Of a stretch of DNA of 41,900 nucleotides, positions 1 through 41,900 are shown piece by piece; the stretch's first letter is position 1, and each line of letters opens with the position of its first letter. The stretch comes from Acidobacteriota bacterium (lineage in GTDB: Bacteria; Acidobacteriota; Blastocatellia; UBA7656): positions 52,757 through 94,656 of the forward strand of contig JBBPIG010000026.1 of the NCBI GenBank assembly GCA_038040445.1, given 5' to 3'. The notes under the pieces were generated by a model that searched no databases, had not been told where the DNA came from, and was given only the letters and a program-made list of their open reading frames with translations. Both the position numbers and the translations under genes were made by a program.

Positions 1-54
1 GGAATGAATGATGCGACTACGCCTATTTCCTTCGCACCAAATCTCGCGAGTCGC

Positions 55-888
55 TTACACATAGGACCCGCCGGTCACCAGCAGGATATGTCCGGTTACA
101 TAATCGGCAAGCGGCGAAGCGAGGAATAACACCGGCCCTGCGGCCTCACCCGGGCTGCCCGCGCGACCTAGTGGGATAAATTGAGCGGCCATCTGGCGCA
201 TCTGTTCAGGGATGCCAAGCTCCACTTGCTTGCCCGCGCGTTCGATTGTCTCCTGCTTCTCCTTGGCTTGGGTGAGCCGCGTGTCGATGAAACCGTACGC
301 GACCGCATTCACATTGACGTTGAAGCGGCCCCATTCTTTGGCGATCGTCTTTGTCACCCCGACGATCCCCATCTTGCCCGCGGAGTAGTTGACCTGGCCC
401 GCATTCCCGGCTACGCCCGAGGTCGAAGAGACGTTTATAATCTTTCGCTGTACCCGCCTGCCTTCAGCGATCTCCTGTTTGGCTGCGTCGCGCATATACG
501 GGGCCGCCGCGCGGATGATGCGAAACGGCGCGGTCAGATGCACGTCGATCATCGCGTACCATTGTTCGTCGGTCATATTTTGTATGACGGCGTCCCAGGT
601 ATAGCCTGCGTTGTTGACGATGACGTCGATTCCGCCGAAGGCTTCGGCGGCAGTCTTAACCAGCCGATCGGGAAACTCCACATCGGTGACGCTGCCAGCG
701 CAAACGACAGCCTTGCCGCCAGCGTGAATGATTTCCTTGGCTGTCGCTGCCGCCACTTCCTCGTCGATATCATTGACCACAACCGAAGCTCCGTGATCAG
801 CAAAGAGCTTCGCGATACTGCGTCCAATGCCGCGGCCGGAACCGGTAACGATTGCGGATTTGCTCTGAAGAAGTCTGTAATCTGACAT
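55..888 (-). CDS. SDR-family oxidoreductase, FabG-like
   Basis: NAD(P)-dependent short-chain dehydrogenase of 277 residues, probably cytoplasmic, most like 3-oxoacyl-ACP reductases. The cofactor motif TGSGRGIG is at residues 15-22, NNAG at 92-95, and the catalytic Ser155, Tyr168 and Lys172 (YSAGK) are all present. The C-terminus has the usual SDR ending around VTGGSYV. The reading frame stays open 24 codons further upstream, but ATG at 888 is preferred: an AAGGGGA ribosome binding site lies about 7 nt before it, and the added residues resemble no SDR N-terminus. A second SDR gene lies upstream on the same strand across a 228-nt gap holding a repeat, so cotranscription is possible but not shown. 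The family is secure; the substrate (acyl-ACP, acyl-CoA or another ketone/alcohol) cannot be read from the sequence. Confidence 0.9.
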   Translation of the reverse strand: MSDYRLLQSKSAIVTGSGRGIGRSIAKLFADHGASVVVNDIDEEVAAATAKEIIHAGGKAVVCAGSVTDVEFPDRLVKTAAEAFGGIDVIVNNAGYTWDAVIQNMTDEQWYAMIDVHLTAPFRIIRAAAPYMRDAAKQEIAEGRRVQRKIINVSSTSGVAGNAGQVNYSAGKMGIVGVTKTIAKEWGRFNVNVNAVAYGFIDTRLTQAKEKQETIERAGKQVELGIPEQMRQMAAQFIPLGRAGSPGEAAGPVLFLASPLADYVTGHILLVTGGSYV

Positions 889-1040
889 CTTGTATCCCCT
901 TCGATCGATCTGTGAGTCGCCACTGCGACTATTCGTAGCGCGTGATGATACACGAGGCAATGGGGAAGACGAAAGCAGATTGTACCGGCAGTAGATTGAA
1001 GCGGATTAGTAAGAACGCGCGATTGCTCACCGGCAGGCCC

Positions 1041-1111
1041 CTGGGAGCGCAGGCATCCCTGCCTGCTCGGCTTGCGCGAGAAGAGGCAGGCACGGATGCC
1101 TGCGCTCCCAA
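1041..1111. repeat. REP-like inverted repeat, copy 1
   Basis: Two 24-nt arms (1043-1066 and 1086-1109) are reverse complements at 23 of 24 positions and begin with GGGAGCGCAGGCATCC. The loop is about 19 nt. The same arm recurs at 10413-10435, 10480-10503, 24565-24588 and 30859-30882. It lies between two same-strand SDR genes, so in RNA it would form a strong hairpin that could shield or end a transcript. There is no following T-tract. Confidence 0.9.
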
Positions 1112-1116
1112 GGGCT

Positions 1117-1911
1117 TTACGTTATACAGATCCCGCCATCCACAGGGATCACCACGCCGTTAACATAAGCGCCGGCTCTTGACGCGAGATAGATAGCTAC
1201 TCCAGCCATGTCCGGTGGGGAACCGATTCGCCCAAGCGGACAGTCGGCTTCAATCTGCTTCCGGAAATTATCGAGCAGCCATTTGGTCATCTGGCTTTCG
1301 AAGGGGCCGGGCGCGATTGCATTGACGGTGATGCCGCGCGGGCCGAGCTTTACGGCAAGCACTCGCGTCATATGGTGGACCGCGGCTTTGCTTGGAGCGT
1401 AGGCGTAGTTCTCGACGCTCGGCGCCTTGAGTCCATCGATCGAGCCAATGTTGATCACTCTGGCAGGATTATCGGGACGGGCGGCTTTCTCCAGTAGCGG
1501 TATAAAGTCCCTTGTAAGAAAAAAGACTGACTTGACGTTGGTGTCCATAACCTTATCAAAGCCGGATTCCGGATAGTCTTCCAACGGAGCACCCCAGGCC
1601 GCGCCGGCGTTGTTCACCAGAACGTGCAGCGCCCCCTCTCGCGCCGACACCTCGCGAACGAGTACCCCGCGCCCTTCGGTTGTAGACAAGTCAGCGGGAA
1701 TCGAGACACACTGGCCTATCTTTGAGAGCGCTTCGGCCACGGCATCGCAAACTTCTTTCTTGCGGGATGATATGTAGACCTTCGCGCCAGCCTCGACGAA
1801 GCCACGCGCTATCATTAGCCCTATCCCGCGAGAGCCGCCGGTAACAAGAGCGACCTTGCCCTTGATCGAAAATAAATCTTGAACGTTGATCGCCTGATCG
1901 TGATCGCTCAT
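1117..1911 (-). CDS. SDR-family oxidoreductase, RhlG-like
   Basis: Short-chain dehydrogenase of 264 residues. TGGSRGIG at residues 24-31 binds NAD(P), NNAG is at 100-103, and the active-site Ser157 and YAPSK (Tyr171, Lys175) are present. Segments such as ARVINIGSIDG and the IPVDGG ending resemble RhlG, a beta-ketoacyl reductase first linked to rhamnolipid synthesis; that resemblance is from memory and does not prove the substrate. The frame is open 66 codons further upstream, but ATG at 1911 has AGGAGG five bases before it and gives a normal SDR length. The gene shares orientation with the FabG-like SDR downstream. No other lipid or rhamnolipid genes are nearby. Confidence 0.9.
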   Translation of the reverse strand: MSDHDQAINVQDLFSIKGKVALVTGGSRGIGLMIARGFVEAGAKVYISSRKKEVCDAVAEALSKIGQCVSIPADLSTTEGRGVLVREVSAREGALHVLVNNAGAAWGAPLEDYPESGFDKVMDTNVKSVFFLTRDFIPLLEKAARPDNPARVINIGSIDGLKAPSVENYAYAPSKAAVHHMTRVLAVKLGPRGITVNAIAPGPFESQMTKWLLDNFRKQIEADCPLGRIGSPPDMAGVAIYLASRAGAYVNGVVIPVDGGICIT

Positions 1912-2102
1912 TAGTCCTCCTGACCTTGAACTCGAGTGTTTTCGGTCTGCCTCATCGTCGACAAGCTTCAAGTGGTTCCCATGGCTTCCGCGGTCTGAAA
2001 AAAGAAGCAGCAAAATATAGCACACGCTTAGAAGCCCTGTGAAGTTTTGAGGATTGTTAAGGCTCTTCTTTTTTTCTGTTGCCGCCAGGAGATTTTCCCT
2101 GA

Positions 2103-2131
2103 TTGACAACAGTAGGCACCTGCGATAATAT
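2103..2131 (+). promoter_or_regulatory. Sigma-70-type promoter for the Oar-like receptor
   Basis: TTGACA at 2103-2108 and TAATAT at 2126-2131 are separated by exactly 17 nt. This is among the closest matches to the consensus in the window. It points toward the receptor gene at 2487, with an expected start near 2138. Confidence 0.7.
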
Positions 2132-2137
2132 GCCGCC

Positions 2138-2486
2138 CGACTGGCCGGTCGGGATCAGAGTCCGGGCCAGTATTTCGCAATTCTTCTTCTTACAGGCAAG
2201 TTTTTATCGAGTTTCTTTAGCGGACCTGCTCATGCTTTCAGGGGCGGATCCGCTGTGCCGGTGCAATTCGGGCCTGAGCTAACTTTCTGAAGTCGGCCTC
2301 TGTTAGCAATTTACCTGCGGATCTTAGCCTGAGGACTAAGCCCTTGGCTAAGGTCATTGAGCAACTCTCTTTTGCAGGATGAGAGGCGCTACTCTCACCC
2401 TTTCTCGCTAGGTCTCAGGCGGACACACGCCTGCAAAAAAAGGCGTCGCATCATCCTTCAATGGTGCAGCCACAAGGAGAAAGTCT
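2138..2486 (+). promoter_or_regulatory. Long untranslated leader of the receptor gene
   Basis: If transcription starts at the promoter just upstream, about 350 nt precede the receptor start codon. Visible structure: a near-palindrome around 2136-2153 (CCCGAC/GTCGGG ends), and a hairpin at 2416-2433 (CAGGCG, 6-nt loop, CGCCTG) followed by seven A residues. An AAGGAGA ribosome binding site sits at 2474-2480. I recognise no known riboswitch core and no convincing short gene here. The first part of the 1912-2486 gap, up to the promoter, holds nothing recognisable. Confidence 0.4.
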
Positions 2487-5400
2487 ATGCAGACTCACGT
2501 CAACCATTTATTCCGCTCGCTTGCGATGTTGGTCTTGTTGATGGCTATGGGTATCCAGGCCTTTGCTCAAAACGCGACTGGGGCGATCAAAGGAGTCGTT
2601 AAAGACCAAAATGATGCAGTAGTCACGAATGCTGCCGTCACCGCGACGAACAAGGCAACCGGCGCCGTCCGCACGATGAACGCCGGAGGTGATGGCATTT
2701 ATGCGCTCGAGAGCCTCGTGCCGGGAGAATATGAAGTTAAAGCCGAGCATCAGGGATTCTCTACTCAGATTCAGACGCTGACTGTGGAGGTCGGCGCCAC
2801 CACGACCGCCAACTTCTCAATGACCGTCGGCGTAGTTACCCAGGTCGTCGAGGTGACTGCCGAGGCCCCGGTCATCAACACAACCGATACCGTTGTCGGC
2901 GGCGTTATCAGCCGGCATCAAGTCGAGAACCTGCCTACGAACGGGCGAAGTTTTCTATCGATCGCGTTGTTGGAGCCCGGCGTATCGGTGAATTACAACG
3001 CCAACTCCGGAGTTGCCAACCCCAATAGCTACTTCACCGTCTCGGTGGGAGGAGCCCCTTCCCAGATGACGCTGATTTCTGTCGATGGAGCGAGGGTCAA
3101 CGACCGCATAACCGGCGGCACTTCGCAGAATTTCTCCAGTGAGACAGTGCAAGAGTTTCAGATCAGCACCACAGCCTTCGACCTCTCCACTGGCACCGTC
3201 TCGGCGGGGGCCGTGAACATCGTCTCCAGAACCGGGACCAACAAATTTCACGGGAGCAGCTTCTTCTTTTTCCGCGACCACAATATGGCCGCGTTCCCGG
3301 ACCTTAAACGCCCGACCGAGTTCTTGGCGAACGGTATAACTCGCCGCAACATACTATGCACAGATCCTGCGTCTGAAGCTTGCAAGCGTGCCCTGGACCC
3401 CTTCTTTGTGCGGAGACAGTTTGGAGGCACCATCGGGGGGCCAATCAAGAAGGACAAGATCTTCTTTTTTGCCAACTACGAGCGTAATGACCAGGTGGGG
3501 GCGCGTACCATTACCTTTAGCGATGCGGTCCTTTCCGGGTTCAACCATGTCGCGCAGCAGCCCCAGGATGGCCATCTCCTCGGCGTTCGGCTGGACTCTA
3601 CAATAAACCAGAAGCACACCGCCTATCTGCGAGGCAACATCGATGCCAATGATGGTATAGCTGGGACCAACCTGGAGTCGTCGTGGATCGCTTCCAGCAA
3701 TTTCGCGTACCAGACCCAAATGGGTCTGACCAGCGTTTTAACGCCAACCGTGGTAAACGATTTCAGGTTCGCCTACTCGTATTTCAGAAACTTCCTCTCT
3801 CCGCCGACACTCGCGGAGTGTGAGGCTCTCGGTGGAGGCCCTGGCTCGTGCTTCGGCGTAGGCGGCCCTCGAATTACCTTTTTTGGCGGGCTTTTGATAG
3901 GAAACGATCCGAATGCTTTGCAGAATCGCCACCCGCGCACCTTCCAGTGGACAGACAACGTCAACTGGACAAAGGGGTCCCACCGTGTGCGCTTCGGTGG
4001 CAACTGGGAACATAGCTACTCCCATGGGGGCTGGGGTCGCAATTACGAAGGAACGTTTGTAGCCTTCAGCCCGACGCAGATTCTGGGCAATCCCGGAACT
4101 TTCGGTTCGGCGAATATTCCCGCGAGCTTGCTGACCGGGGGGACGGGTGCAACCTTCGCGGACCTGCTGAAGCTCCCAATGACCGGCAACCTGAGCATGG
4201 GAGTCGGGAGCCCGGGCCAGCCTGCCCCTTACAACTACGAGAAGGCCACTGGGAACAATCTCGTTCGCTTCTACATTCAGGACGCCTGGCAGATGTTTAA
4301 GGGATTCACGCTCAACTACGGATTGGGTTGGTCGTTCGAGGATAAGGTCTTCTACCACGACCTTGATTTCCCGCCTTCCGGCTACCTGACACCGCTGTTC
4401 GGAAATGACTCGGGCAAGGTTCCTCAAAGGTACAAGAACTTTGATCCTGCCTTGGGATTTGCGTGGGCGCTTGGTAACGATCAGAAGACGGTTGTTCGCG
4501 CGAGCGCATCTCTTCATCACAACTCCCAAAGCGTGAACTTCTTCAGTCTCGAGCAGCGGAAAATCTTGGGTCCGGCGGGTAACGGACTGCAGCAGGTCAC
4601 CAGCGTATCGCTGCCGAACCCCGAAAACCCGGCGGGATTTCTAAACTTCACCGCTCCCACTAACTGGACAGTTGGCGACATGCTCAACTATCTGGCAACG
4701 GCCAGGGGCCTGTTCCTGGCCGCCCTGCCATTTGACGGAAAGGATCTTGCGTTCCGAGGTGTTGATACCAAAAAGGCGGTTGTCGATGCTCAATTCCTGG
4801 ATGCGATCTACAATAAGGACTCCGCACGGACGCCCTACACCATACAGGTCGATCTCGGCTTGCAACGCGAGGTAATGCATAACCTTTCGGTTTCGGCTGA
4901 CTTTGTGATGCGGCGGGGAGTCGGGTTCGGATCTGGACACTCGGGATTCGATCAAATGTTCCCTGACCTCAATCTCTGGAACAGGTTCGTTCCCAACACC
5001 TATTCACTTTCCGCCAACGGGACCGCCAATCTTGCCACTCTTGTTCGAAACCCGGTTATTCCGGCCTGTACGGCAGCACAAAATCTGTTGGCACGGACAA
5101 ATCCGAGAGCCTTTGCAGCGATCCCATGCTCAAACGGAGAAATCCAATATGGGATGCCGGGAATTCTCTCCAAGTATCAGGCCCTGCAGATAAAGGTGGA
5201 CAAGCGCTTCTCTCATGGCGTCCAGTTCGGGGCGGCCTACTCCCTCTCCCGTTACAAGACGTGGTCGGGCCGGGTCATCGACAACACCGACTTTCACAAA
5301 AGTATCGGCACCAGCACTACCAACCCTAGACACCGCTTTACGGCCAGTGGAATCTGGGAGTTGCCCAAGTTAAAGGGCGGCGAGAAATGGATGCGAGGCA

Positions 5401-6014
5401 TCCTGAATGACTGGCAGGTGTCAACGATTGTGCAAATGGCAACTGCGGCTCCGGTTTCGGTCAACATAAGCGGGGGTAACGCCTCTTTCGGCGGAATTGG
5501 CTTTGGTGGCTTTGATATCGAAGGGGACGGTACCTTTACGTTCCGCCTCCCCGGTTCAACTATCGGCTCATTCGGCCATAACCTGAGCCCTAATGACATC
5601 AGGCGGCTAGTGAACGAATACAACGCCACCTACGCGGCGCCGCAGAACACGCCGTTGACGGGTATTCCGAAGGGCCCGCAGCGCGATATCATCGGTACCG
5701 CGTTCCCGTTTATTGTCTTACCGCAGAAATTCGCTTTTGGCGACAGCTTCATGACGCACGATCTCCGCGTGACGCGCGTCATCCCGATTCGTGAAAACAT
5801 CAGGCTCAACTTGATCGCGGAGGGCTTCAACATCTTCAACATCGCGAACCTGACCGGTTTCAGCGGTACTCTGGATCAATGGATTCGGCCCACCGCAACG
5901 GCACCCGGTCGTAACCCGGATTTCAACTTTGGTCAGCCTACCGGCCGGGTCAATTCGATTTTCGGCTCCGGCGGCCCCCGCGCATTCCAGTTCGCTGCGA
6001 GGTTGAGCTTCTAG
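2487..6014 (+). CDS. Oar-like TonB-dependent receptor
   Basis: Outer-membrane protein of 1175 residues. A Sec signal peptide ends near residue 28 (AFAQ). A carboxypeptidase-regulatory-like beta-sandwich (about 30-115) follows, then a plug-like region (about 120-250) with LPTNGRSF and VQEFQISTTAFD, then a long beta-barrel ending in Phe, as outer-membrane proteins do. This architecture matches the Oar/TonB receptor families that are expanded in Acidobacteria and is typical for import of oligomeric substrates; the ligand is unknown. ATG at 2487 is supported by AAGGAGA and the clean signal peptide. A GC-rich hairpin follows the stop. The secreted beta-lactamase-fold hydrolase downstream could act on the same substrate (inference). 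Confidence 0.9.
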   Translation: MQTHVNHLFRSLAMLVLLMAMGIQAFAQNATGAIKGVVKDQNDAVVTNAAVTATNKATGAVRTMNAGGDGIYALESLVPGEYEVKAEHQGFSTQIQTLTVEVGATTTANFSMTVGVVTQVVEVTAEAPVINTTDTVVGGVISRHQVENLPTNGRSFLSIALLEPGVSVNYNANSGVANPNSYFTVSVGGAPSQMTLISVDGARVNDRITGGTSQNFSSETVQEFQISTTAFDLSTGTVSAGAVNIVSRTGTNKFHGSSFFFFRDHNMAAFPDLKRPTEFLANGITRRNILCTDPASEACKRALDPFFVRRQFGGTIGGPIKKDKIFFFANYERNDQVGARTITFSDAVLSGFNHVAQQPQDGHLLGVRLDSTINQKHTAYLRGNIDANDGIAGTNLESSWIASSNFAYQTQMGLTSVLTPTVVNDFRFAYSYFRNFLSPPTLAECEALGGGPGSCFGVGGPRITFFGGLLIGNDPNALQNRHPRTFQWTDNVNWTKGSHRVRFGGNWEHSYSHGGWGRNYEGTFVAFSPTQILGNPGTFGSANIPASLLTGGTGATFADLLKLPMTGNLSMGVGSPGQPAPYNYEKATGNNLVRFYIQDAWQMFKGFTLNYGLGWSFEDKVFYHDLDFPPSGYLTPLFGNDSGKVPQRYKNFDPALGFAWALGNDQKTVVRASASLHHNSQSVNFFSLEQRKILGPAGNGLQQVTSVSLPNPENPAGFLNFTAPTNWTVGDMLNYLATARGLFLAALPFDGKDLAFRGVDTKKAVVDAQFLDAIYNKDSARTPYTIQVDLGLQREVMHNLSVSADFVMRRGVGFGSGHSGFDQMFPDLNLWNRFVPNTYSLSANGTANLATLVRNPVIPACTAAQNLLARTNPRAFAAIPCSNGEIQYGMPGILSKYQALQIKVDKRFSHGVQFGAAYSLSRYKTWSGRVIDNTDFHKSIGTSTTNPRHRFTASGIWELPKLKGGEKWMRGILNDWQVSTIVQMATAAPVSVNISGGNASFGGIGFGGFDIEGDGTFTFRLPGSTIGSFGHNLSPNDIRRLVNEYNATYAAPQNTPLTGIPKGPQRDIIGTAFPFIVLPQKFAFGDSFMTHDLRVTRVIPIRENIRLNLIAEGFNIFNIANLTGFSGTLDQWIRPTATAPGRNPDFNFGQPTGRVNSIFGSGGPRAFQFAARLSF

Positions 6015-6030
6015 GCTAAGCCTTTTAATC

Positions 6031-6061
6031 GGGGCGGCGGGGAGACTCTCCGCGCCGCCCC
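6031..6061 (+). terminator. GC-rich hairpin after the receptor gene
   Basis: GGGGCGGC (6031-6038) pairs with GCCGCCCC (6054-6061), and an inner GGAG/CTCC extends the stem. It starts 17 nt after the stop codon. No T-tract follows, so a Rho-independent terminator is only probable; it could equally protect the 3' end. Confidence 0.55.
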
Positions 6062-6226
6062 GCTTCAGAAAACCCGCACGAAGTCCCTTATCTCCGCACC
6101 ATTGAAAAATGACATCGGACCACGTGGGCATCGGATCGTTCGAACCAACAAAATGGGGTGGGGATCGACCATGTTGAGATACGCCATCCAGCAAAGGACA
6201 AACAAACTTGCGAGAAAGAGGCTGAC

Positions 6227-7576
6227 ATGAAACGAATTACGGTCTTATCGCTGATCGCCACAATGTTCTTCACGTTCACCATCGGAGATGGCCGAGTGGT
6301 CGCGCAGTCAGCAAAGCCGGGGCTGCCAACAGCCAGACCAGAGCAGGTCGGGATGTCAGCCGAACGGCTGGCGCGCATTCGCAAAGCGATGCAGCGCTAT
6401 GTGGATCGCGGGCTGGTTCCCGGCGTGGTCACGCTCGTGGCCCGGCGCGGCCGCGTGGTCAGTTTCGATGCGATCGGTTATCGCGATGTTGAATCCAAGG
6501 CTCCGATGACCACTGACACCATCTTTCGTATTGCGTCGATGACCAAACCCATTGCCTCCACCGGTCTGATGATGCTGTACGAAGAAGGACACTTTCTGCT
6601 TTCTGATCCGATCTCAAAGTTCCTTCCCGAGTTTGACAACATGAAGATCGCGCAGGCCGCGCAGCCTTCAGCAGGTAAGGACGCGCCTTACAACCTCGTG
6701 CCTGCAACGCGGCCGATCACTTTCAAACACGTTCTGACACACACGGCCGGATTCCCGAATAACTATCGGGGAATCACTCGGGCGGAGTTCACAAAGAACT
6801 ACCCGCGGAAGAACACGAACGAAACCATCGTCGATGTAGTGAAGCGGCTCGCCACGATGCCGCTCAATTTCAATCCGGGCGAGGCGTGGGAGTACGGCCC
6901 GGCGACCGATGTCGTCGGCCGCCTCGTTGAAGTCATTTCCGGCATGACGCTTGACGAGTATCTGCGCAAGAGAATTTTCGAGCCGCTGAAGATGAGCGAT
7001 ACCCATTTCTATCTCCCAGCGGCCAAGCTGAATCGTTTCGCCGCGAACTATCAACCTGACGCTACGAACGGGAATAAGCTCAAGCTGGTCGAGGCGCCCA
7101 ACGCCGAGAGCCGATACGTCAAAGAGCCGCACAACTACTTTTCCGGCGCGGGCGGTCTGGCTTCGACTGCGGCTGACTATCTCCGGTTTCATCAGATGAT
7201 GCTCAACGGCGGAGAGCTTGACGGCGTGCGCATCCTGGGCCGCAAGACGGTCGAGTTGATGACGACCAATCACATCGGCGATCTGCCGGTCTGGTTGACG
7301 GGACCGGGCTTCGGTTTCGGCTTGGGTTACAGCGTTGTCAAGGACATCGGCGTGACGGGCCAGGCTGGTTCGGCGGGCGCTTACGGCTGGGGAGGCGCGT
7401 TCTGCACCTATTTCCAGGTCGATCCGAAAGAGGAGCTGATCGGCATCGTTATGACGCAGGTGCGGCCTTACGACCACCTGAACATCCGCCAGGAGTTTAT
7501 GGCGCTGGCCAATCAGTCCATCGTCGATAGCGCCAAACCCGGGTCGCTGACTGCGAGCCGTGCCCCGATGCGTTGA
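6227..7576 (+). CDS. Secreted serine hydrolase, beta-lactamase fold (class C/EstB-like)
   Basis: A 449-residue protein of the beta-lactamase/penicillin-binding family. Residues 1-27 form a signal peptide ending at VVAQ. The nucleophile motif SMTK is at 104-107 and the Tyr motif YGPA starts at 223; a YGWGG stretch near residue 387 stands where the third (KTG/HTG-like) motif is expected. Members include esterases, D-aminopeptidases and class C beta-lactamases; without the classic YAN and KTG forms, an esterase or peptidase is more likely than antibiotic resistance. The frame extends to a GTG at 6158, but ATG 6227 gives a proper signal peptide and has AGAGG before it. A paralogue lies at 13399-14673. 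Confidence 0.88.
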   Translation: MKRITVLSLIATMFFTFTIGDGRVVAQSAKPGLPTARPEQVGMSAERLARIRKAMQRYVDRGLVPGVVTLVARRGRVVSFDAIGYRDVESKAPMTTDTIFRIASMTKPIASTGLMMLYEEGHFLLSDPISKFLPEFDNMKIAQAAQPSAGKDAPYNLVPATRPITFKHVLTHTAGFPNNYRGITRAEFTKNYPRKNTNETIVDVVKRLATMPLNFNPGEAWEYGPATDVVGRLVEVISGMTLDEYLRKRIFEPLKMSDTHFYLPAAKLNRFAANYQPDATNGNKLKLVEAPNAESRYVKEPHNYFSGAGGLASTAADYLRFHQMMLNGGELDGVRILGRKTVELMTTNHIGDLPVWLTGPGFGFGLGYSVVKDIGVTGQAGSAGAYGWGGAFCTYFQVDPKEELIGIVMTQVRPYDHLNIRQEFMALANQSIVDSAKPGSLTASRAPMR

Positions 7577-7831
7577 GGGCGAATCGCGGAAGGATGACAA
7601 GCAACAAAGAACAAGTACAACCCCGGCCCCCATGGCGAGAGTGCGATCGGGAGGCCAGACGCGGGATGAGATGCTGGCAGGCTATTTTAGAACACTCGAT
7701 AGATAGCCAAAATCTCACACGAGAAACGGCGAAGGCAGGAGGGGCGGCTTCCAAATAATCGTGGAAGTAGGAAGACAGCCGCGCCAAAGAAAGCACGAAT
7801 CTGTGAAGAACCGGTGTCCGTTCGTAGCTAG

Positions 7832-9367
<1,536 letters not shown>

Positions 9368-9387
9368 GGCATTTGCCTCCTGTTTGA

Positions 9388-9456
9388 GGTTCAGAGTTCA
9401 AGCTTTAGCTTGCCCCCCCACGAACGGCAGGCAACCTAAAGGTTGAACTCCGAACC
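9388..9456. repeat. Imperfect inverted repeat, second repeat family
   Basis: Arms at 9388-9414 and 9430-9456 are reverse complements at 24 of 27 positions, with a 15-nt loop. Each arm carries a GTTC-GAGTTCAA core followed by a short CTTTAG. It lies in the 99-nt gap between two minus-strand genes, 20 nt upstream of the amidohydrolase start. It does not share sequence with the GGGAGCGCAGGC family. Confidence 0.85.
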
Positions 9457-9466
9457 GGCATTCGGA

Positions 9467-10378
9467 CTATTTGCTGACCGCGACTCTGGCATAGATCGCA
9501 CTGCCGAGCCGAACGAAAGGTCCGCCGTTCTCCGACAGCTCTTCTGTAACGGTGAATGAGTGCGCGGCGACGATCGAGATGACTCGCTTCAAAAGGAGCG
9601 TCTGTCCTTTCACCTTGATGGGATCGACGGTGAAGCGGATCGAGATTGGGCTGCGCCAGTCGGCCTTACTTTGAATCTGAATGCCGTTGGCGATGCGCTC
9701 GGAGAAAGTCATCATCTTGGTTCCGTCATCGAAAGTGATCACGGCGGTTTCAGCGAAAGCCTTGCCGTCAGCTTTTCCTTCGGTGCGCGCATCGAGAGAC
9801 TTACCATCAGGCAGAAGTGTGAACGTAGTCGTTCCTTCCCTGGGCGCGGGCCCTAGCGCGCTCTCACGGCCGATCCAGTTGAAGCTCCATTGCCCGACAA
9901 AGTAACTGATTGACTGTTTTTGCTGCGGCTGGGGTACCTCTCGCCTGGGCTGCGCCGGAGGAGGCTGCGATTGCTGCTGCCCCGGGGGCGCGTCACCACC
10001 TCGTTTCATGTCGAAATCGAAACCGTAGGTCTGCCCGCCGAACTCGGCTTCGCCCTTTCCCTTCATCGTGTCGCCCTGCACAACGAAGTCGTAGGTGATG
10101 GCCACATTGCCCTGCGGCGTCTCTATTTCAGTCCTGGCGGTCACCTTTTCGCCTTCCAGCTTGATGTCCTTGAGAGAAGCATCCATGCCTGGCCGCAAGC
10201 CTGTGATGGTACCGGTGTACTTCTCGCCTTCCTTTTTGAAAGTGGCCACAGCCGCTTGCCTCCCTTGTAGCCCTTCGACGGTGCCGACCCAACGGCCCTC
10301 CAGCCGGACGGGTGACTGGCCCGGCGTCGCGAAACATTGAGTCAAAATCATCGCTACAACAACGAGTGCTCTACGCAT
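9467..10378 (-). CDS. Secreted hypothetical protein with two beta-rich domains
   Basis: A 303-residue protein not assigned to a named gene. A signal peptide covers about residues 1-21 (ending ATPGQ). The first domain (about 25-125) is beta-rich, with GRWVGTVEG and repeated charged strands, like small lipocalin-type modules. A Gln/Pro-rich linker follows, then a second domain beginning ISYFVGQWSFNW that resembles DUF1579-type lipocalin-like proteins (moderate confidence). The frame continues upstream into a repeat, where the encoded residues are clearly repeat-derived. ATG at 10378 is chosen because GGAGG stands 9 nt before it; the ATG at 10387 would touch that site. Same strand as the heme-copper genes upstream. 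Confidence 0.75.
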   Translation of the reverse strand: MRRALVVVAMILTQCFATPGQSPVRLEGRWVGTVEGLQGRQAAVATFKKEGEKYTGTITGLRPGMDASLKDIKLEGEKVTARTEIETPQGNVAITYDFVVQGDTMKGKGEAEFGGQTYGFDFDMKRGGDAPPGQQQSQPPPAQPRREVPQPQQKQSISYFVGQWSFNWIGRESALGPAPREGTTTFTLLPDGKSLDARTEGKADGKAFAETAVITFDDGTKMMTFSERIANGIQIQSKADWRSPISIRFTVDPIKVKGQTLLLKRVISIVAAHSFTVTEELSENGGPFVRLGSAIYARVAVSK

Positions 10379-10410
10379 TAACTCCATCCTCCGAGTATAA
10401 AATGAGATTC

Positions 10411-10505
10411 CTGGGAGCGCAGGCATCCTGCCTGCCTTTGATCCCGTTAACCAATTGTTTTCTTTTCGAGCAACGCCATGCAGGCAAGGATGCCTGCGCT
10501 CCCAA
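10411..10505. repeat. REP-like inverted repeat, copy 2
   Basis: Left arm 10413-10435 (23 nt) and right arm 10480-10503 (24 nt) are reverse complements apart from one missing base on the left. The loop is 44 nt. The right arm is identical to the solo half-copy at 30859-30882. Confidence 0.9.
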
Positions 10506-10514
10506 GTACAGAAA

Positions 10515-10544
10515 CGGGCGGCCCTCCCGCACGGAGACCGCCCG
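10515..10544 (-). terminator. Hairpin after the first heme-copper gene
   Basis: CGGGCGG (10515-10521) pairs with CCGCCCG (10538-10544), with an inner CTCC/GGAG pairing. It begins about 28 nt past the stop of the minus-strand gene at 10573. Only three T residues follow on that strand, so termination is probable rather than certain. Confidence 0.55.
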
Positions 10545-10572
10545 CTATGTTCTCGAACGTCGCCACCCGATC

Positions 10573-11841
<1,269 letters not shown>

Positions 11842-11922
11842 ACACCCTCCTACGAAGAGTTCGGATTGTTGTTAGTCGGCACGAACCGCGCAATGCCGGG
11901 CGCGGTCCGTGCCGTTGAAGGT

Positions 11923-13257
11923 TTACTTGGACGCGGTTTCGGTCCGGAGATTTTGACCATCCATGGTGTAGTCCAACCACCCGATCATCATCTCCTCCCA
12001 CGTCTGCGGACCCCAGCGAACTTCCTTGGTCGGGTCAGGATTGTATTTGTTCCGTTCGGAGTTGTCGTGGTGCGCGACGCACTCGATGCGGCTGCCCTTT
12101 GGCGCGGCGACCGGTTCCTTCATGAAGTAAACCAGTTGCCAGTTGAAATCATACTTCGGCACTTTTAGCAGGATCTTCGAAGTGCCGTCTGGGTACACCA
12201 GCTTATACTCGAAGTCCTTCCCGCGAACATGCATGTGCGGCATGAAGCTGACGATGTGAGAGTCTTCCTTAAAGTTAAAGGTCGCTTTTGATTCGTAGTT
12301 CGGGTCGCCGGCCGGGATCACCAGATTGCGAGACACCGCGCCGGTTGTGATTACCCGCTTCTCGACCGGACCCTTTGCGAAGTAGACACCTATGCTTGTC
12401 CGATCCTTACTGGCCTGTCCGTTTGTCGTGTAGTGCATCTGGAAAATGAGCACGGAGCCTTTCTTGATCAGCTTGGCGTGGCCCGGGCGGAGGTTCAGAG
12501 GAGTCATCCCTGGCGCCCAGCCAAGCAGCATTCCGTCCTGAGTGTTACCTCTGCCGCCGGGCTGATTCGATTGCTGAGCAGTTCTTGCTTCGCCTTCGCG
12601 GTTGGCGGCTGCGCCAAGGTTGATCTCGCCCGCCGGCGGCAACGGTCCCTGACCAGGTTCGCGCACGCTGACGATCACGTGGTGCACCACGCTCGGATCA
12701 CCTCGCTTGATCTCAGCAAACTGAACGTACTTGTCTTCGGTGAAGTTGGTGGGCACCACGAAGTGCCTATAGGCAACCACACCGTCCGCGGGCACGCTCG
12801 CTTCCAGAGTCATCGCAAGCTCAACGTCCGGCTTCCCGAACTTCCAACCTACATCCGGCAATGGCGGAGCGGCCGGCCGATCCTTTACGTCTCCCTCTTT
12901 AGCTCCGGCGTCAACCCAGGCGACGATGGTGTCAATCTCCTTCTGGGAGAGACGGCGGTCGTTGGCGAATTCGCCGTGTTGCGGATCAGCGAGCCAGGGC
13001 GGCATCCGGCGCTCAACGACGACCTCGCGAATCGACTTCGCCCAGGGACGAACTTCTTTGTAGTTGAGCAGCGACATTGGAGCGATTTCGCCCGGCCGGT
13101 GACACGCGGCGCAGTTCTTGTACAGAATCGACGCGACATCCTTGTTGAAGGTGACTGAGGATGGCGGCTTGTCGCTAGCGCTTGTCGACAACTGGAATAG
13201 GAAGACCACGGCCAACAGCAGCCCCGCAGTCAGGCAAAGTCCGCTGGTGCGTTTCAT
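11923..13257 (-). CDS. c-type heme / PHM-like dicopper monooxygenase-fold protein, copy 2
   Basis: A 444-residue paralogue of the neighbouring gene with the same order: signal peptide (1-27), heme site CAACH (49-53), MPPW (85-88), then the copper domain with His192-His193, His275, His341-x-His343 and Met423. It differs mainly in a longer low-complexity insert (about 200-250, rich in Gly, Pro, Gln, Ala) between the first two copper motifs, where the shorter paralogue has a Gly-rich stretch. ATG 13257 is chosen over an upstream extension of 38 codons because it starts a signal peptide and has GGAG before it. A promoter at 13343-13371 and a leader hairpin precede it, so it probably leads a transcript with copy 1. 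Confidence 0.82.
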
Positions 13258-13302
13258 TTTCTCTCCTCTTCTTAAGCGATGACTGAAGTTTTGATTCCAC
13301 TG

Positions 13303-13323
13303 ATCTCGCTGAACCAGCGAGAT
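13303..13323 (-). other. Perfect leader hairpin
   Basis: ATCTCGCTG (13303-13311) and CAGCGAGAT (13315-13323) form a perfect 9-bp stem with a 3-nt loop. It lies in the leader of the heme-copper gene, 45 nt before its start codon and downstream of the predicted promoter. No T-tract follows. It may stabilise the mRNA or be a protein site. Confidence 0.6.
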
Positions 13324-13342
13324 GTCCTCTAACTGTTTGTCA

Positions 13343-13371
13343 ACTCTAGCCCTAAGTCGAGCGGTTGTCAA
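13343..13371 (-). promoter_or_regulatory. Promoter of the heme-copper gene pair
   Basis: On the minus strand, TTGACA (13366-13371) is 17 nt from TAGAGT (13343-13348), a 4 of 6 match to the -10 consensus. It points to the start codon at 13257, with a leader of about 80 nt. Confidence 0.5.
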
Positions 13372-13398
13372 TTGAACTATCGCATTGTTGACTAACCA

Positions 13399-14673
13399 CT
13401 AATCCGAAATAGCCTGATAAGCGAGTTGCCGGAACTGGGTGCCGTACGTCAGATTCGTGTGGGGCAAAATCTGAATCATGAAAATTCCGATCATCTGCTC
13501 CTTGGGATCAATCCAGAAGCGCGTTCCCGCGGCGCCTCCCCAAAAGTACTCGCCCGCCGAACCAATCACTCCGGTCTTCCCGGCGCTGTGACCGACTGCC
13601 ATTGTGAAGCCGAAGCCGTAGCCCTTTGGCAGCAGGCCGCCGCGCGGCATCTCCCCAAGGTGGTCTGAAGTCATCAACTCAACCGTCTTGCGGCTCAACA
13701 GTCGAACGCCGTCAAGCTCCCCTCCGTTGAGCAGCATCTGGCAGAACCGCAAATAGTCCGAAGCGGTTGACACCGATTGCGAGCCGCCGCCGAAATTCAC
13801 CGCGGGCTTGAGGTAAGAGCTTTGCGCAGGCGTGGTGTTGAGCTTGATGGTCCCACCATCGGCTGGCGCGTAGAGTTTCGAAAACCGGCTCGCCTTCTCA
13901 GCCGGCACCGTATAGCCTGTGTCGACCATGCCCAACGGTTTGAAGATCCGTTCTTCGAGGAACTTGTCGTAGGGTTTGCCCGAAACGACTTCGACCAGCC
14001 GCGCCAAAACATCCATCGAGAGGCCGTACTCCCACATCGTCCCCGGTTGATGTACCAGCGGCGCCTGGCTGATCTTTTTGACCATTTCGCCGATTGTTTG
14101 ATCGGTGGAGTTGGTCCCGAGCTTTTCATAAATGAATTTACCTTCCGCGTCTGCGGGCCCTCGGTAATCGATCCCTGAAGTGTGCCGCAGCAGATCGAGG
14201 ATCGTGATCTCACGCTGAGCAGGAACGCTGTAACGCGTCTTCTTGCCGGTCTGCGGATCGGTTTCGACAACCGCAACCTTCATGTTGGCAAGCTCGGGAA
14301 GATACTTGGAGACCGGATCGCTGAGGTAGAACTTACCTTCCTCGTATAGCAGCATCACCGCGACGCCGGTGATCGGCTTGGTCATCGAGTACATGCGGAA
14401 GATCGTGTCCTTGCGCATGCTGACCCCGGCCTCTTTGTCCTGAAATCCGTAGGTCTCGAAATAGCCCACCTTGCCTCGGCGCGCGATCAGGCCGATCGCC
14501 CCGGCGATATGTCCCTGGGCTACGTGTTCCTTCATCACCGCATTGATGCGATCGAGACGTTCGTTGGAAAGCCCTGTTCCGTTTGGCGCGACTGAGCGAA
14601 TTCCCTGACCAGCAGCGCCAACCGCCAAAAGTACAACCGCAAAAATCGACATCACGCGAGTAGACGGCTTCAT
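13399..14673 (-). CDS. Secreted serine hydrolase, beta-lactamase fold, second copy
   Basis: A 424-residue protein of the beta-lactamase/EstB family with a signal peptide at 1-22. The nucleophile motif SMTK is at 96-99, the Tyr motif YGLS at 216-219, and a WGGAAGT stretch near residue 375 stands where the third motif is expected. It resembles the protein at 6227-7576 along its length, so the two are paralogues on either side of the amidohydrolase and heme-copper genes. The frame is open 71 codons further upstream, but ATG 14673 has AAGGAG before it, and a strong promoter lies inside the would-be extension, which excludes the longer form for that transcript. The substrate is unknown; esterase or D-peptidase activity is as likely as beta-lactamase. 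Confidence 0.88.
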   Translation of the reverse strand: MKPSTRVMSIFAVVLLAVGAAGQGIRSVAPNGTGLSNERLDRINAVMKEHVAQGHIAGAIGLIARRGKVGYFETYGFQDKEAGVSMRKDTIFRMYSMTKPITGVAVMLLYEEGKFYLSDPVSKYLPELANMKVAVVETDPQTGKKTRYSVPAQREITILDLLRHTSGIDYRGPADAEGKFIYEKLGTNSTDQTIGEMVKKISQAPLVHQPGTMWEYGLSMDVLARLVEVVSGKPYDKFLEERIFKPLGMVDTGYTVPAEKASRFSKLYAPADGGTIKLNTTPAQSSYLKPAVNFGGGSQSVSTASDYLRFCQMLLNGGELDGVRLLSRKTVELMTSDHLGEMPRGGLLPKGYGFGFTMAVGHSAGKTGVIGSAGEYFWGGAAGTRFWIDPKEQMIGIFMIQILPHTNLTYGTQFRQLAYQAISD

Positions 14674-14815
14674 GAGTTTCTCCTTCCGTAACAATTCTTG
14701 CTCCTCCGATGTGCTACCGAGAGATGATTCCACCAAGTAAGGCCACGATCTGGCTGCTGCCTTCGATTTAGAGTTCTTTTGAGATGGTTCAAGCGCAGCG
14801 GCCAGCCGCTGCGGT

Positions 14816-14843
14816 TTTATATCAGCAAAAGCAAGAGTGTCAA
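14816..14843 (-). promoter_or_regulatory. Promoter of the second serine hydrolase
   Basis: TTGACA (14838-14843) and TATAAA (14816-14821) on the minus strand, spacing 16 nt. A hairpin with a perfect 7-bp stem (14795-14801 with 14806-14812) sits at the expected start of the transcript. Confidence 0.6.
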
Positions 14844-14895
14844 GCGCGAGGTCCGGCGGGTGCATCAGGGAACTTCCAGCTCGCAAAGATTATGC

Positions 14896-14925
14896 TTGAC
14901 GCCTGCGCGCATCCTGGGCTTTAAT
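14896..14925 (+). promoter_or_regulatory. Promoter of the SdpI-like gene
   Basis: TTGACG (14896-14901) and TTTAAT (14920-14925) are 18 nt apart, pointing to the SdpI-like gene. It is back to back with the minus-strand promoter at 14816-14843. Confidence 0.5.
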
Positions 14926-14984
14926 TCGGACCGAGAAGGCGGCCCCTTCCTCAAAGTGAATCTGAAAGGCAGTTGCTGTTTCAA

Positions 14985-15326
14985 ATGTTGATCTACGGAT
15001 ATCTCTTGATGACGAGCGATATCGTGCTGATTCTGGGCGGCGCGACTATGTATTGGTTTTCCCCCAGGCTTAGACGCCACTGGGCCCTCGGCTATGGTTC
15101 GCCGCGATCGATGGTCAATGACGCCACCTGGCAGACAGCAAACAGATTTGCCGGGGCAGCCCTTGCAGTCCTGACGCTGACTGCGATGTCACTCCAGGTT
15201 AGCCTGTGGAGCGTGATCGAGTTGAATGATCTAGCCCAAACACTTTCGCTGGCATTGACTCTATCGCTCCCATTCCTCGCAATGTATTTCACCGAAGTGT
15301 ATCTGGCACGGGTCTTCAGAAACTAA
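14985..15326 (+). CDS. SdpI-family membrane protein
   Basis: A small membrane protein of about 113 residues with three hydrophobic segments (about 4-25, 57-77, 85-105). The signature GYGSPRSM followed by NDATWQTANRFAG (37-57) is the conserved SdpI/YhfL motif. SdpI in Bacillus gives immunity to the SDP killing factor; most other members have no known role, and no toxin gene is visible nearby. The start is uncertain: TTG at 14973 has a close AAAGG, ATG at 14985 lies 14 nt from it, and ATG 15009 would remove part of the first membrane segment. It is the first gene of a plus-strand run with an alpha/beta hydrolase about 200 nt downstream. Confidence 0.75.
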   Translation: MLIYGYLLMTSDIVLILGGATMYWFSPRLRRHWALGYGSPRSMVNDATWQTANRFAGAALAVLTLTAMSLQVSLWSVIELNDLAQTLSLALTLSLPFLAMYFTEVYLARVFRN

Positions 15327-15530
15327 TCCCGAAGCATAGATCCGCGAAGATGGTGGCCTGTAACATGCGCTTCACTAGTCAATGAGTGGGGTATCCGCGC
15401 AAATCCGCCGAATCAGTCTCACCCGTGGTCTATGCGGCGGTGGCAAATGCGATTCTTACGAACCCATAGACCACCCATGACCGCGGGTTTGACGGATTCG
15501 CACCGATTTCGCTTCAAATTGGAGGAACCG

Positions 15531-16391
15531 TTGGAGCCCATTTCACACTACTATTACTCGCACCGCTTAAAGCTGCACTTCTGGGATTGGGGCAATGAAG
15601 GCAAGCCCGCGCTCATCCTGGTTCACGGCGGGTTGGATCACGCTCGCAACTGGGATTGGGTCGCCCGAGCGCTACGCACGCAGTTTCACGTCTATGCAAT
15701 CGATCTTCGCGGGCACGGCAATAGCCAGTGGGCTCCCGGAGCGCTCTACAGCATAGCCGAGCACGTGCTTGACCTCTCGGCACTCGCCGACATCATCAAT
15801 GCCTCTCCCATCTACCTGGTCGGCCATTCGTTGGGCGGGATCGTCACCCTGTTCTATTCCGGCGTCTACCCGGATCGAGTAAAGAAAGCGATCTCGATCG
15901 AAGGCCTGGGCCCGCCCACCAACCATCGCATATTCCGGCCTGCCTCGGAACGAATGCGCAACTGGATCGAAGCGATTCGACAGACCGAGCGCCGTGACCC
16001 GCACAGCTACCCGAGCCTCGATTCAGCGGTCGCCCGAATGAAAGAAGCCAACCCGCATCTTTCAGATGAAGTAGCCCGGCATCTGACGCTTCACGGCACT
16101 AACTGGAACGCCGACGGTTCGCTGGTGTGGAAGTTCGACAACTATGCGCGGCCGTTCGCGCCTTACGGTCACAACCGGGAGGACTTCGTCGAGATAATGG
16201 GCCAGATCACATGTCCGGTCTTGTTGTTCTGGGGAATGGAAAGCTGGGCGCCCGATCCTGAATCGGACGGCCGCGCTCAGGTCATCAAGAACCAGCGTCT
16301 GATCAAAGTCGCCGGCGCCGGTCACTGGGTCCACCACGATCAGTTGGAGGTATTCCTAACAGAGACGATGAAGTTTCTCCTCGAGCCCTGA
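15531..16391 (+). CDS. Alpha/beta hydrolase
   Basis: A 286-residue hydrolase with the alpha/beta fold and no signal peptide, so probably cytoplasmic. The oxyanion motif HGG is at 32-34, the nucleophile elbow GHSLGG gives Ser100, and the C-terminal GHWVHHD supplies the catalytic His. The acid is probably one of the Asp residues in WAPDPESD. A longer frame exists from ATG 15432, but TTG at 15531 is preferred: GGAGG stands 5 nt before it, the product starts right at the first expected strand, and the additional 33 residues have no family resemblance. Esterases, epoxide hydrolases and C-C hydrolases share this pattern; the substrate is unknown. Confidence 0.83.
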   Translation: MEPISHYYYSHRLKLHFWDWGNEGKPALILVHGGLDHARNWDWVARALRTQFHVYAIDLRGHGNSQWAPGALYSIAEHVLDLSALADIINASPIYLVGHSLGGIVTLFYSGVYPDRVKKAISIEGLGPPTNHRIFRPASERMRNWIEAIRQTERRDPHSYPSLDSAVARMKEANPHLSDEVARHLTLHGTNWNADGSLVWKFDNYARPFAPYGHNREDFVEIMGQITCPVLLFWGMESWAPDPESDGRAQVIKNQRLIKVAGAGHWVHHDQLEVFLTETMKFLLEP

Positions 16392-16466
16392 GGCCGCGAC
16401 GCTGGGCGCCAGAACACCGCCCCTTCTTCAGCACTATTTGGCTCTTTTCTCTCATCCCAAATTGCG

Positions 16467-16472
16467 TATAAT
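16467..16472 (+). promoter_or_regulatory. Possible -10 element of the kinase gene
   Basis: A perfect TATAAT lies 101 nt before the kinase start codon, in the AT-richest part of the gap. No good -35 is seen at 16-18 nt upstream, so the promoter call is tentative. Confidence 0.35.
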
Positions 16473-16572
16473 TGAGCGTTGAAGATTCCTCGGGTAAGAC
16501 CTTGACTTACCGCTCTTGAGCCTTCCGCGGGTCTCAGCGGCCTGACGATGAATATCAAGGCGTGACACCTGG

Positions 16573-18894
16573 ATGATATCTCAAAGCATCTCCCACTACC
16601 GCATCATTGAAAAAATCGGCGCAGGCGGAATGGGCGAGGTTTATCTAGCTGAAGACACGCGCTTGGGCCGCAAGGTCGCCTTAAAAGTGCTACCCGCTCA
16701 ATTCACCAAGGATGAGAGCCGGTTGCGCCGCTTTGAGAAGGAGGCGCGGGCCACTTCTGCGCTCAATCACCCCAACATCCTTACCGTTTTTGAAGTCGGC
16801 CAGACCGAAGACCTGCATTTCATCGCCACAGAATTCATAGAGGGCAAGACGCTGCGTCAATATGCTGCACTCACAAGAATCGAGTTGAGCAAAGCGCTGG
16901 ATATCAGCATCCAAGTTGCGAGCGCACTATCGGTAGCACATCAGGCGGGTATCGCGCATCGGGACATCAAGCCCGAGAATCTGATGTTACGAGAGGATGG
17001 CTATGTAAAAGTGCTCGACTTCGGGTTGGCAAAACTGATCGGGGAAAAAGGCCCAACAACCGACACGGAAGCCGCAACTATCGCCAAGGCCGACACTGCC
17101 CCGGGCACAGTTATGGGGACAGCAAACTACATGTCGCCGGAGCAGGTGCGAGGACTGGAAATCGATCCGCGCACTGACATCTTCAGCCTGGGTGTGGTGC
17201 TTTATGAGTTGATTGCCCGTCGCCGGCCGTTTGATGGCCCGACACCGACAGACGTGATCGTCGCAATAGTGGCCAAGGAACCTGCGCCCCTCGGTCAGTT
17301 CGCGCCAAATGTTCCAAACGAGTTGGAGCGTATTGTTACCAAGGCGCTCGCCAAGGATCGCGAAGAAAGGTATCAATCAGCCAAAGACTTGCTAATTGAT
17401 CTCAAGCGATTGAAGCAACGTTTAGAGGTTGAGGCTGAAATCTCACGTAGCTTCCCATCAGGAATCGAACGGCAGAGTTCGGGGGAATTGCCGAAGCTTC
17501 TCCCTTCGATTGCCGTGTTGCCGTTCGCAAACACGAGCGCAGACCCTGACAACGAGTATTTTTGCGAGGGGCTTGCCGAAGAATTGATAAACGCGCTGGC
17601 AAAACTCGACGGGTTGCGGGTGATGGCTCGCACTTCTGCCTTTTCGTTCAAGGGCAAGAATGCCGACGTACGCGAAATAGGCATGAAGCTGAATGTGAGC
17701 AGTGTTCTTGAAGGAAGTGTGAGAAAAGTTGGAAATCGGTTGAGAATCATGGCGCAACTCATCAACGTGGCTGATGGCTACCATATTTGGTCAGAACGGT
17801 ACGATCGCCAGATGGAAGACATATTCGATATTCAGGATGAACTGTCGCTTGCCATTACCAACGCGCTGAAAGTCAGATTGCTCGACACCGAAAGAGCTGC
17901 GCTGCTCCAGCGCCGCATAGACAACCCGGAAGCCTATCGGCTGTATCTCCTGGGACGGTTTCATCTCAATAAGTACACGGAAGAGGGGTGCAAGAAGGCC
18001 GTCGAATACTTTGAGCAGGCAATTGGGATCGAGCCCGGCTACGCGCCGGCTTACAGCGGGCTCGCGGATTCCTACAGAAGGCTCTGGATCTTTGGCTATA
18101 TTCCTCCGGACAAGACGGTGCCGCAGTGGAAGACAGCGGCGGCAAAAGCTCTCGAACTCGACGACACCCTGGCCGAAGCTCACGTTTCTCTGGCGTCGCT
18201 CAAATGTCTCTATGATTGGGATTGGCGCGGAGCTGAACTCGAATTCAAGCGCGGCATCGAGTTGGATCCAAACAATCCTCTAGCATATCAGAATTATGGC
18301 TACGTTTTCATAGCGCGGGGGCAGATGGAAGAAGCATTGGCGCAAAGCCGTCGCGCGCTCGAGCTTGATCCACTCTCGATGACACAGAACACGCATATGG
18401 GATATATCCTAGCCTACGCCCGGCAGTACGATCGAGCTCTAGAACGAGGACGCAAGATTATCGAAATCGAGCCTCGGCATCACGGCGGTTATACTCTCAT
18501 GGGGTACGCATATCGAGCGAAAGAGATGTACAACGAAGCCTTAGAAGTTATCCAGAAATCTATTGCTTTGGGCGGCGGAGCGGTGGCCATGATTATCGCT
18601 GCAGGCAGTTACGCAGGAATGGGAAAGCTCGACGAGGCGCGCCAGGGACTCGACAAACTACTGGCGATACGACAGCAAAAATATATGCCCGCATATTTCA
18701 TAGCGTCGATTTACTCAGCGCTTGGAGATACAGATAGGGCATTCGACTGGCTGGAAAAGGCCTATGAGGAGCACAACGGTTTTCTGGTTTTCCTGAAGGT
18801 ACAGCAGTCCTTTGACCGCCTGCACTCAGACCCCAGGTTCAACGAACTATTGCGGCGCATCGGATTGCCGCTTGAGACTTCCGTCTCTCGCTAG
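16573..18894 (+). CDS. Ser/Thr protein kinase with TolB-like and TPR modules
   Basis: A 773-residue Hanks-type kinase. The kinase domain spans about 9-275: glycine loop GAGGMGEV (16-23), Lys38, Glu57, HRDIKPEN (129-136) with catalytic Asp131, DFG (149-151) and MSPEQ in the activation segment. A linker leads to a domain starting SIAVLPFANTS (about 315-430) of the TolB-N/FlgO type often found in regulatory proteins, then TPR repeats to the end (about 445-760). No membrane segment is seen, so it is probably cytosolic, unlike PknB with its external PASTA domains. This kinase-TolB-TPR layout is common in Acidobacteria. ATG 16573 has only a weak upstream AAGG. The 221-nt gap after it shows nothing recognisable. 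Confidence 0.92.
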   Translation: MISQSISHYRIIEKIGAGGMGEVYLAEDTRLGRKVALKVLPAQFTKDESRLRRFEKEARATSALNHPNILTVFEVGQTEDLHFIATEFIEGKTLRQYAALTRIELSKALDISIQVASALSVAHQAGIAHRDIKPENLMLREDGYVKVLDFGLAKLIGEKGPTTDTEAATIAKADTAPGTVMGTANYMSPEQVRGLEIDPRTDIFSLGVVLYELIARRRPFDGPTPTDVIVAIVAKEPAPLGQFAPNVPNELERIVTKALAKDREERYQSAKDLLIDLKRLKQRLEVEAEISRSFPSGIERQSSGELPKLLPSIAVLPFANTSADPDNEYFCEGLAEELINALAKLDGLRVMARTSAFSFKGKNADVREIGMKLNVSSVLEGSVRKVGNRLRIMAQLINVADGYHIWSERYDRQMEDIFDIQDELSLAITNALKVRLLDTERAALLQRRIDNPEAYRLYLLGRFHLNKYTEEGCKKAVEYFEQAIGIEPGYAPAYSGLADSYRRLWIFGYIPPDKTVPQWKTAAAKALELDDTLAEAHVSLASLKCLYDWDWRGAELEFKRGIELDPNNPLAYQNYGYVFIARGQMEEALAQSRRALELDPLSMTQNTHMGYILAYARQYDRALERGRKIIEIEPRHHGGYTLMGYAYRAKEMYNEALEVIQKSIALGGGAVAMIIAAGSYAGMGKLDEARQGLDKLLAIRQQKYMPAYFIASIYSALGDTDRAFDWLEKAYEEHNGFLVFLKVQQSFDRLHSDPRFNELLRRIGLPLETSVSR

Positions 18895-19115
18895 ACGGCG
18901 ATATTCGCGTCGAAAAGCCGCGAGCGTCGCGCCATCTACGTGGCCTAGCGGAATGACGGGCGCACCCGAACGCTCAACTGACGAGGCGCCCCGAGTGCGT
19001 GCCCTCAAACGGACTCCCGAAGTAATAAGCGAACCGCCTATCCATAAGGTTCAACACGTCAAACTCAACGCTAGCCCGACTCAGGTTTGACACGGCCTTA
19101 ACGCCTGAAAACTCT

Positions 19116-19949
19116 TCAGTGAGTTAGCAGCTTGCTGAGATCCTTCTCAAGCCCGGTTAGACGATAAACCCCAGCTTCGATTCGCGCGGCATATCCCTCA
19201 TCCACCAACGCGTGGTTGCCGAGCCCGGCATCGGGGCGCGATAGCCCGGTCACACGCGCCAACTCCCCGGGAACGGTCAGACCCGCCCCTTGTAAGAACG
19301 CGCGGGCTATCTCGCACAGCGCCTCGCGACGCGACACCTTTGTCGATAGCTCGTGGGGAAAGCGTCCTTCTGCCAGCGTCCAGATGTAAGTGAACGTCGG
19401 TTCGTAAAGGACCTCTGACGGAATGACTTTCATCGCGCGTTGAAGCTCGTCGATGGCTCGCGTGAACCGCGCGCGATCGGTCACCCCTGACTCCGCTCGA
19501 AGGTCCCGAGTCCCCATCTCCCATTCGCGGCGAAGGGTTTTGAGAATCGCGCGCGCGCCGGGCGAAAGCAGCTCGGATTCTTTTCTTCGCGGAACTCCCC
19601 ACAGCACGTTGAAGTGCGGAATGAGTCGCGGCGCTATGAACGTCGACTTTCGCTTCACTAGCTTCGCATAGTAGACACGGCCGCGACGCAAGGCCTCGTC
19701 TTTGATGTACCACGCGAGACTCGCTTCGGGGTCCTTCTGAACGTTGCGCGGCATGTAAGCGTCGCGGCGGCCACAGACTGCGATGTAAAGCGAAGGTCCG
19801 GGTCTCCGCGAGTCGGTCAACGTCGCGCAGAAGCCCAACGATTCGACAAACTGTTCAGCGCGCACGACGTCCTCGACTCGAAGCTCCGGCATCCGGCGCC
19901 ACGTCTTGTCGCGATACGCTTCAAACTCTTCTGGAAGGATATGAATCAT
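19116..19949 (-). CDS. Winged-helix protein, possibly AlkZ-related
   Basis: A 277-residue protein with no signal peptide. The middle segment (about 125-180) with [16 protein letters not shown] and the C-terminal segment with [14 protein letters not shown] look like winged-helix or helix-turn-helix modules. The arrangement and motifs such as [12 protein letters not shown] and [15 protein letters not shown] remind me of proteins distantly related to the AlkZ/YcaQ DNA glycosylases, but I cannot confirm this and no catalytic residue can be named. No ribosome binding site precedes ATG 19949. The start overlaps the end of a dedA remnant by 29 nt, so translation may be coupled to it, or the original upstream region has been replaced. 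Confidence 0.6.
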
Positions 19950-20085
19950 CGGAGGCAGCGAAGGACCCGGCGGCCAGGAGAATGGCCTCGCCGGGCACGG
20001 GTACTCCCGCGTTTTCCAGCATCACGCCGAAGAAGACCACCCAGTAGCCGTATCGTTGGAAGTAGGAGAGGAGGGTTGAGAGCAT
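19921..20085 (-). pseudogene. dedA-family N-terminal remnant
   Basis: A 54-codon frame reading ATG 20085 to TGA 19921. Residues 8-41 contain [20 protein letters not shown] and [13 protein letters not shown], the typical start of DedA/SNARE-associated membrane proteins, which run to about 200 residues. After residue 44 the DedA resemblance ends and the frame runs 29 nt into the downstream gene before stopping. The rest of dedA is therefore missing, most simply by a deletion with an endpoint near 19950-19960. It starts 38 nt after the end of the broken toxin gene. Confidence 0.75.
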
Positions 20086-20123
20086 ACCTCGTTGATTGCG
20101 GACTGACCGACAGATTGGTTGCG

Positions 20124-20531
20124 CTATGGCTGCCTATTGAAACCAGCCTGAACAAAGTCGTCATCAAAAGTAAACGCGATACTAGCACCGAGCCGCTTCA
20201 TCACTATGAAAGATATGCAATCCGTCAGAGAGAAATCCTTGTCCTGATGTTGTTGGAAGTACTGCCACCCTTCGTAGAATAGCGCCTAATCAACATGAAC
20301 TAGCTCGACGGAAGTGCTAACCAAAAGATTGTTCCCAACCTGAACCGCCTTTGCATGATGCCCTCGACTATTGAAATAGGTAACAACCTCATCGAAGACA
20401 TAGGATGTCGTCACAAATGACGGAGGCGACTGAATGATGGTTTGCCAGTGCTGTTTGGCCGCCAGATGGTTTTGGTCTTTCGCTAATTCCAGGGCTAACA
20501 AATAGCTCGTATCAAGGAAGACTTTGCTCAT
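20124..20531 (-). pseudogene. VapC-like PIN-domain toxin with in-frame stop
   Basis: From ATG 20531 the frame encodes 81 residues, with MSKVFLDTSYLLAL (Asp7) and FDEVV (Asp47, Glu48), and then meets TAG at 20286-20288. Reading on in the same frame gives 53 more codons that complete a PIN domain, with the conserved LTD (Asp104) and TFD (Asp123) motifs, ending at TAG 20124-20126. The full 135-codon length is normal for VapC toxins, which are Mg-dependent ribonucleases. The short product would lack two of the four acidic residues and should be inactive. A single GAG-to-TAG change explains it. The start overlaps the antitoxin stop in an ATGA. Confidence 0.88.
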
Positions 20532-20737
20532 CGTTGATAGATGTACCGGTCATGTTCCACCGAAGCATCAGTTACATCGTCGTCGATTGGATCTTGGCCA
20601 AGCTGAAGGATGGGGTCATTCGCAGGAAGAGGAACGATTACAATCAGACCGTTTTCCTTCCTGATCTCCACTTCCTTGATGCCTTCCAGAAGCCGTTTGG
20701 GAATGAGTAGACCTTGATCGGTTACTTCTGTTCTCAT
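20528..20737 (-). CDS. AbrB/MazE-type antitoxin
   Basis: A 69-residue protein with the swapped-hairpin DNA-binding fold of AbrB-like antitoxins: VTDQGLLIPKRLLEG and IRKENGLIVIVP (about 5-37), then an acidic tail (residues about 40-69) that would bind the toxin. GAGAGGG precedes ATG 20737. Its stop overlaps the toxin start in ATGA, the usual sign of translational coupling in vapBC operons. Such antitoxins repress their own operon. Because the toxin gene is interrupted, this copy may be an orphan that still could neutralise related toxins or repress DNA targets (inference). Confidence 0.8.
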   Translation of the reverse strand: MRTEVTDQGLLIPKRLLEGIKEVEIRKENGLIVIVPLPANDPILQLGQDPIDDDVTDASVEHDRYIYQR

Positions 20738-20865
20738 AGATCCCTCTCAGCGGAAGTTTATAAGAGCGCATTATAGCACATCTATCTGAAGCCGCCCCCG
20801 AGGCTCCGCTCCCCGGTCCTGTTTGTCCAGCATTCTGCGTCAGCAGGCACGTGATCAAGCTTCAA

Positions 20866-21099
20866 CTATGAGGAGCGTACAGCGAGAAGTTTTTTGCGGA
20901 CTGCAGTCGAGAACTCAACAAAAACGAAATGGCTCTTGTCATAGAGGTAGTCCTCGCCGCTCTCATCGACGATGCGTACTAGATCATCCTTGGCTGCCGT
21001 TGGATCCGGTATCACGGGATAGACTTTGCTGAGAATCAGCGACATCTTGTATCCACTGTCGTCAACGCATAACACAAATTCTTTCGTCGATGGCTTCAT
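20866..21099 (-). CDS. Small conserved hypothetical protein
   Basis: A 77-residue protein without a signal peptide or membrane segment. The stretch FVLCVDDSGYKMSLILSKVY and the later RIVDESGEDYLYDKSHFVFV resemble a small conserved family known from many bacterial genomes, often near toxin-antitoxin genes; no function is known to me. GGAAG lies 5 nt before ATG 21099. It stands alone, 128 nt before the antitoxin gene on the same strand. Confidence 0.7.
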   Translation of the reverse strand: MKPSTKEFVLCVDDSGYKMSLILSKVYPVIPDPTAAKDDLVRIVDESGEDYLYDKSHFVFVEFSTAVRKKLLAVRSS

Positions 21100-21207
21100 T
21101 ATTCTTCCAATAGGCGCGCTTTTCGATATCGGTGGAGGTGGGTCTCTGGTGTAGAGCCCACAAAACCAGCCTCGCCGACGGTGATGCCCACGCGCGAAAC
21201 GAAAAAC

Positions 21208-23802
21208 CTAAAACCTGAAACCCAAAGTGAGCTGCGTGCGTCGCGCCGGCCGCGAGACTACCGGCAGGCCGAAAAACGGCGAGCTGAGGTTTCCCACGAA
21301 GCCAGCGTAGTTAGTCCGATTCAGCACATTGAAAGCAGCGACAGCGAGAGTAATGGCCGGACCTTCGTCTTCTCCTTTCTTTGGCTCTTTCAAGCTGAGC
21401 TCTTTGGCCCAACGCAGATCGAGAGTAGCCGCTCCCGGGCCCTGCAGACTATTGCGACGCACGCCCGCTGGCCGGTCGTTAGCCAGGTTGTCGCGATTGT
21501 CATCACGCCCGGTCGTGAGGCTGTATGGTCGGCCGCTGGTGAGCGCCAGCGTCATCCCCAGATTCAGCCATTCGCCGGCTTTCATTGTACCCAGCAGGTT
21601 GAACCGATGGCGCTCATCGAAATCGGCGCGCGACCACTCGCTCGTCAAATCATAGTTGTTGGCCGGCCGCGAATTGATTCCGCCGGTGTTGTTGTAAGCC
21701 CTCCCAAGGTTGTATTGGATAGTCCCGTTAAAGAATCGGCTGATCTTACCGCGCAACATCAACTCCAATGCGTGCGTCTGTGAATGACCCGTCGATTCCA
21801 CCTGGCGCAGCACGCCGATAGCCGGATCCGGCCGCTCAACCGAGGACGGCAGCGGCGCATTGATATCGCGCGAACGAAACAGCTTGCTCCCGCGCGTATT
21901 GATGTAAGTGGCCGTTGCCGTCAGCGATTTGTTGAGTTGTCGCTCCAGACCCATGGTGAATTGAAAGGTATAAGGCGAGCGCAGATTGGGAGCGAACCGG
22001 ACGATGCTAACGGGTTGCGCTGCAAGCGTGCCCCCGGACGAGAGCGGATCCGGATAACCGGGATCGGTAATATTCACCTGGCGTAATCTGCGGCCGTCAA
22101 AGCGCAATCTATCGCCAATTGGACCGGCGCCGGTGCGGTCATAAAAGATCCCCGCCCCGCCCCGCAAAACTGCTTTACGTTTCTTATCCGGCGCGTAGGC
22201 GAACGAGAGCCGCGGCGAGAAATTATTCTTGTCGCCCAAATAATTCTGCTTGTCGTAACGCAAGCCCGGCGCGATCGAGAAGTTTGGCCGCACCAGAATA
22301 TTGTCCTGCACAAACAAGCCGAATTCCTTTTGCCAGAACACCAAATAACCGTCGCCCTGGTTGATGGAAAACAGGAAGGGCCGGTTGTTCAAATAGTCTT
22401 CCACTGTGGAGAAGGAAAAGGTGCCGCCAAAGTTGGTCCGGTCACTCAATCCGCGACGGCTGATGTCCGGAATGTTGAGTCCGCTTTTTACAAAGTGTTT
22501 GCCATGATTCCACGACAGGATCTCGTTAAGCTGGACGTGGTTTTCGGTCGCGCGCCGATCCGCCTGGCTGCCTCCCCCGGTAAAGGCATCGGGTACGACC
22601 AATCTGGGAATGCCCGGCCGCTCGCTGCGCGTCACGTTGTTATCGGTCCCGGCGCGCAAGGTGAATTCATTGACCAGACTGGGCGAGATGATCAGGCGAT
22701 GGTTGAAAAAAAGCTGGTGCTCGCGGCCATTCGAATTGGTGGCTACTTCAGGAAGATTGAATCCGCCGACGCCGCCATTCCTGGTTGAGTCAACGGTAAA
22801 CTCATAACGAACCGAGAAGGTCGTTCTTTTGCTCGCCTGATGGTCGATCCGAAAAGACAACTCGGTATCCCGGTTTGGATTGGCCACATTTGCGGAAAAC
22901 ACGCCCGCCGGTGTGCGGGCGAAGACCACCGATTGTAAATCTTCTTCTTCCCTGTCGACGCTGAAAAAGAACGAGGTCTTTTCGCCGCGGCCGAGTGGGC
23001 CGGTCAAGGCGCCTTCAAAGATGCGCCGCTGCTCGGGCGGGCGTTCGAGCGCGAAGGCGTTGCGCGCATCGAGCCGAAAATCGCGAAAGATGAAGTTGAA
23101 CTCGCCGTGATATTCCGGTTCACCGGGTTTGGTAATGACTTCGATCCGCCCTCGTCCCGGCCGGGCGAATTCAGCCGAGTAAGGGTTCTGATTTATCCGC
23201 ACTTCCTTAATCATCGAGGCCGGGACCTTCCTGGTTGTCTCGAGGCCATCGACCAGAACCGTCGGACCGCCCGATCCAGTCGAACTGGCGTCCACAAGGT
23301 TCGCCACGCTGGAAATGATGTCATTACCCAACACCGGCAGGTTTTTTAGCGCCTCGCGATCCAGCTTGATGACACCCAGGTTTTCTTCCGGATTTGTGTT
23401 TGCTTGATTGGGCCTATCAGCGACGGCAATCTCTTCGCGCACGTCAGCGATCGGCAACGTAATTTCGAGCGGAGCCGTTGGTTTCGCGCCAATCGTAAGC
23501 TGAGTTGTCGTCGGCTTGAATCCATCTTTTCGAATCTCGAGCTCGTAATTGCCGCTCGGCAGGCGCGGGAACCGAAACTCGCCTTTTTGATTGGTTGTCT
23601 TTGATTGTTCGGTGCGTTGATCATCTCGCCGAAGAGTAACTTTGGCCTCGGCGATCACTGCCCCGCTCGGATCGATCACAACGCCTGAGACCTCGTACGA
23701 CTGAGGCGGACTCTGGCCGGGGACCGCGATCGCCGCGATGAGCATTAGCACCAGACAACTTGGTATCCGCCGCGCCAAGCTTTCTTTTGTAGTACGCCGC
23801 AT
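21208..23802 (-). CDS. Oar-like TonB-dependent receptor, second copy
   Basis: An 864-residue outer-membrane protein. A signal peptide ends near residue 30 (VPGQS). A carboxypeptidase-regulatory-like domain (about 35-115) starts at [14 protein letters not shown], followed by a plug-like region with [12 protein letters not shown] and [10 protein letters not shown] (about 150-250) and a barrel ending in GFRF, a typical outer-membrane C-terminus. It is shorter than the receptor at 2487 and differs from it throughout. Its ligand is unknown. It is on the same strand and downstream of the efflux genes but separated by 189 nt with an inverted repeat, so membership of that operon is doubtful. ATG 23802 has no clear ribosome binding site, only GAGA about 11 nt before it. 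Confidence 0.88.
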
Positions 23803-23912
23803 TTCGTTATTCTCGCAGTGACCTTTGAACTGCAGATTCAGCAGCGAAATGCTACGGGTGAGTTCAAGAATAGTTGATCCGGCTTCTGAAAACCAAGCGG
23901 TTTGAGGACGCC

Positions 23913-23980
23913 CGACAAAACTTCAGTCCGTTGCAGGTTCTCAACGCCATCAGCCGGACGGCGACAAACTGAAGTTGTCG
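23913..23980. repeat. Imperfect inverted repeat, third repeat family
   Basis: CGACAAAACTTCAGT (23913-23927) pairs with ACTGAAGTTGTCG (23968-23980) with two bases bulged; a smaller alternative hairpin pairs CGACAA (23962-23967) with TTGTCG (23975-23980). It begins 12 nt past the stop of the PepSY-like gene, so it could end or protect that transcript. Confidence 0.7.
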
Positions 23981-23991
23981 AACACTGTGAC

Positions 23992-24534
23992 CTAAGGCTT
24001 CTTCGTTTTCGGCGCCTTCTTACGCTCAGGTTTCTCTTCGTTGTCGTCCTGGTCATTTTCAACGGTGATCAATTTCCCATCAGGCGCTACCTTAATTTCG
24101 GACATCTTACCCGCCCTGGTCACATGTGCTTCATAGGCTTCGATCGTGTTGTTTTTGGTGATGGACTCAACGAAGGTGATCTTTCCCTTGCCGGCGTCCT
24201 TTTTGATCGTCGCTTGAACTTCCGCCGGGAGCGAAGCCAGGGCGACTTCTTCTTCAATTTCCACCACTGCCCCTGAGGAATCAATGAGCACGTCTTTCTT
24301 GTGACCATTGACCTTCAGTTCGGCCTCATAGAACGTCTGTCCGTCTTTGACCTCTTTTGCGAGACCGCGCAGAGTCGCACCTTTGCTCTGTTCCTGAACG
24401 GTCTTGCGGACGGCTTCAGGAAGGTCCTTCATCTTCACAGGCTTTTCGGAGTTCTGAGCGAAGGCGTTTGCGCTAAACACCAGGCTCAGGCCAAACAGAA
24501 ACGCGGTTGCGGTCCTTACACGTGGTGTCATCAT
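23992..24534 (-). CDS. Periplasmic PepSY-like protein
   Basis: A 180-residue exported protein. The signal peptide ends near residue 26 (AFAQ). Two related segments follow, starting LPEAVRKTVQEQ (about 39) and LPAEVQATIKKD (about 105), each with the beta-rich pattern of PepSY-like (PF11396-type) domains: a helix, then strands ending in VDSSG/APDGK-like turns. The last 25 residues are very rich in Lys, Glu and Asp. PepSY-type proteins often sit beside two-component systems and may modulate them or bind peptides or metals. AGGAG precedes ATG 24534. It lies 68 nt downstream of the pump gene on the same strand, with a palindrome between. Confidence 0.8.
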   Translation of the reverse strand: MMTPRVRTATAFLFGLSLVFSANAFAQNSEKPVKMKDLPEAVRKTVQEQSKGATLRGLAKEVKDGQTFYEAELKVNGHKKDVLIDSSGAVVEIEEEVALASLPAEVQATIKKDAGKGKITFVESITKNNTIEAYEAHVTRAGKMSEIKVAPDGKLITVENDQDDNEEKPERKKAPKTKKP

Positions 24535-24562
24535 GTGAATCTCCTTTCGATTAACTCAAGTA

Positions 24563-24598
24563 CCTGGGAGCGCAGGCATCCCTGCCTGCGCTCCCAGG
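24563..24598. repeat. REP-like element, copy 3, perfect palindrome
   Basis: CCTGGGAGCGCAGGC (24563-24577), a 6-nt loop, then its perfect 15-nt reverse complement (24584-24598). It fills most of the 68-nt gap between the pump gene and the PepSY-like gene. As RNA it would be a very stable hairpin inside the operon, able to lower PepSY expression relative to the pump. It ends 4 nt before the pump stop codon. Confidence 0.92.
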
Positions 24599-24602
24599 CT
24601 CA

Positions 24603-27600
24603 TCAATCGCTCTTTTCGACATGTGCCTTTCGCCGAGCGCCGTAGCGAAGGTAGAGCGCCGGCATCAAAAACAAATTCAGCAGCGTCGAGGTCACCAGGC
24701 CCCCCAGTATGACTACCGCCATCGGGTGCTCAATCTCGTGACCCGGGCGGTTTCCGCCAACGACGATCGGCAAAAGCGCAAGTCCCGTAGCGAGCGCGGT
24801 CATCAGGATCGGAGCGAGCCGCTCCTCCGAGCCGCGCATGACAAGCTCTCTGCCGAACGTCTCACCCTCTTCAAATTCAAGGTGCCGATAATGGCTTACC
24901 AGCATGATGCCGTTGCGCGCAGCTATCCCGAGCACGGTCACAAACCCGACAAGCGAACCCAAAGAAAGCACTCCGCCGGTGAGCAGCGTCGCAATCACGC
25001 CTCCGACTAAAGCAAAAGGAAGGCTCACAAACACGAGCCCAACCAAACGGGGCGAGCGAAAGTCGGCGTGCAGCAGCAGGAGTATACCGAGAAGCGAAAG
25101 ACCCGAAAGAGCCAGGAGCCGGTTCCTCGATTCCTGCCGGGCAGCATATTCGCCGAGGAACTCAGGATGATACTCGCGGTCAAAAGAGAGAGCTTTGACC
25201 TTGGCCTCGATCTCGCGCGCGACGCTTCCCAGGTCGCGCCCTTTCACGTCGCAACTCACATCTATGCGCCGTGAAGCGCCCTCGCGCTGGATAACATTCG
25301 GGGACGGCGCAATGCGGATCTCGGCTACCTCGTCCAGCGGCACATCCCCGCCCGACGGCAGATTGATCCTCATCTGGCGCAGCGCCTCAATGTTGCCCCT
25401 TACCTGAGCGGCGCCCCATACGACGACATCGAAGATCTTCTGCTCCTCGTAGACCTCGCCCACCTTGGTGCTCTTAACCAGGGTGGTTGCCGCCCGCCGA
25501 ACATCGCCCGGCGTTAAACCGGATCGAAGCGCCGCGTCAGGACGCAATCTGATCTCGAGTTGCGGCACAAGGACCTGGGGCTCGACTTTCAAATTGGTGA
25601 CGCCTTGAATCTCGCTCATGGTCCTACCGACTTCGGCTGCTTTTTCGCGCAGTACTCCCAGTCCAGGCCCGTAGATGCGCACGACAATCGTCGCCCCCGC
25701 CCCGGTCAGCACCTCTTTGATCCGTTCCTTCAGATAAGTAAGCACGTCACGTTGAAGACCAGGATAGCCTTCGACTACTCCTTGAATCCGCGCGACCGTC
25801 GGCTCGTATGGCGAATCGGGGTCGATGCTTATCCAGAGCTCGGCGAAGTTCGGGCCGACCACTTCGTCGGCAACCTCTGCGCGCCCAATGTGCGAGCCGA
25901 AATTCCTCACTCCGGGAATGGCCCGAAGCTCTTTGCTCACCTGAACGGTGATCCGCTGCATGGCTTCGAGCGAGGTCCCTGGCTTTCCGACCCAGTGCAT
26001 CAGAAAGTCGGTCTCTTTGAAGTCGGGCAGGAACTCTTCGCCAAGAAAAGGGACCGTCACTGCCGTGAGACCGAAGACGACCACCAGCACCACCGCAGCC
26101 CATCGCGGTCGGCCCACCATACGCGGCAGAAAGCTTTTGTAATACCGCTTAAGCAGGCGGGCGACCGGCGGGTCTTTGTGATCGGCCTTTGCAGCGCGGG
26201 GCAGCAGCAACAAAGAGAGCGCGGGAGTCAATGTGAGCGCTATGGCCAAAGAGGCCATCACAGCCAGGACATATGAAACCGCAAGCGGGCGGAAAAACGA
26301 CCCTGCCAGTCCATCCAGAAAGAAGACCGGGAGGAACACGAGTACCACAATCAAAGTTGCGTAAACAATTGCGCTCCTAACTTCGATTGAGGCCTTCAGC
26401 ACAACCTGAAAAGCAGTCTCCGGATTCACGGCTGAGCGGTTGAGCCGCAATCGACGCATGATGTTCTCGACATCTATGATCGCGTCGTCAACCACTTCGC
26501 CCAGCGCGATGACCAGACCTGCTATGACCATGGTGTTGATCGTGTAGCCCCGGTAGTGCAGGATCAGCGTTGCCGCGAGCAACGACAGCGGGATCGCCGT
26601 CAGGCTGATGAGAGCAGTTCGCCAGTCGTACAGGAACGCTACGAGAACTATCACCACCAGCACGCAGCCGATCATCAGCGCGCGGTTCAAATTCTTAAGC
26701 GCCAACTCGATGAAGGTCGCGGGTCGAAAGATCGTCGAGTCCACCTCGACATCCTTTAAGCCCGGTCTGAGCGCATCCAACGCACTCTCGACGTTGCGGG
26801 TGACATCGAGCGTGTTACCCTGCGGCTGCTTCTCAACTATCAACAGCAATCCCGGCCCGTCGTTGATGACCGCATCGCCAATCGGCGCAGGAAAGCCTTC
26901 GACAACAGTGGCCACGTTGCCTAGCTGAAGCGGCGACCCGTCGCGGAAGGCCACTGGAATTCTCGCGAGATCCTCCGCGCGAACGACCGCCGAGAGGTGG
27001 GTGATGGAAAAGCGTTGGTTGGGCGTGTCAATGAATCCGCCGGCGCCCGGAGAAACAGCATCGCGCGTCGTTCGCACCACATCATCGAGCGTCACGTTGT
27101 GGGCGCGCAGATTGTCTGGGTCAACCAGCACCTGAATCTGCCGGTCTCGCTGGCCCCAGATCGCCACATTGGCCACACCAGGTATCGCCATCAGTCGAGG
27201 TCGAATCGTCCATCGCGCAAGCGTCGTAAGCTCCATCTGCGACAGCGACGCCGACGACATGCCAATCTTCATCACGCGGCTGGTTGATGAAAGCGGCGAG
27301 AGAATCACTGGCGGGCGCGCGACCGCCGGCAGTTGCGCGGCGACGATTGAGAGGCGCTCCTGGACAAGCTGCCGGGCGCGCATCAGGTCCGTGCCTTCCT
27401 GAAAAATGAGAACAACGGATGAGAGCCCAAGCACGGATTTCGAGCGTAACGTCTTTAGCGACATTATGCCGTTCAGCGAGTTTTCAATCGGCGCGGAGAC
27501 GAGGCTTTCAACTTCGGCGGTGGACAGACCCGGCGCTTCTGTTTGTATCTCGACTACGGGAGGCGCAAATTCCGGGAACACATCCAGAGGCGTTGTGCGC

Positions 27601-27692
27601 ACTATCTGTATCCCGACAATCATCAAGACAACAGCAAGAGCTACGACAACGATGCGCAGGTGAAGCGAAGTAGATACGATCCAGTTCATCAT
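24603..27692 (-). CDS. RND efflux pump, CzcA/CusA-like
   Basis: Inner-membrane proton-driven pump of 1029 residues, normal for the family. The N-terminal membrane helix (12-31) leads into a periplasmic porter region; further helices begin at about 338, and the intramembrane motif [13 protein letters not shown] (398-410) carries acidic residues (Asp402, Asp403, Asp407, Glu409) at the place where CzcA has Asp402/Asp408/Glu415 for proton transfer. This fits the heavy-metal RND branch, but the metal cannot be read off. Adaptor and outer-membrane channel genes lie upstream. The start (27692 or 27689) has no ribosome binding site: the heptamer array ends 8 nt before it. A palindrome follows the stop. 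Confidence 0.9.
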
Positions 27693-27699
27693 AAAAAAC

Positions 27700-27974
27700 G
27701 GTTCAGGGTTCAGGGTTCGTGGTTCAGGGTTCAGGGTTCAGGGTTCAGGGTTCAGGGTTCAGGGTTCAGGGTTTCGATTTGATGGTTGCTGTTCTCCGGT
27801 TCTATTGAGTCTCGTAACCACAAACCAGAAACCCTGAACCCTGAACCACGAACCACGAACCACGAACCACGAACCCTGAACCACGAACCCTGAACCACGA
27901 ACCCTGAACCCTGAACCCTGAACCCTGAACCACGAACCCTGAACCCTGAACCCTGAACCCGGAACCCCGAACCG
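27700..27974. repeat. Composite heptamer-array element A
   Basis: Left arm 27700-27776 is 11 tandem heptamers, mostly GGTTCAG. A unique core follows (about 27777-27820). The right arm 27821-27974 is 22 heptamers in the opposite sense (TGAACCC, with CGAACCA/CGAACCC variants). The arms can fold back on each other into a long hairpin. The core shares TGATGGTTGCTGTT and GAGTCTCGTAACCACAAACC with element B at 30710-30856, in reverse orientation. The element occupies 275 of the 286 nt between adaptor stop and pump start. Confidence 0.93.
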
Positions 27975-27978
27975 GGGT

Positions 27979-29208
27979 TCATTTGCCCCCGCTGAACTCC
28001 GTGCTGAACAGCTCCGCCGCGCCAGCTACAACGACCTTGGTTCCCGCTGCTGGGCCGTGAGCCAGGACTGCCAACGAGCCTGTGACATAGCGCACCTCGA
28101 CGCGCCGGCGCACGTACTGTTGCGGCGCGATGTTTTCATAAACCCATTCTCCGCCGTGAACATCACGTATGACCGCCGAATACGGTACGGCCAGACTTTG
28201 TTCTGCGCCCACCAGCGTCAGAGTAACGCCGACTCTCTGACCCGGGCGATAGGGGCCAAGCGACGACAGCTTGTAGTAAAGATCAATCGTCGAGGCATTC
28301 GGGTTAGCGGTGGGAGGCGCGGCGATTGGCCTTGCCGAAAGTATCGGCGAGCCCGGCGAGTCGCCAAGATTATGGATCTTCGCTGCCTGTCGCCGGTCGA
28401 TGGACCCGAGGTCTCCGACATAGACCGGAACGCGAACCCAGATTGAAGCCAGGCTTGCTATCTCAAACAACGGCGCTGAGCTCGCGACCTTCTGGCCCGT
28501 GCCCGCGTGCACCTTTTGAATCATCCCGTCTTCCGGTGCGATAACCGGAATCGAGATGTCCGCATCCATCGGTGTGCGGATTACGCGTGCCAGCTTTTCT
28601 CGCGCCGCCTTGAGTGCGTGTTCGGCGAGCGCGAGATCCTCTCGCGCCTGTTCAACCTGCTTGACGCTTCCTGCTTTATCGCGCAGGAGTTGCTCGGCGC
28701 GATCGAGCTTTACTTTTGCGGCATCGACCCGAGTTTGGGCATCGGTCAGTTCTTTCTCGGCCTGCGAACGCGCATCGCGCTCAGGTGGAAGCATCGGTAA
28801 CAAACGAAACACTGCCATGCCCTTCTGCACCGTCATACCGGCGTCAGGCGCGGCGCCCAAAGCTCCGGCGAGGATGGTGCCTGCGACCGGAGCCGACACG
28901 ATTCGGGTACTGTCAGGAGGCAGCACCACCTCACCGCCAAAGGTGCGCTCTCGTGTTGCGCTGGTGACTTCAACCGGCGCGGTGCTAATCCCCAATCGAG
29001 CTTCGGCTTCGGCGGTGAGCGTAACCGTAGCCAGATCGCCCTCTTTGACGGCGTTTTCAACCTTCGCTGGAGTCGCGGGCTTCTGAGCTTCGGCGGCCTT
29101 CTGTGTGGTGCAGCCTGCCGCGCTCATCAATATGACGAGGCCGGCAACTCGCAGGTCAAAGCGAACTCCACTGAAGTAAAGTGAGAGTGCGCCGTCGGAG
29201 ATTTTCAA
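27979..29208 (-). CDS. RND periplasmic adaptor lipoprotein
   Basis: A 409-residue membrane-fusion protein that joins the pump to the outer-membrane channel. A lipobox SAAGC places the lipidated Cys at residue 33. A coiled-coil hairpin covers about 148-208 (long Lys/Glu/Ala/Arg-rich helices), flanked by lipoyl-like halves (VSAPVAGTIL, IPVIAPEDGMIQKVHAG) and followed by beta-barrel and membrane-proximal domains. This is the CusB/CzcB layout; no Met-rich or His-rich metal-binding extension is evident. ATG 29208 overlaps the TolC-type gene's stop in an ATGA, so the two are translationally coupled. Composite element A begins 5 nt after its stop. Confidence 0.9.
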   Translation of the reverse strand: MKISDGALSLYFSGVRFDLRVAGLVILMSAAGCTTQKAAEAQKPATPAKVENAVKEGDLATVTLTAEAEARLGISTAPVEVTSATRERTFGGEVVLPPDSTRIVSAPVAGTILAGALGAAPDAGMTVQKGMAVFRLLPMLPPERDARSQAEKELTDAQTRVDAAKVKLDRAEQLLRDKAGSVKQVEQAREDLALAEHALKAAREKLARVIRTPMDADISIPVIAPEDGMIQKVHAGTGQKVASSAPLFEIASLASIWVRVPVYVGDLGSIDRRQAAKIHNLGDSPGSPILSARPIAAPPTANPNASTIDLYYKLSSLGPYRPGQRVGVTLTLVGAEQSLAVPYSAVIRDVHGGEWVYENIAPQQYVRRRVEVRYVTGSLAVLAHGPAAGTKVVVAGAAELFSTEFSGGK

Positions 29209-30587
29209 TTGGTTTTCCTTCCTACGGCCCTCTGTAACTGGGCCGTTGCGCGCTGAATGGCGGCGCTCGCTTCTGCCTCTTGCAAGCGGGCGTCGTAAAG
29301 CCGGCGTGACGTTTCAAGGACGAAGAGATAGGCCACGTCCCCAGCAGCATAAGCTTTTTCTGATATGCGAATGTCTTCTTCGATTACCGGCAAGATCCGG
29401 CCGCGCCACGAGTCGAGTGCCTGCCGCGCTGCTTGAAGCTGGGTATAGGCTTCTTGCACTTCGAGGGCAATCCGGTCGCGCACGGCTACGTATTGGCGCG
29501 CCGCGCGCTCGATCTCAGCCTCAGCCCGCGTGATCCCACCCTTGTTGCGGTTGAGGAACGGAAGCTCAACCTGCACGCCGGGTCCGGCTTCGAAGCCCTT
29601 CGACCCTTTAGCATTGGCATCGAGAATCGCCGATATGGAAAAAATCTTCGAGCGTTCCCATTTCGCGCGCTTGCCCGCGGCTTCAATGGCGAGCTCCGCG
29701 GCCCGCAAGTCCGGACGCGCGGCAAGCGCCTGCTTTATCAGGTCGTTCACCTCTTGATCGTTGCGTTGCCGAGTTGAAGAAGCCGGGCCCGCGGCGATTA
29801 CGCTCGGATTTCCGCCGGCCGGTGACGTGGAAGGTTGCGTGGAAGCAACAATGTCGAACGAGGCGTCGCCGGCCACCATGCCGAGCAGAAAACGGAGCCT
29901 GTCTTTTGCAATCTTCGCCTCGTTGCTTGATCGCGCCGCCTGTTCCTCGGCTTGTCTTGCGTCGAGACCAGCACTGCTGGTTTCGAGCTCGCTTATGTCC
30001 CCGGCGCGAAGCCTGGCCTGGACGATCTGAGCAATCTCAGTTCGCTGACGATGCGAGTCGGCTGCGATGCGCGTTCGATCATTTGCGAGGGCCGAATCAG
30101 CATAGGCGACTCTTACATCGCGCACCAGGTTGAGCCCTGTCTGAACGAGGCTTTCGGCTACGCGCTCGACCTCGACTTTCGCGGCGGCGACCCGGCGCGG
30201 TCTTTGCCAGAAAACCTCGAGCGGCAGGTTTGCGGTGAACTCGAGCTGCTTGGGCCCCCACGGCAGCAACAGCGTCAACATCGGATTGCGCAGTTGACCT
30301 GCTTCGACCAGATCCGCGCGCGCGAACCCAAGAGAGGTCAGGTCGGCTTGAAAGGCCGCGTTGTTCCACAGGGCGACGGCAACCGCCTCATCCTCCGAAA
30401 GTCCGTCGGCGAGTATTACTCCCGGTGGAACCGCGAATGCCGAAGACTGAGAGTTTGGATTCAAGCCGTGTCCGGTTCGATCTTCAATCCCTTTCGACAC
30501 CTGGGTTGTGACTTTTGAAGATCGGCTGGAGCAACCGGCAAGAACAAGAATCAGGAAGGCCGATGTTACAACGATAAGCTTCGTCAA
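29205..30587 (-). CDS. TolC-type outer-membrane channel lipoprotein
   Basis: A 460-residue outer-membrane factor, CzcC-like, forming the exit duct of the efflux complex. The lipobox LAGC gives lipid-modified Cys19. Two long helical OEP repeats follow (about 70-255 and 280-455) with high Ala, Glu, Arg and Gln, as in TolC coiled coils. The start codon is TTG at 30587; AAGGGGA lies about 7 nt upstream and no better ATG exists in frame. It is the first gene of the efflux operon (channel, adaptor, pump), and a promoter-like motif shared with the regulator-phosphatase gap lies 73 nt upstream. Confidence 0.9.
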   Translation of the reverse strand: MTKLIVVTSAFLILVLAGCSSRSSKVTTQVSKGIEDRTGHGLNPNSQSSAFAVPPGVILADGLSEDEAVAVALWNNAAFQADLTSLGFARADLVEAGQLRNPMLTLLLPWGPKQLEFTANLPLEVFWQRPRRVAAAKVEVERVAESLVQTGLNLVRDVRVAYADSALANDRTRIAADSHRQRTEIAQIVQARLRAGDISELETSSAGLDARQAEEQAARSSNEAKIAKDRLRFLLGMVAGDASFDIVASTQPSTSPAGGNPSVIAAGPASSTRQRNDQEVNDLIKQALAARPDLRAAELAIEAAGKRAKWERSKIFSISAILDANAKGSKGFEAGPGVQVELPFLNRNKGGITRAEAEIERAARQYVAVRDRIALEVQEAYTQLQAARQALDSWRGRILPVIEEDIRISEKAYAAGDVAYLFVLETSRRLYDARLQEAEASAAIQRATAQLQRAVGRKTN

Positions 30588-30659
30588 ATTAGGGTCCCCT
30601 TACCCTGCGCGCGAATTGAGGGTTGTTCTGTGGTCCACGTGAAAGCCGTCAGGGAAACG

Positions 30660-30693
30660 ATTCTATTGATCCGAAGATGAACAGAAGATTAAT
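30660..30693 (-). promoter_or_regulatory. Predicted regulated promoter of the efflux operon
   Basis: On the minus strand this 34-nt site reads ATTAAT, then TTCTGTTCATC, then a -10-like TAGAAT (30660-30665). It matches the site at 33088-33121 at 26 of 34 positions with no gaps, including 17 of the first 18. The -35 region is poor, as expected for an activator-dependent promoter. The start would be near 30653, 65 nt before the channel gene. Confidence 0.6.
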
Positions 30694-30709
30694 TGCAGCC
30701 AAAGCTGGA

Positions 30710-30856
30710 GGTTCCTGGTTCCTGGTTCCTGGTTTCTGGTTTCTGGTTTCTGGTTTGTGGTTACGAGACTCGACAGAAACCAGACAACAGCAACCATCAA
30801 TCGAAAACCCGAAACCCGAAACCCCGAATGATAAACCCGGAACCACGAACCCCGAA
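30710..30856. repeat. Composite heptamer-array element B
   Basis: Left arm 30710-30758 is seven heptamers (GGTTCCT x3, GGTTTCT x3, GGTTTGT). A core (about 30759-30801) is followed by degenerate opposite-sense heptamers (CCCGAAA, CCACGAA and similar) to 30856. In reverse orientation the core matches element A, including the exact 20-mer GAGTCTCGTAACCACAAACC, although the heptamer sequences differ between the two copies. It lies 17 nt upstream of the predicted efflux promoter. Confidence 0.88.
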
Positions 30857-30858
30857 GA

Positions 30859-30885
30859 GCAGGCAAGGATGCCTGCGCTCCCAGG
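30859..30885. repeat. REP-like solo half-element, copy 4
   Basis: A single 24-nt arm (30859-30882) identical to the right arm of copy 2 at 10480-10503. No partner arm is found. It directly abuts element B and lies 14 nt beyond the stop codon of the sensor kinase gene. Confidence 0.85.
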
Positions 30886-30899
30886 CTGGCGCTCCGAGG

Positions 30900-32291
30900 C
30901 TATCTCGGCAACGACACGGTGAACTTGCTGCCGTGGCCGGGGCGGCTGGTCAAATCGATGGACCCCTTATGCGCCTCCGCAACCCATCTTGCAATGGCAA
31001 GGCCGAGTCCGCTTCCGCCATCTACACGCGAACGCGCCTTATCAACACGATAGAATCTCTCAAAAATGTGTGGAGCCGAATCGGCAGGAATGCCTATTCC
31101 GGTATCCGAAACGATGATCTTTACATTTGCCGCTTCAACGCCGAGCCTGACTGAAATAGAGCCGCCCGAGGGAGTGTACTTGATGGCGTTGTCGAGCAGG
31201 TTCAGAAGCATCCGCCTCACCAAGACTTCATCACCACGAAAAGCGATGTCCGGTGTGGGATCGAACGTCAAGGATACCCCATCGCGCACAGCCAAAACAC
31301 TTGCAGATTTGCAGCATTCTTCTACCAGGTCATTCAAATAGAACTCTTCGATCTCCAACGGTCGTTCTTCAGCGTCTGCGCGAGCCAGCGCCAGCAAGTC
31401 GTCAACTATGCGCGATAGCCTCTTTGACTCGTCTTGAACAATCGCCAACGCCTCTTTGTACTCGATCGCATCCCTGTCCTGGGATAGTGCGACATCGGCT
31501 TCGCCTCTTATTATCGACAGCGGCGTGCGAAGCTCGTGAGAGGCGTCGGCGATAAACTCGCGCATGCTCTCGAACGAACGGTCGAGTCTTGCAAGCAAAT
31601 CGTTGAACACGCGCGCCAGATGCCCAAGCTCGTCGCTCTTATTACCGACGCTCAAACGTTCGTGTAGATTTCTGGCGCTGATGCGCTCGGCTTGATTGGA
31701 CATTGCCACGACCGGGGCGAGGCTCTTTTTCGCGAGTAAGAATCCGCCGATTCCCGCCACGAGTAAGCTTGCGGGAAAGGCGAGGTAAAAGATTCGCCTG
31801 ATCGATTCAAGCTGCTCGACCAGGTCATGCAACGGTTCGGCTGTCACCACAAGATAGTCCTTGCCCCTCGCGCGCGCGGAGATCGCGGCTACTCGTGCGC
31901 CCTCTTCGCCGAAGCCTTGAACGGTCCGAAACGTGGGATGGCCGCCCGTCGCCGCGGGAGACAAAAGGTCCTTCGGAAGAGCGATCTGCTGATCTCCGTC
32001 AAAGCTCGACGCGAGGAGCTGCTCGCCATCAAATATCGCGACATAGATCCCCGGCAGACGGAGTTCAGTCAAAGCCTGCGCGGCGCCCGAGGAGGCGCCT
32101 TCTTCACTCTCCGCCTCCTCGCTGCGAAACTCGCCGGCGACTGCCTGCGCGGCACGCAACAGCGATTGGTCGAGCCGTTCATACAGGGTTTGAGATAACA
32201 CCAGGTAGACGTATGCGCTGAAGCACAGAAGCAGCAATCCGAAGAGCAGCACATACCACAATGTCAGACGAACTCGGACGCTCTTAACCAT
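30900..32291 (-). CDS. Sensor histidine kinase
   Basis: A 463-residue membrane kinase of the CusS/EnvZ type. Membrane segments at about 9-33 and 168-188 enclose a periplasmic sensor of about 130 residues. A HAMP domain (about 188-240) leads to the H-box ADASHELRTP with phospho-acceptor His252, the N-box with Asn368, DTGIG (396-400), FERFYR and GSGLG (426-430). All catalytic boxes are intact. The periplasmic part is not rich in His or Met, so the signal is unclear. ATG 32291 has GGAGAG before it and overlaps the regulator gene by 8 nt. It presumably phosphorylates that regulator and controls the efflux genes downstream. Confidence 0.92.
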   Translation of the reverse strand: MVKSVRVRLTLWYVLLFGLLLLCFSAYVYLVLSQTLYERLDQSLLRAAQAVAGEFRSEEAESEEGASSGAAQALTELRLPGIYVAIFDGEQLLASSFDGDQQIALPKDLLSPAATGGHPTFRTVQGFGEEGARVAAISARARGKDYLVVTAEPLHDLVEQLESIRRIFYLAFPASLLVAGIGGFLLAKKSLAPVVAMSNQAERISARNLHERLSVGNKSDELGHLARVFNDLLARLDRSFESMREFIADASHELRTPLSIIRGEADVALSQDRDAIEYKEALAIVQDESKRLSRIVDDLLALARADAEERPLEIEEFYLNDLVEECCKSASVLAVRDGVSLTFDPTPDIAFRGDEVLVRRMLLNLLDNAIKYTPSGGSISVRLGVEAANVKIIVSDTGIGIPADSAPHIFERFYRVDKARSRVDGGSGLGLAIARWVAEAHKGSIDLTSRPGHGSKFTVSLPR

Positions 32292-32973
32292 TTTCGCTCT
32301 CCAGATCGGGCGAGAAGAAATAACCCTCACCGCGCCGGGTGTGGATCAGCGGCTTGCTGAAACCCTCGTCTATTTTTTTTCGAAGCCGCCCAACGTACAC
32401 ATCGATGACATTCGAAAACGCATCGAAGTTCTCGTCCCATACGTGGCCTGCTATCTCGGCCCGCCCGACCAGCTTGCCCACTCTAAGCACAAAAAACTCC
32501 AACAATGAGTATTCCTTCGCGGTCAGGCTTATCGCGCGCCCGGCGCGAGTCACTGTGTGACTTGCGGTGTTGACTGTCAGGTCGGCGACTTGAAGAGTCT
32601 CCGGTCTAATCTCCTGCGCTCTTCTGAGAAGCGCGCGAATTCGCGCCAGGAGTTCCTTAAAATCAAACGGCTTGCTCAAGTAGTCATCTGCTCCGCAATC
32701 CAGACCTGTCACGCGATCGTCAATCGCATCGCGGGCGGTCAAAATCAGCACAGGCCGTTTGTTACCTTGAGCGCGCAATTCTTTGCAAACCTGGAAGCCA
32801 TCCTTAAGCGGAAGCATTACGTCGAGGATGATCAAATCGTATTCGGTGATGCTCGCCTTATACAGCGCCTCCTCGCCGTCGCCGGCAATGTCGACGGCAT
32901 AGCCCTGCTCACGCGCGCCCTTCGCAATAAAGCGCGCCACTCGCGGCTCATCCTCTACAAGTAATAGTCTCAC
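32284..32973 (-). CDS. OmpR-family response regulator
   Basis: A 229-residue transcription factor. The receiver domain has the acidic pair Glu7-Asp8, phospho-acceptor Asp51, Thr79 and Lys101; a winged-helix DNA-binding domain (about 130-225) ends with TRRGEGYFF. The start is GTG at 32973, giving the standard MRLLLVEDE beginning; a longer frame to 33057 adds a Ser-rich stretch unlike any regulator. The ribosome binding site is weak (GGAT). It overlaps the sensor kinase gene, forming a two-component system. The shared promoter motif at 33088-33121 lies 115 nt upstream and could also serve autoregulation. Confidence 0.92.
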   Translation of the reverse strand: MRLLLVEDEPRVARFIAKGAREQGYAVDIAGDGEEALYKASITEYDLIILDVMLPLKDGFQVCKELRAQGNKRPVLILTARDAIDDRVTGLDCGADDYLSKPFDFKELLARIRALLRRAQEIRPETLQVADLTVNTASHTVTRAGRAISLTAKEYSLLEFFVLRVGKLVGRAEIAGHVWDENFDAFSNVIDVYVGRLRKKIDEGFSKPLIHTRRGEGYFFSPDLESENG

Positions 32974-33087
32974 CCGCTTGGATCCAATTCCGTCCACACT
33001 AGAGTCCGACCCTATCCTACCTACAAACAAATTAGAGGAGGATGAACTCGCAGGCAAGCACGGCCAGGTCCGACCGATTCTTGGGGC

Positions 33088-33121
33088 ATTAATGTTCTGT
33101 TCATCATCAGTCGGCTAGAAT
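33088..33121 (+). promoter_or_regulatory. Second copy of the shared promoter motif
   Basis: ATTAAT, TTCTGTTCATC and TAGAAT (33116-33121) stand at the same spacing as in the efflux promoter site. It points toward the phosphatase gene with a leader of about 245 nt, yet lies in the 398-nt divergent gap with the response regulator, so either gene may be the target. The rest of this gap shows no small gene or repeat that I can support. Confidence 0.55.
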
Positions 33122-33371
33122 ACTGATCTACCAGCATTGACCTCGAAAGGCAGGCAGCCGCTGAATCACTTGGAGGCGATGTATTTCGCGTGATAGTGAA
33201 TTCAGGATGCTGAGCGCAGTCAGGTAATCGAATCTCTCAGGTTTCTTCCAACTTAGAATCGCATCGCCGGCCAAACTCACAGAGCGTGGCCGAGATTCGT
33301 TCGAAGCTAGCAACGCGGGGGCATCTGAAGGGCCGTCGTCAGACGATCTTGCGCCAACAAAGGATGTGTGA

Positions 33372-34250
33372 ATGAACCAAAACAAAATCACTCGCCGGCA
33401 GGCGATACTTTCAATAGCAACGATTTCCGCGGGGGCGTTAATCAAGCCGTCCGCGGCCTTCTGTTCGCCGGTAGATGACAAGGTAAGATTTGCCGTCATC
33501 GGAGACTGGGGCACGGGCGATAAACATCAGATCGGGATCGCAAGGCAAATGTTTGCTTCTCACCAGCGTACGCGGTTCGATTTCGTCATTTCCGCGGGGG
33601 ACAATGTTTACCCAAACGGCAGTGGGAAGTACTTCGATCGGAATTTTGAACAGCCGTTTGCCAACCTGCTCAAAGATCGCGTCAACTTCTACACTGTGCT
33701 CGGCAATCACGACGTCGACGCGGGACGTCAGGACCAGTGCCAGTACCCCTTGTTCAACATGGGCGGCCAGAACTACTACAAGATCGAGAGAGGAAACGGG
33801 TTGGCCGAGTTCTTCATGCTCGACTCCACAGATTTTGGCTTAACCCAGACGACCTGGCTGGAAAGCTCACTGAGTGCTTCGAAGGCCAAATGGAAGATCG
33901 CCGTCTTCCATCATCCGATTTATTCATCCGGTAAGCAGCACGGATCAGCCACCGGGTTGAGGAAGCGACTCGAGCCGTTGTTTACACGTTACCGCGTCAA
34001 CGTTGGCTTCTCCGGGCACGATCACATCTACGAACGGACCAAACCGCAGCAAGGCATCCAATATTTCGTCTCGGGCGCGGGCGGGAAAGTCCGGCGTGGT
34101 GACGTCGATCGGGGAAGCGGCATCACCGCCGCGAGCTTTGACGACGACAACCACTTTATGGTGATCGAGATCGACGACAACCAGGTAAGCTTTCAGGCAA
34201 TCAGCGAAGCTGGAGTCGTAGTTGATAACGGCTTGGTCAAACAAGCTTAA
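33372..34250 (+). CDS. Tat-exported metallophosphatase (acid phosphatase-like)
   Basis: A 292-residue calcineurin-like phosphoesterase. A twin-arginine motif TRRQAIL (Arg8, Arg9) with a hydrophobic stretch at 11-23 directs export. All metal motifs of the purple acid phosphatase-like group are present: GDWG (44-47), GDNVY (76-80), GNHD (111-114), HHP (180-182) and GHDHIYER (215-222). It should hydrolyse phosphate monoesters outside the cytoplasm. Length is normal for the bacterial group. AAGGAT lies 7-9 nt before ATG 33372. It is followed after 27 nt by a small secreted protein gene on the same strand. Confidence 0.9.
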   Translation: MNQNKITRRQAILSIATISAGALIKPSAAFCSPVDDKVRFAVIGDWGTGDKHQIGIARQMFASHQRTRFDFVISAGDNVYPNGSGKYFDRNFEQPFANLLKDRVNFYTVLGNHDVDAGRQDQCQYPLFNMGGQNYYKIERGNGLAEFFMLDSTDFGLTQTTWLESSLSASKAKWKIAVFHHPIYSSGKQHGSATGLRKRLEPLFTRYRVNVGFSGHDHIYERTKPQQGIQYFVSGAGGKVRRGDVDRGSGITAASFDDDNHFMVIEIDDNQVSFQAISEAGVVVDNGLVKQA

Positions 34251-34277
34251 AGCACAAATACGAACCAAAGGGGAATC

Positions 34278-34694
34278 ATGAGGACAAACTTGAAGATTTT
34301 GGTTGTACCGGTTCTTCTATTAGCCGCTGTCGGCGCGGCCCAGGTTAAGAACAATTCCGGCCGGATCAAGGATGCCCTGCCCGCAGGGATAAATCTCACC
34401 GAGGCGAAGCTCGTCGAGATTCGAGATGATGCCGGTCAGGTTGTTTTGAGCGGCACTTTCTCAAACTACGCGGCGCCCTTGTCGAGCAAAAACGCAGCCA
34501 CAAAGGCAAAGGGTCTTGCGGAAATCGAGATCGAAAAATCGGGAACCGCCACCAAGCAGGAGAGCGAAGTCGCTGTAGAGAACCTTCCTGCGCTAGCGAC
34601 CTTCAAGCTGATTGTCGATGGGAATGAGGTGGCCACCTTCACAACCAGCAAGGCTGGCAAGAGAGCCTTGAAGTATACTCGCAAGGATCAGTGA
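34278..34694 (+). CDS. Small secreted hypothetical protein
   Basis: A 138-residue protein I do not recognise. A clear Sec signal peptide spans about 1-21 (ending VGAAQ), and AGGGGA precedes ATG 34278. The mature part is beta-rich, Lys/Ala-rich, without Cys, and has two similar short strands-turn patterns (EAKLVEIRDDAGQVVLSG and FKLIVDGNEVATF). It lies 27 nt after the phosphatase gene and is probably cotranscribed. Confidence 0.7.
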   Translation: MRTNLKILVVPVLLLAAVGAAQVKNNSGRIKDALPAGINLTEAKLVEIRDDAGQVVLSGTFSNYAAPLSSKNAATKAKGLAEIEIEKSGTATKQESEVAVENLPALATFKLIVDGNEVATFTTSKAGKRALKYTRKDQ

Positions 34695-34784
34695 TCCAGC
34701 AAGGTTATCGCAAACGTATTCGCTTGCTTGGTGCGGATAGGCAGCAAGTCTGAAACCCTCGAACAACGTTCGGTGATCTTAACG

Positions 34785-34824
34785 ATCCGAGCCGCGATGC
34801 AAGTTGGCGCATCGCGGCTCGGAT
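34785..34824. terminator. Perfect 16-bp hairpin between convergent genes
   Basis: ATCCGAGCCGCGATGC (34785-34800), an 8-nt loop, and its exact reverse complement (34809-34824). It sits midway between the stops of the small secreted gene (plus) and the TonB receptor gene (minus), so a bidirectional terminator is likely, although no T-tract is present on either side. Confidence 0.65.
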
Positions 34825-34842
34825 GAATCCACGGCAAGGCGA

Positions 34843-37041
34843 CTAGAAAAACCTCAGCGTGTAAGTGAGCCTCACGCCGCGTCCGATTTCCGGGGCGAAC
34901 TCCTTGATGAACGACAGATGGTTCCGGTAGAGCCGATCACCCAGGTTGAAGCCGCTCACCGAGATCGTCTGAGCGAGATGCTGCTGAGCGAACGTGTACG
35001 ACGCATTCACGTTGAACACTGTATAGCCACCGGTTCGTGTCTCTGTGGGAAACAGTCGATCCTGGTCCTTTGACATCACAGCCTCGGGATTGAATCTGAA
35101 ATCCTTGTATGTGAACTCCAGGCCGGCGCGGCCGCGCAGCGGCGGTATGCGAGGAAGAGGGGTGTTCGTGTCAGTCAGCTTTGCGTTGACGTAGTCAACT
35201 TCCGAGAGCAGCCAGATGTTGCGATGTAACCCTGCGTCCAGCCTTGCCTCGACACCCGTGTATCGAGCCTTTCCCTGGTCATAGTTGGCTACGATCAGAC
35301 CGTCGTCTTCCTCTCCGGTTGGCGCCAGAAAGATAAAGTCTCTCAGGTGGTAATAGAAGTAGTTCAGCTCGGCTCGAAGCCTGCTGGTGGAATGCCTCAA
35401 CGAAAGATCGATCCCATCGCCCCGCTCACGCTTCAGGTTAGGATCCCCTACTTCAAAAGTCGCGTTGCCCGGGTGTGGGCCGAGGTTATAAAGCTCTTCG
35501 AGCGCCGGCGCGCGATAGGAGTGGCTGTAGTTGACGACGAACGCTCCTCCTTTCCAGGTTGGAACGCGCATTCCGACTGCGCCCGAGAATCCGTTGAATG
35601 AGCGGTTGGGTGTCGGCCGTTCGAGGATCTGGTCGGGTTCATAGGCGTTGTGTTCGAATCGCCCGCCAAATTGAAACGACACTCGCTCGAAGTCCACCTT
35701 CTGAAGACCAAAGAGTGAGAAAGCATTCTGCTTTGTGGGAGGACCCAGCGATTCTTCGCCCACCGAAGTGTAATCCCGATGCAATCCCCAGAACCCGAAG
35801 CTTCCAGACCACCTGCCTGTCTTTCGCTCTTCGAACACGCCTCGATAGCTGAACGACTTGTTCTTGAACTCAGTGTTCACGACGTTTTCGATCGCCCCGA
35901 TTTCCTGGTGCATGTAGTCATTGTATTGAAGCGAGAGCTGAGCAGTGTTGATGAACGAATCCAGGTCGCGGAGACCGCCGTTGAAACGAATGCTATGGCG
36001 TCGCGGGTTGAGAAGAACTATTTCGGGATTTTCCTCTGATGGGTCGAACGGAATGCCATAGCGCTTTCGGTCAAAGGTGTAGTCAAAGCTGAAAAACTGT
36101 TTTCCGGGGTAGTAACCGAAGCCGCCTGAACCCGCCCCTTCCCTGGTGTAGGAGTTAGGAATCCTTCCGATAGGCGTGTCGTAGTCGCCCGCGCGCTGAC
36201 CGCTTCCGCTGCCCCAGAAGAGCCAGTTCTTGGTGCCGTACTCGAGGCCGCCGCCCCCGCCGCCCTGCCAGTTGTTAGTGCTGCCAAGGGCAGAAAAAGA
36301 GCCTCGCAAGCCTTCGTGAGCATGTTGGTGTCCGGTTATCGCGTTAACCACGCCGCCAATTGCGCTGCTGCCGTATAGCAGCGTCGCCGGCCCCTTGACC
36401 ACTTCGAGCTTCTCGAGGTTCAGAAGATCGATTGGTTCGCCGTGATCTCCCGACTGAAACCCAAGCGAGCCGATCCGATTCCCATCCTGCAGCACAAGGA
36501 CACGGTCGCCGTCAAAACCTCGGACTACGGGACGCGAGGTTCCGGGTCCAAACGTGCGCTTTGCGACACCGAGCTCGTGATCGAGCACGTCGCCCAGCGA
36601 TTGAGTGTTCTTCTCTAAAATCTCGACGGAGGTAAGCGATGTGACCGACTGAATGGAGTTGAACGATGTCTCTTCTCCGCCGCTCGCGCTAACGGTAATC
36701 TGTTCGCCGACGACTCGAAGCCGCATCTGGAAGTCGGCAGTGGCGGTCGCGCCGTCAGCCACTTGCACTGTCTGCACGACATCGGGAACCCGGTCCAGAT
36801 GAGCAACAACACTGTAGCTTCCGGGTGGAACATTCTGAAATTCGTAAGCGCCATCGTCATTCGTTTCGACGGAACGCCTTAGTTGAAGAATGCTCACTAT
36901 CACGCCGTGGACTGGCTTTCCAGACGTTTCGAGCGTAACCGTACCCTTCAGCGTACCGCCGGCCCCCTCGCCAAGCACGGAAGCCGAAAGGCTGCTAACA
37001 CAAAACGCTAACATTAGTGCGAACACGATAAGTCGTTTCAT
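34843..37041 (-). CDS. TonB-dependent receptor, ZnuD-like
   Basis: A 732-residue outer-membrane receptor. Signal peptide to about residue 24, a carboxypeptidase-regulatory-like domain (30-107), a TonB-box-like EQITVSAS (113-120), a full plug (about 125-237) with VVRGFDGDRVLVLQDG and GPATLLYGSSAIGG, and a barrel ending in LRFF. HQHAH at 238-242, just after the plug, and the order of motifs resemble ZnuD-type zinc receptors; metal uptake is therefore the best guess, not a proof. Unlike the two Oar-like receptors, it has a classic plug. AAGGAG precedes ATG 37041. A small Cys/His protein gene lies upstream on the same strand. Confidence 0.87.
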   Translation of the reverse strand: MKRLIVFALMLAFCVSSLSASVLGEGAGGTLKGTVTLETSGKPVHGVIVSILQLRRSVETNDDGAYEFQNVPPGSYSVVAHLDRVPDVVQTVQVADGATATADFQMRLRVVGEQITVSASGGEETSFNSIQSVTSLTSVEILEKNTQSLGDVLDHELGVAKRTFGPGTSRPVVRGFDGDRVLVLQDGNRIGSLGFQSGDHGEPIDLLNLEKLEVVKGPATLLYGSSAIGGVVNAITGHQHAHEGLRGSFSALGSTNNWQGGGGGGLEYGTKNWLFWGSGSGQRAGDYDTPIGRIPNSYTREGAGSGGFGYYPGKQFFSFDYTFDRKRYGIPFDPSEENPEIVLLNPRRHSIRFNGGLRDLDSFINTAQLSLQYNDYMHQEIGAIENVVNTEFKNKSFSYRGVFEERKTGRWSGSFGFWGLHRDYTSVGEESLGPPTKQNAFSLFGLQKVDFERVSFQFGGRFEHNAYEPDQILERPTPNRSFNGFSGAVGMRVPTWKGGAFVVNYSHSYRAPALEELYNLGPHPGNATFEVGDPNLKRERGDGIDLSLRHSTSRLRAELNYFYYHLRDFIFLAPTGEEDDGLIVANYDQGKARYTGVEARLDAGLHRNIWLLSEVDYVNAKLTDTNTPLPRIPPLRGRAGLEFTYKDFRFNPEAVMSKDQDRLFPTETRTGGYTVFNVNASYTFAQQHLAQTISVSGFNLGDRLYRNHLSFIKEFAPEIGRGVRLTYTLRFF

Positions 37042-37074
37042 TGGAAGTCTCCTTGCTAGTGAAGCAGAACGAAC

Positions 37075-37105
37075 GCCGGCTCGATAACCAAAACGTTAAG
37101 CCGGC
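37075..37105 (-). other. Hairpin upstream of the TonB receptor
   Basis: GCCGGCT (37075-37081) pairs with AGCCGGC (37099-37105) across a 17-nt loop, 33 nt before the receptor start. It matches no riboswitch I know; it may influence translation or be chance. Confidence 0.35.
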
Positions 37106-37239
37106 AAACATCCGTGCCCTAAATCAGCGCTGCACATATTGCTGGCAACGCTACGCGCGTGGAGCTTCTGCCGAGCTCGTTCGCAGCGACCGATGCGAGC
37201 CTGCCGAGCGCGCGGCTTAGGGCCGGTATGAATCGTGAG

Positions 37240-37611
37240 TCACCAGGTCAGAGGAGGGGCGCGGCTGGAGAGGATAAGGCAGGGGCGGCTCAGACGCGGC
37301 GATGCCAGAAGAATCTCGCGAACCAACGCCTGAAGAGGTATCACAACTACTACGGAGTGCGGACGGTCAGTTGATTGAAAGCTGCGTTGAATCCTGCACG
37401 AGAGGCAGTTCGAATCATTACTCGAAGTTGGCGTGCTGCTCGAGTCGCCGTCTTCACCGGTAATCCTGACGGTGGCCAGCGCCACCCGGTCGCGCGCGCG
37501 GTCGTGACGATGTGTCACGCAAACGAACAATGCGTGCGCAAGGAGGCAAAGCAAGGCAAGCGAAATAACTCGCGCCTTAGACCTTCTCTTGAGCTTGCCA
37601 GGCTTTTTCAA
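37240..37611 (-). CDS. Small exported Cys/His protein, DUF2946-like
   Basis: A 123-residue protein with a basic N-terminus and one hydrophobic segment (about 14-32) that could be a signal or an anchor. HRH (34-36) follows the segment, and CLSC (69-72) lies in the middle; both are potential metal ligands. Small proteins of this pattern (DUF2946-like) often accompany TonB receptors for metals, and here the ZnuD-like receptor gene follows 198 nt downstream. The start is TTG at 37611 with GGAGAG upstream. A promoter at 37645-37673 gives a leader of only about 27 nt, which supports the gene being real. Family assignment is tentative. Confidence 0.6.
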   Translation of the reverse strand: MKKPGKLKRRSKARVISLALLCLLAHALFVCVTHRHDRARDRVALATVRITGEDGDSSSTPTSSNDSNCLSCRIQRSFQSTDRPHSVVVVIPLQALVREILLASPRLSRPCLILSSRAPPLTW

Positions 37612-37644
37612 CGCTTAATTCTCTCCGAATGATTCGAGACTTCA

Positions 37645-37673
37645 ATTTAACTACGCGACGCTTACGGTGTCAA
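37645..37673 (-). promoter_or_regulatory. Promoter of the small protein and TonB receptor genes
   Basis: TTGACA (37668-37673) and TTAAAT (37645-37650) on the minus strand, spacing 17 nt. The -35 is perfect, the -10 matches 4 of 6. No Zur-like palindrome was recognised around it. Confidence 0.5.
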
Positions 37674-37717
37674 CGATGCTACTCTGAACCGCTTGTGGCC
37701 GGATACGCGTGGTTGCC

Positions 37718-37746
37718 TTGTCTCGTTACGCCAAACGCCCTATAGT
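37718..37746 (+). promoter_or_regulatory. Promoter of the LivF-like gene
   Basis: TTGTCT (37718-37723) and TATAGT (37741-37746), spacing 17 nt, about 29 nt of leader before the TTG start codon. It is divergent from the promoter at 37645-37673. Confidence 0.5.
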
Positions 37747-37781
37747 CACTCGGCGTTTAAGCCTCGCAAGAGGAGATTGAT

Positions 37782-38501
37782 TTGACGGACAAGTCGTTGC
37801 TCGAACTGAAAGACGTAACCGCTGGCTACGGCGACGTTCAGGTTTTGTGGGGCGTAACGTTCGCGGTTCGAGAAGGTGAGATTGCAACGCTGGTCGGCGC
37901 TAACGGCGCCGGAAAGACAACCACGCTGAAGACGATTTCGGGCGTGGTGCGCGCCTCCGGCGGACAGGTTGTTTTTGACGGCGAGCGCATCGACCGGCTT
38001 CCTTCGCACGTGATCGCCGCGCGCGGCATCGCTCACGTTCCGGAAGGGCGCAGGCTCTTTCCGTTGATGAGCGTCAGAGAGAACCTGGAGCTTGGAGCGA
38101 TCGGCCGCGAAGCTCGCCGGCTGCGCCAGGGTTCATTCGAGCGCGTCTTCGCACTGTTCCCGAACATACGGGACCGCGAGGGTCAGATGGCCGGCACGCT
38201 TTCGGGCGGCGAACAGCAGATGGTGGCCATCGCTCGCGGACTGATGGCGCGCCCGCGCCTTTTGATACTGGACGAACCAAGTCTTGGTCTGGCGCCCATC
38301 ATCGTGCGAGAGATGTTCGACATCGTCCAGACGATCAATCGTGAAGGCATCACCGTTCTGTTGGTCGAGCAGAATGTCCAGCAGAGTTTGAAGCTGGCCG
38401 ATCGAGCCTACGTGCTCGAGAACGGCCGCGTGGTGCTTGAAGGAGCAGGCAGCGAGCTGCTCAACGACCAGCGTGTTCGCGAGGCTTACCTCGGAGCATA
38501 G
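37782..38501 (+). CDS. livF: ABC transporter ATPase, LivF-like
   Basis: A 239-residue ATP-binding subunit of the branched-chain amino-acid transporter type. Walker A GANGAGKT (39-46), signature LSGGEQQ (140-146), Walker B LILDEP (161-166), and the LivF hallmark HVPEGRRLFP (85-94) are present. LivF normally works with LivG, two permeases (LivH, LivM) and a binding protein; none are in the window, so it is either an orphan or its partners lie elsewhere. Urea and other solutes use close relatives (UrtE), so the substrate is open. The start is TTG at 37782 with AGGAGA upstream. Confidence 0.9.
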   Translation: MTDKSLLELKDVTAGYGDVQVLWGVTFAVREGEIATLVGANGAGKTTTLKTISGVVRASGGQVVFDGERIDRLPSHVIAARGIAHVPEGRRLFPLMSVRENLELGAIGREARRLRQGSFERVFALFPNIRDREGQMAGTLSGGEQQMVAIARGLMARPRLLILDEPSLGLAPIIVREMFDIVQTINREGITVLLVEQNVQQSLKLADRAYVLENGRVVLEGAGSELLNDQRVREAYLGA

Positions 38502-38639
38502 ATTGACTACTTCTTATGACTTAGTCTCGATGAAATACTTTTCAAGGAAAAACTTGTCCGTGAAGTAGCGGCTCCGCCAGTTTGGATTCACGCGATCGAG
38601 CAAGCATATGCGACCGACGCAACGATGAAGGAAGACACA

Positions 38640-39539
38640 ATGCCGGGACAGATTCTGGTAATCGGAGCGACCGGCTCTGTAGGCAGCGAGATGGTCAGAC
38701 TACTCTGCCGCAAGGGCGAGAGCGTGCGAGCGGCAAGCAGAGAACCGGCGGCGCGGCCTCGATCAGACGGCCCGGTATCGTGTGTCGAATTCGACTTCGA
38801 GCGGCCGGAAACCTTTGCCCCAGCCCTCGACGGCGTCGATCGAGTGTTTCTCATTGCGCGGCCGGGAGACGACCACACAGACCGCGTCGCCTTCCCTGTC
38901 ATCGACGAGATAAAGCGACAACGCGTCCGTCACGTCGTCAACCTATCGGCGATGGGTGTCGAAACTCGCGATGACATGGCGCTGAGGAAAGTCGAGCGGT
39001 ACCTGGAAGATTCCGGGGTTGGCTTCACACATCTGCGCCCAAACTTTTTCATGCAGATCTTCAGCGCGGGCCCGCTGCTGATGGATATTCGCTCGACTGG
39101 TGCGTTTCATATTCCGGCCGCTGACGCGAAGCTCTCATACATCGATGTGCGCGACATTGCGGCGGCAGCCACCGCGGCGCTGACCGAGCCAGGTCACGTG
39201 GGCAAGGCCTACACGCTCACAGGAGCGCAAGCCCTCGATCACTATGAGATCGCGGGAGCCATCTCCGGCGCGACAGGTAAGACAATTCAGTACATCCCCA
39301 TCAGCGAAGACGCCGCTCGAAAAGCCATCGAAGCTGCGGGTCTTTCACTGGAGCGAGCCACACGGTTGATCGGCTTATACAGGCTTGTCCGCCAGGGATT
39401 CTGCGAGCCGGTTTCCCCCGACATTCAGACGGTTCTCGGCCGGCCACCCACATCCTTCGCGCAATTTGCCAGAGGGGCAAGCACCATAGATCAGACTAAA
39501 GTCTGCGCCACGATTGAGACCATCCCGGCTTTGAGATAA
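38640..39539 (+). CDS. NmrA-like NAD(P)-binding reductase
   Basis: A 299-residue atypical SDR. GATGSVG (9-15) is the dinucleotide-binding loop; the typical NmrA/azoreductase-like features are a missing YxxxK catalytic motif, HLRPNFFMQ in the middle, and YIDVRDIAAAA after it. Such proteins include quinone or azo reductases (QOR2-like) and NADPH sensors. The start is placed at ATG 38640, preceded by AAGGA with a 7-nt spacer, rather than at ATG 38625, whose first codons contain that site. It stands between livF and the DUF1800 gene, 138 nt and 28 nt away. Confidence 0.85.
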   Translation: MPGQILVIGATGSVGSEMVRLLCRKGESVRAASREPAARPRSDGPVSCVEFDFERPETFAPALDGVDRVFLIARPGDDHTDRVAFPVIDEIKRQRVRHVVNLSAMGVETRDDMALRKVERYLEDSGVGFTHLRPNFFMQIFSAGPLLMDIRSTGAFHIPAADAKLSYIDVRDIAAAATAALTEPGHVGKAYTLTGAQALDHYEIAGAISGATGKTIQYIPISEDAARKAIEAAGLSLERATRLIGLYRLVRQGFCEPVSPDIQTVLGRPPTSFAQFARGASTIDQTKVCATIETIPALR

Positions 39540-39567
39540 GATTGCGCCTCAAAGGAGTACCTTCCCT

Positions 39568-41793
39568 ATGCGGTTCAAGATTCATCTGTTTCTCCCTCTG
39601 TTCATTGCCGCGGTACTGATTGCGCCAATCATTTCAACGACTCGCGCCGCCGGGCAAGCCCCGCAAGCACCCGCGCAGCCGTTCGAGCCGTTCGTCAATC
39701 GGATTCGTGACGGACTCAAGCTGAACGAAGAACAAGTCACAGAGCTGAGAAAGGTCCTGGTCAAGCACGCGCCGAAGCTGCTCGATCTTCGCAACCGCGC
39801 GCAGGCGAACCCTTATGCGCCGGGGCTTCAAACCGAAATTGATAAGGAACAGAAGGCGATCCGGGAAGAGCTCACCACACTCCTCGACGAAGATCAAAAA
39901 GGTAAGCTTGCAAGCTTCGACACGCGACTGCCGGTGCCGATGGGGCCACCTTTCGTCTTGATCAACGTCCTTCCGCGCGTCCGTATAGAGGCGGGGACAA
40001 TCAAGCTCGCAAGCACCGAACGACTGATCTCGACTCCCAGCCCAACGGCGAAGGGTCGCTCCGCTCGATTGACTGAAGACCAGAAGCTGCTTCACCTGCT
40101 CAATCGCATCACATTCGGTCCGCTCCCCGGAGACGTCGCTCGAGTTAAGCAAGCCGGCATCGAGCGATTTATCGAACAGCAGTTGCACCCCGAGACGATT
40201 GACGATTCCGACCTCGAGAAACGATTGGAGGTGTTGCCGACCCAGCGAATGACGTCGGCTGAGCTTTATCAGTTCTATCCGCCTCCACAGGTGGCGGAGC
40301 AGCGCGCGAACGACAAGAACGCGCCGCCGATCTTTGGCCGCCCGCAACAGGTCATCGGCGAGCTTGTTCAGCAAAAGCTCGTGCGCGCCGTGTCCAGCAA
40401 CCGGCAGTTGCAAGAGGTGCTGACGGATTTCTGGTTCAACCACTTCAACGTATTCGCTCAGAAGGAAGCCGATCAATGGTTCGTAACCAGCTACGAGCGC
40501 GAGGTGATTCGCCCGCGCGCGCTCGGCAAGTTCCGCGACTTGTTGCTTGCGACTGCCGAGAGCCCGGCGATGTTGTACTACCTGGACAATTGGCTGTCGG
40601 CTTCGCCTGATTCCAAACAGCCGCGACCGCCCCGGCCTCAAAACGGGCAGCCGCCAAGACCCGCTCCTGCGGCCAATCCCAAGCCACCTGAAGCCGGGGG
40701 GCCCGCGCCCGATCAGAACACCTCGATGATCGCCAAGAAAGAAAGCGATCCTCAATCCTCAATCCTCAATCCCCAATCGCCTCCTCCTCCCAGACCAGCC
40801 CCACGCAAGCCAGGCATAAACGAGAACTACGCTCGCGAGCTGATGGAGCTACACACGCTGGGCGTCGATGGCGGCTACACGCAGAAGGACGTGCAAGAGG
40901 TCGCGCGTTGCTTCACGGGCTGGACCATCGATCGTCCGTTTCAGGGCGGCGGCTTCGTGTTCCGCCCGTGGATGCACGATGACGGCGCAAAGACCGTGCT
41001 GGGCGTCACGATGCCGGCAGGCGGCGGGATCGCGGACGGCCGCCGAGTGATCGACATTCTATCGAGGCATCCTTCAACGGCACGCTTCATCTCGAAAAGA
41101 CTCTGCCAGCGATTTGTTTCCGACGATCCACCCGCGCAACTGGTCGAACGCGTCTCGCAAGTGTTTCAGAAAACCGACGGCGACATCCGCGAAGTCATTC
41201 GCGCAATCTTGACCTCGCCGGAATTCAACTCGACGGTTGCGTTTCGCGCCAAGATCAAGTCGCCGCTCGAACTGGCCGCGTCTGCAATTCGCGCTCTGGA
41301 CGGGGACACCAACGGCGCTCCCGCGCTGCACGATTGGATTCGCAGAATGGGCGAGCCCCTTTATCAGTTCGCATTCCCGACCGGCTACGGCGAGACCTCG
41401 GCGAAATGGGTAAACACCGGTGTGTTCTTCAACAGGATCAACTACGCGGTGGCGCTGGCGAGCAATCAGATCAACGGAACGAACTATGATCCGCTTCGGC
41501 TTGTTTCGACTGAGGCCGTTGGGAATTTGAATGAGCTGACCAATCAATTGTCTGCGCTGATCGTTCACACAGAGTTGTCGCCGGAAAGCTTGGGCGCAGT
41601 TCGCGCGGGCCTGGCCGAGCAGGGTTCGCCGGTTACTGCGGCAAGTGCCGCGCGTCCGGCGATGAACGCCGGAGAGAGAGCCGAGATGCTTCCAGTGAAA
41701 GCGGCTTCCACGTCCGATGCCAACACTGAGCGCCGCCGGATAGCTCAAGTGATCGGCTTGCTGATGGGCGCCTCGGAGTTTCAAAGACGGTGA
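39568..41793 (+). CDS. Secreted DUF1800-family protein
   Basis: A 741-residue exported protein of unknown function. Signal peptide to about residue 29, a helical region (36-120) with Glu/Lys-rich segments, then the DUF1800 domain (about 170-740) with LLNRITFGP, FWFNHFNVF, NENYARELMELHTLGVDGGY, and RFISKRLCQRFV. DUF1800 genes are usually followed by a DUF1501 gene; only 107 nt remain in the window, so this cannot be tested. A Pro-rich linker of about 65 residues (about 347-412) interrupts the domain between DNWLS and GINENY; part of it is encoded by a heptamer array. AAAGGAG stands 10 nt before ATG 39568. Confidence 0.88.
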   Translation: MRFKIHLFLPLFIAAVLIAPIISTTRAAGQAPQAPAQPFEPFVNRIRDGLKLNEEQVTELRKVLVKHAPKLLDLRNRAQANPYAPGLQTEIDKEQKAIREELTTLLDEDQKGKLASFDTRLPVPMGPPFVLINVLPRVRIEAGTIKLASTERLISTPSPTAKGRSARLTEDQKLLHLLNRITFGPLPGDVARVKQAGIERFIEQQLHPETIDDSDLEKRLEVLPTQRMTSAELYQFYPPPQVAEQRANDKNAPPIFGRPQQVIGELVQQKLVRAVSSNRQLQEVLTDFWFNHFNVFAQKEADQWFVTSYEREVIRPRALGKFRDLLLATAESPAMLYYLDNWLSASPDSKQPRPPRPQNGQPPRPAPAANPKPPEAGGPAPDQNTSMIAKKESDPQSSILNPQSPPPPRPAPRKPGINENYARELMELHTLGVDGGYTQKDVQEVARCFTGWTIDRPFQGGGFVFRPWMHDDGAKTVLGVTMPAGGGIADGRRVIDILSRHPSTARFISKRLCQRFVSDDPPAQLVERVSQVFQKTDGDIREVIRAILTSPEFNSTVAFRAKIKSPLELAASAIRALDGDTNGAPALHDWIRRMGEPLYQFAFPTGYGETSAKWVNTGVFFNRINYAVALASNQINGTNYDPLRLVSTEAVGNLNELTNQLSALIVHTELSPESLGAVRAGLAEQGSPVTAASAARPAMNAGERAEMLPVKAASTSDANTERRRIAQVIGLLMGASEFQRR
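40750..40777 (+). repeat. Heptamer array inside the DUF1800 gene
   Basis: Four tandem heptamers, CCTCAAT three times and CCCCAAT once, within the coding sequence. Since 7 is not a multiple of 3, each copy is read in a different frame; together they encode the linker residues PQSSILNPQS. Confidence 0.9.
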
Positions 41794-41799
41794 GTTTCG

Positions 41800-41825
41800 C
41801 GCAAAGCTCGCAAAGACTCGCAAAG
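41800..41825. repeat. Short interrupted repeat after the DUF1800 gene
   Basis: CGCAAAG occurs three times (41800, 41809, 41819), separated by 2 and 3 nt, starting 7 nt after the stop codon. Function unknown. The window ends 75 nt later, with no gene recognised. Confidence 0.6.
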
Positions 41826-41900
41826 CTTGGCGCTCATTGGGCGAGAGTTGGGTCTTTGGGCGGAACGGAGGGATAATCCAACCACAAATCCCAAAAAAAA

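Follow-up and report, generated by a model that had tools for sequence, protein, structure and literature searches.

Elements A and B, two composite repeats in an efflux gene cluster of an acidobacterial genome, are probably two of hundreds of hairpin-forming repeats in this genome that carry arms of seven-base units and lie just after genes. Both are located in the window, i.e., the whole stretch of 41,900 nucleotides that was analysed, where a sequence-only reading had described them as opposed heptamer arrays around a common inverted core; the coordinates and the anatomy given there hold. Element A starts with a G-rich first arm of 10.6 GGTTCAG heptamers (27700..27773, plus strand), which is followed by the core (27774..27826, plus strand) and a C-rich second arm of approximately 23 CTGAACC or ACGAACC heptamers (27816..27974, minus strand). 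Element B contains 7.6 units of GGTTCCT and then GGTTTCT heptamers (30710..30762, plus strand), a core inverted relative to that of A (30752..30809, minus strand) and a second arm of AACC units (30805..30856, minus strand), which is more degenerate than the AACC arm of A. The 20-mer GAGTCTCGTAACCACAAACC occurs at 27807 on the plus strand in A and at 30752 on the minus strand in B, TGATGGTTGCTGTT occurs at 27780(+) and 30786(-), respectively, and the alignment of A and B spans the entire core and extends into both arms. In the core of about 55 bp proposed earlier, the left half already follows the heptad phase (GGTTGCT GTTGTCT GGTTTCT), leaving a non-heptad portion of only about 11–14 bp, with the motif GAGTCTCGTAACCA at 27807–27820 in A and at 30771–30758 on the minus strand in B. 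The window contains 164 non-overlapping inverted 20-mer pairs, mostly derived from the arms, while none of 300 first-order Markov resamples has any; this test replaces a version that also counted self-palindromes, for which 19 of 200 resamples were positive. A third palindrome with the layout of A and B, but weaker, GGTTCAGAGTTC...GAACTCCGAACC (9388..9456), is placed between the minus-strand open reading frames 9467–10576 and 7832–9367, and its lag-7 identity of just 0.42 is below the cut-off for the class described in the following.

In 775 kb of the own genome, 61 palindromes with a period of seven were found among 66 palindromes with any clear period, compared to none in one Markov resample and none in 200 kb of Escherichia coli K-12, controls which rule out chance or base composition as the source of these structures. 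All but one of the 61 are intergenic, and they use 24 canonical heptamers, including unrelated words such as GGTTCAG, GAGGATC, GTGATGC, GATTGCC, and AATTGAG. Common to the class are the 7-nt period, the inverted arms, a 5′ arm that usually holds more G than C, and the position after a stop codon between co-directional genes. The neighbouring genes are co-directional for 40 elements, convergent for 9 and divergent for 4, and 8 elements are located at an edge. For the 40 co-directional elements of all types the median distance is 6 nt from the stop codon to the element (5 nt for the 20 without GGTT) and 28.5 nt from the element to the next start, and for the 22 co-directional GGTT elements the values are 6 and 23 nt; these figures rest on home-made gene calls and on a sample of which half was picked partly for holding copies. 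With each spacer taken as one unit, the enrichment of GGTT elements between co-directional genes is weak (22 of 26, p = 0.09), and by spacer length it is stronger (p = 0.002). Among 38 ADOP-like stops of the own genome, 14 are not followed by a clear 7-nt period.

The gene order around the two elements is response regulator, kinase, B, channel, adaptor, A, pump. The gene for an AcrB-type RND pump (24603..27692, minus strand) has its start codon 7 bp beyond element A, the stop codon of the HlyD-type adaptor gene (27979..29208, minus strand) adjoins the outer end of A, the outer-membrane efflux channel gene (29205..30587, minus strand) lies between A and B, and the sensor histidine kinase gene (30900..32330, minus strand) is located upstream of B. 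The flanks, adaptor and pump for A, kinase and channel for B, are unrelated, which rules out the duplication of a larger region as the source of A and B. The suggestion that the two copies meaningfully bracket the channel and adaptor genes finds no support, as A and B are merely two among many elements placed after stop codons.

While the full-length core was matched in the genome only by A and B (blastn; C30:56682 and C3:370839 gave partial matches of lower strength), the short non-heptad motif (C/G)AGTCTCGTAACCA has 13 copies with at most one mismatch, all of them inside opposed arrays. The earlier notion of a two-copy element was thus too narrow, and the search for further core copies that it had proposed yielded sites which do not form one duplicated region. 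The copies neighbour genes as unrelated as the efflux operon, ADOP permeases, ispG, and F420 genes. On contig C12 the elements are located between paralogous ADOP genes; where core copies adjoin ADOP paralogues, the proteins are mostly about 37–53% identical over at least 450 residues, and the copies of the motif deviate by no more than one base, which is the limit of the search. It is possible that some C12 copies stem from gene duplication. The dispersal suggests that the core elements may be mobile. Outside the own genome, the pattern AGTCTCGTAACCANNAAYCNGAAA had no match in GTDB contigs, a search that decayed copies would escape and in which own or very near records are possibly absent, and a search of these contigs with the adaptor protein gave 129 pattern stretches, but tblastn did not confirm any of them. 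In ten relatives, core-like matches at one mismatch occur at 8 places in 5 genomes, all of which were read and none of which lies within arrays, and a plasmid search gave no match. A core model built on sequence alone is unsuitable because its heptamer flanks would match any array.

The G-richer arm usually comes first. Over ten genomes, the 5′ arm of 78 period-7 palindromes has more G than C in 72 cases, more C than G in 3 and a tie in 3; the own genome accounts for 55, 3, and 3 of these classes, respectively. The bias is also present for heptamers other than GGTT (36, 3, and 3 of 42; p = 4e-8 if the copies were independent, which they are not). Palindromes lacking the 7-nt period likewise favour G first (68 versus 22, with 7 ties, n = 97), so that the polarity may have another cause. 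All 31 two-arm clusters, each of them intergenic, show GGTT followed by AACC, and overlapping pattern matches support this order by 59 to 1 in the own genome and by 19 to 0 in viral stretches. The arms of an element pair with each other better than with those of other elements: when own and swapped arms of equal length were compared for 28 elements, the own pair was better both in the outer 42 nt (z = −3.9, reached in 0 of 20000 permutations) and in the inner 42 nt (z = −3.7, reached in 5 of 20000). This advantage is one of averages, as the own partner ranks first among the 28 in 2–3 rows and has a median rank of 8–9. Local alignment of the arms gave p = 0.0026 (28 elements), and the duplex energy of full arms gave z = −5.7 for 34 elements, three of them hand-picked, a value confounded by arm length. 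In the element L059 irregular units are mirrored over approximately 100 bp.

Related genomes show how cores and arms behave. In G009, a different core of 23 bp is present in 186 copies, 61 of which are exact, and includes head-to-tail copies at steps of 44–59 bp, while the arm heptamer and the copy number vary. This agrees with the earlier proposal that the core is inherited and the arms are variable, which does not hold as a general rule: the sister species G001 has, in the four GGTT elements read, arms of the GGTTCAG type with other loops, two of these elements directly following ADOP-like stops, and G005 has an ADOP gene with 73% identity to one of the present genome, preceded by a spacer palindrome that differs in both heptamer and core. 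An array-free orthologous site exists in G007, a member of another family, in which the efflux operon is devoid of arrays and site A comprises 28 nt versus 286 nt here; at approximately 55% protein identity these orthologues are too distant for reading a target duplication. A clear 7-nt period follows none of the ADOP-like stops in G002 (0/6), G003 (0/6), and G004 (0/10), and spacers of at most 31 nt follow two of six such stops in G002 and four of ten in G004.

The reading we prefer, at a little under an even chance, places A and B in a genome-wide class of heptad hairpins whose arms grow by slippage, with fold-back producing one arm from the other, loops sometimes copied elsewhere, and insertions tolerated after stop codons. 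The observations establish the class itself with its period, arm polarity, post-stop placement and variety of heptamers, the spread of a core motif to unlinked sites and the array-free orthologue of site A, and the steps that follow are inferred from them. The arms would be lengthened and shortened in 7-nt steps by replication slippage, and one arm might serve as the template of its partner in fold-back (template-switch) synthesis on the G-rich nascent strand, a step which would yield both the partial mirroring of the arms and the G-first polarity. The 61 exact cores of G009 demand copying between sites, for which slippage and fold-back alone are insufficient. Loops with the inner arms may occasionally be copied to other sites, giving rise to core families such as the 13 copies in this genome and the 186 in G009; the route could be recombination between heptamer arrays that sites have in common, or some form of transposition. 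Survival after stop codons could reflect tolerance of insertion at these positions, and as RNA the hairpin may lend stability to the message upstream of it or insulate the gene that follows.

A less probable, though still serious, explanation is a non-autonomous mobile element of the MITE or REP type, in which a transposase would recognise the core, units would insert in spacers and arms would then drift by slippage. The 13 motif copies at unlinked sites, all within opposed arms, the G009 core family with its head-to-tail arrangement, the array-free orthologous site A and the constant arm order would all suit such an element. Against it speak the many unrelated heptamers in one architecture, which one element family leaves unexplained, and the distribution of Y1/RAYT-type transposase genes, which are present in 11 of 11 genomes tested, including three with no opposed GGTT arrays. 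The loci read in the own genome, G009, G013, and G027 give no support for a RAYT/Y1 link: all seven own PF01797 matches, one of them at a contig end, are free of heptamer arrays of even 2 units in the stretch read; at the 7 loci read, of 9 matches in G009, the core of that genome is absent, and an array of at least 3 units is found at one (L210), more than 1 kb away; and 3 loci read of 14 in G013 and G027 have no arrays. Furthermore, neither GTAG/CTAC nor CGTC/GACG was seen by eye in the consensus of the 13 core copies, GACG occurring in single copies only, and instead of conserved terminal inverted repeats the elements have outer-end heptamers that vary between copies and a conserved part in the centre.

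Protection of upstream mRNA 3′ ends and control over the expression of the next cistron are roles ascribed to REP elements in E. coli operons. That the hairpins studied here are likewise selected as intercistronic RNA, with the structure being kept and the sequence being free, appears unlikely. The elements do stand directly after stops and just ahead of the next start, 13 of them have predicted folds of −47 to −183 kcal/mol on both strands, and the G005 spacer has a palindrome built from a different heptamer. However, comparable places in relatives lack it (the ADOP-like stops of G002, G003, and G004; site A of G007 with 28 nt), tolerance can explain the placement, and covariation in the core lends no support over 13 copies, where none of 4 pairs has a double change, and weak support at best over 6 copies, where one of 28 predicted pairs has one, with a positive covariation term. 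Rfam returned no family at gathering score for 27600–30950, and three microRNA-family matches far under the cut-offs reflect the long hairpin only. Intrinsic terminators with a short GC stem, a small loop and a T-run were rejected, as at least 5 T within 15 nt outside an arm were found for 2 of 31 elements, A among them, and 27600–30950 contains 5 terminator-like matches versus 4.6 in shuffles in a scan covering loops of 3–8, in which a stem was flagged at the second arm of B.

Head-to-head telomere fusions consist of a G-rich arm, a junction and a C-rich arm, and the same structure would result if a telomerase-like enzyme or a reverse transcriptase extended both 3′ ends of a break with G-rich repeats and the ends were then joined. 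The polarity of the elements, G-rich and then C-rich on either strand, fits such an origin exactly; we nevertheless regard it as very improbable, as the average match of own arms and the mirrored units of L059 point to copying of arm from arm, and as the conserved cores at many sites are left unexplained. Ordinary microsatellites paired by chance, or a core likeness due to a larger duplication, are hardly credible even though bacteria commonly have heptamer arrays (PMC4692102; PMC4679880) and some C12 elements were possibly duplicated with their ADOP genes, given an inverted 20-mer pair in none of 300 resamples, an arm order of 59 versus 1, the divergence of the paralogues compared to that of the motif, and the unrelated flanks of A and B.

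Beyond this genome, the preferred reading of slippage-grown, fold-back-copied arms might be extended to one process of mutation that advances by 7 nt and obeys a strand rule (G-rich strand first, then fold-back copy), which would be independent of sequence so that any 7-nt word can seed it. The heptamer excess in bacterial genomes, the convergent arrays of Xanthomonas, and Nostoc P6b would be its products, and the cores of individual lineages would go back to loops that became fixed at each founding event and spread later; we put this forward tentatively and with more doubt than confidence. The preference of bacterial tandem repeats for a 7-nt unit has been noted but not settled; PMC4692102 and PMC4679880 cite an earlier survey proposing a link of this unit length to DNA polymerase contact. 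With many unrelated seven-base words in one structure, the elements offer an approach to the question of why seven-base repeats are favoured in bacteria, and if heptamer arrays are often hairpin arms with fixed polarity and post-stop position, the unit length becomes a testable question about process. Lag 7, inverted arms and G first form a cheap signature for detecting such elements in any genome, and G009 and the present genome are two with amplified heptad-hairpin families.

Cyanobacterial STRR sequences are tandem repeats of seven bases. Like the TAACTGA heptamers of Beggiatoaceae, they share the intergenic seven-base units with the elements described here but are direct repeats, and the Beggiatoaceae heptamers are mostly found upstream of start codons, with only one inverted case in 170 repeat sets of a Beggiatoa-group genome (PMC4679880, in the parts that treat these repeats). 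BrickBuilt, a MITE of Porphyromonas gingivalis with 19 copies and 23-nt tandem repeats between small inverted ends, is likewise intergenic and dispersed and combines tandem repeats with inverted-repeat ends, whereas here the opposed repeats are the arms themselves (PMC4596501, as excerpted). REP palindromes are similarly dispersed, often downstream of coding regions and plausibly transcribed, but they measure 20–40 bp, carry a terminal GTAG/CGTC tetranucleotide tag and are associated with RAYT genes flanked by GTAG repeats (PMC3733652, in excerpt), while the elements here have long 7-nt-periodic arms without a consistent tag or transposase link. The statement that no unit with a core and opposed arms is known was too strong, as precedents exist in the convergent heptamer pairs of Xanthomonas (PMC4692102) and the heptad hairpin of Nostoc P6b (PMC3488679), both as given in the portions of these papers drawn on here. 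The P6b stem-loop of the tRNA-Leu(UAA) group I intron varies in length by repeat copy number and non-heptad insertions (PMC3488679), and it is a single locus within that intron, whereas the heptad hairpins here form a dispersed intergenic class, A and B lying between efflux-cluster genes and not in a trnL intron. In Xanthomonas there is one heptamer type per genome, GGGAATC, discussed as a G-quadruplex, and the sections of PMC4692102 used here describe neither a conserved core nor unrelated heptamers side by side; many heptamers of the present genome lack GGG runs, G-tracts of at least 3 being present in GGGTTCA units and absent from GGTTTCT, GATTGCC, and AATTGAG units. By the same sections, Xanthomonas campestris and citri have 70 and 75 close convergent pairs able to form stem-loops, and the arrays lie near the upstream ORF, at a mean of 28 nt versus 160 nt downstream (Rehm et al., PMC4692102). 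The elements here are thus similar to the Xanthomonas arrays in being intergenic, in consisting of convergent heptamer pairs and in their closeness to the upstream ORF (31/31 two-arm elements; median 6 nt, 22 co-directional), and, if "convergent" has its usual sense, in both systems the G-rich arm comes first.

In elements A (27700-27974) and B (30710-30856) a core separates a GGTT-type heptamer array from an opposite-strand AACC-type array, and the array coordinates bear out the plan of opposed heptamer arrays round a core that the sequence-only reading had proposed. The cores match, as it claimed, in inverted orientation, here from end to end, and they share the 20-mer GAGTCTCGTAACCACAAACC and the 14-mer TGATGGTTGCTGTT without a mismatch. 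Inverted 20-mer pairs are numerous in the window (164 non-overlapping, mostly inside arms), while 0 of 300 Markov resamples contain any. Half of the 55-bp core lies in heptad phase; the non-heptad part, the core motif, measures approximately 11-14 bp. All genes here are on the minus strand and follow the order response regulator, kinase, B, channel, adaptor, A, pump; A occupies the adaptor-pump spacer almost wholly. On the coding strand (window 27675-27700) the end of A reads CTGAACC-G-TTTTTT-ATG, i.e., six T directly 5' of the pump-gene ATG, and no Shine-Dalgarno-like sequence was seen there before this ATG. A genome of the same order and another family (G007) keeps the order of regulator, kinase, channel, adaptor and pump at 40-73% protein identity; its adaptor-pump spacer contains GGAG, and its 10-kb stretch of this operon holds no heptamer array of at least three units. 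A search for empty sites in relatives yielded an array-free orthologous site of A, and since the spacer measures 28 nt in G007 vs. 286 nt here, A was either gained in the lineage of the present genome or lost in G007. A second dispersed palindrome family, of TGGGAGCGCAGGCATCC type and not heptad, lies at 1037-1115, 10412-10504, 24563-24598 and ~30862-30890, the last copy abutting the outer end of B; a similar copy is found in a spacer beside a gene of the ADOP permease family on contig C12. Furthermore, a one-armed ATCCTCA heptamer run at 40745-40778, within the ORF 39568-41793, is close to the unit of GAGGAT palindromes elsewhere in this genome.

Further copies of the core, which the element interpretation predicted, exist for the short motif but not for the full length: blastn recovered the complete core from A and B alone and gave weaker partial matches at other places, whereas the motif CAGTCTCGTAACCA occurs 13 times at up to one mismatch (7 + 6; reversed control, 1). 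All 13 copies, seven of which are on C12, sit within opposed arrays of at least two units, and they align to a common part (C/G)AGTCTCGTAACCA with two sub-types. Their neighbors are unrelated and include ADOP-type permeases (one gene tested, TIGR03434; the others assigned by mutual similarity), ispG, cofD with npdG, and the efflux genes. The presence of ADOP permeases points to an acidobacterial host. The motif with its right flank gave no match in a pattern search of GTDB contigs, and in ten relatives none of eight one-mismatch matches to the motif lay within arrays. Another core, unrelated to that of A and B, is present in inverted orientation in two elements 1.5 kb apart (C26:41160 and C26:42676). 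These lie outside the window (L093 1160 and 2676) and form a neighboring inverted pair, as A and B do. On C12, inverted repeats of TAGTCCCGCCTTCAGGCGGAA type are nested in or beside heptamer arrays (e.g., L083 12912-13051, L085 6682, L090 18012).

That the core is kept while the arms vary was recovered in G009, a genome from another family of the class with 153 GGTT-pattern matches. Its 23-bp core TTCGAAAGTATTGATTTCTAACC has 186 copies within three mismatches (98 + 88; 61 exact; control, 0 + 0), and these look like an element family that was amplified recently. The core is exact in 32 of 33 distinct copies read, most of which were fetched for being exact; 30 of the 33 carry both arms, which range from 0 to 14 and from 0 to 10 units, with left-arm units such as GGTTCTT, GGTTAGT, GGTTCCT and others. 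Some copies in this 8.4-Mb genome (loci L146-L175) are arranged head to tail with a step of 44-59 bp.

The GGTT class, with a GGTT-type first arm and an AACC-type second arm, shows a constant arm order in the clusters read. In 775 kb of the present genome all 31 two-arm clusters read GGTT then AACC and all are intergenic by our own gene calls; 28 of them come from a first contig sample picked partly for holding copies, and three from 380 kb of contig C1 picked regardless of copies. Twelve further clusters are one-armed, two of them genic. Genome-wide, 59 overlapping matches follow this order vs. one reversed, and a stricter pattern gave 19 stretches vs. 0 in viral contigs. The class is patchy: the pattern matches in 15 of 58 genomes (present one included), with at least 24 matches only in the present genome, G001, G002, G009 and G027 and 1-4 in the other ten; a stricter pattern is matched by 11 of the 297 genomes in the phylum (present one included; reversed control, 7 of 297), of which four, the present genome, G009, G168 and G275, have at least 13 matches. 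The reversed pattern is not a pure null because it itself describes a heptad palindrome built of a different unit; it occurs 35 times in G053, 9 times in G008 and 0-2 times elsewhere among the 58, and its frequency in G053 and G008 (CCAANNNCCAA...TTGGNNNTTGG, family f3) suggests heptad palindromes of another unit; the 17 kb of G053 that were read hold no period-7 palindrome.

Other heptamers also build such palindromes. In G005, an ADOP gene 73% identical in DNA to one between two elements here has palindromes of other heptamers at its flanks, GGTTACA/GGTGACA at one and a GTGGGAGT-like repeat at the second. Spacers after ADOP-like stop codons (listed by motif) were scored when lag-7 identity was at least 0.45 and the best of lags 5-9; this held for 24 of 38 in the present genome (16 GGTT/AACC), 4 of 8 in G001 and 3 of 12 in G005, and for none in G002, G003 and G004 (of 6, 6 and 10 stops, respectively). 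The units included GAGGATC, GATTGCC, GATTTTG and AGGCAGT besides GGTTCAG, and a sequence-blind detector was therefore built. It required inverted arms with a score of 14 or more and a lag-7 identity that reached 0.6 and exceeded that of the other lags from 3 to 12. Of the 129 palindromes that it reported in the 775 kb, 66 show a clear period and 61 of these have lag 7; 60 of the 61 are intergenic, and in 29 of the 61 the first arm lacks GGTT. None of two palindromes in one Markov resample of equal size and none of six in 200 kb of E. coli K-12 had lag 7. C1 alone contributed 22 from 380 kb, or approximately 390 when scaled to the genome. Ten genomes together gave 175 palindromes; 78 of them are period-7, and none of that period was found in the 17-40 kb read of each of G002, G003, G004, G007 and G053.

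The first arm has G>C in 72 of these 78, G<C in three and equal content in three. Since a palindrome reads alike from either strand, G-first is a real polarity. It persists when GGTT types are set aside (36 of the remaining 42, three C-first, three equal), although copies within one heptamer are not independent; counted per heptamer in the present genome by manual reading of the list, 18 of 24 are G-first, three C-first and three tied, several of the 24 being interrelated. Palindromes outside the period-7 set show a weaker G-first excess (68, 22 and 7 of 97). Position is likewise shared: 22 of 26 GGTT elements with both neighbors called lie in co-directional spacers (expected, 14.2 by spacer length and 17.5 by spacer number), starting at a median of 6 nt past the stop codon and ending 23 nt before the next start, and non-GGTT elements comprise 20 co-directional (median start, 5 nt past the stop), six convergent, no divergent and three edge cases. 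A role as intercistronic RNA hairpin is possible.

On average, the two arms of an element resemble each other beyond their class. A first pairing test with full arms (34 elements, z = -5.7) mixes in arm length; at equal length (28 sample elements, arms of at least 42 nt) arms of one element pair more stably than arms exchanged between elements, at 6.4 kcal/mol below expectation for the outer 42 nt (z = -3.9, 0 of 20000 permutations) and with z = -3.7 (5 of 20000) for the inner 42 nt; after removal of the element with a nested perfect repeat, z = -3.5 (5 of 20000). The effect on single elements is modest (own partner first in 2-3 of 28, median rank 8-9). Mirroring of irregular units extends over ~100 bp in L059. 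Such matching is expected if one arm is templated on the other and also if pairing is selected; a covariation analysis of the core gave no support for selection. The products fit a three-part process in which arms would change by 7-nt slippage, one arm would be copied off the other by fold-back during synthesis of the G-rich strand, and loop and inner arm would now and then be copied to another site. Mobilization by Y1/RAYT transposases, which are tied to REP palindromes, is unsupported, since each of the 11 genomes tested has these enzymes, among them three that lack GGTT-pattern matches, and the loci read have no flanking array or core save one distant array in G009.

In a literature search of sources other than subscription journals, none of the matches listed deals with such elements in this group, and we have not seen described the combination of unrelated heptamers under one architecture, G-first polarity and lineage-specific cores. 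Perfect inverted repeats were surveyed in 118,019 genomes in 2026 and are reported to be enriched after bacterial stop codons; the words "heptamer" and "Acidobacteri" are absent from the main text of that survey (PMC13155455). The Nostoc P6b stem is a heptad hairpin carrying non-heptad inserts (PMC3488679). The nearest precedent is provided by the convergent GGGAATC heptamer pairs reported from Xanthomonas, which are intergenic and lie near the upstream ORF (Rehm et al., PMC4692102).
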